Assembly: GCF_040838345.1 (NCBI RefSeq)
Contig: NZ_JBAKFF010000001.1
Location: forward strand, 806,001 to 870,000
DNA: 64,000 nt
Source: Spiribacter sp. 1M189
GTDB lineage: Bacteria; Pseudomonadota; Gammaproteobacteria; Nitrococcales; Nitrococcaceae
Direction of reading: 5' to 3'
The first letter of the stretch is position 1. Each line of letters opens with the position of its first letter. The notes beneath the pieces were generated by a model. That model was not told where the DNA came from. It searched no databases and worked only from the letters and a program-made list of their open reading frames with translations. The position numbers and the translations under genes were made by a program. Below, piece by piece: positions 1 to 64,000 of this stretch.

Positions 1-613
1 GTGCGCGGAAGCGCTCCACGGCTGGGAAATCGGACGCATCCTGGGCCCGGATCAACGACTGCATGGGGGTATCCACCACCCCCGGGCGCAGACTGCCGAT
101 GGCGACGCCACTACCGGCAAGCTCCTGCTTGAGGACTTCGTAGACCATATAGAGCGCCGCCTTACTGGTGCAGTAGGCGCCCCATCCCGGTAGCGCACGA
201 TGGGCGGCGCCAGAGGAGATATTCAGGATACGGCCGCCCTCCTCCATCTGCGGGCTCATCAGGCGGGTCAGTGCAATCGGCGCCTCGAGATTGATCGCGA
301 GGCTTCGGCGAATGGCCTGGGCTGACTGTGAGAGAAGCGGTCCGACCGGATCAATAACCCCGGCATTGTGAACGAGAAAGCGCACTGGCCGCTCGCCGAC
401 CGCCGCCCGCAGGGCCGCCTGGCCATCCTCCGTACTGATATCCGCCTGACAGGGCTCAACGCCCGTCTGCAGCGCTGCCAGCTCATCCAGGGGGCCGCGA
501 CGACGTCCCGCCACCACAACGATATGCCCCCGTCCCGCCAGTCGCAGGGCGAGCGCACGGCCAATACCGGTGCCGCCACCGGTGATGACCGAAACAGTCT
601 GCGTCATTTTCAT
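1..613 (-). CDS. SDR-family oxidoreductase (3' part missing)
   Basis: Short-chain dehydrogenase/reductase that should reduce or oxidise a small carbonyl or alcohol substrate with NAD(P)H in the cytoplasm; the substrate cannot be read from sequence. The N-terminus carries the Rossmann glycine motif TGGGTGIGRA, followed by HNAG, the catalytic-serine region NISSG, the YCTSK active-site motif (Tyr and Lys) and a PG motif (LRPGVVDTP). About 200 residues are visible and the C-terminal part lies beyond the left edge. Two in-frame ATGs (613 and 607) are possible; 613 sits better behind a GAGGG ribosome site that overlaps the end of the upstream dehydrogenase gene, so the two are probably co-transcribed. 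Confidence 0.85.
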   Translation of the reverse strand, partial: MKMTQTVSVITGGGTGIGRALALRLAGRGHIVVVAGRRRGPLDELAALQTGVEPCQADISTEDGQAALRAAVGERPVRFLVHNAGVIDPVGPLLSQSAQAIRRSLAINLEAPIALTRLMSPQMEEGGRILNISSGAAHRALPGWGAYCTSKAALYMVYEVLKQELAGSGVAIGSLRPGVVDTPMQSLIRAQDASDFPAVERFRA

Positions 614-619
614 CCGCCC

Positions 620-1579
620 TCAATCCACACGCCGTACCGGCTCGCCGTCGAGCCAGCCACGGATATTCTCGACACTCTGATCCACGATCCGCTGTCGTGC
701 GCGCTGGCTGCCCCACGCACTGTGCGGCGTGATCAAGAAATTCGGCAGCCCCGCCGCCAGCAGCGGATTGCCCGCCACCGGCGGCTCCTTAGATAGCCCA
801 TCCAGCCCTGCCCCGGCGATCTCGCCGGTGCGCAGCGCCTCGACCAGCGCCTTCTCGTCCAGCAGCGCGCCCCGGGCGGTGTTGATCAGCAAGGCACTGG
901 ATTTCATCCGCCTCAGCACCGCCGCATCAATCATCTCCCGGGTGGTTTCCGTCAGCGGACAATGCAGCGTCACGATATCCGCCTCGGTGATGCCGTCCTC
1001 AAAGCGAACGCGCCCTTCCCGTGGCGTCGTCACCCCGGGACGCTCCGCGATGATCACGCGCATACCGAGGGCCTCGGCCTTTCGCGCAACCGCCGCGCCC
1101 AGCGTCCCGTAACCGACCACGAGCAGCGTCTGCCCAGCCAGCTCCCTGATCGGATAGTCGAGGAAGCAGAAATCCGGTGACTGTTCCCAGCGCCCACGAC
1201 CGACCGCATCGACGTAGTCCACCAGTCGTGTACACAGCGCCAGCATGAGCCCAATGGCGTGCTGACTGACCGCCTCGGTGCCGTAGCCGCGGCAATGGGT
1301 CACCGTTATCCCGCGAGCCCGGGCCGCCGCGACATCGATGTTGTCGACACCGGTCGCCACCACATTGATCAGACCAAGCGATGGGCAGGCGTCCAGCGTT
1401 GCCGCGTCAATCACCACCTTGTTGGTGATGATGATCTCCGCGCCGTCGATATGCTCGACACGCTGATCCGGCGACGTTCGGCCATGGCTGACCCAGTCGG
1501 GGCACAGTGCATCCAGCGCCCGGAAATCCAGATCGCCATGTTCCAGGGTATCTCGATCGAGGAAAACCGCCCGTGCCAT
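620..1579 (-). CDS. D-2-hydroxyacid dehydrogenase (glycerate dehydrogenase/hydroxypyruvate reductase-like)
   Basis: NAD(P)-dependent D-2-hydroxyacid dehydrogenase of 319 residues, closest in features to HprA-type glycerate dehydrogenases that interconvert hydroxypyruvate and glycerate. Visible are the NAD motif GYGTLG, the substrate-binding stretch NVVATGVDNID, the catalytic Arg/Glu region NTARGALLDE and the catalytic His in TPHSAWGS. An upstream in-frame ATG (1612) exists, but the family normally begins close to MARAVFLD, so ATG 1579 is chosen. It reads away from the AT-rich gap that separates it from dusB and is followed within a few bases by the SDR gene, suggesting a two-gene transcript. 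Exact substrate is uncertain. Confidence 0.85.
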   Translation of the reverse strand: MARAVFLDRDTLEHGDLDFRALDALCPDWVSHGRTSPDQRVEHIDGAEIIITNKVVIDAATLDACPSLGLINVVATGVDNIDVAAARARGITVTHCRGYGTEAVSQHAIGLMLALCTRLVDYVDAVGRGRWEQSPDFCFLDYPIRELAGQTLLVVGYGTLGAAVARKAEALGMRVIIAERPGVTTPREGRVRFEDGITEADIVTLHCPLTETTREMIDAAVLRRMKSSALLINTARGALLDEKALVEALRTGEIAGAGLDGLSKEPPVAGNPLLAAGLPNFLITPHSAWGSQRARQRIVDQSVENIRGWLDGEPVRRVD

Positions 1580-1892
1580 GTTCTGCCCATATGCTGCCAA
1601 TGCCTGTCCCAAAGCTTACCGAAGGCACCGGGTTATGCACAGTTGCGGTGCGATGGCGCTTTGCTGCGACGCGCGATGACGGGATAAGGCATTTGGGCGA
1701 ATGTGACAAAGCATATTCTAATTTATAACCTGCAAGCTATTGTTATTATTGGATAAGTAAGATCTGGCGAAGATTCATCCAATTTGACGAGACCCCGCAT
1801 GTTACAAGGGCTTTGGGCCGATCATCGGTAAAGCATCCACAATCTTATCCACAGGTTTTGTGGACAAGATTCGCAACCGCTATGCTGCTCGA
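1580..1892. other. AT-rich intergenic region with DnaA-box-like 9-mers
   Basis: This 313-base gap is the longest non-coding stretch in the window. It holds TTATGCACA (1633-1641) and TTATCCACA (1845-1853), both exact matches to the DnaA-box consensus TTATNCACA, plus TGTGGACAA (1859-1867), which is a one-mismatch box on the other strand. The last two form a head-to-head inverted pair five bases apart. Between them, about 1700-1790 is strikingly AT-rich against the GC-rich background. I see no credible ORF or terminator here. It must also hold the promoters of the divergent dehydrogenase and dusB genes. Confidence 0.6.
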
Positions 1893-2900
1893 ATGCAGAT
1901 CGGCCCGCACAAAATCGAAGGTGTCGTCTTCCTCGCCCCCATGGCGGGCGTCACCGACCGGCCCTTCCGCGTGCTCTGCCGCCGGCTCGGCGCCGCGCTC
2001 GCCGCCTCAGAGATGGTCGCCTCCAACCCCGCGCTGCGCGAGACACGGAAATCCCGCCTCAAGCGAGACCATCGCGGCGAACCCTCGCCCCGCGTTGTCC
2101 AGATCGCCGGGGCCGATCCCGGCACAATGGCAGAAGCAGCGCGATTCAACGCCGACCAGGGCGCCGAGATCATCGACATCAACATGGGCTGCCCCGCCAA
2201 AAAGGTGAATCGCAAGCTGGCCGGTTCGGCATTGCTCGCCGATGAGGTGCTGGTCGGGCGCATTCTTGACGCCGCGGTGGCAGCAGTGGATGTCCCGGTG
2301 ACGCTGAAGATCCGCACTGGCCCCAGCGCCGATCAGCGTAACGCGGTCCGCGTCGCGCGAATCGCGGAAAAAGCCGGTATCGCCGCCCTGGCGCTGCATG
2401 GGCGGACCCGCGATCAGCATTACCGCGGCGAGGCAGAGCACCAGACCCTGGCAGCCGTCAGGCAAGTCATTGATATCCCGTTAATCGGCAACGGGGATAT
2501 TACGACCCCAGCCGAGGCGCGCCGATTGCTCGAGCGTACGGGCTGCGACGCCGTCATGATCGGCCGCGCCGCCCAGGGCAGACCGTGGATATTCCGCGAG
2601 GCGCAGCATTTCATCGACACCGGCGAGCGCCTGCCCCCTCCCGCGGCCGCCGAGATCCAGGCCTGGATGCTGGGTCATCTGCGGGCGCTGCACGAATTCT
2701 ATGGGCCGGTTCAGGGCGTCCGGGTGGCCCGCAAGCACATTGGCTGGTATCTGCAGGGGCTGCCAGGCGGTGAGGCCTGGCGCCGGGAACTGATGGGCGT
2801 CGATCAGGCTGACCGGCAGCTGAGCCTCGCCGCGGAGGCGATCGCCGCTGTGACGGGCTGTGTCGATCCGGCACAGCCCGTGGTCGAATCAGCGCATTAA
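1893..2900 (+). CDS. dusB: tRNA-dihydrouridine synthase B
   Basis: Flavoenzyme reducing uridine to dihydrouridine in the D-loop of tRNAs, 335 residues. The N-terminus shows APMAGVTDRPFR (FMN-binding barrel start); NMGCPAKKV carries the catalytic Cys; then LKIRTG, HGRTRDQHY and GNGDI follow in the usual Dus order. The NMGCPAKKV and YRGEAEH signatures fit the DusB subfamily. ATG 1893 (MQIGPHKIEG) matches the normal family start; a GTG at 1860 would add an unlikely leader and overlap DnaA-box-like sequence. In enteric relatives dusB is followed by fis; here the next gene is a convergent rhomboid gene whose stop overlaps by 12 bases, so no fis is linked. Confidence 0.95.
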   Translation: MQIGPHKIEGVVFLAPMAGVTDRPFRVLCRRLGAALAASEMVASNPALRETRKSRLKRDHRGEPSPRVVQIAGADPGTMAEAARFNADQGAEIIDINMGCPAKKVNRKLAGSALLADEVLVGRILDAAVAAVDVPVTLKIRTGPSADQRNAVRVARIAEKAGIAALALHGRTRDQHYRGEAEHQTLAAVRQVIDIPLIGNGDITTPAEARRLLERTGCDAVMIGRAAQGRPWIFREAQHFIDTGERLPPPAAAEIQAWMLGHLRALHEFYGPVQGVRVARKHIGWYLQGLPGGEAWRRELMGVDQADRQLSLAAEAIAAVTGCVDPAQPVVESAH

Positions 2901-3554
2901 CCGCCGCCGCGGCTTGATCGGCAACTGGCCACGCCAGTAGATAATCATGAGCAGACCGAAGGCCATGCCGCCCAGATGGGCGAAGTGCGCCACACCCGAC
3001 ATTGAGCCGGTCACCCCGGCATAGAGCTCGAACGCACCGTAGAGGATGACGAAATACTTCGCTTTGATCGGTATGGGCGGGAATAGCAGCATCAATTGCT
3101 GATTGGGGAACATCATCGCGAAACCGAGCAGGATCCCGAAGACCGCCCCGGATGCCCCGATGGTGGGGTAGATGCTGCCGCTGTCCGCCGCCATGGTGGC
3201 GACGATGAGCTGAATCAGGCCGGCGCCCACCAGGCAGACCAGATAGTAAACCAGAAACGGTCGCGAGCCCCAGAAGCGCTCCAGCGCAGTGCCGAATATC
3301 CACAGCGCGAACATATTCACGAACAGATGCAGCATGCCGCCATGCAGAAATCCGTAGGTCAGCAACTGCCAGATCTCGAATCCGGGGATGCCACCCCCGC
3401 CGAGGCGGGCGTTCAGGCCTTCCGTGCCGAGGGGCCAGAGGCCGAAGCCGACCACCATGGCGGGGCCGAGCAGCAGATAGGCCACAAAGCCGAGCCCATT
3501 GGCTATCAGCATCGTGAGCACGACCGGCGTATCATTCAGATTTCGTGGTCCCAT
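2889..3554 (-). CDS. Rhomboid family intramembrane serine protease
   Basis: Polytopic inner-membrane protease of 221 residues that should cleave transmembrane substrates within the bilayer. The GASG motif places the catalytic Ser near residue 135 and the HFAHLGG motif places the catalytic His near residue 193; HLFVN (Asn near 80) supplies the oxyanion region. Six hydrophobic segments can be traced, and the basic tail ends KPRRRLMR. There is no extra cytoplasmic domain, so this is the compact bacterial form. The gene converges on dusB with a 12-base overlap of coding ends. Its native substrate is unknown. Confidence 0.9.
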   Translation of the reverse strand: MGPRNLNDTPVVLTMLIANGLGFVAYLLLGPAMVVGFGLWPLGTEGLNARLGGGGIPGFEIWQLLTYGFLHGGMLHLFVNMFALWIFGTALERFWGSRPFLVYYLVCLVGAGLIQLIVATMAADSGSIYPTIGASGAVFGILLGFAMMFPNQQLMLLFPPIPIKAKYFVILYGAFELYAGVTGSMSGVAHFAHLGGMAFGLLMIIYWRGQLPIKPRRRLMR

Positions 3555-3652
3555 GGCGGCATGATACGGCGGCCAACGGGACGCACGCCACTTGTCCGCG
3601 ACGCTGGCCGGCGTTAGCGTGCGCGCATCACCGCCGAGGACTCATCGGAACC

Positions 3653-4957
3653 ATGGCCGACAACACGGGCATTACGGCTCATCCGCTGCGTGACGCGCTG
3701 CTCCGCGAGGCGCATGCGCGTCCGTTCGAGAGCCTCGACGGACCGTTGCAGGTATCCCACCTGGTACTGCATACCGGAACCAGTGGCCGCAGTGCGGAGG
3801 TCGCGCACATGACCGAGCTCTGCGAGCGGCTGCAGATTGATCCGCCCGACGCCGAGGCCGGTCACTTCATCCTCGAGGCCCGCGGATTTCGCCTGCGCTG
3901 GGAGCGTCACACCGAGTTCTCGACCTACACGGTGTTCGTCAACGGCGATGAATCGGAGCCGTTCGCCGCACCGGCCATGCAACGGCTTCCCGCTCAATGG
4001 CTACCGGGGCTGCCGGGCGAACTGCTTGCGGCGATGCATGTCAGCCTTGTGCCGGCGGCCCGAGCCGATACCAGCCAGGCCGCCCTCGCCCGCTGCTTCC
4101 AGCCCGATAGCCTCGCCGGCAGCCGGTGCAGTGGGGGCGCTGCCACGGTGTGGACGGACTTTCTCGCCGACAGCGACGGATTTCTGCGCTTCCTGGTGGT
4201 GGATGAGGCGCTCAACCCCATGCAGGCCGGACGACTCGTCCAGCGCCTTCTGGAGCTCGAGACGTACCGGTTCATGGCATTACTGGGGTTCCCGCTTGCG
4301 CGTGAGCTGTCCCCGGATATCACCGATATGGAATCCCGGTTGGGGACCCTCATGGACCGACTCTCCACCGTCGCCGAACTCGCCGATGAGCGCGAGCTGC
4401 TGACTGCGCTCTCCGAGCTCTCGGCCCGGGTTGAGCGCATGATGGCGCGGACCAACTTCCGCTTCAGCGCCACCGCCGCCTACGGGACGCTGGTGCGCCG
4501 GCGTCTGAAGGTCCTCCGCGAGCAGCGCATCGAGGGCATGAGCACGCTGGATGAGTTCATGGAGCGGCGACTGGCGCCGGCTTTGGATACCTGTGTGCAT
4601 ATGGGTGAGCGCCTGGAACGGGTTTCCAGCCGCGTCAGTCGCGCCGCGAATCTGCTAAGGACCCGGGTGGACGTCGCCCTCGAGGCCCAGAACCGTGACC
4701 TCCTCGATTCCATGAACCGTCGCGCCCGACTGCAGCTGCGGCTCCAGGAAACGGTGGAGGGGCTCTCGGTCGTCATCATCAGCTACTACGCAGTCTCGCT
4801 CTTTGGCTATGCGTTCAAGGGCCTGAGTGAGTCTGGGCTGGGAATCGAGGCTGATATCGCCACTGCCCTCAGCATTCCGGTGGTCGTCACCATCGTGGCC
4901 ATCGGTATGCGCCGGGTGCGAGGTAAGGCTCTGCGCGACGATGCCGACGCGGGCTGA
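3653..4957 (+). CDS. DUF3422 family membrane-anchored protein
   Basis: A 434-residue protein of the DUF3422 family, whose function is not established. The N-terminal half begins HPLRDALLREAHARPFESL, a hallmark of the family, and is soluble-looking; the region around residues 190-370 is rich in charged helices that could form coiled coil; the C-terminus has two transmembrane segments (around ISYYAVSLFGYAF and IPVVVTIVAIGM). It probably sits in the inner membrane with its bulk in the cytoplasm. ATG 3653 is chosen because upstream in-frame sequence lacks family similarity. Its end overlaps the next gene by 17 bases, so translation is likely coupled with the VTT-domain protein. Confidence 0.85.
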   Translation: MADNTGITAHPLRDALLREAHARPFESLDGPLQVSHLVLHTGTSGRSAEVAHMTELCERLQIDPPDAEAGHFILEARGFRLRWERHTEFSTYTVFVNGDESEPFAAPAMQRLPAQWLPGLPGELLAAMHVSLVPAARADTSQAALARCFQPDSLAGSRCSGGAATVWTDFLADSDGFLRFLVVDEALNPMQAGRLVQRLLELETYRFMALLGFPLARELSPDITDMESRLGTLMDRLSTVAELADERELLTALSELSARVERMMARTNFRFSATAAYGTLVRRRLKVLREQRIEGMSTLDEFMERRLAPALDTCVHMGERLERVSSRVSRAANLLRTRVDVALEAQNRDLLDSMNRRARLQLRLQETVEGLSVVIISYYAVSLFGYAFKGLSESGLGIEADIATALSIPVVVTIVAIGMRRVRGKALRDDADAG

Positions 4958-5669
4958 ATGGCGCGAGGCCATTCGGCGCCGCTGGCCGCTGCTCTGGCGG
5001 ATTTCCATCGCTGTAGCCATCGCCAGTGGCATGGTTGCCCTCTGGCAGGTGTACAACCTCGAGGCCTATACCGAGCTGGGCCGTCTGCTCGAGATCGGCA
5101 GCCGGCTCCGGGAACAGCCCTGGGCGGTTCCCGTCGTCATCCTGCTCTATATCGCTGCCGGGATCGCGTTTGTGCCGCTGACCGTCATGGTGGTCGCCAC
5201 GATCATCGTCTACGGCCCGGTCGGCGGCTTCATGCTGGCGAACACTGGAACCATCGCCTCGGCAGTGAGCAGCTTTCTGCTCGGCCGTCTGCTGGGCGCG
5301 GAACCGCTGCGACGCCTCGGCGGCCCCACGCTGAAACGCCTTAATGCCCAGGCGGGGCGGCATGGAACAATGATCGTCACCGCTCTGCGCGTCATGCCAG
5401 TCGCGCACTTCCATGCCGTGAGCCTGCTCTCGGGCGCCTCGGCCATCGGCTTCTGGCCCTATCTCAGCGGCACGCTCATCGGCACGGTCCCGGGGATCGC
5501 CATCATCGCGGCGGTCGGCAACCAGACCAAGCGTCTGCTCCTCGAACCGGATCTGGGCGGTTTAATGGTGCTGACCACGTTAGGGGCGTTCAGCATGCTC
5601 GTCTTTTATGCAATGCGGCGCTGGATGCGCCGGTACGCGCCCGCCTCGGGCGATGATACGGAACAGTAA
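4941..5669 (+). CDS. TVP38/TMEM64 (VTT/DedA-like) family membrane protein
   Basis: Integral membrane protein of 242 residues with a VTT (SNARE-associated, DedA-like) domain. Hydrophobic helices lie near residues 18-35, 60-80, 85-115 and 160-225. The core contains GIAFVPLTVMVVATIIVYGP and the conserved segment ALRVMPVAHFHAVSLLSGAS, typical of the family. Relatives are linked to lipid scrambling and membrane homeostasis, but its own role is unknown. ATG 4941 lies within the end of the DUF3422 gene (17-base overlap), implying translational coupling. A small GGGG/CCCC hairpin with a short T run (5683-5697) follows the stop. Confidence 0.85.
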   Translation: MPTRAEWREAIRRRWPLLWRISIAVAIASGMVALWQVYNLEAYTELGRLLEIGSRLREQPWAVPVVILLYIAAGIAFVPLTVMVVATIIVYGPVGGFMLANTGTIASAVSSFLLGRLLGAEPLRRLGGPTLKRLNAQAGRHGTMIVTALRVMPVAHFHAVSLLSGASAIGFWPYLSGTLIGTVPGIAIIAAVGNQTKRLLLEPDLGGLMVLTTLGAFSMLVFYAMRRWMRRYAPASGDDTEQ

Positions 5670-5741
5670 TGACTGGTCTGCCGGGGCAAACCCCTTTAGA
5701 CTTCGCTGCCAAAATCACCTGTGCAAGGAGGACTGAGAACC

Positions 5742-6767
5742 ATGGATCACATCGGGCAAATGCAGCGCACCATCGAACGCCTGACCAGTCCCGGACGGGG
5801 CATTCTGGCCGCCGATGAGAGCTACCCCACCATCACCAAGCGACTGTCCGACCATGGCATCGAGTCCACCGAAGAGAACCGGCGTTTCTACCGTAGCCTG
5901 CTCTCCAGCACGCCGGGTATTGGCGAATATGTCAGCGGCATCATCTTTTTCGAGGAAACGCTGGGGCAGCGTAATGATGATGGCGTCATGATCCCGGAGG
6001 CCTGCGAACGGCAGGACATCGTTCCGGGGATCAAGGTGGACAAGGGCCTGGTTGAGCTCGCCGGCAGCGGCGGCGAGAAGGTGACGCAGGGCCTGGACAA
6101 TCTGGGCGACCGCCTGGACGGCTACCGCGATCAGGGCGCGCTGTTCACCAAGTGGCGTAACGTCTACAGCATTACGGCCCATACGCCGGGAAGCCAGGCG
6201 CTCGAGGCCAATGCGGAGGTGCTTGCCCGGTATGCTGCCATCGCCCAGTCACGCGGCATGGTGCCGATCGTCGAGCCCGAGGTCCTCATGGATGGCGACC
6301 ATGACATGGCGCGCTGCGCCGAGGTGACTGAAGCGGCCCAGAGCGCCGTTTTCTCGGCACTGCGCCGGCACAATGTCATCCTCGAGTGCATGATCCTCAA
6401 ACCGAATATGGTGCTGCCCGGCAAGAGCCAGCCGCGGCCGAGCCCCGAGGTCTGCGCCGAAGAGACGCTACGGGTGCTGCGCCGGACGGTCCCGGCGGCG
6501 GTGCCGACCATCAACTTCCTCTCCGGGGGCCAGACCTGCGAGGAGGCCACCGCCAATCTCAACGCGATGAACCGTGCCGACGGAGCCAAGCCCTGGGTGC
6601 TGAGCTTCTCCTACAGCCGAGCGCTGCAGAATCCCGTTCAGGCCGCATGGAACGGCGATCCGGCCAACAAGGAAGCGGCACAGCGCGCCTTCCTGCATCG
6701 CGCCAGGCTCAACTCGCTGGCACGCAAGGGTGAATACGATCCGTCGATGGAGACGACATCCGCCTGA
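5742..6767 (+). CDS. Fructose-bisphosphate aldolase, class I (animal type)
   Basis: Cleaves fructose-1,6-bisphosphate to dihydroxyacetone phosphate and glyceraldehyde-3-phosphate through a Schiff base. The 341-residue chain is of the class I type best known from animals and plants: ILAADES near the start, FTKWRNV, VPIVEPEVLMDGDHD, the Schiff-base lysine in MILKPNMVLPGK, and FLSGGQ for phosphate binding. It is not the bacterial class II (zinc) enzyme nor the short DhnA-type class I enzyme. A strong ribosome site (AAGGAGGA, about 5725-5732) precedes ATG 5742. The gene seems monocistronic, ending at a clear rho-independent terminator. Confidence 0.93.
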   Translation: MDHIGQMQRTIERLTSPGRGILAADESYPTITKRLSDHGIESTEENRRFYRSLLSSTPGIGEYVSGIIFFEETLGQRNDDGVMIPEACERQDIVPGIKVDKGLVELAGSGGEKVTQGLDNLGDRLDGYRDQGALFTKWRNVYSITAHTPGSQALEANAEVLARYAAIAQSRGMVPIVEPEVLMDGDHDMARCAEVTEAAQSAVFSALRRHNVILECMILKPNMVLPGKSQPRPSPEVCAEETLRVLRRTVPAAVPTINFLSGGQTCEEATANLNAMNRADGAKPWVLSFSYSRALQNPVQAAWNGDPANKEAAQRAFLHRARLNSLARKGEYDPSMETTSA

Positions 6768-6796
6768 TCCAGCGACGGCAGAAAGGCAGCAATATG

Positions 6797-6831
6797 AAAA
6801 GGCTGGCATCCCATCGGTGCCAGCCTTTTTT
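6797..6831 (+). terminator. Rho-independent terminator after the aldolase gene
   Basis: A 12-base perfect stem, AAAAGGCTGGCA (6797-6808) pairing with 6818-6829, encloses a 9-base loop and runs into a T tract. It lies 29 bases past the aldolase stop. The A tract on the other side means it could also work for the convergent htrA transcript. Confidence 0.9.
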
Positions 6832-6862
6832 CATGGGCAGGTCACCCATTGGACGAACCGCA

Positions 6863-8245
6863 TCAGCGAATCACGATAAAGAAGGCGCCACTGCCGCGGC
6901 GCACGTTCAGCAACAGCTGATCCGCGCCTTCCACACGATCGCGGAACTCCGCCAGGGAGCGCACATCCTGCCGGTTCACCGAGGTGATGACGTCGCCGGG
7001 GCGGAGGTATTCCGCTGCCGGGCTTCCGGGCGCCACCTCGGCCACCAGCACGCCACGGACTTCCCCGAACAGCGGTGAGCGCTCATCCACCTCGCTGAAG
7101 GTCGCCCCGGCGAGTCCCGGATGCATGGAATCGGCACTTACCTGCCTGGTCGCCGGATCCGCCACAATAGCGGTGGTCGTACGTCTCTCTCCGTCGCGCA
7201 CATAAGCGAGGTTCACCTCATCGCCGATGCGCAGCAAGCCGATGGCATTGGCCATGGCGTTGGCATCGGATACTGGCGTCCCGTTCACCTCCACGATAAC
7301 GTCACCCGCCTCGAGCCCGGCCTCTGCGGCTGGTGAATTGGGTGTCACCTGGGCGACGAGCGCGCCGTTCGGGCGCTCGATATCAAACGCCTCGGCCATC
7401 TCCGGGGTCAGATCCTGGACCCTTACGCCCAGCACCCCGCGCTGGACCTCGCCGTACTCGATGATCTGCTCCATGACCTGGCGGGCCATATTCACCGGGA
7501 CGGCGAACCCGATGCCGATATTGCCGCCGCTGCGAGAAAGGATCGCCGTGTTGATCCCCACCAGCTCACCACGCAGATTGATCAGTGCGCCGCCGGAGTT
7601 GCCGGGATTGATCGAGGCATCGGTCTGGATAAAGCTCTGCAGTCGGGCGCCGCCGTTACCGGGAAGCGTCCGCTCCAGCCCGCTGACAACACCGGTGGTC
7701 ACGGTGTGTTCAAGACCAAACGGATTACCGATGGCCATCGCATAGTCACCGACCCGCAACTCGTCGGAGTCGGCCATGGGCAGTGCGGCGAGAGCGTCCG
7801 CGTTGACCTGCAGCACGGCGATGTCCGTCTCGGGATCGGAACCGACAGTTTCGGCTTCCAGCTCACGACCGTCATTGAAGGTGATCTGGATCTGATCGGC
7901 GTTGGCAATGACATGGTGATTGGTGAGGATATAACCGGCATCGGCATCCACCACCACGCCGGAGCCCAGGGACTGCACCTGGCGCTGCCTAGGCTGTTCC
8001 GGCACGTCGAAAAAGCGCCGGAAGAACGGGTCGTTGAGCAGCGGATTGGATTGCGCCTCCACAGTTCCCGAGGTCGAGATGTTCACCACCGCCGGCGAAA
8101 CCTGCTCCACCAGCGGCGCGAGACTGGGCATGCTCCCGTCGGGATTGATGATCTGACCCGGCGCGGTCATCGGCACAGCAAGCAGCAGCAGGGTGGCCAC
8201 CGCCAGTAGGCGTCGAGCCGGGGCGAAACGGGTGAGGGTTGGCAT
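6863..8245 (-). CDS. Periplasmic Do/HtrA-type serine protease (DegP/DegQ/MucD-like)
   Basis: Periplasmic protease/chaperone of 460 residues that degrades or holds misfolded envelope proteins. A hydrophobic signal peptide occupies roughly residues 10-29. The trypsin-like domain carries the triad His111 (in TNHHVI), Asp141 (in DPETDIAV) and Ser217 (in NPGNSGGA). Two PDZ domains follow, at about 255-345 and 365-455. Length and two-PDZ layout fit DegQ/MucD. It converges on the aldolase gene and shares the terminator region. The 144-base gap to the divergent nicotinamidase gene should hold its promoter, but I could not assign a sigma-E-type site with confidence. Confidence 0.93.
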   Translation of the reverse strand: MPTLTRFAPARRLLAVATLLLLAVPMTAPGQIINPDGSMPSLAPLVEQVSPAVVNISTSGTVEAQSNPLLNDPFFRRFFDVPEQPRQRQVQSLGSGVVVDADAGYILTNHHVIANADQIQITFNDGRELEAETVGSDPETDIAVLQVNADALAALPMADSDELRVGDYAMAIGNPFGLEHTVTTGVVSGLERTLPGNGGARLQSFIQTDASINPGNSGGALINLRGELVGINTAILSRSGGNIGIGFAVPVNMARQVMEQIIEYGEVQRGVLGVRVQDLTPEMAEAFDIERPNGALVAQVTPNSPAAEAGLEAGDVIVEVNGTPVSDANAMANAIGLLRIGDEVNLAYVRDGERRTTTAIVADPATRQVSADSMHPGLAGATFSEVDERSPLFGEVRGVLVAEVAPGSPAAEYLRPGDVITSVNRQDVRSLAEFRDRVEGADQLLLNVRRGSGAFFIVIR

Positions 8246-8389
8246 CGTTACATGTTCTCCAGACAGCGATCACTCAAAAACCTTATTGTGGTCGCCAGCG
8301 GGTTTTTTCAAGGTATCCGGTTTACACCCGCCACCCATCGCCCCCACCCTCGGCGGTGAACGTCGCCAATACCAGTGAACGGAGTGAAT

Positions 8390-9034
8390 ATGAGCGATGA
8401 GACTCGACGCAAGGCCTTGCTGGTCGTCGATATGCAGCCCGATTTCATGGAAGGCGGGGCGCTGGCCACCGAGGACGGCAGCTCGATCATCCCGGCGGTC
8501 CGCGAGCTCATGCTGAGCGGACGCTACAGCGACATCGCCGCCACCCAGGACTGGCATCCGCCGGGCCATGTCTCCTTCGCCAATACGCACGATGCGGAGC
8601 CCTTCAGCGTGATCTCACTCTACGGGCATGATCAGGTGCTCTGGCCGGATCACTGTGTTCAGACCACGCCCGGGGCCGAGCTTCACGCCGACCTGCCCTG
8701 GGAAATGGCCAGTGTCATCATCCGCAAGGGCGAAGACCCCTGGGTGGACAGCTACAGCGGCTTTCTCAACAACTGGAACAGCAACGGCGAGCGGCCGGCC
8801 ACCGGACTGGCCGGCTGGCTTCGCGACCGCGGCATCACCGCCGTCGACTGCTGCGGACTCGCGCGGGATTACTGCCTGAAATGGACGGCCCTCGACGGCG
8901 CCGCCGCTGGCTTCGAGACCGGCTTCCTCTGGGACCTCACCCGACCGGTGGACGGCAACGGCGACCCGGACGTGCGTACCGACCTGGATCAGGCCGGCGT
9001 GCGGGTGATCCGCGGCAACGGACTGGGCGACTGA
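8390..9034 (+). CDS. pncA: Nicotinamidase
   Basis: Hydrolyses nicotinamide to nicotinate and ammonia for NAD salvage. The 214-residue isochorismatase-like fold shows the catalytic Asp14 (VVDMQPDF), metal ligands Asp54 and His56 (QDWHP) with His88 in PDHC, Lys113 (IIRKGED) and the nucleophile Cys155 in CCGLARDYC. ATG 8390 has a GGAG ribosome site nine bases upstream; the other in-frame ATG at 8375 has none. It faces prfC end to end with only 23 bases between stops, containing a short GC hairpin. The nicotinamide rather than pyrazinamide role is inferred from family. Confidence 0.92.
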   Translation: MSDETRRKALLVVDMQPDFMEGGALATEDGSSIIPAVRELMLSGRYSDIAATQDWHPPGHVSFANTHDAEPFSVISLYGHDQVLWPDHCVQTTPGAELHADLPWEMASVIIRKGEDPWVDSYSGFLNNWNSNGERPATGLAGWLRDRGITAVDCCGLARDYCLKWTALDGAAAGFETGFLWDLTRPVDGNGDPDVRTDLDQAGVRVIRGNGLGD

Positions 9035-9042
9035 TCGGCCGG

Positions 9043-9057
9043 CCCCGGCGTCCGGGG
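9043..9057. terminator. Short GC hairpin between convergent pncA and prfC
   Basis: CCCCGG (9043-9048) and CCGGGG (9052-9057) form a six-base perfect stem with a three-base loop in the only gap between the two stops. There is no T tract on either strand, so terminator activity is a guess. Confidence 0.3.
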
Positions 9058-10644
9058 TCAGTGTTCGCGTGTGGCCCGGAATTCGATGTCGGGCCAGCGC
9101 TCCTCGGTCAGCTGCAGGTTGACCCGTGACGGCGCGATGTAGGTCAGTGCCCCCGAGACATCCTCGGCCAGGTTCTCCTGCTGGCGGTCCCGGAAACGGG
9201 CCAGTTGCTTCGGGTCGTCGCTGTCGACCCAGCGGGCGGTGGAGACGCCGACCGGCTCGAACTGGCAGTCAACGCCGTACTCGCTCTTCAGCCGGAAGGC
9301 GACGACGTCGAACTGCAGCGCCCCCACCGCCCCGACGATCAGGTCATTACTGACCAGCGGCCGGAACAGCTGCGAGGCGCCCTCCTCGCAGAGCTCAACC
9401 AGGCCCTTCTGCAGCGCCTTCATGCGCATGGGATCCCGCAGCACCGCCCGGCGGAAGAGCTCCGGGGCAAAGTTCGGGATACCCGCGAACTTAAGCGCCT
9501 CGCCCTGGGTGAACGTGTCCCCGATGCGGATCGTTCCATGGTTGTGCAGCCCGATGATGTCCCCCGGATAGGCGGTTTCCACATGGTCCCGATCCGACGC
9601 GAGGAAGGTGATGGCGTTGGCGATCTTCACATCCTTGCCGATACGCACATGGCGGACTTTCATGCCGCGCTCGAAGGCGCCGGAGCAGACCCGCATGAAG
9701 GCGATGCGATCGCGATGATTGGGGTCCATGTTGGCCTGGATCTTGAAAACAAAACCACTCAGCGTGGTCTCCTCGGGCTCGACAACCCGCGACTCAGTCT
9801 CGCGTGGCTGGGGCGGCGGGGCATGCTCGACAAACCGATCAAGCAGCTCACGCAGGCCGAAATTATTGATCGCCGAGCCAAAGAATACCGGCGTGAGCTC
9901 GCCGGCGAGATAGGCCGCCTGATCGAAGGCATTGCCCGCCTCGCGCACCAGCTCGACCTCGTCGCGCAGCTCCTGCGCCTGGTCACCGAGCACTTCATCA
10001 AGGCGCGGGTTATCCAGTCCGTCGATGGATTCGCCCTGCTGGATGCCGCCGTCGTGGTGGGCATCGTAGAGATGCACTCGATCGTCCAGCAGATGGAAGA
10101 CGCCGCGAAAGCGCTTGCCCATGCCAATGGGCCAGGTCACCGGGGCGCAGCGGATCTTCAGGATCCGCTCGACCTCGTCCATCAGGTCCATGGGGTCCCG
10201 GCCCTCGCGGTCGAGCTTGTTCATGAAGGTCATGATCGGTGTGGTCCGCAACCGGCAGACCTCCATCAGTTTGATGGTCCGGTCCTCAACGCCCTTCGCC
10301 GCATCGATCACCATCAGCGCCGAGTCCACCGCGGTCAGGGTGCGGTAGGTGTCCTCGGAGAAGTCCTCATGGCCGGGCGTGTCGAGCAGATTGACGATGC
10401 GCTCGCGGTAAGGGAACTGCATGACCGAGGACGTCACCGAGATGCCCCGCTCCTTCTCGAGCTCCATCCAGTCGGAGGTGGCATGACGGTTGGACTTGCG
10501 CCCCTTGACCGTCCCCGCGAGCTGGATGGCGCCACCGAAGAGCAGGAGCTTCTCGGTCACCGTGGTCTTGCCGGCATCAGGATGGGAGATGATGGCGAAA
10601 GTGCGACGGCGGGCCGCCTCGCGGGCAATGATGTTGTCTGACAT
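9058..10644 (-). CDS. prfC: Peptide chain release factor 3
   Basis: Translational GTPase of 528 residues that recycles RF1/RF2 from ribosomes after peptide release. G-domain motifs are visible: HPDAGKTT (P-loop variant typical of RF3), the DTPGHEDF switch II motif and [13 protein letters not shown]. Domains II and III follow at about 300-528, matching the family length. ATG 10644 ([14 protein letters not shown]) is the standard RF3 start; an upstream in-frame extension to 10800 has no family support. It diverges from ycgN across a 112-base gap. Confidence 0.96.
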
Positions 10645-10756
10645 TAATGCTGGATGCTGTTCGATGCAGGTTGGCCCGACACGACCCGGTCGAGCCACGA
10701 TGGTTCGCCAGTCATTATGCCGGAAAAGCTCACGAATTTGACCCGGGCGGTTTACA

Positions 10757-11221
10757 ATGGGGGCTGTGATTTCGAATACGGCACCATTCTGGCAACGCAA
10801 GACGCTGGCCGAGCTCTCCTGGCCGGAATGGGAAGCGCTCTGCGACGGCTGCGGTCAATGCTGCCGCCACAAGCTCGAGGACGCCGACACCGGCGAGGTG
10901 TTCCCGACGCGGGTGGCCTGTCAGCTTCTCGACACGCATGATTGCCGTTGCAGCGACTATGACAACCGCCACGCCGCGGTGCCGGACTGCATCCAGCTCA
11001 CCGTGGAGAAGGTGGCCCGCTTCGACTGGCTGCCGGCCAGCTGCGCCTATCGCCGGCTTCATGAGGGACGCGACCTGGCCTGGTGGCATCCGCTGGTATC
11101 CGGCGACCCGGAAACGGTGCACGAGGCGGGGATATCCGTGCGGGGTGAACTGGTCAACGAGAAAGCGCTCGGCGACAACGCGGCGCTCGAGGATTACGTG
11201 GAGGAGACGCCATGGACATGA
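10757..11221 (+). CDS. YcgN family (UPF0260) cysteine-cluster protein
   Basis: A 154-residue protein of the YcgN/UPF0260 family with a conserved cysteine cluster: [11 protein letters not shown] near residues 29-39, further cysteines in [14 protein letters not shown], and CIQLT. The pattern suggests metal (probably zinc or iron) binding, but the biochemical role is not established. ATG 10757 is used. The stop overlaps the start of dxs by ten bases, so the two genes are very likely co-translated. This partner differs from the common xseB-ispA-dxs arrangement in gammaproteobacteria. Confidence 0.88.
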
Positions 11222-13101
11222 GTGCCTACCCGCTTCTGGAGGGGATCGACGAGCCGGCCCACCTGCGGGAACTGCCCCAGGGCCAGCTGCCGCGCCTCAC
11301 CGAGCAGCTCAGGGACTTCCTGCTTGAGAGCGTCGCCCGCTCCGGGGGGCACCTGGCGGCTGGGCTCGGCGCGGTGGAGCTCACCGTCGCGCTGCATTAC
11401 GTGCTCAACACCCCCTACGACCGGCTGGTCTGGGATGTCGGCCATCAGTGCTATCCCCACAAGATCCTCACCGGACGGCGGCGAGAGATCAGCCGGGTGC
11501 GCAAGATCGATGGCCCGGCGGGCTTCCCGGTGCGCGACGAAAGCCCCTACGACACGTTTGGCGTCGGCCACTCCAGCACCGCGATCAGCGCCGCCCTCGG
11601 CATGGCGCTCGCGAGCCGCAACCGGGGCGATCAGCGCAAGACCTGCGCGGTCATCGGCGATGGCGGCCTGACCGCCGGCGAGGCGTTCGAGGCGCTCAAC
11701 CATGCCGGCGACGTCCGCCCCGACCTGCTCGTCGTCCTCAACGATAATGAAATGTCCATCTCCGAGAATGTCGGTGCGCTCAACAAGACCTTCGCCCGGC
11801 TGCTCGCCGGCGGGGTCTACGGCAACTTCCGCGCCGAGGCGAAGAACATGCTCGAACATATGCCCACCCCCATGCGCGAATTCGCCAAACTGGCTGAGGA
11901 ACACGTCAAGGGCATGCTGGTACCGGGCACCTTCTTCGAGGAACTCGGCTTCCAGTACTTCGGCCCGGTGGACGGCCATGACGTCGACGAGCTGGTGACC
12001 GTCCTCGGCCGGCTGCGCGAGATGGACGGCCCACGGATCCTTCACTGCGTCACCCGTAAGGGCAAGGGCTACGCCAAGGCAGAGGCCAATCCCATCGCCT
12101 ACCACGGCGTGAAGGCCTTCGACCCGGCCGCGGGCCTCAAGTCATCGGCCGAGCCGGCGCCACCCACCTACACCGAGGTGTTCAGTGACTGGCTCTGCGA
12201 CATGGCCGAGCAGGAACCCCGGCTCTGGGGTATTACCCCGGCCATGCGCGAGGGCTCGGGGCTTGTGGAATTCGCCAGGCGTTTCCCCGACCGGTATCTG
12301 GACACCGCCATTGCCGAACAGCATGCCGTGACGCTGGCCGGCGGTCTGGCCTGCGAGGGCGAGAAGCCGGTGCTCGCCATCTACTCGACTTTCCTGCAGC
12401 GCGGCTATGACCAGCTCATCCACGACATCGCCCTGCAGAATCTGCCGGTGCTCTTCGCGCTGGACCGCGCCGGGCTCGTCGGCGCCGATGGCGCGACGCA
12501 TCATGGCGTGTTCGATTTCAGTTACATGCGCTGCCTGCCCAACCTCACCATCATGGCGCCGGCGGATGAGCGGGAGTGCCGGCAGATGCTCTCCACCGGC
12601 CTCAGTCTTGATGGCCCGGCCTCGGTGCGCTACCCGCGCGGCAAGGGGCCCGGCGCCGTTCCGGACCAGTCCCTCGAAACCCTGCCGGTGGGTCGTGCCG
12701 AGATCCGGCGTGAGGGCCGGGATGTCGCCCTCCTCGCCTTCGGGACGATGGTTGCGCCGGCCGAGGCCGTCGCCGCGGAGATCGATGCCACCGTGGTCAA
12801 CATGCGCTTCGTGAAGCCGCTGGATGAGGCCTGCATCCGTGAGATCGCCGAGCGGCACGAGCGAATCATCACGCTCGAGGAGAACGTCACCGCCGGCGGT
12901 GCCGGCGCGGGCGTCGCCGAGGCTCTCGCGGCCATGCGGCTCGAGCGCGAGCTGCTGCATATCGGCCTGCCCGACAGCTTCGTACACCACGGTGAGCGCG
13001 ATGAGCAGCTCGAACTGGTTGGCCTCGATACGGCCGGTGTTCGTGACCGGATCGTGGCATGGCTCGGCCGTGAGGTTGTCAGCCCGGTCTCCAGCCAGTA
13101 G
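11212..13101 (+). CDS. dxs: 1-deoxy-D-xylulose-5-phosphate synthase
   Basis: Thiamine-diphosphate enzyme condensing pyruvate with glyceraldehyde-3-phosphate, the first step of the MEP isoprenoid pathway. The 629-residue chain shows [14 protein letters not shown], the ThDP/Mg motif [18 protein letters not shown] with [10 protein letters not shown], the conserved [17 protein letters not shown] with its catalytic Glu, and a transketolase C-terminal domain. Two nearby in-frame ATGs (11212 and 11218) are possible. The gene overlaps ycgN by ten bases and is followed 90 bases later by fabA. No ispA or xseB is adjacent. Confidence 0.96.
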
Positions 13102-13191
13102 GGTTCAGCGACTTGGAAAGCCCTTCCCCCAATGCCGCCGCACTCCGACATGCCAGGGCCATGTCGCGGGAGTCGTGGCCTGCGGATACCC

Positions 13192-13710
13192 ATGAATCAG
13201 AAATCCAGTTACAACTACGATGAACTGATCGCCTGCGGGCACGGTGAACTGTTTGGCCCGGGCAACCCGCAACTGCCCGTGCCCAACATGCTGATGTTCA
13301 ATGCCATCACGCACATCGACGATGATGGCGGTGAATACGGCAAGGGGCTCATCGAGGCCGAGCTGGCCGTCAAGCCCGATCTTTGGTTCTTCGGCTGCCA
13401 CTTCCCCGGCGATCCGGTCATGCCGGGCTGCCTTGGGCTCGATGCGCTCTGGCAGCTTCTTGGCTTTTATCTCGGCTGGATCGGTGGTCAGGGCAAGGGA
13501 CGCGCGCTCGGCTGCGGCGAGGTCAAGTTCACCGGTCAGATCCTGCCGGATAACGCCGTGGTCAACTATCGGCTGGACGTCAAGCGCGTCATCCGGCGCA
13601 AGCTGTATATGGGGATTGCCGACGGACAGGTCACCGTCGATGGCGAGGTCATCTATCGGGCCATGGACCTGAGAGTCGGTCTATTCCAGAATCCGCAAAG
13701 CAGCCTCTAG
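13192..13710 (+). CDS. fabA: 3-hydroxydecanoyl-ACP dehydratase/isomerase
   Basis: Bifunctional enzyme of anaerobic-type unsaturated fatty acid synthesis: dehydrates 3-hydroxydecanoyl-ACP and isomerises trans-2 to cis-3-decenoyl-ACP. The 172-residue hot-dog fold has active-site His70 in [12 protein letters not shown] and Asp84 in [12 protein letters not shown], as in the well-studied family. ATG 13192 ([12 protein letters not shown]) is the canonical start; a longer frame to 13132 has no family support. The stop codon overlaps the ribosome site of fabB, giving a tight fabA-fabB operon. Confidence 0.96.
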
Positions 13711-13722
13711 GAGGATAGAATC

Positions 13723-14952
13723 TTGCGGCGAGTGGTGGTCACCGGCATGGGCATCGTCTCGTGCCTCGGCAACGACACGGCGACCGTGACCCGCGCCCTG
13801 CGCGAGGGTCGGTCGGGTATTCGTTTCAACGACGCCTATGCGGAGCGTGGCCTGCGGAGTCAGATCGCAGGCCGACCGGATATTGATCTCGACGCGGCGA
13901 TTCCGCGCCGGGCCCGTCGCTTCATGGGCGATGCGGCGGGCTACGCCTATGTGGCCATGCAACAGGCCATCGAGCAAGCTGAACTGCCGGCGGAGTCCGT
14001 CTCCGACCCCCGGACCGGCCTGATCGTCGGCTCTGGTGGCGCCTCTACCGAAAACGTCGTACGCGCCGCGGATACGCTGCGCGAGCGCGGTGTACGCAAG
14101 ATCGGGGCCTTCGCGGTCCCCAAGGTCATGGGCAGCACAACCTCCGCCTGCCTGGCCACCCCGTTTGCCATCAAGGGCGTCAACTACAGTATCTCCTCGG
14201 CCTGCGCCACGAGTGCACACTGCATCGGGGCGGCCATGGAGCAGATCCAGCTCGGCAAGCAGGATGTGGTCTTCGCCGGCGGTGGCGAGGAAGAGCACTG
14301 GAGCCTGACCATGCTCTTTGATGCGATGGGTGCCCTTTCCACGAGCTACAACGAGACGCCGGAACGGGCCTCAAGGCCCTTCGACCGTGACCGCGACGGC
14401 TTCGTGATCGCCGGTGGCGGCGGCATGCTGGTACTGGAATCCCTCGACCATGCACAAGCCCGTGGCGCGCCGATCCTCGCCGAGCTGGTGGGCTATGCGG
14501 CCACCTCGGATGGCTATGACATGGTGGCGCCCTCCGGTGAGGGTGCGCAGCGCTGCCTCGCCGAAACGCTGCGAATGGCCGAAGCGGGCCATGACCAGCC
14601 GGTGGATTACGTGAATGCCCACGGTACAAGCACCCCGGCTGGAGATATCACCGAGCTGCGGGCCCTTGAGGCGGTTTTTGGCGAGTCGATGCCGCCGGTG
14701 AGCTCAACGAAGTCGCTGACCGGTCATTCCCTGGGCGCCGCCGGTGTCCAGGAGGCGATCTACAGCCTGCTCATGATGCAGGGCAGCTTCATCGCAGGCA
14801 CAGCGAATGTCGAGAACCTCGACCCGGATGCCGAGGGCTACCCGGTGGTGACCGAAACCCAGGCGGACCAGTCACTGGACCTGGTACTCAGCAACAGCTT
14901 CGGCTTCGGCGGCACCAATGCGACGCTGGCGTTCCGCCGATATGGGGACTGA
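13723..14952 (+). CDS. fabB: 3-oxoacyl-ACP synthase I (TTG start)
   Basis: Beta-ketoacyl-ACP synthase I, elongating the cis-3-decenoyl-ACP made by FabA. The 409-residue thiolase-fold protein has the nucleophile Cys161 in [12 protein letters not shown] and the two catalytic histidines in [11 protein letters not shown] and [12 protein letters not shown]. The start is the TTG at 13723 ([12 protein letters not shown]), preceded at optimal distance by TAGGAGGAT, whose TAG is the fabA stop. No ATG fits the conserved N-terminus. The fabA-fabB pair is the standard gammaproteobacterial set for unsaturated fatty acids. Confidence 0.95.
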
Positions 14953-14990
14953 CGTCCGGGGAAAACGGATCAACCGCAGGGGATAACGCC

Positions 14991-15698
14991 TCAGACGAGG
15001 TGCCGTCCCCCGTCGAGGCCGATGCTGCGCCCCGTGATGTAGGGGTTGTCCAGAAGGAACTGTATCGTGCGAACGGCGGCCTCTTCGCCCGGCGCGATGC
15101 CCAGCAGGGATTTCTTCAGGGCTTTTTCCCGGTAGGCCTCGCTGTCTCCCTCGTTGAACATGATCAACGCCGGCGCAATGCTGTTCACCTTCACCCTGGG
15201 TGCCATCAGACGCGCGAACGACAGCGTCAGATTGTTCAGCGCTGCCTTGCTGGCAGCGTAGGCAATATGCTTCGCGCTGCCTCTCTCGACGACGTAGTCG
15301 GTCATGTGGACGATGTCCGCGACCGACTCGCTGTTTTCAAGTAACTGTCGACAGGCGAGATTGATGCGATAAGGCGTCATGGCGTGAATCTGCATCATCG
15401 TCGTCATCACCTCGGCAGGATCCGAGTCCGGGCTTTCCGGCAGCCAGTCCGAGGCGTTGTGAATGATCGCCCGGAGGGTGACCGTTTCTTCCTTGAGGCG
15501 GTTGAGAAAGTGCTCGATACCCTGGTCGGTGCCGAAATCGGCGTGGAGGCAACGGGCGCCGGCCTCCGCCAGCTCATCCACCGCAGGCCGACGGGTGCGA
15601 TAGGTGGCAATGACGGGGAGGTCCTGTTCGAGGCAGTGCTTCGCGAACGCGAGCCCGATGCGCTGACCCGCACCGGTGATCAGGATGGGGGAAGTCAT
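14991..15698 (-). CDS. folM: Dihydromonapterin/dihydrofolate reductase
   Basis: SDR-family pteridine reductase of 235 residues, expected to reduce dihydromonapterin (and dihydrofolate weakly) with NADPH. The nucleotide motif reads TGAGQRIGLAFA, the FolM/pteridine-reductase variant of TGxxxGIG; HNASDW replaces NNAG, and the active-site pair appears in IAYAASKAALNN (Tyr, Lys). The C-terminus ends GRSIGLDGGRHLV, as in FolM. ATG 15698 is chosen over 15728 because the family starts with the beta strand SPILITG. It lies downstream of the three tRNA genes on the same strand. Confidence 0.88.
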   Translation of the reverse strand: MTSPILITGAGQRIGLAFAKHCLEQDLPVIATYRTRRPAVDELAEAGARCLHADFGTDQGIEHFLNRLKEETVTLRAIIHNASDWLPESPDSDPAEVMTTMMQIHAMTPYRINLACRQLLENSESVADIVHMTDYVVERGSAKHIAYAASKAALNNLTLSFARLMAPRVKVNSIAPALIMFNEGDSEAYREKALKKSLLGIAPGEEAAVRTIQFLLDNPYITGRSIGLDGGRHLV

Positions 15699-15760
15699 TG
15701 GCTGCTCCGGTTGATGGCTGTCGCGCAACCCTTGTCCTGCAGTCGCTGCAAATCAAGTGA

Positions 15761-15845
15761 TGGTGCCCGGAGTGGGACTCGAACCCACACGGCCGAAGCC
15801 TCGGGATTTTAAGTCCCGTGCGTCTACCAGTTCCGCCATCCGGGC
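15761..15845 (-). tRNA. tRNA-Leu (anticodon TAA)
   Basis: An 85-base class II tRNA read on the minus strand, starting GCCCGGATGG and ending in encoded CCA. The acceptor stem GCCCGG pairs with CCGGGC, the anticodon loop is CTTAAAA (anticodon TAA), a variable arm is present, and GGTTCGAGTCC is the T arm. It is the last of the Gly-Cys-Leu tRNA cluster, matching the glyW-cysT-leuZ order of enteric bacteria downstream of pgsA. Confidence 0.96.
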
Positions 15846-15852
15846 GAAGGAC

Positions 15853-15926
15853 TGGAGGCTAGGGCCGGAATCGAACCGGCGTACACGGCTTTGCAGGCCG
15901 CTGCATCACCACTCTGCCACCTAGCC
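15853..15926 (-). tRNA. tRNA-Cys (anticodon GCA)
   Basis: A 74-base tRNA beginning GGCTAGGTGG and ending TCCA with CCA encoded. The anticodon loop is CTGCAAA (GCA) and the T arm contains GGTTCGATTCC. It lies seven bases from tRNA-Leu, so both are on one transcript, but a hairpin terminator separates it from tRNA-Gly. Confidence 0.96.
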
Positions 15927-15929
15927 ATC

Positions 15930-15958
15930 AAAAAACCCCGACCGCGGACGATCGGGGT
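15930..15958 (-). terminator. Terminator-like hairpin between tRNA-Gly and tRNA-Cys
   Basis: Read on the minus strand, ACCCCGA (15958-15952) pairs with TCGGGGT (15941-15935) and is followed by a run of six T. It lies inside the tRNA cluster, eight bases past tRNA-Gly, and so could stop or attenuate transcription before tRNA-Cys and tRNA-Leu. Confidence 0.75.
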
Positions 15959-15966
15959 GATCTGTC

Positions 15967-16042
<76 letters not shown>

Positions 16043-16089
16043 GTCGCAGATCACTATTCTAGTGAGAGCCGCTTTTCTGTCAACCCTGA

Positions 16090-16677
16090 CTATTCCGATT
16101 CGCGGTCATTGCCGGATGTCTCGATACCATCCAGCGTCCGCAGGGCAGCGCCGAGATACAGCACCATGGAATAGAGCGTGAGCCCCGCGGCGATGTACAG
16201 CAGGACCAGGCCAACCGGCCAGCTCGGAATACCGGCAATCTCGTGGCGGTAGAGGAGCAGCACGATGGCCACCATCTGCGCCGCCGTCTTCACCTTGCCG
16301 GCCATGCCGACCGCCACACTGGATCGCTGACCGAGCTCGGCCATCCACTCCCGCAGTGCCGAGACCGCGATCTCGCGCCCGATGATGATCGCCGCCGGTA
16401 CCGCGGTCAGTGCCGTCGGTGCCTCCACGACGACGATAATCAGTGCGATCGCCACGATGAGCTTGTCGGCCACCGGGTCGAGGAAGGCGCCGAAGGGTGA
16501 GACCTGGTTCCAGCGGCGCGCCAGGAAGCCGTCCAGCCAGTCCGTGAAGCTCGCCAGCGCGAACACAATCGCCGCGGCCGCGTTCGCCCAGGGCGCGGGC
16601 AGCAGAAAGAGCAATCCCAGCACTGGGATCATCAGGATCCGCAACCAGGTGAGGATGTTCGGCAGGGTCATTTCCAT
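16090..16677 (-). CDS. pgsA: CDP-diacylglycerol-glycerol-3-phosphate 3-phosphatidyltransferase
   Basis: Inner-membrane enzyme making phosphatidylglycerophosphate, the committed step to phosphatidylglycerol and cardiolipin. The 195-residue chain carries the CDP-alcohol phosphotransferase signature DG-x2-AR-x8-G-x3-D-x3-D, seen as DGFLAR then GAFLDPVADK, and several hydrophobic helices. The start is ATG 16677 or ATG 16671; both give a normal PgsA N-terminus (TLPNILTWLRI), whereas the frame upstream overlaps uvrC and is not conserved. It follows uvrC by 25 bases and precedes tRNA-Gly, the classical uvrC-pgsA-tRNA synteny. Confidence 0.95.
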   Translation of the reverse strand: MEMTLPNILTWLRILMIPVLGLLFLLPAPWANAAAAIVFALASFTDWLDGFLARRWNQVSPFGAFLDPVADKLIVAIALIIVVVEAPTALTAVPAAIIIGREIAVSALREWMAELGQRSSVAVGMAGKVKTAAQMVAIVLLLYRHEIAGIPSWPVGLVLLYIAAGLTLYSMVLYLGAALRTLDGIETSGNDRESE

Positions 16678-16702
16678 GGCTTTGAGCCTATCACGCCGTC
16701 GG

Positions 16703-18523
16703 TTACCCGTTGAGGTGTCCGTGAATGCGTTCGGCAAGTGCCGTGCTGATGCCGGGTACCCGGGAGAGATCCTCAACCCCCGCCCGCTTGATGCCCTTGA
16801 GCCCACCGAACTGCTTCATCAGCGCCTGTCGGCGTTTTGGACCCAACCCGGCGATCTCCTCCAGGCTCGACTGATTGCGGGATTTACCACGGCGACTGCG
16901 ATGGCCGGTAATCGCGAAACGATGCGCCTCATCACGCACCTGCTGGAGCAGATGCAGCCCCGGTGACTCCGGTGCCAGGCGGATGCTGTCCGGTCGGCCG
17001 GCCACCAGCAGCACTTCCTCTCCGGCCCGGCGCCTTGGACCCTTGGCGATGCCCACCGGCATCACGCCCTCGATCTGCAGATCCTCCAGCACCCCCTCGG
17101 CCTGTCGCAGCTGTCCCTCGCCGCCATCGATCAGGAGCAGGTCCGGGGTGGTACCCTCCCCCTCGCGGAGTCGCCGGAAGCGGCGTTCCAGGGCCTGGTG
17201 CATCGCCGCGTAGTCGTCCCCGCCGGTAATGCCTTCAATGTTGAAACGCCGGTAGTCGTCCTTGATGGCGCCCTCGCGCCCGAAGACCACGCAGGAGGCG
17301 ACCGTCGCCTCGCCACGGGTATGACTGATATCGAAACACTCGATGCGCTCGGGGATCTCGTCCAGCGAGAGCGCCTGCTGTAGATCCTCGAAGCGCCGTT
17401 CCATGATCGCCTCGCTGTCCATGCGGGCGCTGAGCGCATGCTCCGCGTTGCGCTCGGCCATATCCATCCAACGACGCCGGTCGCCACGCAGGCGCGAGGC
17501 GATCCGCACCCGATGGCCCGCATCATGGCCGAGGGCCTCCTCCAGGACTTCCCCGTCGGTCAGTTCATGACTGACCAGCAACTCCCCCGGCGTCGTCTCG
17601 CCGAGATAATGGCGGGCAATAAAGGCGTAGAGGATCTCCTGCGGTGTTGTCTCGGGGGGTGTGCGCGGGAAATAGGTCTGATTGCCCAGGTTCTGGCCGT
17701 CACGGATCACGAACACCTGCACGCAGGCCAGATTCTCGCGCAGCCGGCAGGCGATCACATCCACATCCCCGCGCGCCCCGGAGACATACTGGCGTTCCTG
17801 GATCCGGCGCAGGCTGGTGATGCGATCCCGAAGCCTGGCCGCCTGCTCGAAATCCAGCGCCTCGGCGGACGCCTCCATGCGCCCGACCAGTTCATCGACC
17901 ACCTCGTTGCTCTGCCCCGAGAGAAACATCTCGACATGGCGGACGTCCCGGGCGTAGTCCGCCTTGCTGATGTAGCCCACACACGGCGCCGTACAACGGC
18001 CGATCTGGTACTGCAGGCAGGGCCGCGAGCGATGCCGATAGAAGCTGTCCCGACACTGGCGCACGGGAAAGACCTTCTGCAGATGATTGAGTGTCTCACG
18101 CACTGCGCCGGATGAGGGAAACGGACCGAAATGGCGCCCCTCCCCCCGCCGCTGACCACGATGGAAGGACAGCCGCGGGAAATCCTGCTGCGTCGAGAGA
18201 TGGATATAGGGGTAGCTCTTGTCGTCGCGCAGCAGAACGTTATACCGCGGTCGATGCTCCTTGATGAGGTTGTTCTCGAGAATCAGCGCCTCGGCCTCGG
18301 TATGGGTGACCGTGACCTGAAGGTCGGCCACCTGGCCCACCAGGGCCTGGGTCTTGGCATTGTGGGCGCCCTTGCGGAAATAACTGCTCACCCGGCGTTT
18401 GAGGTTGCGCGCCTTGCCGACATAAATCACCGTGCCGGTGTCATCGAACATGCGATAGACACCCGGCCCCGTCGGCAGGGTCTTGAGCACCGGATCCGGA
18501 TCGAAACGACGGCTCTGAGTCAT
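16703..18523 (-). CDS. uvrC: UvrABC system protein C (excinuclease)
   Basis: Nucleotide excision repair nuclease that makes both incisions around a lesion with UvrB. The 606 residues show the expected order: GIY-YIG nuclease domain (GPGVYRMF, then VIYVGKARNLKRRVSSYF, about 18-50), Cys-rich segment (PCLQYQIGRCTAPC), UVR motif near 200-235, RNase H-like domain (FDISHTRGE and LLIDGGEGQLRQA, about 390-500) and C-terminal helix-hairpin-helix pair (IAGLGPKRRQALMKQFGG). ATG 18523 is the family start. First gene of the uvrC-pgsA-tRNA cluster. Confidence 0.97.
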   Translation of the reverse strand: MTQSRRFDPDPVLKTLPTGPGVYRMFDDTGTVIYVGKARNLKRRVSSYFRKGAHNAKTQALVGQVADLQVTVTHTEAEALILENNLIKEHRPRYNVLLRDDKSYPYIHLSTQQDFPRLSFHRGQRRGEGRHFGPFPSSGAVRETLNHLQKVFPVRQCRDSFYRHRSRPCLQYQIGRCTAPCVGYISKADYARDVRHVEMFLSGQSNEVVDELVGRMEASAEALDFEQAARLRDRITSLRRIQERQYVSGARGDVDVIACRLRENLACVQVFVIRDGQNLGNQTYFPRTPPETTPQEILYAFIARHYLGETTPGELLVSHELTDGEVLEEALGHDAGHRVRIASRLRGDRRRWMDMAERNAEHALSARMDSEAIMERRFEDLQQALSLDEIPERIECFDISHTRGEATVASCVVFGREGAIKDDYRRFNIEGITGGDDYAAMHQALERRFRRLREGEGTTPDLLLIDGGEGQLRQAEGVLEDLQIEGVMPVGIAKGPRRRAGEEVLLVAGRPDSIRLAPESPGLHLLQQVRDEAHRFAITGHRSRRGKSRNQSSLEEIAGLGPKRRQALMKQFGGLKGIKRAGVEDLSRVPGISTALAERIHGHLNG

Positions 18524-18602
18524 GACGCCATTCTAGCGCGGCGGGCGGGAGGCCGATCCAGTCGTCTGACCGCCCCCCGTCCGCCGCATGGTCGATCAGG
18601 GC

Positions 18603-19997
18603 TCAGTCGTCACCGGGAATACCGCCCGCGGTCAGCGCCCTTGGATCGAGCAGCCGCTCGAGCTCATCATCGGAGAGGTCGGTCATCTCCCGGGCCAGCT
18701 CCATGAGGGGACGCCCCTCAGCATAGGCGCGCTTGGCGATTTTCGCGCCCAGCTCATAGCCGATCACCGTATTCAGTGCCGTCACCAGAATCGGATTCCG
18801 GCCCAGTGCCTCCTCAAGGCGCGCCTGATTGACGCTGAAGCCGGCCACCGCCCGATCGGCCAGGGCCCGCGAGGCATTGGCCAGCAGCGAAATGCTCTGC
18901 AGCAGGTTCTGCGCGATCACCGGCAGCATTACGTTGAGCTGGAAGTTCCCCGACTGCCCGGCCACGGTAATCGTCGTGTCATTGCCGATGACCTGGGCGG
19001 AGACCTGTGCCACGGCCTCCGGGATCACCGGGTTGACCTTGCCCGGCATGATGCTGCTACCCGGCTGGAGCGCCGGCAGGGCGATCTCCCCGAGACCGGC
19101 CAATGGCCCGGAGTTCATCCAGCGTAGGTCGTTGCTGATTTTCATCAGGCTCACCGCCACCACTTTGAGCTGGCCGGAGAGCTCCACCGCAGCGTCCTGG
19201 GCACTGAGGCTCTCGAAGCGATTCTCGCTCTCGCGGAACGGCAGCCCGGTGCGGCGCACCAGCGCCTCGGCCACCTTGCCGCCAAAGGCCGGGCGGGCAT
19301 TGATACCCGTGCCGACGGCGGTGCCGCCTTGGGCGAGGGCATGGACCCGGGACAGCGCATCCCGCATGCGGGCCTGACCCTGGCGGATCTGGTAGGCCCA
19401 GCCGCCGACCTCCTGCCCCAGGGTGACCGGCATGGCGTCCATCAAATGCGTGCGGCCGGTGGTGGTGACCTCACGCAGCTCGGTGGCGCGCGCCTCGAGG
19501 GTTTCGGCGAGATGATCCAGCGCCGGCAGCAGCTCCTCGGCGCAGGCCACCGCCGCGGCGACATGAATGGCGGTGGGGATCACATCGTTGCTGCTCTGGC
19601 TCATGTTGACGTGGTCATTGGGATGGACGGTATCCCCCAGCGATGCCGTGGCGAGGTGGGCGATCACCTCATTGGCGTTCATGTTGCTGCTGGTGCCGGA
19701 GCCGGTCTGGAAGATATCCACCGGAAAATGGGCATCATGCGCACCGCCGGCCACTGCCTCGGCGGCCTCGACGATGGCCGCACTGATCTTCGCGTCCAGA
19801 TCACCCAGCGCCTGGTTGGCCTCCGCCGTGGAGGCCTTGACCAGGCCAAGCGCCTGGATGAAGCGCCGCGGCATGCCCTGCCCGCTGATGCCGAAGTTGT
19901 CCACGGCCCGCTGGGTCTGCGCGCCATAAAGCGCATCCGCCGGCACCTGGAGTTCGCCCATGCTGTCCGATTCGGTACGGAATCCCTGCTGGTTCAT
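18603..19997 (-). CDS. fumC: Fumarate hydratase, class II
   Basis: Iron-independent fumarase converting fumarate to malate in the TCA cycle; 464 residues, the normal size for a homotetrameric class II enzyme. Key features are TGSGTSSNMNANEV, the HPNDHVNMSQSSND loop, TGRTHLMDAMP with its catalytic His, and the superfamily signature GSSIMPGKVNP with the catalytic Ser. Three ATGs in a row (20003, 20000, 19997) stand at the start; 19997 has the best distance from GGGGAG. It diverges from purB, another member of the same superfamily, across only about 50 bases, so the two promoters must overlap. Confidence 0.96.
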   Translation of the reverse strand: MNQQGFRTESDSMGELQVPADALYGAQTQRAVDNFGISGQGMPRRFIQALGLVKASTAEANQALGDLDAKISAAIVEAAEAVAGGAHDAHFPVDIFQTGSGTSSNMNANEVIAHLATASLGDTVHPNDHVNMSQSSNDVIPTAIHVAAAVACAEELLPALDHLAETLEARATELREVTTTGRTHLMDAMPVTLGQEVGGWAYQIRQGQARMRDALSRVHALAQGGTAVGTGINARPAFGGKVAEALVRRTGLPFRESENRFESLSAQDAAVELSGQLKVVAVSLMKISNDLRWMNSGPLAGLGEIALPALQPGSSIMPGKVNPVIPEAVAQVSAQVIGNDTTITVAGQSGNFQLNVMLPVIAQNLLQSISLLANASRALADRAVAGFSVNQARLEEALGRNPILVTALNTVIGYELGAKIAKRAYAEGRPLMELAREMTDLSDDELERLLDPRALTAGGIPGDD

Positions 19998-20020
19998 CAT
20001 CATCTCCCCGGTTCTTGTAA

Positions 20021-22001
<1,981 letters not shown>

Positions 22002-22024
22002 GGTTGCTCCTCCCTTGTGTCGCG

Positions 22025-23356
22025 TCAACGGGTGAAAAGCGCCATGGCCTCGGCATGCCCCGTGTGCGGAAACATGTCCATGATGCCGGCGCACTCCAGA
22101 CGGTAGCCGTGCTCATGGACAAGCTGGCCGGCATCCCGCGCCAGTGTCGACGGCCCGCAGGAGACGTAGACAATGCGCTCGGGCTGCAGCCGGCCAATCG
22201 CGGGCAACACCTCGAGCGCGCCAGAGCGCGGTGGATCCAACAGCACGCGATCAATTGGGCCGCCGAGGGATTCCGCTGTGGGTTCCAGCGCGGTGAGATC
22301 GGCGGCCGTGAACCGGGCATTTTCGATGCCATTGGCGGTGGCGTTCTCGCGGCCGCGTTCGACCAGCGACTCGGCGCCCTCCAGCCCGATCACCTCCGCG
22401 GCTCGCCCGGCCAGCGGCAGCGTGAAATTGCCCAGCCCACAAAAAAGATCGAGCACTCGACTGGCCGACTCCGCGTCCAGCAGATCCGCGGCCTGGTTCA
22501 CCATCTGCCGATTAATGGCGGCATTGACCTGGGTGAAATCGGTCGGCGCGAAGGCGAAATCGAGATCGAAGTCGGGCAGGCGATAGTGCAACCGCATCAT
22601 CTCATGCCCCAGGGGCGCCACGGTGGACTCATTGCCCGGCTGCTCGAAGAGCAGAAGCCCCTGACGGGTGCCGAACTCGATCAATGCCTCGCGATCGGCC
22701 GGCGCCAGCGGGCGGAGATTACGGAAGACCAGCCCGACTTCCTCATCACCGGCGGCCACCTCAATCTGGGCGATCCGGTCGGGGATGCTGAGCCCGCGGA
22801 CGAGCTCGGCGAGGGCCGGCAGTAGCGCCCCGACCCGCGCATCGAGCACATGGCAGCTGTCGATATCGGCCACGAACGGGCTGAAGCGCTCCCGGAACCC
22901 CACCAGAACCCGGTCACCCTTTCGTGGCACGTACTTCACACCCAGTCGGGCCCGCCGGCGATAGCCCGCCGTCGGTCCGGTGAGCGGCGCCAGCCAGTGA
23001 TCCGGCGAGACACCGCCCACGTGGGTCAGCAACTCCGCCAGCGCATCGGCCTTGTGACGCACCTGCGCGGCCGGGTCCATGTGTTGGAGACTGCAGCCGC
23101 CGCAGACACCGAAATGGGCACAGGGCGGCTCGACCCGATCCGTGGATGCCTCGCCCACCACCTCGAGCGCCTGGCCTTCTTCCTGGCGCCGACGGCGGCG
23201 GCGGATCTCGGCGCTCACCGTCTCGCCGGGCAGCGCCCCCTGGATGAAGGCCGTCCGATCCTCGCGCTGACCGATGCCGCGGCCTTCGTGACTCAGCCGA
23301 TCGATCTCGATCTCCATGGGCGCCTTCGGCAGGCGCCGGCCGCGTCGTCCCCCCAT
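22025..23356 (-). CDS. rlmD: 23S rRNA (uracil-1939-C5)-methyltransferase
   Basis: SAM-dependent RNA methyltransferase of 443 residues, RlmD/RumA type. It has an N-terminal TRAM-like domain (IEIDRLSHEGRGIGQ), an iron-sulfur cysteine cluster (CAHFGVCGGC with a further Cys downstream), the SAM motif VLDLFCGLGNFTLPLA, and the catalytic segment DPPRSGALE with the nucleophile in YVSCGPSTLARD. ATG 23356 begins four bases after the exonuclease stop; a longer frame to 23470 overlaps that gene and lacks family support. The cysM-rlmD linkage is common in gammaproteobacteria. Confidence 0.94.
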   Translation of the reverse strand: MGGRRGRRLPKAPMEIEIDRLSHEGRGIGQREDRTAFIQGALPGETVSAEIRRRRRRQEEGQALEVVGEASTDRVEPPCAHFGVCGGCSLQHMDPAAQVRHKADALAELLTHVGGVSPDHWLAPLTGPTAGYRRRARLGVKYVPRKGDRVLVGFRERFSPFVADIDSCHVLDARVGALLPALAELVRGLSIPDRIAQIEVAAGDEEVGLVFRNLRPLAPADREALIEFGTRQGLLLFEQPGNESTVAPLGHEMMRLHYRLPDFDLDFAFAPTDFTQVNAAINRQMVNQAADLLDAESASRVLDLFCGLGNFTLPLAGRAAEVIGLEGAESLVERGRENATANGIENARFTAADLTALEPTAESLGGPIDRVLLDPPRSGALEVLPAIGRLQPERIVYVSCGPSTLARDAGQLVHEHGYRLECAGIMDMFPHTGHAEAMALFTR

Positions 23357-23360
23357 GCCG

Positions 23361-24131
23361 TCAGCCCGTCCAGGCCGCGAGGAACTGGTCGAGATGCGGC
23401 TTGCCGGCCTCGGCCAGGACCTCACGGACCCGCTCGCACTCGCGCTCATGCCCGGCCCTATCCAGATCACCGCGCATCAGCCGAAAGCGCAGCCAGAGAA
23501 GATAGGTATTCAGCACATCATGCTCACAGTAGTCGCGCACCCCAGGGAAGTTGCCAGCCGCGATCTCGTGGCGCACCGCGGCGCCACTCATGCCCAGCTT
23601 GCCCGGCATCCCGCAGAGCGTCGCCACCTGGTCCAGCGGTGCCACGGCCCGACCCGAATGGCCGGCGAGAATGTCCATCAGATCGGTGTGCCGGTCGTGG
23701 AAGCGGTTCTGGTAGTTGTTGAAGCGAAAGCTGCGGTCCTGATCGCCGTTCTCCCAGTACCGCGGTGCACTCAGGCCATGGATGAGCGCCCGATAATGCA
23801 GCACCGGGAGATCAAAACCGCTGCCGTTCCAGCTCACCAGGGTCGGTACGTAGCGTTCGATGCCCTCGAAAAAGCGTTCGATCAGCGCCGCCTCATCATC
23901 ACCGCCATCACCCAGCGAGAAGACCGTGAAGCGATCGCCGATGCAGGCGGCCACCGAGATGACCACCACGCGGTGCAGCGGCAGGCGCAGGAAGTCCGTG
24001 CCCGTCTCCTCGCGGCGCATCGCCAGCAGCGCCTCGGCGACATCAGCGTCGTCGAGGCCCTCAAGGCCATGCAGGCGCCGACCGCCGGCCACATCCGGGA
24101 CGGTCTCGATATCGAAGGCGAAGACATTCAT
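23361..24131 (-). CDS. 3'-5' exonuclease of the DnaQ/PolB-like superfamily
   Basis: Predicted 3'-5' exonuclease related to the proofreading domain of family B DNA polymerases; 256 residues. The DEDD-type metal ligands can be traced in AFDIETVPD (Exo I), LVSWNGSGFDLPVLHYRA (Exo II) and VRDYCEHDVLNTYLLWLR (Exo III). Whether it acts on DNA or RNA is unknown. Its ATG overlaps the cysM stop (ATGA) and rlmD starts four bases after its stop, so it is embedded in a tightly coupled operon. Confidence 0.85.
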   Translation of the reverse strand: MNVFAFDIETVPDVAGGRRLHGLEGLDDADVAEALLAMRREETGTDFLRLPLHRVVVISVAACIGDRFTVFSLGDGGDDEAALIERFFEGIERYVPTLVSWNGSGFDLPVLHYRALIHGLSAPRYWENGDQDRSFRFNNYQNRFHDRHTDLMDILAGHSGRAVAPLDQVATLCGMPGKLGMSGAAVRHEIAAGNFPGVRDYCEHDVLNTYLLWLRFRLMRGDLDRAGHERECERVREVLAEAGKPHLDQFLAAWTG

Positions 24132-25021
24132 TGATCTGGGAACACACCGCTGGAGAGATAGCGATCGCCACGGTCGCAGACGATGCTCACGATGGTCGCA
24201 TTCTCCACCTCGCGGGCGATCTGTAACGCCGCCCAGAGCGTGCCGCCACTGGAGATGCCGGCGAAGATGCCTTCCTCGGCGGCAAGCCGACGGGTCATGT
24301 CCTCGGCCTCGTCCTGCGCCACCTCGACGATGCGATCGACGCGCGCGGGCTCGAAGATTTTCGGCAGGTAGGCCTCGGGCCACTTGCGAATGCCCGGGAT
24401 GCTGGCCCCCTCGCGGGGCTGGGCGCCGACCATCTGAATCTCCGGGTTCTGCTCCTTGAGATACCGGGAGACGCCCATGATGGTACCGGTGGTGCCCATC
24501 GAGGCGACGAAATGCGTCACGGCGCCCGCCGTGTCGCGCCAGACCTCTGGACCGGTCCCGCGATAATGCGCGCCCCAGTTGTCGGGGTTGGCAAACTGAT
24601 CGAGCACGCGGCCGCGGCCCTCGGCCTGCATCCGCATGGCCAGGTCGCGGGCGCCCTCCATGCCCTCTTCCTTGCTCACGAGCACCAGCTCGGCCCCGTA
24701 GGCCCGCATCGAGGCGCGGCGCTCCGTGGTCATGTTGGCCGGCATGATGAGCACCATCCGGTAGCCCTTCACCGCCGCCGCCATGGCAAGGGCGATGCCG
24801 GTATTGCCACTGGTGGCCTCGATGAGCGTATCACCGGGTCGGATCTCGCCGCGGGCCTCGGCCTGGGTGATCATGTTCATGGCCGGACGGTCCTTGACCG
24901 AGCCCGCCGGATTGTTGCCCTCGAGCTTGAGCAAAACGGTGTTGGATCCGGTATCCGCCAGGCGCTGAAGCCTTACCAGCGGGGTGTTACCGACGCACTG
25001 ATCAACGGTTGGATATGTCAT
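24128..25021 (-). CDS. cysM: Cysteine synthase B
   Basis: PLP-dependent O-acetylserine sulfhydrylase B, making cysteine (or S-sulfocysteine from thiosulfate). The 297 residues show the PLP lysine in EGNNPAGSVKDRPA, the substrate loop EATSGNTGIALA, the phosphate-binding MGTTGTIMGVSRYL and GISSGGT near the C-terminus. EGNNPAGSVKDR and the length distinguish CysM from CysK. ATG 25021. It is the first gene of a four-gene operon with an exonuclease, rlmD and nudF, and diverges from trmO with 30 bases between starts. Confidence 0.94.
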   Translation of the reverse strand: MTYPTVDQCVGNTPLVRLQRLADTGSNTVLLKLEGNNPAGSVKDRPAMNMITQAEARGEIRPGDTLIEATSGNTGIALAMAAAVKGYRMVLIMPANMTTERRASMRAYGAELVLVSKEEGMEGARDLAMRMQAEGRGRVLDQFANPDNWGAHYRGTGPEVWRDTAGAVTHFVASMGTTGTIMGVSRYLKEQNPEIQMVGAQPREGASIPGIRKWPEAYLPKIFEPARVDRIVEVAQDEAEDMTRRLAAEEGIFAGISSGGTLWAALQIAREVENATIVSIVCDRGDRYLSSGVFPDQ

Positions 25022-25051
25022 GCCGAGAGTGTAACGCAGTATAATCCGGTG

Positions 25052-25759
25052 ATGGATATCCAGCCGATCGCCACCATCCGCAGCGACTTCGAGGCCCGGT
25101 TCGGGATCCCGCGACAGCCGGGCCTGGTCCCGGCGGCCACCGCAGAGGTGCTGTTCAACCCGCCCTACGACGACCCGGACGCGCTCCGCGGCCTACAGGG
25201 CTGCAGTCACATCTGGCTGATCTTTGGCTTCCATGCCATTGATAACAGCGAATGGCGGCCCACTGTGCGTCCGCCCCGACTTGGGGGTAACCAGCGCTAC
25301 GGCGTATTCGCCACCCGAGCCCCGTTCCGGCCCAACGGGCTGGGGCTCTCGCTGGTCCGCCTTGAGGGGGTGCTCGACGAACCGGCCCGCGGCCTCGCCA
25401 TCAGCGGCCAGGACCTGCTGGACGGCACGCCGGTCTATGACATCAAGCCCTACATGCCCGCCATTGAGGCGCTTCCCGATGCGCGCCCACCGATTGGCTT
25501 CGAGGGGCGACCCGAGACCATCGCCGTGAGCTGGAGCCCGGCCGCCCGCGCCGCACTCCCCGATACATCGCCACAGCTCGGCGAACTGATCGAACAGACC
25601 GTGGCCGCCGATCCCCGGCCGGCCTACCAGCGCGGCGATGGTGAAACCCGCTACGGCATGCGCCTGCACGGCCATGAGGTAACTTGGGAGGCCGACGGCA
25701 CGCAGGCCCGGATCACCGCAGTGGCGCCGGTCACCGACTCGGATCGGGATACCCCCTAG
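25052..25759 (+). CDS. trmO: tRNA (N6-threonylcarbamoyladenosine-37-N6)-methyltransferase TrmO
   Basis: TsaA/TrmO family, which methylates the t6A37 of threonine tRNAs using SAM. The 235-residue chain has the beta-barrel core with PIATIRSDFEARFGIPRQPG, LQGCSHIWLIFGFH, GVFATRAPFRPNGLGLSLV and DIKPYMPAIEA, all signature stretches. ATG 25052; longer frames upstream run antisense through cysM and are artefacts. It starts 30 bases from divergent cysM and ends overlapping the convergent hydrolase gene by four bases. Confidence 0.93.
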   Translation: MDIQPIATIRSDFEARFGIPRQPGLVPAATAEVLFNPPYDDPDALRGLQGCSHIWLIFGFHAIDNSEWRPTVRPPRLGGNQRYGVFATRAPFRPNGLGLSLVRLEGVLDEPARGLAISGQDLLDGTPVYDIKPYMPAIEALPDARPPIGFEGRPETIAVSWSPAARAALPDTSPQLGELIEQTVAADPRPAYQRGDGETRYGMRLHGHEVTWEADGTQARITAVAPVTDSDRDTP

Positions 25760-27753
25760 ACAAACCGGCGCGGAATGCGCCGCTGCCAGTTACGCGAGAA
25801 AACCCGCTGGCCGCCTTCCCAGGCATCCAGTTCGGCAGAGACTTGGAAGGCCTCGGTATCCGCCTGCAGTAACGTGCGTGTGCGGGTTTCCACGTGCCAG
25901 TCTTCGCGGCGCAGGGTGCGATGGGCGATTACCTCGCCTTCGATGCTGCCGAAATCATCGCCGACCGATCGATAGGACTCCCAGGTCCGGTCGCGCATGA
26001 CCAGATCGACATCCTCGATGGCCTTGGCGCCCTCATCCATGATGACTTCCAGCTCCGAGGCGGAGGTCTCCAGATCGCGATGGACCCGCCACCGGCGCTC
26101 GGGCGCCCGTTCCTGGACCACCCGCACGGGCTCCTCGTAGTCCGGCGCCGCAAATGCGACCTGATCGTCCAGCTCGGTGGGGGTCCGCACCGGTAGATCC
26201 AGCGCGGTCCCGGCGCCGATGACCTGCAAGCAGACCGGCTCCGGCGACGGCCAGGCCAGCGGCCAGTAGGAGGTCGACAGCGACAGGCGCAGGCGGTGGC
26301 CGACGGTAAAGCGATGCCCCAGGTCGTTGAGCTCGAGCCTCACCTCATAGTCCTCGCCGGGCACCAGTTCGCGCGGCTGGTCATGACCGGCATAGTGGTT
26401 GAGGTTGAGAACGCCATAGGTCACGCGGGTTGCCTTGCCGTCAACGGCCACATCGGAGAGTCGGGCCGCCACCTGGGCCACCGGCCGGTCGACCCGAAAG
26501 CGCAGCCGCAGCACCGGCGCGCCGAGCAGCTCCAGCGGCGCATCGAGGGGATCGGTCTCGAACACCAGCGCACCGCCATCCTCTTCGCGCTGGTCGTAGG
26601 GCAGATCCGGCCCGGCGGCGTAGCTGCACCATTTGCCGGCGAACAGCCCCAGGCTGAGCGGTGACTGCAGGATGAAAGGCGCCTCGTCATCGGCCATCGG
26701 CTCCGGGCGCAGATGGCTGCCCCGCCCCGGGTAGAGCGTCCGTGTCGACACCATGGGGGACGGCCACTCCGCCTCCCCCACCCAGCGGCCGGGGCGATGG
26801 TGGTAGCGGGTGGCCGGCTCGGCCGCCTCCTGAACCCAGGCGCGGAGCATGGGCTCGTCCATGATCCGCGTGTCCTCGTCCTTGAGCCATTGATCCCACC
26901 AGCGCTTGGTCTCCTGCTGGAAGGCGATCGCGGGCCCGGGAACGCCCTGATGCGGGTACTTGTGACTCCATGGACCCACCAGCCCCTGCCGCGGGACGGT
27001 GAGATTCCGGAGCATACGGAATACGGCGTCGGTATAGCCGTCGGCCCAGCCGCTCACCGCCATGACCGGACACTCGATGGCGCTGTAGTCCTCGCAGACC
27101 GAGCCGTGACGCCAGTAATCATCGCGACTCTGATGCTCGAGCCACTCGATGATCCAGGGCTCGTTCGCCTCCAGGCGTTGATGCCAGAGCGTGCGCCAGG
27201 GCTCGCCGCGGAGGGCCGGATCCGGCGGCATACTGTTGTAGGCGAACATCACCGACGCCCACGAGAGATTGTCGCCGAGCAGGCAACCGCCCATATAGTG
27301 GACATCATCGGCATAGCGATCATCGGTGGAACAGACCGTGACGACGGCCTTGAGCGCCGGCGGCTGCATGGCCGCGATCTGCAGGCCGTTAAATCCGCCC
27401 CAGGAGATGCCGATCATGCCCACGCCGCCGTCACACCAGTCCTGCCGGGCCAGCCATTCGATCACCGCGTAGCCGTCATCCAGCTCCTGCTGACAGTACT
27501 CGTCGGTGAGCAGGCCCTCCGACTCGCCGCTGCCGCGCAGGTCGACCCGGATGCCGGCGTAGCCATGCTCGGCAAGCCAGCGGTGCATGGTTTCGTCCCG
27601 GGCCCTTGTATGGTCCCGCTTGCGATAGGGGATGTACTCGAGAATCGCCGGCACCGGCTTCTCGCCAGCATCGTCGGGTCGCCATATCCGGGCCGAGAGT
27701 TCCACGCCATCGGCCATCGGGATGCGGACGTCCTCTTCGATGCGCACTGCCAT
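25756..27753 (-). CDS. CocE/NonD family hydrolase (X-Pro dipeptidyl-peptidase-like)
   Basis: Serine hydrolase of 665 residues, S15-peptidase/CocE type, acting on an ester or acyl-peptide substrate that cannot be named from sequence. The alpha/beta-hydrolase domain shows VDLRGSGESEG, the nucleophile Ser117 in GISWGGF, and the likely catalytic His in GPWSHKYPH. The C-terminal jelly-roll domain (about 330-560) contains LRLRFRVDRP and FTVGHRLRLSLSTSYWP. No signal peptide is visible, so it should be cytoplasmic. Its ATG overlaps the stop of the MscS gene by one base (TGATG), indicating translational coupling. Confidence 0.88.
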   Translation of the reverse strand: MAVRIEEDVRIPMADGVELSARIWRPDDAGEKPVPAILEYIPYRKRDHTRARDETMHRWLAEHGYAGIRVDLRGSGESEGLLTDEYCQQELDDGYAVIEWLARQDWCDGGVGMIGISWGGFNGLQIAAMQPPALKAVVTVCSTDDRYADDVHYMGGCLLGDNLSWASVMFAYNSMPPDPALRGEPWRTLWHQRLEANEPWIIEWLEHQSRDDYWRHGSVCEDYSAIECPVMAVSGWADGYTDAVFRMLRNLTVPRQGLVGPWSHKYPHQGVPGPAIAFQQETKRWWDQWLKDEDTRIMDEPMLRAWVQEAAEPATRYHHRPGRWVGEAEWPSPMVSTRTLYPGRGSHLRPEPMADDEAPFILQSPLSLGLFAGKWCSYAAGPDLPYDQREEDGGALVFETDPLDAPLELLGAPVLRLRFRVDRPVAQVAARLSDVAVDGKATRVTYGVLNLNHYAGHDQPRELVPGEDYEVRLELNDLGHRFTVGHRLRLSLSTSYWPLAWPSPEPVCLQVIGAGTALDLPVRTPTELDDQVAFAAPDYEEPVRVVQERAPERRWRVHRDLETSASELEVIMDEGAKAIEDVDLVMRDRTWESYRSVGDDFGSIEGEVIAHRTLRREDWHVETRTRTLLQADTEAFQVSAELDAWEGGQRVFSRNWQRRIPRRFV

Positions 27754-29732
27754 CAGCCCTCCTTCGTCGGCTTGCTCTCATCTGTCAGGGCGACATGGGC
27801 CGGCGGGGCGTTGCCGGCCTTGTCCTCGCCGAAATAAAGCGTCATGTGCGGGAACGGAATCGATATGCCCGCGTTGTCGAAGACTTCCTTGACGTAACGG
27901 TTGTAGGCCCGGCCGACCGCCCATTGCATGCCCGCCGTGCTGCGGATGCGGACCCGCACCTTCACTGAGCTCTCGGCCAGCGCCGTCACGCCGTCCACCT
28001 CGAGCGGACCCGTGACCTCCGGGGCGATGTCGCCATCGCCGCAGAGCCGTTCGTAGGCCTTTTGAAGGTGCTCGACGACGTCGCCGATGTTCTCGCGATA
28101 GGCCACTTCGTACACCCCGAGGTGGTAGCCGAAGTCGCGGGTGTAATTCGAGACCGTATCCACCGAGGAGAACGGCACGATATGCAGCGTGCCGGAGAGA
28201 TCGCGAAGCCCCACGGAGCGGATGCTGAGTCGCTCGACGGTACCGCTGATCCCCGCCGCGGTAATGAAATCATCGGTGTGGATGGCGTCCTCGAGCTGAA
28301 TGAACACACCCGTAATAATGTCCTGGACCAGCTTCTGAGCGCCAAAACCGATGGCCAGACCGATCACGCCGGCACCGGCGATCAGCGGACCGATGTTGAT
28401 GCCGATCTCGGCGAGCGCCACCATTCCGGCCAGTGTGACGATGGCAATGGCAAGGGCATTGCGGAACAGCGCCAGCAGCGTTTTCTCCCGCGCCCCGGGC
28501 GCCCCGCTGCCGGTATCCGGGTTGAGCCGATCCTCGATCCAGCTCGCCGCCATGATCCAGACAGCGACCGCGAGTATGCCGATGCCGAGCAGTGCCCCCA
28601 CGGCGCCCATGACACTCTCGCCACCGCTGCTCTCCATCCAGGCGCCGAGGTCGATGAGCCGCCAGGCATCCGCGATCAGGGCAAGAGCGATGACGGCCAG
28701 CAATAGATGAACCACACCGAGCAGCTTGGGAAGCCAGTGATTCAGCCGTGCCTGGATCATCGGCATCCGGGTCCGCACCGCTGCCGGCAGATAGCGGCCG
28801 ATGCGAGCCAGACTACTCAACCAGTGCCCGATAAAGCCGGCAATCAGCATGATGACAACGCTCAGGGCGCTCGCCTCAACGGTGAATTGCAGAACGGCGG
28901 GGGGTGCCGCCACCAGCAGCGCCGCCATCACGATGCTGTAGAGCCCCGCCAGCAGATGCCAGACCGGCGCGAGCACACGCGTCAGCGGCCGGAGGAAAAG
29001 CCCCCTGCGACGATGACCGAGGTCAAGAAGCCAGGCCCGGACCGCCGCCCGGGCATCCCGTAGGGCGGCGAGGACGCCGGCCAGCACGATGACCACGATA
29101 ATCAGCTGGGCAAGCTCGGCGAGTGCCGGGACTTGTAAGGCGATGCCGGGCACAGCGAATACCAGGCCATAGGTGCCGGCCCGAATCAGCGCTGACAGCC
29201 GGGATTCCCAGGATGTCGCGCCGGCATCATCCATCGGCAGGACCCGGGCCGAGCTGGCCCTTGGCTCGAGAAAGGCATTCAGCGCCAGTCGGCCGATCTC
29301 GGCGATGACGAAGGCCAGCGCGAACTGGCTTGCCGCCGTCGCCCAGGTTGGTGCCGGCACCAGGCCCACCAATACCGCACCGTATGCAATGGCGGCGACG
29401 ACGGCGATCTTGACTGCGTGGATCCCCACTGCGGCGACGATCACGGTGGCACCACGCAGTGGTGCGAGCCCCGCTGCGCCGGAGCGCTGCCAGACCGCCA
29501 GGCGATCGATGAGTTGGTCGCCTTGCCCGCGCAGGATGCGCTGGAGGACAAGGATGAGGACGATCAGCGCGAAGAGCCTCAGGGCCGCCAACGCCTGAGT
29601 GGGATCCGCCAGCTGGGCGAGTATCCCCGGCAGTGCCGGCAGTTCCTCGGCGAGCTGTGACAGCCAGTCGAACAGGCCGCTGCGCCATTGATCGAGCTGT
29701 CCGGCCAACGCTGGCCATTGACCTTCACTCAT
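27753..29732 (-). CDS. Large mechanosensitive ion channel of the MscS family
   Basis: Inner-membrane channel of 659 residues, similar in layout to YbiO/MscM-type proteins: an extended N-terminal portion with about eight hydrophobic helices before the conserved MscS core. The core has the pore-lining helix GAGVIGLAIGFGAQKLVQD, then the beta domain (GISGTVERLSIRSVGLRD, IVPFSSVDTVSNYTRDF). It would release solutes on osmotic downshock, which fits a salt-adapted organism. ATG 29732. Its stop overlaps the ATG of the hydrolase gene. Confidence 0.9.
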   Translation of the reverse strand: MSEGQWPALAGQLDQWRSGLFDWLSQLAEELPALPGILAQLADPTQALAALRLFALIVLILVLQRILRGQGDQLIDRLAVWQRSGAAGLAPLRGATVIVAAVGIHAVKIAVVAAIAYGAVLVGLVPAPTWATAASQFALAFVIAEIGRLALNAFLEPRASSARVLPMDDAGATSWESRLSALIRAGTYGLVFAVPGIALQVPALAELAQLIIVVIVLAGVLAALRDARAAVRAWLLDLGHRRRGLFLRPLTRVLAPVWHLLAGLYSIVMAALLVAAPPAVLQFTVEASALSVVIMLIAGFIGHWLSSLARIGRYLPAAVRTRMPMIQARLNHWLPKLLGVVHLLLAVIALALIADAWRLIDLGAWMESSGGESVMGAVGALLGIGILAVAVWIMAASWIEDRLNPDTGSGAPGAREKTLLALFRNALAIAIVTLAGMVALAEIGINIGPLIAGAGVIGLAIGFGAQKLVQDIITGVFIQLEDAIHTDDFITAAGISGTVERLSIRSVGLRDLSGTLHIVPFSSVDTVSNYTRDFGYHLGVYEVAYRENIGDVVEHLQKAYERLCGDGDIAPEVTGPLEVDGVTALAESSVKVRVRIRSTAGMQWAVGRAYNRYVKEVFDNAGISIPFPHMTLYFGEDKAGNAPPAHVALTDESKPTKEG

Positions 29733-29826
29733 GCCGGCTCCTCTCGGTTGAATTCAGAATATCGGCTCATCAGCAGATGGCGTAAACCGCGGCAGGATAA
29801 CAAAAAGCGCTGGCAGAAAAATTTTG

Positions 29827-29864
29827 TTGCATCGCACCAACGCCATTGTTATATTGCACTGCAA
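29827..29864 (+). promoter_or_regulatory. Phasin promoter with palindromic operator over the -10
   Basis: TTGCAT (29827-29832) and TATATT (29850-29855) are spaced 17 bases apart and read as a sigma-70 type promoter upstream of the phasin gene. The perfect palindrome TTGCA-C-TGCAA (29854-29864) overlaps the -10 box and the likely start site. TGC/GCA-rich palindromes of this kind are bound by PhaR repressors in other PHA-forming bacteria; that identity is inference here. Confidence 0.6.
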
Positions 29865-29914
29865 CAAGACATTGCAGCGTCTTGGATCGACAAGGTAACC
29901 GGAGGTATGACGTC

Positions 29915-30283
29915 ATGACGAACGAAACTTTCAGCAAGGTTAACGAGCAGACCGAGAAGATGTTCATGGGCCCGACCCGTGATTACGCCAAGCTGGCCAT
30001 GGACTATGCCGAGAAGATGATCGACGCCCAGATGGAAGCGGCGAAGACCTACACGGACATCGGCATGAAGCAGGCCCGTGCCGCCCTCGAGATCAAGGAC
30101 ACAGAGGCCCTCAAGGCCTATGCCGAGGAGCAGCAGAAGGTGGCCAAGGAGATGAGCGAGCGGGTCAAGGGCGATGCCGAGAAGGTGGTCGCCATGAATC
30201 AGGACTTCGTCAACGAGGCGCGCAAGCTCGTCGAGAGCAACGTCAAGACGGCCTCCGAGGCGGCGACTCCCAAGTCCAAGTAA
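29915..30283 (+). CDS. Phasin family protein
   Basis: Small (122-residue) alanine- and lysine-rich, wholly helical protein of the phasin family, which coats polyhydroxyalkanoate granules and controls their size. The chain is amphipathic throughout (KLAMDYAEKMIDAQMEAAKT, ARAALEIKDTEALKAYAEEQ) with no cysteine and no signal peptide. ATG 29915 follows GGAGGT at a good distance. The gene stands alone with its own promoter and terminator; no PHA synthase gene is in this window. Confidence 0.87.
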   Translation: MTNETFSKVNEQTEKMFMGPTRDYAKLAMDYAEKMIDAQMEAAKTYTDIGMKQARAALEIKDTEALKAYAEEQQKVAKEMSERVKGDAEKVVAMNQDFVNEARKLVESNVKTASEAATPKSK

Positions 30284-30304
30284 GTTCGGCCCGGCCGGAT
30301 CGGA

Positions 30305-30339
30305 AAAAAGGCCGTCGGGGTATTCCCGGCGGCCTTTTT
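30305..30339 (+). terminator. Rho-independent terminator after the phasin gene
   Basis: A ten-base GC stem (GGCCGTCGGG, 30310-30319, with one G-T pair against 30325-30334) has a five-base loop, is flanked by A5 on the left and runs into T5. It starts 22 bases past the stop. Confidence 0.88.
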
Positions 30340-30396
30340 GCGTTAATAATTGATAAAAATAAAAAAAAGATCCGTCAGCACCGGGAGGAGTCCGCC

Positions 30397-31173
30397 ATGC
30401 AGTCCGCCGCCACGACCGCCGCTCAACATCAACCCATTGAGGTCCGCCGCGTCGGCATCGGCGCGCCATTCCGCTGGCTGGCCGCCGGCCTGCGCGATAT
30501 GGTCGCCATGCCCGTTGCAAGCCTCGCCTACGGGGTGATCTTTGCCGTGGTCGGTTACGCCCTGGTCACCCTGTCGAGCAGCCGCCCGCACCTGCTCTCG
30601 GCGGCGGTTTCGGGCTTCTTTCTCGCCGGCCCCTTCCTCGGCATGGGCCTCTACCGGCTGAGCCAGTGCCGTGAGGCGGGTGAGCCCACGACATTTCGGG
30701 ATTCGGCGACCATCTGGCGGAGTAACCCCTGGTCCATCGGACTTTTCGGCGTGCTCCTCGCTTTTGTGCTGCTGTCCTGGGAGCGGATCTCAGCGATCCT
30801 CTTCGCGCTCTTTCACGGCGCCTCGCTGCCGGTCACCGACGGCGGCTGGACGGATGTTCTCCTATCCGCCGCGGATCCGGCCTTTATTGCCGTCTATCTG
30901 GCCATTGGGGCGGCACTCGCCGCCGGCGTATTCGCCATCAGCGCCATTGCCCTGCCGCTCCTCATCACCGGGCCGATCGATCCGGTGACGGCCGCGATCA
31001 CGAGCGTCAGGGCGACCCTGGCCAACCCGGGCGTGATGCTCCTCTGGGCGGCATTGATCGTCGCGCTGATCACCCTTGGCATGTTGAGCGCATTCATCGG
31101 CCTGATCGTCGCCATGCCCCTGGTCGCCCATGCCAGCTGGCATGCCTGTCGGGATCTGACGCTGGAGCGCTGA
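30397..31173 (+). CDS. DUF2189 family integral membrane protein
   Basis: Inner-membrane protein of 258 residues with six likely helices; matches the DUF2189 family, of unknown function. Landmarks are VRRVGIGAPFRWLAAGLRDM at the N-terminus, FFLAGPFLGMGLYRLSQCRE, and the C-terminal PLVAHASWHACRDL. A GGGAGG ribosome site precedes ATG 30397 by eight bases. It is separated from the phasin gene by a terminator, so it needs its own promoter; the 60-base A-rich leader contains no site I can assign firmly. Confidence 0.85.
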   Translation: MQSAATTAAQHQPIEVRRVGIGAPFRWLAAGLRDMVAMPVASLAYGVIFAVVGYALVTLSSSRPHLLSAAVSGFFLAGPFLGMGLYRLSQCREAGEPTTFRDSATIWRSNPWSIGLFGVLLAFVLLSWERISAILFALFHGASLPVTDGGWTDVLLSAADPAFIAVYLAIGAALAAGVFAISAIALPLLITGPIDPVTAAITSVRATLANPGVMLLWAALIVALITLGMLSAFIGLIVAMPLVAHASWHACRDLTLER

Positions 31174-31204
31174 CCTTATCCGTTGCGGCAGGTATGCTGG
31201 ACGG

Positions 31205-32272
31205 ATGATCGCCCGGTATACCCGCGCCGGCCTCCTGGCCCTGGCTGCCCTGCTCTCCCTGCCCGCGTCGGCTCAGCCGGATGGCGCGCCGGTCGTCCTC
31301 GCTCCGGTGGAGATGGCGGCGATTGAAGAACGGGTCGAGGCGGTGGGTGAATCCCGAGCCGAACGCTCCGTTACCCTCTTTACCCACGCCGCCGGCCGCG
31401 TCGAGACGGTTGACATCGAGGCCGATGAGCGCGTCTCGGCCGGTGATCTGTTACTCGCCCTGGAATCGGAGAGCGAGCGCAACGCGCTGGCGAGCGCCCG
31501 GGTCGAACTGGCCGACGCCCGAAAACTCCTCGATCGTTACGAACGCACCATCGGTTCGGGCGCGGTGCCACCCACCACAATCGACGCCGCGCGACGCGAT
31601 GCAGAGCTCGCCCGTCTCGAGCTGGAGCGTGCCCGGATCGATCTGGCGGATCGCGTCCTGCGTGCGCCTTTCGATGGTCATACGGGACTGACCGAACTCG
31701 AGCCCGGTGACCGCGTCGATGAAGACACCGCGGTTACCACCATCGATGACCGGAGCAGCCTGCGCGTGCGATTCCGCCTCGCCGAGCGGTATTTCGGTGA
31801 CCTCCGCCGTAACGACCGGGTGGAAATGCGCCCTTGGTCGGATCTCAGTCAGCCCGTGGAGGGCGTGATCCGGCGTGTCGACAGCCGCATTGACACGGAC
31901 ACCGGGACATTCGCACTCGAGGCCGAGGTGCCCAACCCGGACGATCGCCTGCGGCCGGGCATGCGCTTTCGGGTCGGCGTCACCCTGTTCGGACCGCAGC
32001 ATGCCGGCATCCCCGCCACCGCCCTGCAATGGGGTGATGACGGCGCCTATGTCTGGCTGATCCGCGATGATCGGGCCGAGCGGACCGGCGTCAACCTGGT
32101 CGCCCGTGATGGCGACCGAGTGCTGGTGGACGGGCCGCTCGAGGCGGGCGACGAGGTGGTCAGCGAGGGTGCCCAGCGCATGCGGCCCGGCCTCGAGGTC
32201 CGGCGCATCGACGCCGCCGATCTGGACGACTATCCGCCCGTGAACGCCGTATCCGCGGCGGACCAGCGATGA
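31205..32272 (+). CDS. RND efflux periplasmic adaptor (membrane fusion protein)
   Basis: Periplasmic adaptor of 355 residues linking an RND pump to an outer-membrane channel. A signal peptide occupies about residues 1-23 (ALLSLPASA, cleavage before QPDG). The lipoyl-like domain (AAGRVETVDIEADERVSAGD), a short helical hairpin (about 90-150) and the beta-barrel domain (LRPGMRFRVGVTLFG) follow in usual order. Its last four bases overlap the ATG of the pump gene. No outer-membrane component is linked. Confidence 0.92.
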   Translation: MIARYTRAGLLALAALLSLPASAQPDGAPVVLAPVEMAAIEERVEAVGESRAERSVTLFTHAAGRVETVDIEADERVSAGDLLLALESESERNALASARVELADARKLLDRYERTIGSGAVPPTTIDAARRDAELARLELERARIDLADRVLRAPFDGHTGLTELEPGDRVDEDTAVTTIDDRSSLRVRFRLAERYFGDLRRNDRVEMRPWSDLSQPVEGVIRRVDSRIDTDTGTFALEAEVPNPDDRLRPGMRFRVGVTLFGPQHAGIPATALQWGDDGAYVWLIRDDRAERTGVNLVARDGDRVLVDGPLEAGDEVVSEGAQRMRPGLEVRRIDAADLDDYPPVNAVSAADQR

Positions 32273-35200
32273 GCGATGCGCCCCGCGGACTTCCGGCCCT
32301 CGGCATCCGACGGCCGGTGCTGGTGGCGGTGATCAACCTGCTCATCGCCATCGCCGGGATCGCCGCGCTGCTCGGCGTCGAAGTCCGGGAGCTGCCGGAT
32401 GTCGACCGGCCGCGGGTGACCGTCACCGCCCAGTACCCCGGCGCGGCACCGGAGACCATGGACGCCGAGGTCACTCGCGAGCTCGAGGGGGCCGTGGCGC
32501 GTGTCTCGGGCGTGCGCTCCATCAGCGCGTCCAGCGAGGAGAGCAGCACCCGGATCGTGGTGGAGTTCAGCGCCGACGTCGATCTGGATGCGGCCGCCGC
32601 CGATGTCCGCGAGGCGGTCAGCCGCGTCGCGCGTGGGCTCCCCGATAACGTCGAGCAGGTCAACATCATCAAGGCCGATCAGGACGCGAGCCCGGTGGTG
32701 CGCGTGGCGGCGAGTGCACCCCAGCTCAGTCTGGATGCGCTCACCCGGCGGGTCGAGACCGACATCGTCCCCGCCCTTGTCTCTATTCCCGGCGTCGCCG
32801 ATGTCCGGATCTACGGCGACCGGCAACAGCAGCTGCGCGTCGCCGTGGATCCGCTGCGTCTCGCCGCGCATGGGCTGGATGTCGGCGATGTGATCGAGCG
32901 CCTGGAGGATGCTGATCTCGACATCCCCGCCGGCAGCTTCCGCAGTTCGGCGCTCGAGCTTCGGGTACGGGCCGATGCCGCATTGGCCGCGCCGGACCGC
33001 ATCGCCGCGCTGACGCTGGAACCCGGGCTGCGGGTCGGTGATGTCGCCAACGTCATCCTCGCCCCGGCGGATGCCCGCAGTCAGGTCCAGCTCAATGGCG
33101 AGCCCATTCTCGGCATGGGCATCATTCGCCAGGCGCAGTCGAATACCCTGGAAATCAGTGCCGCGGTGGACCGTGTGCTGGTCGAGCTCAACGACCGTTT
33201 CGATGATGTATCGCTGGTCAAGACCTCGGATGACGCCCTGTTCATCCGCGGCGCGATCATCGAGGTACTGATCACACTCGCCGCCGCCACGCTGATCGTC
33301 ATCGCGGCGATCTGGCTTTTCATCGGCTCCATCCGGGCAACCCTCATCCCCGCCATCACGATTCCGCTGGCGCTCACTGGCACGGTGGCCGCGATCTGGG
33401 CGTTAGGCTTTTCCGTCAACCTGCTCACCCTGCTCGCCCTGGTGCTGGCGACCGGACTGGTCGTGGACGATGCCATTGTCGTGCTCGAGAATATCCAGCG
33501 ACGCCGGCGCCTTGGGCTCGAATCCAGTGCCGCGGCGCTGCTCGGCACCCACCAGGTGTTCTTCGCCGTGGTGGCCACCACCGTGGTGCTGATCTCCGTG
33601 TTCGTGCCGATCTCGCTGCTACCGAGCACCGCCGGCCGGCTGTTCCGGGAATTCGGCGTGGTCCTCGCCGTGGCCGTGGGGATTTCCTCGTTCGTAGCCC
33701 TGTCCCTGGTCCCGGCGCTGGCAGCCCGCGTTCTGAGGACACCGGTCGAGCGTGGCCCGATCAACCGTCGATTGTCCCGGCTTGGTGAAATCATCGCCAA
33801 CGGCTACCAGCGCAGCCTCGGCCAGCTCATTGCCCATCCCTGGCTCACTGCCGGCCTCGCCCTGCTGGTGCTGGGCCTCGCCACCGCGCAGTTCACCCGG
33901 ATCGACCAGGAACTCCTCCCCCAGGAGGATCGGGGGCTGCTCTTCGTCGTTGGCAACGGGCCGGACGGGGCCGGCGTCAAGTACAGCCAGAATGAGGCCT
34001 GGCGCATGCAGGCCCGCCTCGAGCCCCTGGTCGAGCGCGGCGAGATCAGCCGCCTGTTCACCATTGCCGGGCGCTGGGACCCCAACCGGGTCCTGATCGT
34101 CGCGCCGCTCGCCCCCTGGGCCGAGCGCGAGCGCGGCCAGCAGGCCATCGCCGCGGATGTACGCGCCGCCCTCGCCGATGTGCCCGGCGTCAACATTCGG
34201 GTTGGCAGCCCCAACAGCCTGGGCCTGAGAGGCGTGGGCAGCGGCCTGGAAATTGCCTTGCTGGGCAACGACTACGCGCGGATCTATAGCGCCGCCCGAG
34301 CATTCAGCCGAGAGATCGAAGCGACATTACCGGGGCTTGGCAGCGCGAGGATCTCCTACTCGCCGACGCAGCCACAGCTGCGGGTCGACATCGACCGCCA
34401 GCGCGCCGAGGCGCTGGGCGTGCCGGTGTCGGGGCTGGCGGAGACCCTGGAGGCCATGATCAGCGGCCTGGAGATTGTCGATCTGAACATTGCCGATCAG
34501 GCCGTCCCCCTGCGCGTGGAAGCGCAGAGCGGGCTCGTCGATGGCCCGCAGGATCTCGGTAATCTGCGCGTCCGCTCCGACAATGGCGCGTTGGTGCCCC
34601 TGTCGAGCCTCGTTACCCTGCGCGAGGAAGGCGTCGCCGCGGAACTCGATCGCGAGGCCCAACGCCGCGCCATCAACATCGATCTCGCCATCGACGATGG
34701 CTACCCGCTCCAGACAGCGATCAGCGACCTGCGCGCGCTCGCCGACGAGACACTGCCTGCGGGGGTGAGCATGATCACCATGGGTGAAGCAGAAACGCTG
34801 GAGGAGACCCGACGCGAGGTCTTCATCACCTATGCACTGGCGCTGCTGGTGGTGCTGCTCGTGCTCACCGCCCAGTTCGAGAGCATCATGAGCGCCCTTG
34901 TGGTGATGGGGACCGTGCCGTTTGGACTGGCCGCTGCGGTATTCGCCCTCACGCTGAGTGGGACCAGCATCAATGTCTACTCGCAGATCGGGCTTATTCT
35001 GCTCATCGGGCTGATGGCAAAGAACGGCATCCTGCTTGTCGAGTTCGCCAATCAGCTGCGCGATCAGGGCGAGACACTGCGCGACGCCGCCCTCCGCAGC
35101 GCCCGGGTAAGACTGCGGCCGGTGGCGATGACCATGATCGCCACGGTCCTGGGCGGCCTGCCCCTGATCCTCGGTGGCGGCGCCGGGGCGGAGTCGCGCG

Positions 35201-35394
35201 CCGCCATTGGCTGGGTGGTCTTCGGCGGGCTGGGCATCGCCGCGGTCTTCACGCTCTATCTCACCCCGGCGCTGTATCTCCTGCTTGCCCGATTCGGCCG
35301 CCCGCGGGCCGCGGCGATGGACGAGCTGGAGCGGCAGCTGGATCAACCGGAGAGCGCGAGCACCACGAGCATGGCGGGCAAGGCGAACAGGTGA
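32269..35394 (+). CDS. RND-type multidrug efflux permease (HAE-1 type)
   Basis: Proton-driven inner-membrane exporter of 1041 residues. Twelve transmembrane helices are arranged as two repeats with large periplasmic loops. Proton-relay residues are visible: two aspartates in GLVVDDAIVVLENIQ (TM4) and the lysine in IGLMAKNGILLVEFANQ (TM10), plus RLRPVAMTMIATVLGGLPL (TM11). The substrate cannot be deduced. ATG 32269 overlaps the adaptor stop (ATGA). The coding end overlaps the convergent AEC transporter gene by 52 bases. Confidence 0.94.
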   Translation: MSDAPRGLPALGIRRPVLVAVINLLIAIAGIAALLGVEVRELPDVDRPRVTVTAQYPGAAPETMDAEVTRELEGAVARVSGVRSISASSEESSTRIVVEFSADVDLDAAAADVREAVSRVARGLPDNVEQVNIIKADQDASPVVRVAASAPQLSLDALTRRVETDIVPALVSIPGVADVRIYGDRQQQLRVAVDPLRLAAHGLDVGDVIERLEDADLDIPAGSFRSSALELRVRADAALAAPDRIAALTLEPGLRVGDVANVILAPADARSQVQLNGEPILGMGIIRQAQSNTLEISAAVDRVLVELNDRFDDVSLVKTSDDALFIRGAIIEVLITLAAATLIVIAAIWLFIGSIRATLIPAITIPLALTGTVAAIWALGFSVNLLTLLALVLATGLVVDDAIVVLENIQRRRRLGLESSAAALLGTHQVFFAVVATTVVLISVFVPISLLPSTAGRLFREFGVVLAVAVGISSFVALSLVPALAARVLRTPVERGPINRRLSRLGEIIANGYQRSLGQLIAHPWLTAGLALLVLGLATAQFTRIDQELLPQEDRGLLFVVGNGPDGAGVKYSQNEAWRMQARLEPLVERGEISRLFTIAGRWDPNRVLIVAPLAPWAERERGQQAIAADVRAALADVPGVNIRVGSPNSLGLRGVGSGLEIALLGNDYARIYSAARAFSREIEATLPGLGSARISYSPTQPQLRVDIDRQRAEALGVPVSGLAETLEAMISGLEIVDLNIADQAVPLRVEAQSGLVDGPQDLGNLRVRSDNGALVPLSSLVTLREEGVAAELDREAQRRAINIDLAIDDGYPLQTAISDLRALADETLPAGVSMITMGEAETLEETRREVFITYALALLVVLLVLTAQFESIMSALVVMGTVPFGLAAAVFALTLSGTSINVYSQIGLILLIGLMAKNGILLVEFANQLRDQGETLRDAALRSARVRLRPVAMTMIATVLGGLPLILGGGAGAESRAAIGWVVFGGLGIAAVFTLYLTPALYLLLARFGRPRAAAMDELERQLDQPESASTTSMAGKANR

Positions 35395-36278
35395 CTGAGC
35401 ACAATGGTGCCGGCCGCAAGTGCGCTGTCGCCATCCATTCGCTGGACAAGCACGTAGGAGGCCGCGGCCGTCGGGCAGGCCAGGAAGATGAGAGCCAGGC
35501 GGATCTCCTCGCTACCAAGCCCGATCCACACGGCGAGCCCGAAGCCCACCAGCGGCGCCAGTGCCGTTTTCATCAGTGCCCCGGTAACGGCCCAGCGCCG
35601 CTGCCCCCGAAGCCGCGTGGCATGCAGGCCTGCACCGATGCCGATCAAAGCCAGCGGTAGGGCCATCTGACCCACCGCCGAGAGCGTCCGGTCAAGGAAT
35701 ACCGGGAACTCCCAGCCGCTCAAGGCGATGAGGATACCGATCAGCGAGGCGATCAGGATCGGGTTGCTCGCCAGGCCGCGCAGCACTCGTTTGCTGGCCG
35801 TAATGGGATGCGACTGGCCCGGCAGCTGCAGGAGCACCACGGCCATGACGTTATAGAGGATAACCAGCGGGACGAAGGCGATCAGCGCCGCCGACTCGAC
35901 GCTGCCCGCGGACTCGGTACCGGCGACCGAATAGATCACCACCGGTAGCCCGACGAAGGCGAGATTGCCACGGAATGTCCCGTGGACGAACGTGACCCGT
36001 GAGCGGGCCGGCAGGCGGGCGATCACCCCGACCAGCGCCGAGACCGTGATCAGGATGAAGGTTGTCCCCATCATCACGGCGAGGATCCCACCAACGCTGC
36101 CAAACGCCGGCGTAGCCCCGCCGATTCGATCAATGAGCAGGGCCGGCAGGCCCACCCAGTAGGTCAGCCGGTTGAGCTCCCCGACAGCCGGCGAGGAGAT
36201 GAAGCCGGTCCGGGCCAGCAGCCAGCCCAGCAGAATGACCAGGACGACCGGCGCGAGGATCTGCAGAACGGCGAGCAG
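35343..36278 (-). CDS. AEC (auxin efflux carrier) family transporter with non-canonical start
   Basis: Ten-helix secondary transporter of the AEC family; substrate unknown. The recognisable family N-terminus (ILAPVVLVILLGWLLARTGF, then ELNRLTYWVGLPALL) lies upstream of the first GTG (36155). Between that segment and the in-frame fxsA stop (36294-36296) there is no ATG, GTG or TTG. A strong GGGGAGG site (36290-36284) is followed five bases later by CTG 36278, which I use as the tentative start, giving 311 residues; ACG 36281 is the alternative. Starting at GTG 36155 would give 270 residues and lose the first helix. The gene follows fxsA and converges on the RND pump gene. Confidence 0.75.
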   Translation of the reverse strand: MLAVLQILAPVVLVILLGWLLARTGFISSPAVGELNRLTYWVGLPALLIDRIGGATPAFGSVGGILAVMMGTTFILITVSALVGVIARLPARSRVTFVHGTFRGNLAFVGLPVVIYSVAGTESAGSVESAALIAFVPLVILYNVMAVVLLQLPGQSHPITASKRVLRGLASNPILIASLIGILIALSGWEFPVFLDRTLSAVGQMALPLALIGIGAGLHATRLRGQRRWAVTGALMKTALAPLVGFGLAVWIGLGSEEIRLALIFLACPTAAASYVLVQRMDGDSALAAGTIVLSHLFALPAMLVVLALSG

Positions 36279-36293
36279 CGTGGCCTCCCCGCC

Positions 36294-36755
36294 TTAGCGT
36301 CGATCGTCGTCGCGGCGCTCGTATTCGCCCTCGATCACATGAACCGTCTTCTCATCCTGACCACCCGGCCCGTCGCCGGGACCCGGCCCGGCTGGCCCGA
36401 AGCGCACCGCCATTCGCGCCAGCGCCAGGCGCACCAGCCAATGGCGGGTCACCGGAATCAGGCAGAGAAAGCCGAGGAAATCAGTGATGAGCCCGGGTGT
36501 GAGCAGCATCGCCCCGCCGAGGATGAGCGCCACGCCCTCGAGCAGTTCCACCGCGGGCAGCGCGCCGCGGTCGAGGTTCTGGCGCGCCCGCGCCAGCGTC
36601 TGCAGCCCCTGCTGACGCAGCAGGGCCGTGCCGATGAGCGCGGTGAGAAGACAGAGCCCAATGGTGGGCAGTGCACCAATGATCCCGCCCACCTCGATGA
36701 GCAGAAACAGCTCTGCCAGGGGAATCGTCACGAAAAGGACAAGGAGAAGTGGCAC
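36294..36755 (-). CDS. FxsA family membrane protein
   Basis: FxsA-like inner-membrane protein; E. coli FxsA limits phage exclusion by the F plasmid, but the usual cellular role is unknown. The core from LVLFVTIPLAELFLLIEVGG through LLRQQGLQTLARARQNLDRG to LTPGLITDFLGFLCLIP follows the family throughout, with four hydrophobic helices and a charged, glycine-rich tail. GTG 36755 has GGAG seven bases upstream and gives 153 residues, near the enteric length; ATG 36797 is an in-frame alternative (167 residues) without an evident ribosome site. Its reading frame continues past the TAA into the AEC gene. Confidence 0.85.
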   Translation of the reverse strand: MPLLLVLFVTIPLAELFLLIEVGGIIGALPTIGLCLLTALIGTALLRQQGLQTLARARQNLDRGALPAVELLEGVALILGGAMLLTPGLITDFLGFLCLIPVTRHWLVRLALARMAVRFGPAGPGPGDGPGGQDEKTVHVIEGEYERRDDDRR

Positions 36756-36834
36756 GATCACTCCACGCTGGGATTCATTGGGTGGGAAGGGTAACATCGA
36801 TTGCGTCACAACGGCGGATCGGAGGACGATGCCG

Positions 36835-38031
36835 ATGGCCGCATGCAACACCCGAAAAATCGCCGCCTGCCTGTTATTCGCGGGCATCCTGCCGGCCACC
36901 GCGGCCGCCGGGTTCGATGAATGCATCGGCGGGATCCGCAGCGAGGCCATCAGTCGCGGCATCGAACCCGCCACCGCCGACCGGCTGCTTGCCAACGTTA
37001 CACCCAGTGAGCGCGTCATCGAGCTCGACCGCCGTCAGCCGGAATTCACGGCCACACTCCATGATTACCTCACGGCCCGAGTCAACGAGGCACGTATCGA
37101 CAAGGGGCGTGCGCTGCTCGATGAGCATGCCGAGCTGCTGCAGGCGATTCAGCGCGATTATGGCGTCCCCGGCCGTTACCTCATCGCCTTCTGGGGGCTG
37201 GAGACCAATTTCGGCAGTTACACCGGCCGAATGCCAACCGTCCAGTCGCTGGCCACCCTCGCCTGCGACCGCCGCCGGGGCGAATTCTTCCGCGAACAGC
37301 TCCTGGCCGCACTGCACCTCGTTGATGAGCGGACGCTCGAGCCGGAACAGCTGCAGGGATCCTGGGCCGGCGCCCTCGGTAACTTCCAGTTCCTGCCCAG
37401 CGTCTATCGCGAACACGCCGTCGATGCCGATGGCGACGGCCGCAAGGATCTGTGGGACAGCCTGCCGGATGCCGCCGTCTCCGCCGCCGCCTTCCTCCGC
37501 GCCCGGGGCTGGGCGCCCGGCGAGCGCTGGGGCCGTGAGGTGCAGCTCCCAGATGGTTTCGACTACGGCCTCGCCGAGCGCGAACAGCCACTGCGGGACT
37601 GGCGGGATGCCGGCATCCGGGCAGCCGACGGCGGGCCCCTGCCCGTCGCCGATCTCGAGGCCCGACTGCTCATTCCGGCCGGTGCCGATGGCCCGGCCTT
37701 CCTGGTCTACCGGAATTTCGATGTGATCATGCGCTGGAACCCGTCCCGGTTCTACGCGCTGTCCGTGGGGCTGCTGGCCGACCGGCTCATTGGTGCCCCG
37801 CCACTCAGCAATCCGCCCCCGGCGGAAGAACCCCTGCGCATTGAAACGGTCAGCGCAATACAGGAAGCACTCAACACGCGGGGGTTTGACGCCGGCCCCG
37901 TGGATGGTCGCATCGGCAGCAACACACGTCGCGCGCTGCGCGCTTTCCAGGCCGACGCAGGTCTGGTGGACGACGGCCATCCCGACCCCGACACCCTCGC
38001 CGAACTTGGCATCCACCAATCAGGGAGATGA
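36835..38031 (+). CDS. Lytic murein transglycosylase (MltB-like) with peptidoglycan-binding domain
   Basis: Cleaves peptidoglycan glycan strands to 1,6-anhydromuramyl ends. About 398 residues: signal peptide (residues 1-24 or so, LLFAGILPATAAA), SLT_2/MltB-type catalytic domain with the acid Glu in FWGLETNFGSYTG and the substrate groove GALGNFQFLPSVYREHAVD, and a C-terminal PG-binding domain (IQEALNTRGFDAGPVDGRIG, TRRALRAFQADAGL). Start is ATG 36835 or ATG 36829; both follow GGAGGA. No lipobox is evident, so it should be soluble in the periplasm. The next gene begins five bases after its stop. Confidence 0.9.
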   Translation: MAACNTRKIAACLLFAGILPATAAAGFDECIGGIRSEAISRGIEPATADRLLANVTPSERVIELDRRQPEFTATLHDYLTARVNEARIDKGRALLDEHAELLQAIQRDYGVPGRYLIAFWGLETNFGSYTGRMPTVQSLATLACDRRRGEFFREQLLAALHLVDERTLEPEQLQGSWAGALGNFQFLPSVYREHAVDADGDGRKDLWDSLPDAAVSAAAFLRARGWAPGERWGREVQLPDGFDYGLAEREQPLRDWRDAGIRAADGGPLPVADLEARLLIPAGADGPAFLVYRNFDVIMRWNPSRFYALSVGLLADRLIGAPPLSNPPPAEEPLRIETVSAIQEALNTRGFDAGPVDGRIGSNTRRALRAFQADAGLVDDGHPDPDTLAELGIHQSGR

Positions 38032-38035
38032 GACG

Positions 38036-38434
38036 ATGTGGAATGATCTGATGCGGCGCTGGATGGAACTGGCACTCTGGTGGGTTCCCGGCCAGCGCAA
38101 CGATCAAAAGCCCGCCAGTCAGGAGGCCGCCGAGCAAGAGAAGGCGCCGCCGCGCGCCCCGGAGACCCCGGCACAGGCGCCCGCCGCGGAGGCCGAGCCC
38201 GAAGCGCGCGAACCCGCACCCCAGCCGGCGCCGGCCGCCGAGGCCAGTGGCGATCTCAAGGGAATCAAGGGGATCGGGCCGGCCATGCAGAAACGACTTG
38301 CGACGCAGGGGATCGCCACACGCGCGGATCTGGCGACGGCTGACCCGGACAAGCTCACCGAGGCGCTCAAGGCCGATCGGGCGGTGATCTCCCGCGCCCA
38401 GGTGGCGCGCTGGATCGAGGCCGCCCAGGCCTGA
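38036..38434 (+). CDS. Helix-hairpin-helix protein with Ala/Pro/Glu-rich linker
   Basis: A 132-residue protein not assigned to a named family. Residues 1-20 contain an amphipathic or weakly hydrophobic helix (WMELALWWVPG); about 25-75 is a low-complexity Ala/Pro/Glu linker; the C-terminus has a helix-hairpin-helix unit (GIKGIGPAMQKRLATQGI then LTEALKA) as found in DUF4332-like and ribosomal-protein-associated HhH modules. The HhH suggests nucleic acid or protein binding. It starts five bases after the transglycosylase stop, so it is probably co-transcribed. Confidence 0.75.
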   Translation: MWNDLMRRWMELALWWVPGQRNDQKPASQEAAEQEKAPPRAPETPAQAPAAEAEPEAREPAPQPAPAAEASGDLKGIKGIGPAMQKRLATQGIATRADLATADPDKLTEALKADRAVISRAQVARWIEAAQA

Positions 38435-38459
38435 TCGTCCGCCGGCGGACTGCCTCGGC

Positions 38460-38660
38460 CTAGTCGGCCTGCAGCACCGCCGTCACCACGGCCGCGGTCA
38501 GCATGACGCCAAGCAGCACCCAGCCGGCAATGGCCTGGGGCGTCAGCCGCTTGTGTCCAGAACGCTCTTCCGCCGGCCGGGCCGCGGCGCGTCGGCGGGA
38601 CTGGATCACCAGAAAGGCGACCAGCGCCACGGCCGCGGTGAGCAGGATCTGTTTGATCAT
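38460..38660 (-). CDS. Small two-helix membrane protein, hypothetical
   Basis: A 66-residue protein I do not recognise. It has two hydrophobic segments (ILLTAAVALVAFLVI near residues 5-19 and AIAGWVLLGVMLTAAVVTAV near 43-62) joined by a basic loop (RRRAAARPAEERSGHKR), consistent with a small inner-membrane hairpin protein. ATG 38660 overlaps the stop of the FkbM methyltransferase gene by one base (TGATG), which supports it being a real, translationally coupled gene. Confidence 0.6.
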   Translation of the reverse strand: MIKQILLTAAVALVAFLVIQSRRRAAARPAEERSGHKRLTPQAIAGWVLLGVMLTAAVVTAVLQAD

Positions 38661-39415
38661 TATCCGGAATCTCCGTTGAGCTGACGGGCATAGACATCAC
38701 CGGAGCCGGCGGTGTCGGCGTTGGCGCGCAACCAGTCACGCATCCACGCCGGCGACTGCCAGGCCGCCGAGACCATTCTCCGACGCTCGCCGATCGTGGC
38801 GTTGAATCGGTAATCACCCAGTGCCTGCAGGCGATCGATACAGGCTAGCGCACGTGCCCCGCTGCCGCTGACATACTCGAACGATAACGCAGGCAGCGGC
38901 TGGGCCAGTCCCGCAAGGACCGCCTCCTCCGCGCCTTCGACATCGATCTTGCAGAAGGCCGGCACACCGAAGCGCCCGATCAGATCCTCCAGCGTCACCA
39001 CTTCGACCGTCACTTCGCGCTCCCATTGCACATCGGCAAAGCCCGGATTGGCCCGACCGATCTCCCGACGCCACTGGTGATTGAGCGTGGCCAATGTCGG
39101 ATGCCGGTCGCTCATCGCGAGCGTCGCCGTCCCCCGGGATTCACCCACCGCCTCGTCAAGCACCCGGGCATCGGCGTAGCGCCGCAGCCGCCAGGCGAGC
39201 GCACGCCGCAGACCGGGCTGGGGCTCGACGGCCACCACCTGCCCGCCCAGCGCGGCGAAGGCCAGGCTGCGGTCACCCAGATGGGCGCCGATATCGAACA
39301 CCGGTGCGCCGGGTCGCACAAAGGGCCGGTAGAACCGCCGCAGACCAGGCTGACGCCAGGGCGCGCCATAGATCAGCAGTGATCGGGCAAGGCCCATGAG
39401 CTGTCGCGCATTCAT
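38660..39415 (-). CDS. FkbM family SAM-dependent methyltransferase
   Basis: SAM methyltransferase of 251 residues, FkbM family, usually acting on hydroxyl groups of sugars or natural products. SAM motif I reads VFDIGAHLGDRSLAFA, followed by VVAVEPQPGLRRAL and the FkbM hallmark FCKIDVEGAEEAVLAGL. No signal peptide. Its ATG overlaps the stop of the MgtC-like gene by four bases and its stop overlaps the small membrane protein start, giving a three-gene operon. No polysaccharide cluster is nearby, so the acceptor is unknown. Confidence 0.87.
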   Translation of the reverse strand: MNARQLMGLARSLLIYGAPWRQPGLRRFYRPFVRPGAPVFDIGAHLGDRSLAFAALGGQVVAVEPQPGLRRALAWRLRRYADARVLDEAVGESRGTATLAMSDRHPTLATLNHQWRREIGRANPGFADVQWEREVTVEVVTLEDLIGRFGVPAFCKIDVEGAEEAVLAGLAQPLPALSFEYVSGSGARALACIDRLQALGDYRFNATIGERRRMVSAAWQSPAWMRDWLRANADTAGSGDVYARQLNGDSG

Positions 39416-40677
39416 TGCCAGACTGTCACCCCCACCCAGACACCTCCCGCCACAATCACGGCGCCCAGCCCGGCGCCCACCAGCAGCGCCATGCGGCCAC
39501 CGGCGACGCCGGCGGCCAGTCCGAGCTTGACCGCGGTGTTGGCCATGGCCGCAATGATAATGCCACGCTGTGCGACCTCCGCCTGCATCCCCTCCGACGC
39601 CATCCGCGACAGGGACAGCGTAATGGCATCCACATCGGTGAGCCCGGAGACGAGCGAGAGGGCATAGACGCCGGCATCCCCCGCGGTCCGCCGCAGGCCC
39701 TCGGCCGCCACCATGACAATGGCCAGCAGCACCGCGAAGCGCAGTGCCGTTGTGAGCTCGAAGGGCTTCTGCATCGGTGGATGGCTCGGCGCATCCGTAA
39801 TGCGTCGGGCATTCAGGGCAAGCCCCAGGGTGGCGAGCCCGCCCACCACGGTGATCAGCGCCACCGGCGCGTACAGACTGGGCAGCATCTCCGGGCGAAC
39901 GGCACCCACCAGCACGAGGATACGCGGGAACATGGTGGTACTGGCCATGACCACGGCGGCGGCGAACAGCGGCTGGTAGGCCTGTTGGCCACGCGCCGCC
40001 CGCGACAGCGTGAGGGTCAGCGCCGTCGACGAGGCCAGCCCCGCGAAGAACCCGGTCAGCAGAATGCCGCGCCGCGCGCCGGTGAGTCGTACGGCGAAAT
40101 GCCCGACAAAACCGATGGCGCTGATCAGCACCACCATCAGCCAGAGCGTGTGCGGATTCAGGGTATCCCAGGGTCCGTATCCCTTCTGCGGCAGGAACGG
40201 CAGGATCACCGCGCTGATGAGCGCGAGCTGCAGGATGGCCCGCAGCTCGGGGCCGTCGATGCTGCGCAGCAGTTCATGCAACCGTGGCTTGAAGCCGAGC
40301 AGAACCGCCGTCACCACGCCACCGGCCATGGCCAGCAATGGCTCCTCGAGACTCGCCAGCACACCCAGCAGAAACGCCAGGATGGCCGCCACCTCGGTGG
40401 TGATGCCGTAGTCACCGCTCACCCGGACCATGCGGCGGTAACCGAGAATCACCAGGCCCAGCACGCCGGCGAGGGCCACGGGGACGATGGCGTGACCCAG
40501 CCGGTCACCGATCAGCCCGGCGACACCGCCGGCCAGCGCGATCAGCATGAAGGTGCGGATGCCTGCAATGCGCTCGCCCTCACCGGCACCGCGCAGCCGC
40601 CAGCCGCGCTCCAGGCCGATCACCGCGCCCACCATGAGCGCGACGCCCAGCCCCAACAAATGCTCGGTGTTCACCAT
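39412..40677 (-). CDS. MgtC/SapB family membrane protein with DUF4010 domain
   Basis: Integral membrane protein of 421 residues. The N-terminal MgtC/SapB domain (about 10-140) shows GAVIGLERGWRLRG, GIRTFMLIALAGGVAG and YGITTEVAAILAFLLG; the rest (about 170-415) is a DUF4010 membrane domain (GFFAGLASSTALTLTLSR, VSGLTDVDAITLSLSRMA). MgtC proteins are linked to magnesium limitation and acid stress, but this two-domain form has no established function. ATG 40677. It diverges from the NYN-domain gene, with 41 bases between starts. Confidence 0.88.
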   Translation of the reverse strand: MVNTEHLLGLGVALMVGAVIGLERGWRLRGAGEGERIAGIRTFMLIALAGGVAGLIGDRLGHAIVPVALAGVLGLVILGYRRMVRVSGDYGITTEVAAILAFLLGVLASLEEPLLAMAGGVVTAVLLGFKPRLHELLRSIDGPELRAILQLALISAVILPFLPQKGYGPWDTLNPHTLWLMVVLISAIGFVGHFAVRLTGARRGILLTGFFAGLASSTALTLTLSRAARGQQAYQPLFAAAVVMASTTMFPRILVLVGAVRPEMLPSLYAPVALITVVGGLATLGLALNARRITDAPSHPPMQKPFELTTALRFAVLLAIVMVAAEGLRRTAGDAGVYALSLVSGLTDVDAITLSLSRMASEGMQAEVAQRGIIIAAMANTAVKLGLAAGVAGGRMALLVGAGLGAVIVAGGVWVGVTVWQ

Positions 40678-40718
40678 TGCGTTACCCTAGCGGTTTGATC
40701 CCGCGGTGGACCATCCTC

Positions 40719-41327
40719 ATGCGTAGACTCTGGCTGATCGATGCAAGTTACATCCATGCCAACAATCTTGCGCTGCTCGGCAGCCAGCGGCGGATCGACT
40801 ACCTGCGCCTGCGCCAGTTGATCGAACGCGAGCTCGGACCACTATGGCGGGGCTATTTCCTCAATTCCGCTCAGGATGAGCCCAACGACGGTCGCGATCG
40901 CTTCCACAACTGGCTCCAGACCGCCGTGCCCCATGGCCCCAACCTCATCGTCAGGCTCTATGGACTGAAAAGCGAGCGCGTGCGCAATGCCTGGTGTGCC
41001 GACTGCGGCACCAAGGTGGACCTGCACTGCCCGCATGGCAACGGCAGCCATCGGCTTTTCAACCAGCGGCAGATGGGGGTGGACGTGGGTCTGGCTTCGC
41101 TGGCCCTGATTCACCGCGACCGCTACGACGGCCTGGTGCTCTCCTCAGGCGACGGTGATCTGATGGACGCCGTCGAGCATCTCTCGGAATATGGCAAGCG
41201 GATTGAGCTCGCCGTGTTCAGCACCGGCGTGGCCACCGACCTGCAGGCCCGATCCGATCGGGTGCTGTGGCTCGATGATCACCTGCCGGCACTGACCGGC
41301 GAGGACGACGGGGCGCCGACGGGCTGA
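40719..41327 (+). CDS. NYN domain (PIN-like) protein with Cys/His insertion
   Basis: Predicted RNA-cleaving nuclease of the NYN/LabA group, 202 residues. The metal-binding acidic residues can be followed in LWLIDASYIHANN (Asp8), MGVDVGLASLAL (Asp122) and SSGDGDLMDAVEHL (Asp145/147). Residues 93-106 carry an unusual cluster, Cys93, Cys96, His103, Cys104 and His106, that could bind a metal. ATG 40719 is chosen over 40677 because it opens directly on the first beta strand. The gene converges on the M42 peptidase gene across a GC hairpin. Confidence 0.8.
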   Translation: MRRLWLIDASYIHANNLALLGSQRRIDYLRLRQLIERELGPLWRGYFLNSAQDEPNDGRDRFHNWLQTAVPHGPNLIVRLYGLKSERVRNAWCADCGTKVDLHCPHGNGSHRLFNQRQMGVDVGLASLALIHRDRYDGLVLSSGDGDLMDAVEHLSEYGKRIELAVFSTGVATDLQARSDRVLWLDDHLPALTGEDDGAPTG

Positions 41328-41331
41328 ACCC

Positions 41332-41359
41332 GCCGATGCCCCGCGCGCGGCGCGTCGGC
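41332..41359. terminator. GC-rich hairpin between convergent genes
   Basis: GCCGA (41332-41336) pairs with TCGGC (41355-41359), with further nested GC and CCGC/GCGG pairs inside. It fills the 33-base gap between the NYN and M42 peptidase stops. There is no T tract, so intrinsic termination is uncertain. Confidence 0.3.
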
Positions 41360-41360
41360 C

Positions 41361-42614
41361 TCAGTCCCCGGCGCTCCCCGCACCCTGATGACCCAGCGCC
41401 CGGGCCTGATCCAGGCGCGGATGCTGGCTGCAGAAGGCCTCTGCCAGGGTCCCGGTACGGGTCTCCTCGGCATCCATCGCCTTGAGGGTCTCGGCGACCG
41501 CATAGGTACACGCCAGAACATCCCGGGTGCAGGCGCTCTCGGAGATGGTGTGCATGTTGCGGATGGGCATGCCCACCGAGGTCGCGGCGCAGTCGACGTT
41601 GCCGAGCACACCGGCCATGCCGTCGGTGCCGGTATCCGCACCCACCACGTCACGCTGCATGGGGATGTCGTTGTCCCGGGCGACCTGCTCGATGCGGCGA
41701 TTGAGCTGCTCGCTCACGATGGCGCCGACGCTCATGGTAAAGCCCTTGCCCATCTCGATGGGGGCCATGCGCTTGTCGCCAATACCGGGGGCGGCGACGT
41801 AGTCGTGATTGACGTCCACGCCGATGATGACATCGGGGCGCATCTCCCCGACCAGCACACGACTGCCGAAGCGGCCGATTTCCTCATAGGTGGCCGCGGC
41901 AAAGAGCATGCGGATGTGCTTCGCACCCCCCGACTCGGCGACCAGTCGGGCGGCCTCGGCGGCGACGAAGCAGCCCAGGCCGTTGTCGAGATAGGCGCCG
42001 TAGAAGGTGTCGGGCCCGAACCCATGGCGGATCGGCCGGTTCATGAGGATGCTGTCCCCCGGACGGATCCCCAGCGCCTCGATCTGCTTTTTCTTGTCCT
42101 TGCCGTGGATCTGCAGCTCGACATAGAGCTGCTCCTTGCGCACGCCCTTCTCGCCGGCACGCAGTTTGGGATCCGCGAAATGAATGGCCCCCAGCGCCTC
42201 CACGGTGCCGCCGTCGAGGCGACGATACTCGCCCGGTGCCTCGGGATCCTCGCTGAAGATGCTGACCTCGTGGCCGAGCAGCGTGGTGGGCAGGAAGGAA
42301 TCGCTGTTGATCCAGACCTTGCCGTCCTCGCCGATGCTGCGCACCTGCATGCGGATCTTGTCGGCATGGCCGATTACCATCACGGTGAACAGATCATCAC
42401 GCCCGGGATGGGTGTCCAGGACCACACCGGCGTGCCCCTTGAAATTCCGTACCGCCCAGCCTTCGGGGGCAAAGCTCTCGAAATGGGGCTTGAGCACGCC
42501 CTCGGTCATCGCGGCCTCGAGGCCGATCGGGCTCGGTGCGGCGAGGATATCGTGCATGAGCTGGAACTGGGCATCCGGCATGGATGTTGTCCAGGGCTTG
42601 GCGTTATCGGCCAT
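41361..42614 (-). CDS. M42 family metallopeptidase (tetrahedral aminopeptidase-like)
   Basis: Cytoplasmic two-metal aminopeptidase-like protein of 417 residues. Candidate metal and catalytic residues are in order: VIGHADKI (His), GAYLDNGLG (bridging Asp), AATYEEIGRFG (Glu-Glu), GVDVNHD (Asp) and RNMHTISE (last His). A PDZ-like insert domain lies at about 95-200. The chain is longer than many M42 enzymes (about 350), the extra length being at both ends. Substrate is unknown. ATG 42614. Confidence 0.87.
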   Translation of the reverse strand: MADNAKPWTTSMPDAQFQLMHDILAAPSPIGLEAAMTEGVLKPHFESFAPEGWAVRNFKGHAGVVLDTHPGRDDLFTVMVIGHADKIRMQVRSIGEDGKVWINSDSFLPTTLLGHEVSIFSEDPEAPGEYRRLDGGTVEALGAIHFADPKLRAGEKGVRKEQLYVELQIHGKDKKKQIEALGIRPGDSILMNRPIRHGFGPDTFYGAYLDNGLGCFVAAEAARLVAESGGAKHIRMLFAAATYEEIGRFGSRVLVGEMRPDVIIGVDVNHDYVAAPGIGDKRMAPIEMGKGFTMSVGAIVSEQLNRRIEQVARDNDIPMQRDVVGADTGTDGMAGVLGNVDCAATSVGMPIRNMHTISESACTRDVLACTYAVAETLKAMDAEETRTGTLAEAFCSQHPRLDQARALGHQGAGSAGD

Positions 42615-42727
42615 ATTCAGGCTCCCTGTTGTCGTTTAACGCAGGTTGATCGACCGATAGGATAACGTGGAGCCGTCACCGGGAGCAGCCCGTCATCCAG
42701 CAAGCCCTGAAGATCGTTCCCGCCGAA

Positions 42728-43192
42728 GTGCGCCCCGCGGCACCGCACCGGGCCCTCTGGCAGGGTCCGTGGGGCACGCTGCTGCTCATCGGCAACGCCC
42801 GTGTGCTGGTCGCTGCGCGCTTTCAGGGAGGCTGCCCGGCCGGTGACACCGCGTCACCGCCCGATCCCCTGCCCGCCCCCTGGGGCCTGCATCCCACGCT
42901 GCGGCTCGCGCTCACGGGCACGGACTTCCAGCTCGCCGTCTGGCGATCCCTGACGCGCATCGCCTCCGGCGAATGCGTCAGTTACAGTGAGCTCGCCGCG
43001 GCGGTCGACCGGCCCCGGGCGGTGCGCGCCGTCGCCAGCGCCGTCGCGGCCAACCCGCTACCGGTGGTGCTGCCCTGTCACCGGGTCATTCGACGCGACG
43101 GCGGCCATGGCGGCTACATCGGCGGGGCGTCGCGCAAACGTCGACTCATCCATTGGGAGACCAACCACGGGAGTCACCCGAGATGTTCATAG
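42728..43192 (+). CDS. Methylated-DNA-protein cysteine methyltransferase-like protein (Ogt/MGMT)
   Basis: DNA alkyltransferase of 154 residues that should remove alkyl groups from O6-alkylguanine by transfer to its own cysteine. The C-terminal DNA-binding/active domain is complete: FQLAVWRSLTRIASGECVSY, YSELAAAVDRPRAVRAV with the helix-turn-helix arginine finger, and the acceptor Cys117 in VLPCHRV. The N-terminal domain is short compared with Ogt. The only reasonable start I see is GTG 42728. The stop overlaps the photolyase-like gene by ten bases, so the two repair genes are co-expressed. Confidence 0.85.
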   Translation: MRPAAPHRALWQGPWGTLLLIGNARVLVAARFQGGCPAGDTASPPDPLPAPWGLHPTLRLALTGTDFQLAVWRSLTRIASGECVSYSELAAAVDRPRAVRAVASAVAANPLPVVLPCHRVIRRDGGHGGYIGGASRKRRLIHWETNHGSHPRCS

Positions 43193-44415
43193 AGCAGCCC
43201 GAGGCAACCCATTCGGCCGGCCTGGACCGGCTCGCGGCATTCCTGCCCCACGCCGGAGGTGACTATGCCCGCTGGCGCAACCACGACTTCGGCCCCGAGG
43301 GCGACAACCGCGTATCCGGCCTCTCCCCCTGGCTGCGCCATCGGCTGCTGCTCGAGGAGACGGTCATCGACACGGCCATCGATCGACACGGCCTGGATGG
43401 CGCCGAGAAGTTCATCCAGGAGGTCTGCTGGCGGACCTACTGGAAAGGTTTTCTCGAGCGCCGCCCCGTGCACTGGCACGACTATCATGGCGACTGTGAC
43501 GAGGCGCGGCGGCAGCAGGCGAAAGACCGACGACTGGCCGCGGATATCGACCGCGCCCTCGCCGGGGAGACCGGCATTGCGGCTTTCGACGCCTGGGTGC
43601 ACGAACTGCGCGACACCGGTTATCTACACAACCATGCCCGCATGTGGTTCGCCAGTATCTGGGTCTTCACCCTCGAGCTGCCCTGGGCGCTGGGCGCGGA
43701 CTTCTTCCTGCGCCATCTGCTCGACGGCGATCCGGCCTCCAATACCCTCTCGTGGCGCTGGGTGGCCGGCCTGCATACGCCGGGCAAGGCCTACATCGCC
43801 CGGTCCTCCAACATCAACAAGTACACCAACGGCCGCTTCAACCCCGGCTATCAGCTCAACACACAGGTCACGCCACCCGAGGGCATCGAGCGACCGCCCG
43901 TGGGGCCCTCACCGACCGTCGCGGACTGGCGGTTGACGCCCGACTCCGGCCTGCTCATCACCGAAGAGGACCTGTTGCCGGAGACACTGCTCGGCGCTCC
44001 GGACTGGCCGCTGGTCGTGGCCGTGCAGACCACCGACTGGCGCAGTCAGGGCTCGGTGTCCGATCATGTCCGGCGCTTTGCCCGCTCGGGCCTGGAAGCG
44101 GCGCTCGCCCGCAACCCCGGCGCCCGACAGGAAGGCCCCGTCGAACTGATCAGCGAAGCCGATGCCGAGGCAGTGCGCGACGCCGCCCTCGCCGCCGGCG
44201 TCGATCAGCTCCTCACCCCGTGGGTCCCCACCGGCCCGAGCGCCGATGCCATGGCGATGCTGGATGGCGTCCTCGAAGCCGCCGGCATCCGCCGCCAGCC
44301 GGTCCTGCGGGACTGGGATCGGCTGCACTGGCCGGCCGCCACCCACGGCTTCTTCCGCTTCTGGAAGGCGGCCCGGCCGCTGATTGTCGAACGTCAGGCC
44401 GGGCGCCGCGCGTGA
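43183..44415 (+). CDS. Photolyase/cryptochrome-family FAD protein with FAD domain first
   Basis: A 410-residue member of the photolyase/cryptochrome superfamily, presumably a light-driven DNA repair enzyme. The FAD-binding domain starts at residue 1: RVSGLSPWLRHRLLL (about 43-57), FIQEVCWRTYWKGFL (77-91), ELRDTGYLHNHARMWFAS (141-158), HLLDGDPASNTLSWRWVAG (178-196) and SSNINKYTNGRFNP (208-221). The usual N-terminal antenna domain is missing there; residues about 275-405 look like an alpha/beta domain resembling it (PLVVAVQTTDW, AGVDQLLTPWVPTGP, HGFFRFWKAARP). ATG 43183 follows GGGAG and overlaps the Ogt-like gene. Its end overlaps the ATP-grasp gene by 22 bases. Confidence 0.82.
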   Translation: MFIEQPEATHSAGLDRLAAFLPHAGGDYARWRNHDFGPEGDNRVSGLSPWLRHRLLLEETVIDTAIDRHGLDGAEKFIQEVCWRTYWKGFLERRPVHWHDYHGDCDEARRQQAKDRRLAADIDRALAGETGIAAFDAWVHELRDTGYLHNHARMWFASIWVFTLELPWALGADFFLRHLLDGDPASNTLSWRWVAGLHTPGKAYIARSSNINKYTNGRFNPGYQLNTQVTPPEGIERPPVGPSPTVADWRLTPDSGLLITEEDLLPETLLGAPDWPLVVAVQTTDWRSQGSVSDHVRRFARSGLEAALARNPGARQEGPVELISEADAEAVRDAALAAGVDQLLTPWVPTGPSADAMAMLDGVLEAAGIRRQPVLRDWDRLHWPAATHGFFRFWKAARPLIVERQAGRRA

Positions 44416-45701
44416 TCGATCTGAAAGCCCAGGATCTCCCGGGCTTCCCGGGAGCGGGCCAGCAGATCCGCCTGGTCATGCCCGCCCAGAAAGACCTCGG
44501 CGAGCTCGTAGCTGTAGCTGTCCTGAAAGCGCAGGGCCGAGAGGTCCTGGCCGGGTTGCACGAGCACCCGGACCCGGGCCTCCAGGAAGCGCGTCCGCAG
44601 GCGCTCGACATCCGCTGCTGAGGGCACGCGGCTGACCCGGCCGGGCTGGAACACGCGCAGCATGAACTTCGCCGCCATGCGGTATTCGCCCTGCCGTTGC
44701 GGGAAATCCGGCGCCTCGCCGAGCCCCAGGTTCACCATCACCTGGAAGTGCGAGGCACCATCGACCATGTGAAAGATCGGCGAGTGCGACTTGGAACAGC
44801 GCGCGTTCACCTCAAGCAGCGCCAGGGCATCGCTGCTGCGATTCCAGAAGAATTCCATGTTGAACGGGGCATCGTCGTAGCCGGTCCGGGCCATCACGCG
44901 CGTCGCCGCATCGATCATGCGCCGCTGGACACGGCGCGGCAGGCGGGAGGGATACTGGTAGCGGTTGAAGCTCGAGCGGTGACGGCCTTCGCGAATGGAG
45001 TCCACCACGCCATAGACCGTCACCTCGCCGCCCTGCACGTAGCCCTCCAGCGTGCACTGCTGGCCGGCGCTGATGATGCCCTCGGCAATGCAGTGATAGC
45101 CGCCCACCGGGGCAACGTCTTCCGGCAGATCCGCCTTCTCGAGAATGGCGTTGAAGGGATCGCCAAACTGGTGAATGCCCTCGCGGATCTGCCGGATCGC
45201 CTCCCGGAATTCGCTGTGGTCGTGGATGCGAAAGCCGAGATACGAGGAATGGGCCTTGATGGGCTTCAGCCAGAAGGGGAACGCCAGACTGAGGTGCTCC
45301 GCCGGGTCATCTGCGAACGGGTCCACCCAGTCGAAGGGCGGGGTGAGATCGGGCACCGCGGCCTGCTGCTCGAGCCGGGCCCAGTATTTGTGCTCGAGCT
45401 TGAGGACCGGCACGAGCCCTGCCCCGGGCAGTGCGCGGCGCTCGCGCAGGATGGGCACCATCGTGCTGGTGGGGAAGTCCCAGTAGGTGCAGACCGCATC
45501 CACAGAGCCCGGAAAGTCATCGAGAATGCGTTCGCTTTTCTCGAGCATGCGATCCACCGGAAAGGTTTCCGGATGGATCGCCTCGTCGTGCGCCAGGAGC
45601 TGGCGGAAGCTCAGCGACTCGGCGCCCTGGATCGTGGCGAGCTGCTCACGATGGAAGCCATCGAGACCGTAAATGAAGACATTGCGGGTTCCATCCAACA
45701 T
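44394..45701 (-). CDS. ATP-grasp domain protein
   Basis: ATP-grasp ligase-like protein of 435 residues; the acid and amine it would join are not known. The ATP-binding lysine region FWLKPIKAHSSYLGFRI (about 145-162), the hinge EGYVQGGEVTVYGVVDS and the metal-binding segment FNMEFFWNRS with LEVNARCSKSHSPIF are in the right order. The N-terminus (NVFIYGLDGFHREQLATI) looks like a pre-ATP-grasp Rossmann domain. GGGGAGGCG precedes ATG 45701. It sits downstream of the PPK2 gene by about 30 bases on the same strand, so the two may share a transcript. Confidence 0.8.
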   Translation of the reverse strand: MLDGTRNVFIYGLDGFHREQLATIQGAESLSFRQLLAHDEAIHPETFPVDRMLEKSERILDDFPGSVDAVCTYWDFPTSTMVPILRERRALPGAGLVPVLKLEHKYWARLEQQAAVPDLTPPFDWVDPFADDPAEHLSLAFPFWLKPIKAHSSYLGFRIHDHSEFREAIRQIREGIHQFGDPFNAILEKADLPEDVAPVGGYHCIAEGIISAGQQCTLEGYVQGGEVTVYGVVDSIREGRHRSSFNRYQYPSRLPRRVQRRMIDAATRVMARTGYDDAPFNMEFFWNRSSDALALLEVNARCSKSHSPIFHMVDGASHFQVMVNLGLGEAPDFPQRQGEYRMAAKFMLRVFQPGRVSRVPSAADVERLRTRFLEARVRVLVQPGQDLSALRFQDSYSYELAEVFLGGHDQADLLARSREAREILGFQIDHARRPA

Positions 45702-45734
45702 CGCCTCCCCGGCCCGATTCCTCCGGGCCGTCTG

Positions 45735-46964
45735 CTAACCGGAACGCTTTAATGCCGAGAGGGTCGGCACCCCTGCAACCGTTCCGTCAGCATGCGCGAT
45801 GGGAAGTTCCTCGTCACCATCATTAAGGACGTTCGCCCGTCCGACGATCAGCGGATCGACATTGCCGATGCGCGGGATGTCCTTGCCGTTGTAAGGCAGA
45901 TGATGAAGGACATAGCGCATGGCATTGAGCCGCGCCCGCTTCTTGCAGTCCGACTTGATGACGATCCATGGCGCCTCGGAGGTGTCCGTGTAGAAGAACA
46001 TCTGCTCCTTCGCCGTGGTGTAGTCCTCCCACTTGTCCAGCGACTGCCGGTCGATGGGGCTCAGCTTCCACTGCTTGAGCGGATGCGCCTCGCGGGCCTT
46101 GAAGCGCCGGCGCTGTTCATCGCGACTGACCGAAAACCAGAACTTGACCAGCGTGATACCGGAGCGGACGAGGTTGCGCTCGAACTCCGGCGCCTGGCGG
46201 ATGAACTCGGCGTACTCATGATCATCGCAGAAGCCCATCACCCGCTCGACGCCGGCGCGGTTGTACCAGGAGCGGTCGAACAGCACGATCTCGCCGGCCG
46301 TGGGCAGATGCTGGACGTAGCGCTGGAAATACCACTGACCCTTCTCGATCTCGGTGGGCTTGTCCAGCGCCACCACACGCGCACCGCGGGGGTTGAGGTG
46401 TTCCATGAAGCGCTTGATGGTGCCGCCCTTGCCGGCGGCATCCCGACCTTCGAAGAGGATGACCACGCGGCTGCCGGTCTCCTTCACCCAGCGCTGGAGC
46501 TTGAGCAGCTCGCGCTGCAGATCGTATTTCTGCTTCTCGTAGGTCTTGCGCTTGAGTCGATACTTATAGGGGTAACCGCCCTCGCGCCAGTTATCGGCAA
46601 GCTCCTCGTCGGACATGCGGCTGCCGGTCTTTCGCGCGACCTCTTCCTGCATAAGCGCCTTGCGCAGCATGACCAGGTCATCCGGCGAGGCCTCCTCGAC
46701 GATGGCCGAGATATCCTCGGCAAGCCGGGAGAGCGACTGCTTGGCCGCGCGGGCCCGCTTGCCCTTGCCGCTGCCGGCTTCCCGCGCCGTATCCGCGGCA
46801 TTCGAGGCGATGTCACGCAGCGCGTACTCGGTGGTCTTCATCGCCCCCTCGCCGGCGCGACGGGCCTCGTACTCGCGGATCCCGGCCTCGCTCAGGTCCG
46901 GCGGCATATCGCCGGTGCTGATGTCATCGCGGCTGCGACTGCGCTCACTCCCCTTACTCGCCAT
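45735..46964 (-). CDS. ppk2: Polyphosphate kinase 2
   Basis: PPK2-family enzyme transferring phosphate between polyphosphate and nucleotides. The C-terminal domain (about 125-380) has Walker A FEGRDAAGKGG (171-181), Walker B FDRSWYNRAGVERVMGF and the lid region. The 409-residue length includes a 120-residue charged N-terminal extension that is common in proteobacterial long PPK2 proteins and may help oligomerise. Whether it favours GDP, ADP or AMP cannot be told. ATG 46964. A 90-base gap separates it from the large dehydrogenase gene upstream on the same strand. Confidence 0.92.
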   Translation of the reverse strand: MASKGSERSRSRDDISTGDMPPDLSEAGIREYEARRAGEGAMKTTEYALRDIASNAADTAREAGSGKGKRARAAKQSLSRLAEDISAIVEEASPDDLVMLRKALMQEEVARKTGSRMSDEELADNWREGGYPYKYRLKRKTYEKQKYDLQRELLKLQRWVKETGSRVVILFEGRDAAGKGGTIKRFMEHLNPRGARVVALDKPTEIEKGQWYFQRYVQHLPTAGEIVLFDRSWYNRAGVERVMGFCDDHEYAEFIRQAPEFERNLVRSGITLVKFWFSVSRDEQRRRFKAREAHPLKQWKLSPIDRQSLDKWEDYTTAKEQMFFYTDTSEAPWIVIKSDCKKRARLNAMRYVLHHLPYNGKDIPRIGNVDPLIVGRANVLNDGDEELPIAHADGTVAGVPTLSALKRSG

Positions 46965-47053
46965 GTCTTATCCTTTCTCCGGTTTACAGCACTTAAAGCC
47001 TAACCGATTGACTGGAAAAGAAAGCTGATCTGGGGCAAGTCCAGCCCGAACCC

Positions 47054-50000
47054 CTAGAGCAGGACGCGTTCGACCCCGCCGTCACGGGCCCGCTCGACGA
47101 ATCGCGCCGACCAGTCCTCGCCCAGCAGCTGCCGGGCCATCTCGGTGACGATGTAATCCGCCTCTACGCCGGTGTCCTCGCGGTAGCGCGAGAGCCCCTG
47201 CAGACAGGCCGGGCAACTGGTCAGCATCTTCGTCGTGCCCGGTGCCGCCACCGGCTCGCCGGTGAGCGCCTCGAGCCCGCCGTTGATCTCCTCTTCCTTG
47301 CGGAAGCGGACCTGGCTGGCGATATCCGGCCGCGCCACCGCAAACGTGCCCGCCTCGCCGCAGCAGCGGTCATTGAGCGGCACGGACTGGCCCATCAGTT
47401 CGCTTGCCACCGATTCGCCGCGGCGGGTTTTCATGGGCGTATGGCAGGGCTCGTGGTACATGTACTGCACCCCTTCAACGCCATCAACGCCGAAGCCCTT
47501 CTCGAGCAGATACTCGTGGATATCCAGCAGCCGGCAGTCCGGAAATATCTGCTGGAATTCGTATTTCAGCAGCTGATCCATGCAGGTGCCGCAGGACACC
47601 ACCACGGTGCGGATGTCGAGATAATTGAGCGTGTTGGCCACCCGATGGAAGAGCACCCGGTTCTCGGTGCTGATCGCCTGGCCCTTCTCGATGTCCCCCG
47701 ATGAGGTCTGCGGGTAGCCACAGCACAGATAACCCGGTGGCAGGACCGTCCGCGCGCCGGCCTCCCAGAGCATGGCGAGGGTCGCCAGGCCGATCTGGCT
47801 GAAAAGCCGCTCGGAGCCACAGCCCGGGAAGTAGAACACCGCCTCGGCGGCCTCATCGGCGCGCTGTGGATCGGCGATGATGGGCACGATGCCCGGATCC
47901 TCCGCTCCCAGCAATTGCCGCATGGTCTGGTTGGGCAGCTTGCCCGGCATGGGTTTTTTAAGGAAATGCACCACCTGAGCCGGTACGCCGGAGAGATCCC
48001 GGGTCGGTTTTGGCCGCCGGCTCACGGCGCTGTCCGGTACGCCGCCACGCGTCCCGGCCATACCCGCCTGGCGGGCCAGGTAGTGCCCCAGGCGCTGGGA
48101 GCCGTAGCCCCACTCGATCATGCCCCGACGCATGATCTTGATGCGGCGGGCATCCTGGATGTTGAGAAACGCCATGGACGCCTTTGAGACCAGGCTCTCC
48201 CGGCGCTTGCCCCGCTGCTTGAGGGCATGGCGCATCTTGATGGTGACATCGCCGTAGTCGATATCCACCGGACAGGGCGTGAGGCAGCGATGGCAGATCG
48301 TGCAATGGTCGGCGATGTCGTTCATCTCCGCCCAGTGCTGCAACGACAGCCCGCGCCGGGTCTGCTCCTCGTAGAGGAACGCCTCGATGAGCAGGTTGGT
48401 GCCAAGGATCTTGTCCCGCGGCGAATACCGCAGGTTGGCCCGCGGAACATGGGTGGTGCAGACCGGCTTGCACTTGCCGCAGCGAAGACAGTCCTTGATG
48501 TCGTCATTGAGCGCGCCGAGCTCGCTCTGCTCGAGGATGAGCGCCTCCTCGCGCACCAGTTGCAGCGAGGGCGTGTAGGCATCGGCGAGCCCGCTGCCGG
48601 CGACGAGCTTGCCGCGGTTGAAGCGATCCTGGGGATCCACCCGCGACTTGTACTCGCGGAAGCGCTCGACCTGCTCGGCGTCCAGATACTGGAACTTGGT
48701 CAGGCCGATGCCGTGCTCGCCGGAGATCACACCACCGAGCGACCGGGCCAGCGCCATGACCTCATCCACAATGCCATCGGCTTCTTTCATCATCCCGTAA
48801 TCATTGGAGTTTACCGGGATGTTGGTATGCACGTTGCCATCGCCGGCATGCATGTGCAGCGCGACGAACAGACGCCGCCGACGGCCCTCGGCGTGGATCT
48901 CATCGAGTCGCCGGCGCAGGGGCTCGAAATCGCGGCCGTCATAGATCTCATGGAGCTTGGCCGCCACCGATGCCCGATAGCTGATGCGCAGATCCCGGCG
49001 CAGCAGCAACTGAATCACGGTATCGCCGGGCTGGACTGCCTGGGCGGCTTCCTCATCAAGGCAGTCGAGGCAGTCCGCCACCGGCGCGTCGAGCTGATCC
49101 AGAATGCGCCGCCAGCGCGTCTCGGCCTCGTCGAGCCTCGCCAGCGCGGCCTGACGCTTGCGGGCGAGGATGCTATCCCCCTCGGCGCTTGCCTTGAGGT
49201 CCTCGCGGGCATGGTAATCGGTGCGGGCCTGCAGCTCGGTGAGCGGGCCGAGCAGCCAGGCCCGGGCCGAATCCAGGATCTCGAGCTTGTTGTGCAGGCT
49301 GCGGATGATGTTGATGCGCTCAATGCCCTCGCTGTAATCCGCCAGCCGGTGGATGGGGATGACGACGTCCTCGTTGATCTTGAAGGCATTGGTATGGGCG
49401 GCGATGGCCGCCGTGCGGCCGCGGTCCGCCCAGAAGGTCCGGCGTGCCTCCGGCGAGGTGGCGATAAAGCCATCCGCATCCCGCGCCTCGACCCGCGCTA
49501 CCATGGCCTCGGCCGCGGCCTGGCAGGCGGCTTCGTCATCGCTCGCCAGATCCGCCAGCAACAGCATCCGCGGCCGCGTGCCACGATCGCCCTTGGGCGC
49601 ATAGTCGACGGCGCGGATATAGCGCTCGTCGAGGTGTTCCAGTCCCGCCAGGGCGACGGTGGGGTTGGCCGCGACATCCTCGATGATCTCGACGATGGCC
49701 GGCACCGCCTGGTGCAGATCGCGGCCGTGGAATTCCATGCACACGGTCCGCATGTGCGCGGGCATGACATGCAGGATGAACCGCGCCGAGGTGATCAGCC
49801 CGTCGCAGCCCTCCTTCTGCACGCCGGGCAGCCCGCCGAGGAACTTGTCGGTGACGTCCTTGCCGAGTCCCGCCTTGCGCAGGCTCGCGCCGGGGAAGGC
49901 CAGTACCGTCGGCTCGCCCCGCGGCGTCCGGCCATCGGGCCCGTAGCGGGTGATGCGAAAGCGCACTTCTGCCTGGTCATGGATCTTGCCGAGGTTGTGA

Positions 50001-50953
50001 TCCAGCCGCTCGACATCGATCCACTCCGCATCCGGCGTGACCATGCGCCAGCCGGCGAGGTTGTCCAGCGTCGTGCCCCATAGCACGGCCTTCTTGCCGC
50101 CGGCATTCATCGCGACATTGCCGCCGATGGTGCTGGCATCCCGCGAGGTCGGATCGACGGCGAAGACATAACCCGCGGCATCGGCGCGATCCTCGACACG
50201 CCGCGTGACCACACCCGCCTCGGCCCGGATGGTGGGTACCGGATCGGCCATGCCCGGCAGTGAACGCATTTCCACCTGGCCCAGGCCCTCGAGCTTCTCG
50301 GTATTGATCACCGCGCAGTGCTCATGCAGCGGGATGGCACCGCCGGTATAGCCGGTGCCGCCGCCGCGGGGAACTACGGTGAGGTCGAGTTCGACGGCGG
50401 CGGCCACCAGTCCGGCCATCTCCGCTTCGGTATCCGGTGTGAGAACGACGAAGGGTACCGCCACCCGCCAGTCGGTGGCATCGGTCTGATGGGCCACCCG
50501 GGTGAGGCCGTCGAAGGCGATGTTGTGCTCGGCGGTGACGCGGGCGAAGGCCTTGCGGGCCCGCTCGCGCAGGGCCTGTGTGGCGGGGAATGCGGCCTGG
50601 AAGTCCGCCACCGCCTGACGACAGCGGCCGGCCAGCGCCAGCGCCTCCGCATTGCCGTCGGCCCGGGCCTCGATCTGCTCGAGGCGATGGTTCATGGCGG
50701 CGACCAGCGCCTCGCGTCGGCCCTGATTGTCGAGCAGATCCTCCTGGATATAGGGATTGCGCCCCACCACCCAGAGATCGCCCAGCACCTCGAAGAGCAT
50801 GCGCGCCGAGATACCGGTGCGGCGTTGGGAGCGCAGCCGCTCCAGCGTGTCCCAGCCATCGGCACCGAGATAGCGGTGGACGATCTCGCGATCGGAAAAC
50901 GAGGTATAGTTATAGGGAATCTCGCGGATTCGGGCGGGGGCGGCGGTAGCCAT
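47054..50953 (-). CDS. DUF3683 FAD-binding/4Fe-4S dehydrogenase (YdiJ/D-lactate dehydrogenase-like)
   Basis: Very large (1299-residue) oxidoreductase related to YdiJ and D-2-hydroxyacid dehydrogenases. Order: N-terminal DUF3683 region (starts [20 protein letters not shown]), FAD-binding type 4 domain ([39 protein letters not shown]), FAD-oxidase C-terminal domain ([30 protein letters not shown]), two 4Fe-4S motifs ([23 protein letters not shown]) and two cysteine-rich CCG domains ([17 protein letters not shown]). It should oxidise a D-2-hydroxyacid and pass electrons to the chain. ATG 50953 begins the conserved region. It diverges from icd across 181 bases. Confidence 0.9.
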
Positions 50954-51134
50954 GGCGGGCGCACTCCGGGGCGTCGTGAATGGGCTCATGGTACGCCAGT
51001 CGCGCGATGAGTGCCCGCGGCAACCTTGCGCCGGATCAAAACGATGCCGAAATCCGACTGCTGTTTTCGCAATGGGGGATATGAAAGAATAGCGCGCGAT
51101 CTGAATTGCCCATGCAGCAAAAGAGAGCATCACT

Positions 51135-52433
51135 ATGAGCACAATCCAGGTTCCCGCCGACGGCGCGCGGGTCACTCTTGAGAACGGCGTTCTGAATGTC
51201 CCCGATAACCCGATCATCACCTACATCGAGGGTGACGGCATCGGCGTGGACATCACGCCGGTCATGCAGCGGGTCGTGGATGCCGCGGTCGAGAAGGCCT
51301 ATGACGGCAAGCGCAAGATCCACTGGATGGAGGTCCTCGCCGGCGAGAAGGCCAACAACGAGCTGGGCGCCTGGCTGCCCGACGAGACCGTGGAGGCCAT
51401 CCGCGAGTACCTCATCTCGATCAAGGGCCCGATGACCACGCCGGTGGGCGGCGGCATCCGCTCGCTCAACGTCGCCCTGCGCCAGGTCCTGGATCTGTAC
51501 GTCTGCCTGCGCCCGGTGCGCTGGTTCAACGGGGTCCCCTCGCCGGTGAAAAACCCCGACCAGGTAGACATGGCGATCTTCCGCGAGAACACGGAGGACA
51601 TCTACGCGGGCATCGAATTCGAGGCGGGCTCGGAGGAGAACCAGAAGTTCAAGGAACTGCTGGCCGAGCATTTCCCGTCGGCCTACGCCAACATCCGCTT
51701 CCCCGAGGAATGCGGATTCGGTATCAAGCCGATCTCCCGCGAGGGCACCGAGCGCCTGGTGCGCGCCGCGATCCGTTATGCCATCGACAACAAGCGCAAG
51801 TCGGTGACCATTGTCCACAAGGGCAACATCATGAAGTTCACCGAGGGCGCCTTCCGGACCTGGGCCTACGAGCTCGCGGAGCGCGAATTCGGCGAGGAGA
51901 CCTACACCTGGGCGGAGTGGGAGCGCACCGTGGCCGAGAAGGGCCAGGAAGCGGCCAACGCCGAGCAGGATGCCGCCGTGGCCGCGGGTAAAGTGCTGGT
52001 CAAGGACTCGATCGCCGACATCACCCTACAGCAGGTGCTGACCCGCCCCACGGATTTCGAGGTCATCGCCACCATGAACCTGAACGGCGACTACCTCTCC
52101 GACGCGCTGGCCGCGCAGGTGGGCGGTATCGGCATCGCCCCGGGCGGCAACATCAACGAGCAGACCGGCCATGCCGTGTTCGAGGCGACCCACGGCACCG
52201 CGCCGAAGTACGCCGGCAAGGACATGGTCAACCCCGGCTCGCTGGTCCTCTCCGCGGAGATGATGCTGCGCCACCTGGGCTGGAGCGAGGCGGCCGACCT
52301 CATCCTCACCGGGATGGATGCGGCCATTGCCAGCAAGCATGTGACCTATGACTTCGCCCGCCTGATGGACGGCGCGACCAAGGTGAGCTGTTCGCAGTTC
52401 GGCGAGGCGATGATCAAGCGCATGCAGGACTGA
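51135..52433 (+). CDS. icd: Isocitrate dehydrogenase (NADP+)
   Basis: TCA-cycle enzyme oxidatively decarboxylating isocitrate to 2-oxoglutarate; 432 residues, the E. coli-type homodimer. The substrate/phosphorylation loop [13 protein letters not shown] places the AceK target serine at residue 110; [15 protein letters not shown] and [17 protein letters not shown] are also present. ATG 51135 is preceded by AAGAGAG. A TCA gene next to aceK makes its regulation by phosphorylation explicit: aceK starts 35 bases downstream on the same strand. Confidence 0.96.
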
Positions 52434-52467
52434 ATCCCGTCTCGATGCAGCGGCTGCGGGGCAGACC

Positions 52468-54201
52468 ATGAGCGGCAGCGAACACCACTACCAACAGGTG
52501 GCCTCCGCGGCCCGCTGCATTCATGACGGGTTCATCCGCTATAACCGCCAGTTCCGGCGGATCACCGCCCGGGCCGGGCGGCGCTTCGAGGAACGGGACT
52601 GGAAGGGGCAGATGGCGGATATCGCCGCCCGAGTCGAGCTCTACGAGCTCTGGGCCGGGCGCACCGTCAAGGCCCTGAATGCCGAGCTCGGTGGCGATCT
52701 CGCCGACCACGATTTCTGGGCCGAAGTGCGCGAGTGCTTCGGCCTGCGCGTGGAGGCGGTGCCCGACGCCGGCTTCATGAAGACCTTCTTTAACTCCATC
52801 ACGCGCCGGGTGTTCGGTACCCGCGGCGTCAACGGGGCGGTGGAATTCGTCCAGCCCCCGCCCGAGGAAGGCATCGAGTCGCTCACCATGCGGCGCTATC
52901 CCTGCTGGAATGATCTCGACGCCGTCTGCGGGCGGGTCCTGCAGGACTATTGCTTCCGGCGGAGCTATGCCGAGAAGGCCGGCGATGCGCGCTGGATGGC
53001 CGACACCATCCGCGGGCAGCTCGGCGGTGCCGCAGCCGATGCCGACTGCCTGCGACTTGAGTTCATCGACACGCATTTTTTCCAGGGCACGCGGGCCTAC
53101 CTGGTCGGACGATTGCGCCTGATGGACGGCACCCGCCCCATCGTCGTCGCCCTGCGCAACAGCGACGAGGGCATCCGAGTGGATGCGGTGCTGCTCACCG
53201 CCGAGCAGATTGGCGTGGTGTTCTCCTACACCCGCTCCTACTACTTCGCCGACCCGACCTCGGTGGTGGCGGCGGTGCAGTTCCTCAAAGACATCCTGCC
53301 GCGCAAGCCCATCGACGAGCTGTACACGGTGCTGGGCCGCCTGCGCCAGGGCAAGACCGAGCGCTATCGGCAGCTCATGCACCATCTCTCGGATACGCAG
53401 GATGATTTCGTGCATGCCGCCGGCGAGGCGGGGCTGGTGATGATCGTCTTCACCCTTCCCTCGTTCAATCTGGTCTTCAAGATCATGCGCGATGTCTTCC
53501 GGCCACCGAAGACCACCACCCATGATGACGTGCACCAGAGCTACCGCCTGGTCTCGCGGCATGACCATGCCGGCCGGCTCATCGACACCCAGCATTTCCG
53601 CAACCTCGAGCTGCCGCGCGACCGCTTTTCCGAGGCTCTGGTCGAGGAGCTGCGGCGCGAGGCGCCGCGCACGGTGGGCATCGACGGCGATCAGCTCGTC
53701 TTCCGCCATGCCTATGTCGAGCGCCGGGTCCGCCCCCTCAACCTCTACGTCCGCGAAGTGGACGAGGCGGAGGCGAAGCGGGTCATCCTGGATTACGGGC
53801 GCTGCATCAAGGACCTGGCCGAGACCAACATCTTCGCCGGCGACCTGCTGCTGAAAAACTTCGGCGTCACCAGTTCCGGGCGGGTGGTGTTCTACGACTA
53901 CGACGAGGTGCTGCTGGTCACCGACTGCAGCTTCTACGAACTGCCCGAGCCGGATGAGGATTTCCCGCTGATGGACCACGGCACCACGCGCTTTGTGGGG
54001 CCGAAGGATATCTTCCCCGAAGAGTTCATCCGCTTTCTCGCCATGCCCGCCTCCCTGCGCCAGTCCTTCCTCGAGGCGCACAGCGACCTGCTCACCGCCG
54101 ACTACTGGCGCGACGTCAAGCGCCGACGGCTCGCCGGCGAGGTCGCCGAGATCGTGCCCTACGCGCGCCAGAGCGTGGCGCCCCGGCGCATCGAGCTCTG
54201 A
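52468..54201 (+). CDS. aceK: Isocitrate dehydrogenase kinase/phosphatase
   Basis: Bifunctional enzyme of 577 residues that phosphorylates and dephosphorylates isocitrate dehydrogenase to direct carbon to the glyoxylate shunt. Landmarks include YELWAGRTVKALNAEL, FMKTFFNSITRRVFGT, ETNIFAGDLLLKNFGVTSSG (catalytic loop with Asp and Asn) and FYDYDEVLLVTD (DYDE in place of DFG). In enteric bacteria aceK ends the aceBAK operon; here it directly follows its target gene icd, and no aceB or aceA is in the window. It converges on pilT with 16 bases between stops. Confidence 0.96.
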   Translation: MSGSEHHYQQVASAARCIHDGFIRYNRQFRRITARAGRRFEERDWKGQMADIAARVELYELWAGRTVKALNAELGGDLADHDFWAEVRECFGLRVEAVPDAGFMKTFFNSITRRVFGTRGVNGAVEFVQPPPEEGIESLTMRRYPCWNDLDAVCGRVLQDYCFRRSYAEKAGDARWMADTIRGQLGGAAADADCLRLEFIDTHFFQGTRAYLVGRLRLMDGTRPIVVALRNSDEGIRVDAVLLTAEQIGVVFSYTRSYYFADPTSVVAAVQFLKDILPRKPIDELYTVLGRLRQGKTERYRQLMHHLSDTQDDFVHAAGEAGLVMIVFTLPSFNLVFKIMRDVFRPPKTTTHDDVHQSYRLVSRHDHAGRLIDTQHFRNLELPRDRFSEALVEELRREAPRTVGIDGDQLVFRHAYVERRVRPLNLYVREVDEAEAKRVILDYGRCIKDLAETNIFAGDLLLKNFGVTSSGRVVFYDYDEVLLVTDCSFYELPEPDEDFPLMDHGTTRFVGPKDIFPEEFIRFLAMPASLRQSFLEAHSDLLTADYWRDVKRRRLAGEVAEIVPYARQSVAPRRIEL

Positions 54202-54217
54202 TCCAAACCGGCGGCGG

Positions 54218-55243
54218 TCAGTCGTCGCCCAGAATGACCCGCGCGGTCTCCGGCGAGATCAAGCCCTGCTGCTGGAGCCGCTGAACGGACTGACCCATGG
54301 TCTGCATGCCCATGGCCTGGCCGGTCTGCAGGGCGTTGGGGATCTGCGCGAGGTTGCTCTCACGGATGAGATTACGGATGGCGGGGACGGCCACCATGAT
54401 CTCGAAGGCCGCCACCCGGCCGCCGCCCTGGCGCTTTAACAGGCTCTGCGAGATCACCGCGAGCAGCGACTCGGCGAGCATCGCCCGGACCTGCGCCTGC
54501 TCGTCCCCCGGGAACGTGTTGATGATCCGGTCCACACTGCTCGCCGCGGTGCGGGTATGCAGCGTGCCGAAGACCAGATGCCCGGTCTCGGCGGCGGTCA
54601 GCGCCAGACGGATGGTATCCGGGTCACGCAGCTCACCCACCAGGATGACATCGGGGTCCTCGCGCAGGGCGGCACGCAGGGCATGCTGGACATCGTGGGT
54701 GTGGTGCCCCACCTCGCGCTGGGTGATGAGCGCGCGGTTGCAGCTATGGACGAACTCCACCGGGTCTTCGATGGTGAGGATATGCTCGGGGTACTGGCGA
54801 TTGCGGTGATCCACCATGGCGGCCAGGGTGGTGGATTTACCCGAGCCCGTAGGGCCGGTCACCAATACGAGGCCGCGGGCGCGGTCGGCGATCTGCTGGA
54901 CCACCGGCGGCGTGCCCAGCGACTGGAGCTGCGGAATCTCGCTGGGGATGGCCCGGAGAACGATGCCGGAGCCGTTGAGCTGCTCGTAGACATTGACGCG
55001 AAAACGCCCCGCGCCGGTGACCTGCAGGGCGAAGTCCACCTCGCGGTGATCGCGGTAATCCGCCCGCTGCGGCTCGTCCATGAGATCGAGGATGGCCGGC
55101 TCCAGGTCCTCGGCGGCGATCGCACCCTGATCGAGGGTCTGCAGATCGCCATCGAGCCGGACCAGCGGCGGCACACCCGCGGCGACATGGAGGTCGGAGG
55201 CCCCCATTTGGGCTGCCTTGATGATGAGGGCTTGAAGATCCAT
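54218..55243 (-). CDS. pilT: PilT-type twitching motility (pilus retraction) ATPase
   Basis: Hexameric ATPase that depolymerises type IV pili; 341 residues. The N-terminal PAS-like region starts LIIKAAQMGASDLHVAAGVP; the Walker A is VTGPTGSGKSTTLA, the Asp box is TIEDPVEFVH, Walker B is DVILVGELRD, and the His box follows in HLVFGTLHTRTAASSVDRII. The C-terminal AIRNLIRE segment (AIRNLIRES) is the PilT signature needed for retraction. ATG 55243. It faces away from the pilin operon, so pilin and retraction motor are divergently expressed across a 279-base gap. Confidence 0.93.
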   Translation of the reverse strand: MDLQALIIKAAQMGASDLHVAAGVPPLVRLDGDLQTLDQGAIAAEDLEPAILDLMDEPQRADYRDHREVDFALQVTGAGRFRVNVYEQLNGSGIVLRAIPSEIPQLQSLGTPPVVQQIADRARGLVLVTGPTGSGKSTTLAAMVDHRNRQYPEHILTIEDPVEFVHSCNRALITQREVGHHTHDVQHALRAALREDPDVILVGELRDPDTIRLALTAAETGHLVFGTLHTRTAASSVDRIINTFPGDEQAQVRAMLAESLLAVISQSLLKRQGGGRVAAFEIMVAVPAIRNLIRESNLAQIPNALQTGQAMGMQTMGQSVQRLQQQGLISPETARVILGDD

Positions 55244-55522
55244 TGAAGCTCCCGTGGGCTTGATAGCACGGCCGGAGCCTATCATCCAGGCGTAACAGCA
55301 GCCGCGGACGCCACGCTAACAATCCCTGAACTTCCGGTCCTTTTGGTATCAGTGAAACGGTCTGAAATTCCATACCGAGTGCTAACCTCAATTTCCGCGA
55401 ACGACAACGTCCACGGACGCAGGTGGCAAGCCGGCGAGGGAACTGGGGCTCGAACAGACGAGTCATCGGGGATGTGTGCCCTTGTCAGCCGGGACCGACA
55501 TGGACTGCCAACCCAACGAACG
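55244..55522. other. Non-coding gap between pilT and the pilin gene
   Basis: This 279-base gap should contain the divergent promoters of pilT and the pilin, and a long 5' leader for the pilin mRNA. A perfect six-base inverted repeat TGATAG/CTATCA stands at 55261-55284. I compared the leader with c-di-GMP riboswitch and sigma-54 promoter consensus by eye and found neither. A longer in-frame extension of the pilin frame to 55343 is probably not translated. Confidence 0.5.
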
Positions 55523-55960
55523 ATGGAGTACAGGAACGTGAAAATCAGGAATCTTAGAAACACCAACGCCCGCCAACTCATTGCCGAGCGCAAGGAGCGG
55601 GGGTTCACCCTCATCGAGCTGGTGATCGTGCTGGCTGTGCTCGGTGTTCTGGCGGCACTCGCGATTCCGCAGCTCACCGGACTGCAGGCAGAGGCGGAAT
55701 TGCAAAGCACTGCCATCAATATTTCGAGTGAGGCAACGGAAGCATTTGCAACAGCTTTTGTCACCGATGGCTCTAGTGGGTGGGATTCCATTGCAAATGC
55801 ATGCTCCACAGCCGCGGGTCTTTCCTCAAATGGGTCAAGTTACACAGTTTCAGAAACCGACGACAACGATGACCCGTCAGTTGAAATCACCGTCCCATAC
55901 GACAATTCCGGCGTAATCTCCACGGCGACATGCTACGTCTACAATGACACCAGTACTTAG
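55523..55960 (+). CDS. Type IV pilin (MshA-like major pilin candidate)
   Basis: Prepilin of about 145 residues. A long basic leader ending KERG precedes FTLIELVIVLAVLGVLAALA, the class III signal and N-terminal helix; cleavage would fall between Gly and Phe, and Glu5 of the mature protein is present. The head domain has two cysteines (NACSTAAG and TATCYVYN), which could form the C-terminal disulfide loop of pilins. Start is ATG 55523 or GTG 55538 (GGAG nine bases before the GTG). The head-domain DNA is visibly more AT-rich than flanking genes. It opens the msh operon and is followed 14 bases later by mshI. Confidence 0.88.
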   Translation: MEYRNVKIRNLRNTNARQLIAERKERGFTLIELVIVLAVLGVLAALAIPQLTGLQAEAELQSTAINISSEATEAFATAFVTDGSSGWDSIANACSTAAGLSSNGSSYTVSETDDNDDPSVEITVPYDNSGVISTATCYVYNDTST

Positions 55961-55974
55961 GGCTATTTAGCCGG

Positions 55975-57639
55975 ATGGCGGGAGACTTCAACCTCTTTCG
56001 TGAAAAGCGCACTCTGCACCAAGACCAGAGTGGTATCCACTTCGCCCAGTCCTCGGTGGCACTTTCGGTGCTGTCGGAGGACGGGGCGCGGGTGGAGCTC
56101 TGCGTCAACCGGCCATGCGGTCGGGAGGATGCGGCGGCGGTTCTGGCTGATCTGGTCGCTGAGCATGGTCTGCGGGGAACGCCAGCCTACGTCACCCTCA
56201 GTCGTGGCGACTACGACACCCAGTATGTCGACCTGCCGGGGATCAGTGACGCGGAGCTGCGCGATGCCCTTCAGTGGCGGGTGACCCCGCCCGGTGTAAT
56301 GAGCGCTGATGAGATCGTCGCCACCGGGATCCGGCTGAGTAACGACCGCGCCGGTGGCACCGACGGGGCACCCCTCGTCCGGGCCACGGTAATGCCACGC
56401 AGCACCCTTGACCGGATTACCGATGCCGTTCTTGGCGCCGGGCTGGATTTGCGGGCCGTATTCCCGCGGGAAACGGCGCTGATCACGCTGGCACGACGCG
56501 GCGTCTCGCACGAGGCAGCGGCCACGGGCCGGGACGATCCGGAACCGCCGGTGCTATCGGTGTTTGTCGGGCCGCGCAGCACCGGCATTGCGATCGCTCG
56601 GGACAATAACCTCTATCTGTCGCGAACGCTCCAGATGGAGGTTGCATCCGAGGCGGGACTCACCACCAGTCAGCAGGAGCTTCTGGTCAACGAGTGTCTT
56701 CGCACGGCGGAGAATTTCAATAAGCGCCTGTCAACGGTCGCTCTCACCGACGCCTGCATCGGGCCCGCATTCCATGGGATGGATGAGGTCCGTCAGGCGC
56801 TGACCGAGGCGCTTGGGATTGAGTGCCGGGTGTTGAGCCTGCCACCGGACATCGAACCGGCGGACGAGTCGACCGCCGCCACGGCGGCGACGCCTCAGGG
56901 CATGCTGGCCGTTGCTGGGACGCTGGACGTGTCCCTGCCAGAGAACGCCTCCCTCTATCGCCGGCCGCCCAAGACGCGTTCGGCTACCTCCCCTGCCGTG
57001 CTCACGGCGGGGCTGGCGGCGGCGACCGCGGGGCTTGTCGTTATCACTGGTATTCAGTCATTGCTGCTTAACAGCGGACAGCAGCAACTGGACGCGGCGC
57101 AGCGTGAGCGCGATGCGTTGCAGGAACAGGTCGCCTCGCTGCAGGCTGAGACGGAGGGCATCGAGAATGTCGAACCTTCGCCGGAACTCATTGCCGAGCG
57201 TGACCGGATAGAGCGCCGGCGGGCCTTCTACGTCACGATCCTTGACGACTTCGAAGGCGTGGACACCTCCCTGAAGGAAGGATTCTCCGGGCCACTGCAG
57301 GCCCTTGCCCAGACCCCCGTGGACGGCCTCTGGTTGCATGAGATTGCCATCGACGCGGATGATGTGACGCTCCGCGGGCATGCGTTGAGCCCGTTTGAGG
57401 CCGAGACATTGGCGGATCGGCTCGAGTCGCAGCCCGCCTTCTCGGACTGGTCGCCGGAATCCATTGATATCGGCGAACCCGTCGCGCAGGGCAACGACAT
57501 CACTGCCAGGGCTTTCACCATTCGCGGCGATGGCCTGCTGGCTGTGGCTGCCCCTCGTAAGACGGATAACAACCGATCAACGCAGGAGGCCACCGGTTTA
57601 CAGGCCCTGTTGCAAGGCCTTAGAAACAGCAATGAATGA
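55975..57639 (+). CDS. mshI: MshI-like pilus assembly protein (PilM-PilN fusion)
   Basis: Inner-membrane pilus biogenesis protein of 554 residues. Residues about 1-320 resemble the actin-like PilM fold (YDTQYVDLPGISDAELRDAL, QWRV, LSVFVGPRSTGIAIARDNNL). One transmembrane helix (about 343-362, AGLAAATAGLVVITGIQSLL) is followed by a PilN-like periplasmic part with coiled coil (QLDAAQRERDALQEQVASLQ) and the GLWLHEIAIDADDVTLRGHA fold. PilM and PilN are separate in standard type IV pili, whereas MSHA systems join them. It lies 14 bases past the pilin and overlaps mshJ by eight bases. Confidence 0.83.
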   Translation: MAGDFNLFREKRTLHQDQSGIHFAQSSVALSVLSEDGARVELCVNRPCGREDAAAVLADLVAEHGLRGTPAYVTLSRGDYDTQYVDLPGISDAELRDALQWRVTPPGVMSADEIVATGIRLSNDRAGGTDGAPLVRATVMPRSTLDRITDAVLGAGLDLRAVFPRETALITLARRGVSHEAAATGRDDPEPPVLSVFVGPRSTGIAIARDNNLYLSRTLQMEVASEAGLTTSQQELLVNECLRTAENFNKRLSTVALTDACIGPAFHGMDEVRQALTEALGIECRVLSLPPDIEPADESTAATAATPQGMLAVAGTLDVSLPENASLYRRPPKTRSATSPAVLTAGLAAATAGLVVITGIQSLLLNSGQQQLDAAQRERDALQEQVASLQAETEGIENVEPSPELIAERDRIERRRAFYVTILDDFEGVDTSLKEGFSGPLQALAQTPVDGLWLHEIAIDADDVTLRGHALSPFEAETLADRLESQPAFSDWSPESIDIGEPVAQGNDITARAFTIRGDGLLAVAAPRKTDNNRSTQEATGLQALLQGLRNSNE

Positions 57640-58345
57640 ACGCCTTCGACAGGTGCCGGTTCTCTGGGCCCGCTACGCCCGCCCGATTCGGCGGTTGGCC
57701 GCGTCAACCAGCGCCTGGTTGATGGGGCGGACAGCGCGCGAGCGCGTGCTGCTTTTCGGTGCCGTGTTCCTGATAATCGCCACCTTCTGGCAGCAATCAT
57801 TCTTCTCGCCGGCTGCCACCGAACTCTCGGGTGTGAATGCCCGGCTGACGAGCGTGGAGACTCAGCGTGACCAACTCCGCGCCAGCATCGAGCGGCTCGA
57901 GCAACGCCGGCAAATGGCCGAAGACCCGGATCAGCCCGTGCGCGAGGAGATCGCGGCATTGCAGGATGAGGTGGAGGAACTCAATCAGGCGCTCGTCAAA
58001 AGGGGGCTCGACTTCATCGCCACCGTGCCGATGCGCACGGCCATGGCGACGGTCCAGGATCGCATCGAGGCACCGGATGCACCGAGGCTCATCAGTTTCG
58101 AGCGCCGCCCGGGCACTGGCATCACCACCACGGGTGAGAGTGCCGTGGATGATCTCGACATACGACATCGTGAGTTCCAGATGGTGTTTGAAGGCGGCTA
58201 TCAGCAGACAGTGGCGTTCCTGGATTCCCTGGAAATGGACGATATCCAGCTTGTCTGGCGCTCTCTCGATTACGAGGTGACCGAGTATCCCGAGGCCCGG
58301 ATCACCGTGAGGTTTGATCTCTATGCACCCGCCGATCTTGATTAG
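57632..58345 (+). CDS. mshJ: MshJ-like (PilO-type) pilus assembly protein
   Basis: Bitopic inner-membrane protein of 237 residues with the layout of PilO/GspM: basic cytoplasmic N-terminus, one membrane helix (VLLFGAVFLIIATFWQ, about 44-60), a coiled coil (about 70-125, ERLEQRRQMAEDPDQ and EEIAALQDEVEELNQAL) and a ferredoxin-like domain (FQMVFEGGYQQTVAFLDSLE, then VRFDLYAPADL). ATG 57632 overlaps the mshI stop by eight bases. Its end overlaps mshK by 23 bases. Identity rests on gene order plus layout, as PilO-like sequences diverge fast. Confidence 0.8.
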   Translation: MNERLRQVPVLWARYARPIRRLAASTSAWLMGRTARERVLLFGAVFLIIATFWQQSFFSPAATELSGVNARLTSVETQRDQLRASIERLEQRRQMAEDPDQPVREEIAALQDEVEELNQALVKRGLDFIATVPMRTAMATVQDRIEAPDAPRLISFERRPGTGITTTGESAVDDLDIRHREFQMVFEGGYQQTVAFLDSLEMDDIQLVWRSLDYEVTEYPEARITVRFDLYAPADLD

Positions 58346-58766
58346 GCTTCTACCGGCAGCGGGGCTGATTGCCCTGCTCACCGTATCGCCCGTGGTCATC
58401 GGCCAGGGGCTGATCGATCCGACGGCACCCCCGGCGATCCTGCGGGCGTTGAATGAAGCACGGCCGGAGGATACGCCGCGCAACGCCGCGGCCACCGACG
58501 AACCGGCAGGTGCGCCAGAGGCGACCCCGCAACTGCCGGCAGGGCCGTCTTTGGTCGTGAGCGAACCCATTGCCGGCGAATGGCGGACGCGCGCTGTAGT
58601 GGGCAGGGAGATCATCAGCGCGGGTGACACGGTGGAGGTGGGTGAAGTGATGCGGGTAAACGAAGGGGGGCTGGTCATCGCCACCGACGATGGTAAGCGC
58701 AACGAACCGGTGGTGAAACACGACGTCATCAAGCATCGCCCCGGCGAACGGGCAGAGGATAACTAA
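58323..58766 (+). CDS. mshK: MshK-like pilus accessory protein
   Basis: A secreted 147-residue protein in the MshK position. A signal peptide spans about residues 1-27 (LLPAAGLIALLTVSPVVIG), followed by the GLIDPTAPP motif typical of MshK and GspB-like accessory proteins, a proline/alanine-rich stretch and a small C-terminal beta region (RTRAVVGREIISAGDTVEVG). It probably assists secretin assembly in the periplasm. ATG 58323 lies inside the end of mshJ and follows GAGG by ten bases. The next gene starts four bases after its stop. Confidence 0.75.
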   Translation: MHPPILIRLLPAAGLIALLTVSPVVIGQGLIDPTAPPAILRALNEARPEDTPRNAAATDEPAGAPEATPQLPAGPSLVVSEPIAGEWRTRAVVGREIISAGDTVEVGEVMRVNEGGLVIATDDGKRNEPVVKHDVIKHRPGERAEDN

Positions 58767-58769
58767 GGA

Positions 58770-60407
58770 ATGCGACCAACCCGAATCTTACTGCTGGTGG
58801 CGATGGCGCTCACACTGGCCGGCTGTGCGGCCACCGGCGGTATGTCCCCTGGCGAGCGAAACGCCGCGATCGGCGAGATGATGACCGGCGGCAGTCAGGC
58901 CGCCACTGCGACGGATGAGGATGTTCCGCCCCTGCCGGAGGCGGCCCGTGAGATGCTCACCCCGCCGCCGCTTGAGACTGACGCACCGGCCCCCGTGCAG
59001 GAGCCCCGCTTCGACATCACGGCAGACCGGGTTGCGGTCGCCGAGTTCTATCATGGGCTTGTGGAAGACACGCCGTATAACGTGGTCGTTCATCCCGAGG
59101 TGGCCGGTACGGTCTCATTACGCCTGAATGATGTCTCGGTGCCGGAGGTGATGGATATCCTCAGCGAGGGATATGGCTATCACTACCAGCGCACGGACGG
59201 ATCCTACCTCGTCCTCCCCTCCGCCCTGGAGACGCGGGTCTTTCGGCTTGATTACATCAATGTCCAACGCGAGGGCGTCTCCGGGACAAGCATCACGGGC
59301 GGCGAGATCACTTCTTCCGAGGAGGAAGATGACGCGAATGACTCCGGCGAGGTCAACGGCAGTTCATTGATCACGCGATCGAGTTCGCGGATCTGGTCAG
59401 ATATCGAGACGGCCATCGAGGAGATCATCGCCGGCAACCGCGACGACGGACCCGAGACGCAGAACGCCTCACCCGATCCTGAAATGGAAGGTCCGGACGA
59501 AGGCGATGCCGCCCGGGTGGTGATCAGCCCGGAGGCCGGCGCGGTGGTGGTGCGGGCGAGCCCGGAGGTGCTTGATCAGGTCGAGCGGTTTATGTCGGGG
59601 CTGCAGGCCACACTGAACCGTCAGGTTATCCTTGAAGCCCGGATCGTCGAGATCACGCTCAGCGATGAGTTCGAGGCCGGCATCGACTGGGATCTGGTGG
59701 GCAACACGTCGGGCCGCGAGACCACCGTCGACCTGACGCCGAGCGGTTTCCAGAGCGGGTCCGGTCTCTTCGAGCTCGGTATCGTGCGCAACGGCTCGTT
59801 CAACGCCACCATCGACGCGCTCCAGGAACAGGGCGATGTCATGGTGCTGTCCTCCCCGCGGGTGTCCACGCTCAACAATCAGAAAGCGCTCATCAAGGTG
59901 GGCACCGACAGCTTTTTCCAGACCGGCGTGCAGTTGGATACGACCATCTCCGATGGCAATACCCAGACCGATGTGGATCCCGAGTTCCGCTCGTTCTTCT
60001 CGGGCATTTCCTTGGATGTGACGCCGAACATCAATGCGGATGGCTTTGTCACACTTCATGTCCAGCCGTCGGTCTCCAACGTCACCGAAATCCCGCGCTC
60101 GGTGCAGATTGCCGGCGGTGAGACCATCGAGTTCCGGCTTGCCAGCAGCGATGTGCGTCAGTCCGACTCCATCGTCCGGGCCCGCAACGGCGACCTCATC
60201 GTCATCGGCGGCCTCATGGAGCAGCGCGAGGAGACCATTGATGCCGCGGTTCCCGGTCTCGGCCAGATCCCGCCGGTGAACCTGCTCTTCAGCCGCCAGC
60301 GCCAGGTATCCGAGAAGATCGAACTGGTCATCCTGCTGCGGCCGACGGTGGTGGAGGAAGACACGTGGCGGAGGGCGATCGATACCCAGTTGGAGCAGAT
60401 GCTATGA
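58770..60407 (+). CDS. mshL: MshL-type secretin (outer-membrane pilus channel)
   Basis: Outer-membrane secretin lipoprotein of 545 residues. The lipobox LTLAGC gives acylated Cys19. N-domain with STN-like fold lies at about 75-160 (VAEFYHGLVEDTPYNVVVHP), then an acidic insert (about 180-200 and 225-250), and the secretin domain (about 255-540) with QVILEARIVEITLSDEFEAG, VMVLSSPRVSTLNNQKALI, and VTLHVQPSVSNV; the C-terminal LIVIGGLMEQREE is the secretin end motif. Its stop overlaps the start of the TPR gene by four bases. Confidence 0.92.
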   Translation: MRPTRILLLVAMALTLAGCAATGGMSPGERNAAIGEMMTGGSQAATATDEDVPPLPEAAREMLTPPPLETDAPAPVQEPRFDITADRVAVAEFYHGLVEDTPYNVVVHPEVAGTVSLRLNDVSVPEVMDILSEGYGYHYQRTDGSYLVLPSALETRVFRLDYINVQREGVSGTSITGGEITSSEEEDDANDSGEVNGSSLITRSSSRIWSDIETAIEEIIAGNRDDGPETQNASPDPEMEGPDEGDAARVVISPEAGAVVVRASPEVLDQVERFMSGLQATLNRQVILEARIVEITLSDEFEAGIDWDLVGNTSGRETTVDLTPSGFQSGSGLFELGIVRNGSFNATIDALQEQGDVMVLSSPRVSTLNNQKALIKVGTDSFFQTGVQLDTTISDGNTQTDVDPEFRSFFSGISLDVTPNINADGFVTLHVQPSVSNVTEIPRSVQIAGGETIEFRLASSDVRQSDSIVRARNGDLIVIGGLMEQREETIDAAVPGLGQIPPVNLLFSRQRQVSEKIELVILLRPTVVEEDTWRRAIDTQLEQML

Positions 60408-61114
60408 GCATTCACTGGTCAATTCCGGCACTTACCATCACGGCATTGCTGTTGGGCATGAGCCCGGTCGCCCTCGCGCAATCCGAGAATCTCGAGCGTG
60501 CACCGTCTGAAACCGCTTCGGATGAGCGTGCCCTGACGCTCTACCATGAGGGCAAGCGGGCCATGGAAACGGGTGATCTGGCCACGGGCGCGAGGCATTT
60601 CCGGGAGGCGTTATCGCTGGATGATCGCCTGCAGCCCGCACGGCGGGACTATGCGCGCATCCTCATGGCCGCCGGTCGACCGGATCGGGCCCAGGCCGTG
60701 TTGGCACTGGGTCTGGAACTGTCGCCACGTGACGGGGCCACGGCCCGCATGCTGGCCCGGGTGGCCCGGGAGAATGGCGATCTTGATCTGGCCATCCGCG
60801 CACTGGAGTCGATACGACCGGATACGGACGCGGAGGAGACCACCCTGCGGGCGAACCTGGCGACCCTATACCAGGCAACCGGGAACTATAGCCAGGCTGC
60901 CAGCCTCTACGCCGAGTTGCGTACCGTGGAGCCGGCCGCACCGCGCTGGATTCTGGGTGAGGCCCTGGCGCTGGATTATGCCGGCGTGACGACGGATGCC
61001 GCCTTTGCCTGGTCGGCGCTGATCGCTCACGACGAGATCGACCCATCAGTCCGGCGCTACGCCGAGGCGCGCATCGCGGCGCTACGCGATGCCCAGGTAC
61101 CCTACGGAGACTGA
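60404..61114 (+). CDS. Tetratricopeptide repeat protein (MshN-like)
   Basis: A 236-residue secreted TPR protein in the place usually held by MshN. The N-terminus has a signal peptide (ITALLLGMSPVALAQS, about 12-27); the rest is TPR-like helices, for example LYHEGKRAMETGDLATGARHF (first 20 of a repeat), ARILMAAGRPDRAQAVLALG and ATLYQATGNYSQAASLYAEL. Vibrio MshN is larger and membrane-anchored, so this is a looser match. It overlaps mshL by four bases and mshE follows seven bases on, so it is certainly part of the operon. Confidence 0.72.
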   Translation: MSIHWSIPALTITALLLGMSPVALAQSENLERAPSETASDERALTLYHEGKRAMETGDLATGARHFREALSLDDRLQPARRDYARILMAAGRPDRAQAVLALGLELSPRDGATARMLARVARENGDLDLAIRALESIRPDTDAEETTLRANLATLYQATGNYSQAASLYAELRTVEPAAPRWILGEALALDYAGVTTDAAFAWSALIAHDEIDPSVRRYAEARIAALRDAQVPYGD

Positions 61115-61120
61115 CGGGAG

Positions 61121-62845
61121 ATGGCCGTCGCGCGACCCACTCGCCCGCAGCGCCTCGGTGATCAGCTCATCGAGCGCGGGCTCATTGATGAGCAGGACCT
61201 CAAGCTCGCGCTGGATGAGCAGAAGCGCTCCGGCCTCGCCCTGGGCGAGGCGCTGGTACAGACCGGCCGCATCACCGAGCGACGGCTTAACGAGATTCTT
61301 GCCGAGCACTACGGCATCCAGGCGGCGGATCCCAACCAGTACTGGGTGGATCAGGAGACCGCCAGCCAGTTGCCCGAGGAAGCCGCCCGTCGCTTTGGCG
61401 CGGTCATCCTTGAGGAGCGCAGCGATGACTTTCTCGTCGCCACCGACGACCCGGGGGATGTCATGGCGCTCGACGAGATCGAGCGCATCCTGCCCAAGCC
61501 GGTGGAATTCCGCCTTGCCGGGCGGCAGGAGATCATTGATGTCATCAATCTCGTCTACGGCCGCTCCGACGAGCTGGAGAGCATTGCCGACGAGATCAGC
61601 GAAGAGCTCGAGGGCACGGACGAGATCGATCTCACCAACCTCACGGTGGGCGCGGGACGGGCAAGCTCGCCGGCGGTGCGGCTGCTGAAATCGCTGATGG
61701 ACGACGCCATCCAGCGTGGTATATCCGATATCCATATCGAACCGGATCAGAAACTGCTGCGCATCCGCTCGCGCAAGGATGGCATCCTGCATGAGCGTCT
61801 GGTGCGCCAGGGTAATATCCAGAACGCCCTGATCTCGCTGCTCAAACTCATGGCCGGACTCAACATCACCGAGCGCCGGCTGCCGCAGGATGGGCGTTTC
61901 CACACCCGTATCCAGGGCCGGAGTGTCGATGTCCGCCTCGCCACCCTGCCCCAGCAGCACGGCGAGAGCGTGGTGCTGCGGCTGCTCGACCAGAATGCAG
62001 TGGTCACCTCACTGGACCAGACCGGCATGAACGACGAGATGCTCACCCGCTTCAGGCGGCTAATCGGCATCCCGAACGGACTGATCCTCGTGACCGGCCC
62101 GACCGGCTCGGGTAAATCCACCACGCTCTACGGCGCGCTCAGCGAGATGAATTCACCGGAGGTGAAGATCATCACCGTCGAGGACCCGGTGGAATACGCC
62201 CTCTCCCGCGTCACTCAGGTCCAGGTGCACGAGCAGATCGGACTGGATTTCGCCCGCGTGTTGCGCACAGCCCTGCGACAGGACCCGGACATCGTCATGG
62301 TCGGTGAGATCCGCGATTCGGAGACCGCCGAGATCGCCCTGCGCGCGGCCATCACCGGCCATCGCGTGCTCTCGACGCTGCATACCAACGACGCGGTCTC
62401 CTCGGCCAATCGGCTGCTGGACATGGGCGTGCAGCCATTCATGCTCGCTGCGGCGCTGCGCGGCGTCGTCGCCCAGCGCCTGCTGCGGCGGGTGTGCCCG
62501 CAGTGCAGCGAGCCACGGCCGGCGAACGATGATGAGATCGCCTGGCTGAAGCGCGCCGGGCAGGCGGATCCGGCCTCTTTGCTGATCCACGAGGGAGAGG
62601 GCTGCCCGTTCTGTGAGCATAGCGGCTACAGCGGCCGCGTCGGGCTCTTCGAGCTGGTGGAAGTGGATGATGGCATGCGGGATGCGCTTCGGCGGAGCAA
62701 TATCAGTGAGTTTTCCCGGCTCGCCCACCAGTCACCGGCCTACCGGCCCATTCAGGACATGGCGCTCGAATTCATCCGGCGCGGTACCACCAACGTCATG
62801 GAAGTGATCCGGGTATTTGGCGAAGTGTCCGCGGAGGAGAACTGA
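61121..62845 (+). CDS. mshE: MshE/PilB-type pilus extension ATPase
   Basis: Hexameric secretion ATPase driving pilus polymerisation; 574 residues. The N-terminal MshEN domain (about 11-63) carries RLGDQLIERG, then LDEQ at 31-34, as in the c-di-GMP-binding repeat of Vibrio MshE; the second repeat is less complete. The catalytic part has VTGPTGSGKSTTLYGAL (Walker A), TVEDPVEYAL (Asp box), DIVMVGEIRDSETAEI (Walker B) and LSTLHTNDAVSSANRL (His box); a four-cysteine zinc motif follows (VCPQCSE and CPFCEHSGYSGRVG). ATG 61121. Confidence 0.92.
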   Translation: MAVARPTRPQRLGDQLIERGLIDEQDLKLALDEQKRSGLALGEALVQTGRITERRLNEILAEHYGIQAADPNQYWVDQETASQLPEEAARRFGAVILEERSDDFLVATDDPGDVMALDEIERILPKPVEFRLAGRQEIIDVINLVYGRSDELESIADEISEELEGTDEIDLTNLTVGAGRASSPAVRLLKSLMDDAIQRGISDIHIEPDQKLLRIRSRKDGILHERLVRQGNIQNALISLLKLMAGLNITERRLPQDGRFHTRIQGRSVDVRLATLPQQHGESVVLRLLDQNAVVTSLDQTGMNDEMLTRFRRLIGIPNGLILVTGPTGSGKSTTLYGALSEMNSPEVKIITVEDPVEYALSRVTQVQVHEQIGLDFARVLRTALRQDPDIVMVGEIRDSETAEIALRAAITGHRVLSTLHTNDAVSSANRLLDMGVQPFMLAAALRGVVAQRLLRRVCPQCSEPRPANDDEIAWLKRAGQADPASLLIHEGEGCPFCEHSGYSGRVGLFELVEVDDGMRDALRRSNISEFSRLAHQSPAYRPIQDMALEFIRRGTTNVMEVIRVFGEVSAEEN

Positions 62846-62846
62846 C

Positions 62847-64000
62847 GTGCCCCGCTTCCGCTACCGGGCGAGAACCGCGGAAGGCCAGCTCATTCGGGGC
62901 GAGGTCGATGCCGACGACCAGCGCGGTGCGGCGAACTATGTCATGAACCTCGGGGCGACACCGCTGGCGCTGGAACCAGAAAACGATGAAAAGGTTGGTG
63001 CCAGCACGGATGTCGGCGAGTTGCTCGCGCGCTATTTCGGCCGCCCCGTGCCACTCACCGACCTCATCATCTTCGCCCGGCATTTCCGTTCACTGCTGCA
63101 TGCCGGCGTCCCGGTGATCCGCGCCCTGCGCGGTCTGGCGGATAATGCCCAGAATGACCGGCTGAAAAAGTCGTTGCTGGATATCGCCATTAACCTTGAA
63201 AGTGGTAGTGCCCTGGCGGAGAGCATGAATCAGCACCGCTCGGTATTCCCGCCGCTGTTCATCCACATGGTGCGCGTCGGGGAACAGTCCGGTCAGCTCG
63301 AGACGGCACTGGCACGCATGGCGGATAACCTCGAACAGGAGCGCCTCACCCGCGAGCGGATCAAATCCGCCCTGCGCTACCCGATTTTCGTCCTGATTGC
63401 GATTGTCGGGGCCTTCCTGGTCGTCAATCTATTCGTCATCCCCACCTTTGCGCAGCTCTTCGAGAGCCTGAATACCGAACTGCCCTTCGCGACACGCATC
63501 CTGCTCGGCATGTCGAATTTCATGCAGCAAAACGGCATTGCCCTGTTGGTGATGGCCGTGGCGGGCGGATTCTTCCTGCGCTCCTACCTGCGCACCGACG
63601 CCGGCCGGCTGCAGTGGGATCAGTTCAAATTGCGCCTCCCCATCGCAGGCCCGGTCCTGCGGCGTGCCCTACTGGCGCGTTTCGGGCGGACTTTTGCCAT
63701 GGCCCTGCGCGCCGGCGTCCCGCTGCTCACCGCCATCGATTCGGTGGCTGAAGCCACCGATAACCGGTTTGTGAGCAAAGGCATCAAGGGGCTGCGCGCG
63801 GGTATCGAGCGTGGCGAGAGCCTGCACAGCGTCTGCAAGCAAAGCGGGCTTTTCACGCCCATGGTGCTGCAGATGCTCGCCGTCGGTGAAGAGACCGGCC
63901 AGCTTGCCGACCTGATGGATCAGGTTGCCGCGTTCTACGAAAGCGAGGTCGAAGCCGATCTGAAACGACTGCCCTCCTACATCGAGCCGATCATGGTGGG
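62847..64000 (+). CDS. mshG: MshG/PilC-type inner-membrane platform protein (3' end missing)
   Basis: GspF-family platform protein around which the pilus assembles; 384 residues are visible and the frame is still open at the right edge. Two GspF repeats are seen: FARHFRSLLHAGVPVIRALR with VRVGEQSGQLETALARMADN, then FGRTFAMALRAGVPLLTAID with LAVGEETGQLADLMDQVAAF. Three membrane helices are expected, and the first two are present (ALRYPIFVLIAIVGAFLVV, GIALLVMAVAGGFF). GTG 62847 starts two bases after the mshE stop; no ATG fits the conserved N-terminus (RFRYRARTAEGQLIRGEV). Confidence 0.9.
   Translation, partial: MPRFRYRARTAEGQLIRGEVDADDQRGAANYVMNLGATPLALEPENDEKVGASTDVGELLARYFGRPVPLTDLIIFARHFRSLLHAGVPVIRALRGLADNAQNDRLKKSLLDIAINLESGSALAESMNQHRSVFPPLFIHMVRVGEQSGQLETALARMADNLEQERLTRERIKSALRYPIFVLIAIVGAFLVVNLFVIPTFAQLFESLNTELPFATRILLGMSNFMQQNGIALLVMAVAGGFFLRSYLRTDAGRLQWDQFKLRLPIAGPVLRRALLARFGRTFAMALRAGVPLLTAIDSVAEATDNRFVSKGIKGLRAGIERGESLHSVCKQSGLFTPMVLQMLAVGEETGQLADLMDQVAAFYESEVEADLKRLPSYIEPIMV

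Follow-up and report, generated by a model that had tools for sequence, protein, structure and literature searches.

A Spiribacter gene that probably encodes a NewPHL-type photolyase with inverted domain order and an antenna-related C-terminal domain

A 64,000-nt stretch of the genome of Spiribacter sp. 1M189 (the window), from a genus of halophilic Gammaproteobacteria, contains an open reading frame (ORF) for a photolyase-like protein that seems to carry its FAD domain first and an alpha/beta domain last. Does this gene represent a circularly permuted photolyase or cryptochrome of a new, undescribed class, or does it belong to a class that is already known, and is its last domain an antenna domain at all? 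The evidence set out below makes it very probable that the gene encodes a NewPHL, that is, a light-driven cyclobutane pyrimidine dimer (CPD) photolyase in which the catalytic FAD domain precedes a divergent antenna-type domain that has been relocated to the end of the protein. The features of the locus are as follows.

42728..43192, plus strand: methylated-DNA-protein-cysteine methyltransferase-like (Ogt-like) gene with a DNA_binding_1 domain and a PCHRV motif (PF01035, TIGR00589)
43183..44415, plus strand: probable NewPHL-type photolyase gene, 410 aa, with inverted domain order
43207..43887, plus strand: N-terminal FAD/catalytic domain, residues 9–235 (PF03441, VIA-align, conserved FAD-site residues)
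43942..44388, plus strand: C-terminal alpha/beta domain, residues 254–402, probably the 'Z-domain' of NewPHL (hhalign, intermediates, VIA-align)

The photolyase ORF starts with ATG, is open throughout and has its first 10 bases inside the end of the upstream ORF. Pfam placed FAD_binding_7 (PF03441) at residues 77–208 of the protein (4.3e-23), and phmmer paired residues 11–205 with residues 205–396 of the E. coli photolyase 1dnp; because no PDB stretch among the phmmer matches listed extended past residue 221, these alignments indicate that the FAD domain starts at the N-terminus. In a canonical photolyase, this start would coincide with the end of the inter-domain linker. In the full-length AlphaFold2 model (74 sequences; pLDDT 96.2, pTM 0.94), a helical domain is followed from residue 255 by five strands and helices in alternation, and VIA-align superposed model residues 3–233 onto residues 172–415 of the Thermus photolyase 1iqr (Z 17.6, 2.5 Å, 211 residues). 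The FAD-first, antenna-last layout that the first-pass annotation had read from the sequence is borne out by the Pfam and phmmer positions, together with the profile link to the antenna domain described below. The search for homologues of the same order that it had called for yielded at least 577 confirmed relatives in genome contigs, of which 80, matching from residue 1–20 to residue 392–410, were kept; the arrangement is therefore not a chance occurrence. Viral contigs, scanned twice, yielded no relative. The alignments used here (A1 and A2) consist of the window protein and 73 of the 80 kept loci, leaving out L054, L055, L059, L063, L067, L069 and L075, of which L063 also had no clear start.

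Across these 74 aligned members, Y28, S45, L47, S48, E80, W83, R84, N150, M154, D181, D183 and N187 are invariant. E80, W83 and M154, which we take to be the Glu, Trp and Met of the CPD site, speak against the idea that the protein is a cryptochrome-like light sensor devoid of repair activity, to which His151, in place of the Arg found in all 36 canonical rows, might otherwise point. Two NewPHL proteins are, moreover, reported as CPD photolyases acting on single-stranded DNA in the accessible parts of PMC13274461 and PMC9426592, and we consider a pure sensor very unlikely; CPD repair activity with a preference for single strands is predicted for the window protein. When the 13 FAD contacts given in the accessible part of PMC9426592 were mapped by motif, nine were identical (Y28, S45, L47, S48, R84, N150, D181, D183 and N187), Val44 replaced Thr and Ser186 replaced Ala, at positions that are not invariant among the 74 members, and the other two had no confident mapping.

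The inner Trp residues of the electron-transfer chain, W168 and W191, are invariant in the 74 aligned members. In the column of the outer Trp, which lies in a loop that aligns poorly, 25 of the 36 canonical rows have Trp and the 21 family rows all lack it; a Trp does occur at a distance of one position in 8 of the 74 members. W98, conserved as Trp in 70 of 74, could be an alternative electron donor. The D. shibae NewPHL is described, in the accessible part of PMC8948257, as having 'a mere Trp dyad'. In the mechanism that we propose, reduced FAD in the helical domain would be excited by blue or UV-A light, donate an electron to the CPD and take it back, and a Trp dyad, not a triad, would serve for photoreduction. 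The C-terminal domain probably lies against the catalytic domain and may seal the FAD site, as that of NewPHL reportedly does (Emmerich et al. 2020).

By sequence match, the FAD domain is also akin to those of Fe–S-bearing short photolyases. A search of 398 genomes gave, next after the family itself, a four-cysteine short photolyase at 149.2 bits, while everything else stayed at or below 112.3. Once 73 rows are aligned, all four cysteines of four Fe–S SPL rows (D. wulumuqiensis, D. psychrotolerans, QL22 and the pseudomonadotan genome G038, on which these column assignments rest) share columns with those of 10 of 10 FeS-BCP rows; the cysteines of the AJ005 protein were judged by eye. Cysteines 2–4 are absent from the window family; at the first position, 38 of 74 members have Cys and the window protein has Ala.

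Modelled alone, the C-terminal domain gave a confident fold (pLDDT 94.8) of five strands alternating with helices. Pfam found no PF00875 match in the window protein alone; among the C-terminal domains of the 74 members, PF00875 matched 4 (best 0.0038) and BLH_phosphatase, the commonest Pfam match, 10 (best 1.8e-5). The BLH_phosphatase match spans only about 45 residues, and this identity for the domain was rejected. When the C-domain profile was run against PDB sequences with hmmsearch, no photolyase was among the matches listed, the best of which was the cyclic-di-GMP-binding protein BdcA (0.0039), and Foldseek returned nothing at E ≤ 0.001. Among the 50 Foldseek rows listed, 18 were photolyases or cryptochromes, 17 of them with a query TM-score of 0.42–0.60 and one with 0.39, and the other rows did not exceed 0.40. 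VIA-align matched the domain to photolyases, from close to the start of their chains onwards, with a best Z of 8.6 (151 residues), and many photolyase rows spanned about 150 of its 165 residues. The CARF protein Cam1, with Z 9.0 over 105 residues as the top score and two further entries at 8.4, tied with them. The structural check recommended in the first-pass annotation delivered a confident fold and photolyase matches and left the tie with Cam1 standing.

These scores for Cam1 and BLH_phosphatase are what would be expected if a photolyase FAD domain had been fused to a non-antenna alpha/beta domain of the CARF, universal stress protein or phosphatase type; the short reach of the BLH_phosphatase match and the near-complete span of the photolyase rows tell against such a fusion, as do profile comparisons. 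With hhalign, the C-domain profile scored 35.7 (74.3%, P 2.7e-5, 92 columns, in the expected register) against 36 diverse canonical antenna domains, as opposed to 21.8 for Usp, 18.7 for ETF, 17.6 for FeS-BCP and at most 19.9 (mean 14.0) for 30 control families, which were mechanical ORF clusters from the flanks and may include wrong-frame ORFs. A permissive alignment extended to 138 columns. Narrower antenna profiles gave weak scores, 26.8 (17.6%) with one canonical group and 21.7 (4.0%) with the second, and their global-mode runs gave nothing. The N-terminal domain of FeS-BCP is the accepted counterpart of the canonical antenna, and the canonical antenna profile scores 28.2 against FeS-BCP and 30.0 (34.1%) against Usp; such scores thus occur between mere fold-mates, and 35.7 by itself is suggestive rather than decisive. 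Two stretches had been singled out at first as resembling the antenna: AGVDQLLTPWVPTGP does appear at the matching position in the default profile alignment, whereas HGFFRFWKAARP enters only in the permissive extension, at the end of the antenna domain.

A firmer connection came from seven intermediate domains, found in Deinococcus, Persicobacter and G038, in which an antenna-type domain accompanies a related FAD protein either as a fusion or as a separate gene. The separate genes are:

G038, locus L243, 1387–2238, minus strand: short photolyase, FAD domain with four cysteines, 284 aa from the presumed ATG
G038, locus L243, 947–1387, minus strand: antenna-type ORF, 146 aa, with a GTG start overlapping the stop of the preceding FAD gene
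Deinococcus sp. QL22 plasmid, locus L288, 1357–2130: Fe–S-type FAD protein, 257 aa
Deinococcus sp. QL22 plasmid, locus L288, 2127–2648: antenna-type protein, 173 aa, annotated as hypothetical, overlapping the FAD gene

The 146-aa ORF of G038 had no Pfam or NCBIfam match at E ≤ 0.1. Three Deinococcus plasmid proteins (L286, L287 and L292) bear the Fe–S cysteines and have an antenna-type domain fused at the C-terminus; two of them match PF00875 (0.001 and 0.00072), in both cases short of the curated cut-off. Two Persicobacter plasmid proteins, with no PF00875 match, are apparently another fused form. The profile of the seven intermediate domains aligned with canonical antennae (97.2%, P 4.2e-11, 130 columns) and with the C-terminal domains of the window family (95.4%, P 1.8e-8, 137 columns), and its controls scored at most 21.3 for the 30 families, 27.7 for Usp, 15.6 for ETF and 31.6 for FeS-BCP. 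On these sequence comparisons the C-terminal domain is a relative of the antenna domain that canonical photolyases have at their N-terminus, with the transitive link through the intermediates as the mainstay, and a non-antenna domain is accordingly most improbable. The alignment to the antenna domain that the first-pass annotation had anticipated thus covers 92 columns directly and the whole domain through the intermediates.

The reverse order itself has been published as NewPHL, and the window gene is, on the published descriptions accessible, very probably a further member of that class. In the accessible part of PMC9426592, cyanobacterial phr4 and phr5 are adjacent ORFs for an FAD domain and a photolyase domain in reverse order, phr6 is the fused form, and phr7 encodes an N-terminal FAD domain and a C-terminal Z-domain, in the class of the D. 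shibae and M. mesophilicum enzymes that act on single-stranded DNA. The same source places the Phr7 class closest to the Fe–S-bearing Phr4/Phr6, minus their cysteines, and terms the Z-domain an atypical, short photolyase domain. In what is accessible of PMC13274461, 'NewPHLs or SPLs' are treated as one group with inverted domain topology, with the NewPHL accessions A8LJA9 (D. shibae), M7YZC8, Q2N8F4 and B6IPR5. The abbreviation SPL denotes spore photoproduct lyase in the accessible part of PMC12029717; in the sense used here, SPL are described as having no alpha/beta domain, with mention of an Fe–S cluster.

With the NewPHL of Dinoroseobacter shibae and Methylobacterium mesophilicum (Emmerich et al. 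2020, NAR 48:12845) and the Prochlorococcus Phr7, as far as their accessible descriptions go, the window protein has in common the FAD domain in first place, the second domain at the C-terminus, incomplete Fe–S cysteines and the Trp dyad, and it differs in that its gene overlaps an Ogt-like gene; the assignment rests on these published features rather than on alignment to a published NewPHL sequence. That the same order is already in print, both for NewPHL and for the cyanobacterial Phr4/5, Phr6 and Phr7 (accessible parts of PMC9426592 and PMC13274461), makes a circularly permuted photolyase or cryptochrome of a new, undescribed class very unlikely, despite the reversed order, the supported antenna relation and the annotation of three plasmid members as no more than 'FAD-binding domain-containing protein'. 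The novelty seen in the first-pass annotation is therefore lost to homologues of this order that had already been characterised.

The NewPHL reading also separates the window protein from other photolyases. A class I CPD photolyase (E. coli 1dnp, A. nidulans 1owl) shares the FAD-site residues and the two domains and, unlike the window protein, has an N-terminal antenna, the outer triad Trp and an FAD domain that runs on further at its C-terminal end. FeS-BCP has four cysteines and a DPRP-type N-terminal domain, both of which the window protein lacks. Like SPL in the sense of Xu et al. 2021 (MBE 38:4505), the window protein has no N-terminal alpha/beta domain; it has one at the C-terminus, and lacks Fe–S positions 2–4, an optional feature of SPL, some members of which reportedly have all four cysteines, so that it may still belong among them. 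The split phr4/phr5 and fused phr6 genes, in their accessible descriptions, share the succession of FAD domain and photolyase domain and have four Fe–S cysteines, three of which are missing in the window family. The overlapping antenna genes of Deinococcus and G038 resemble phr4/phr5 as published in the parts accessible, and the QL22 pair is a candidate two-subunit photolyase outside cyanobacteria, one that lends itself to testing.

How did the reversed order arise? In a tree of FAD domains that took in 21 rows of the family, canonical photolyases (36 rows), the window family (21), FeS-BCP (10) and Persicobacter (2) each formed one clade with starred support, and the four Fe–S SPL rows a clade with support of 92/76; the canonical clade of 36 rows excludes the window family. 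Outside the canonical clade, the reversed order thus turns up, fused or split, in three groups. The fork among Persicobacter, Fe–S SPL, the window family and the canonical rows is unsplit, in a tree that came with a long-branch warning and whose bootstrap had yet to converge. The term circular permutation, applied to the gene in the first-pass annotation, suits the order of the domains; as a mechanism, a direct permutation is unproven, because the separate downstream antenna gene kept in relatives fits fission followed by re-fusion as easily.

A possible, if rather doubtful, history is that the Z-domain is the relocated antenna, that SPL and NewPHL arose from a two-gene state (an Fe–S FAD protein with a separate antenna) by FAD–antenna fusion, and that canonical photolyases and cryptochromes represent the opposite fusion. 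If so, an antenna partner encoded by a gene of its own would have gone with the 'antenna-less' short photolyases that have been put forward as ancestors. The idea that photolyases and cryptochromes descend from antenna-less SPL is touched by two observations made here: the sequence tie between C-terminal domain and antenna through the intermediates, and the fused or overlapping antenna of Fe–S short photolyases outside cyanobacteria. A sequence relation between Z-domain and antenna is not stated in the accessible parts of the literature searched (including PMC9426592, PMC9178010, PMC9498864, PMC9649867 and PMC7694213), and the primary papers may say more; the sequence evidence for a relocated antenna is possibly a small addition.

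Full-length relatives of the window gene are widespread. An even sample of the phylum contained matches at E ≤ 1e-60 in 19 of 299 genomes, and a second sample contained matches of at least 389 bits in 23 of 398, the window's own genome being counted in both. In its own family, 16 of 23 genomes matched at E ≤ 1e-30, all 14 of its genus among them; in one of these (G016) the photolyase gene is broken by contig ends. CofH reached the cut-off in none of 23 genomes of the family, own genome included, and matched weakly in 6, the own genome not among them, which makes a home-made 8-HDF antenna unlikely. Against the DASH model TIGR02765 the window protein scored 65.1 bits (cut-off 317.05), and none of the three PF03441 genes of its genome reached that cut-off, in line with the view that NewPHL replace DASH enzymes.

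Besides the window gene, the same genome has two canonical-order photolyase/cryptochrome genes and a separate PF04244 (FeS-BCP-type) gene. A second, canonical-order photolyase-type ORF adjoins or lies near the NewPHL gene in 11 of the 80 kept loci (L006, L017, L023, L030, L050, L061, L066, L072, L073, L077 and L080). The matches of ten phage records span no more than 55% of the window protein (P0001) and no more than 63% of the FAD protein from QL22.

The upstream ORF 42728–43192 matches PF01035 (4.7e-28) and TIGR00589 (99.7 bits, cut-off 46.4). An Ogt-like gene stands beside the photolyase gene in 15 of 104 loci, every one from the window's genus (14 if L004 and L124, whose ranges overlap and which are probably one record, are counted once), and no Ogt-like ORF was found in the other 89, within flanks of up to about 6 kb that are shorter at contig ends. 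The coupling to an O6-alkylguanine transferase-like gene that had been proposed is therefore real as an overlap and found only in this genus, throughout which the two form a pair of direct-reversal repair genes. Elsewhere in the window, 39415–40677 on the minus strand encodes an MgtC-family membrane protein with a DUF4010 domain, and 47054–51220, also on the minus strand, is a 1388-aa ORF that by eye appears to join an FAD-linked oxidase to Fe–S cluster and CCG-type domains.
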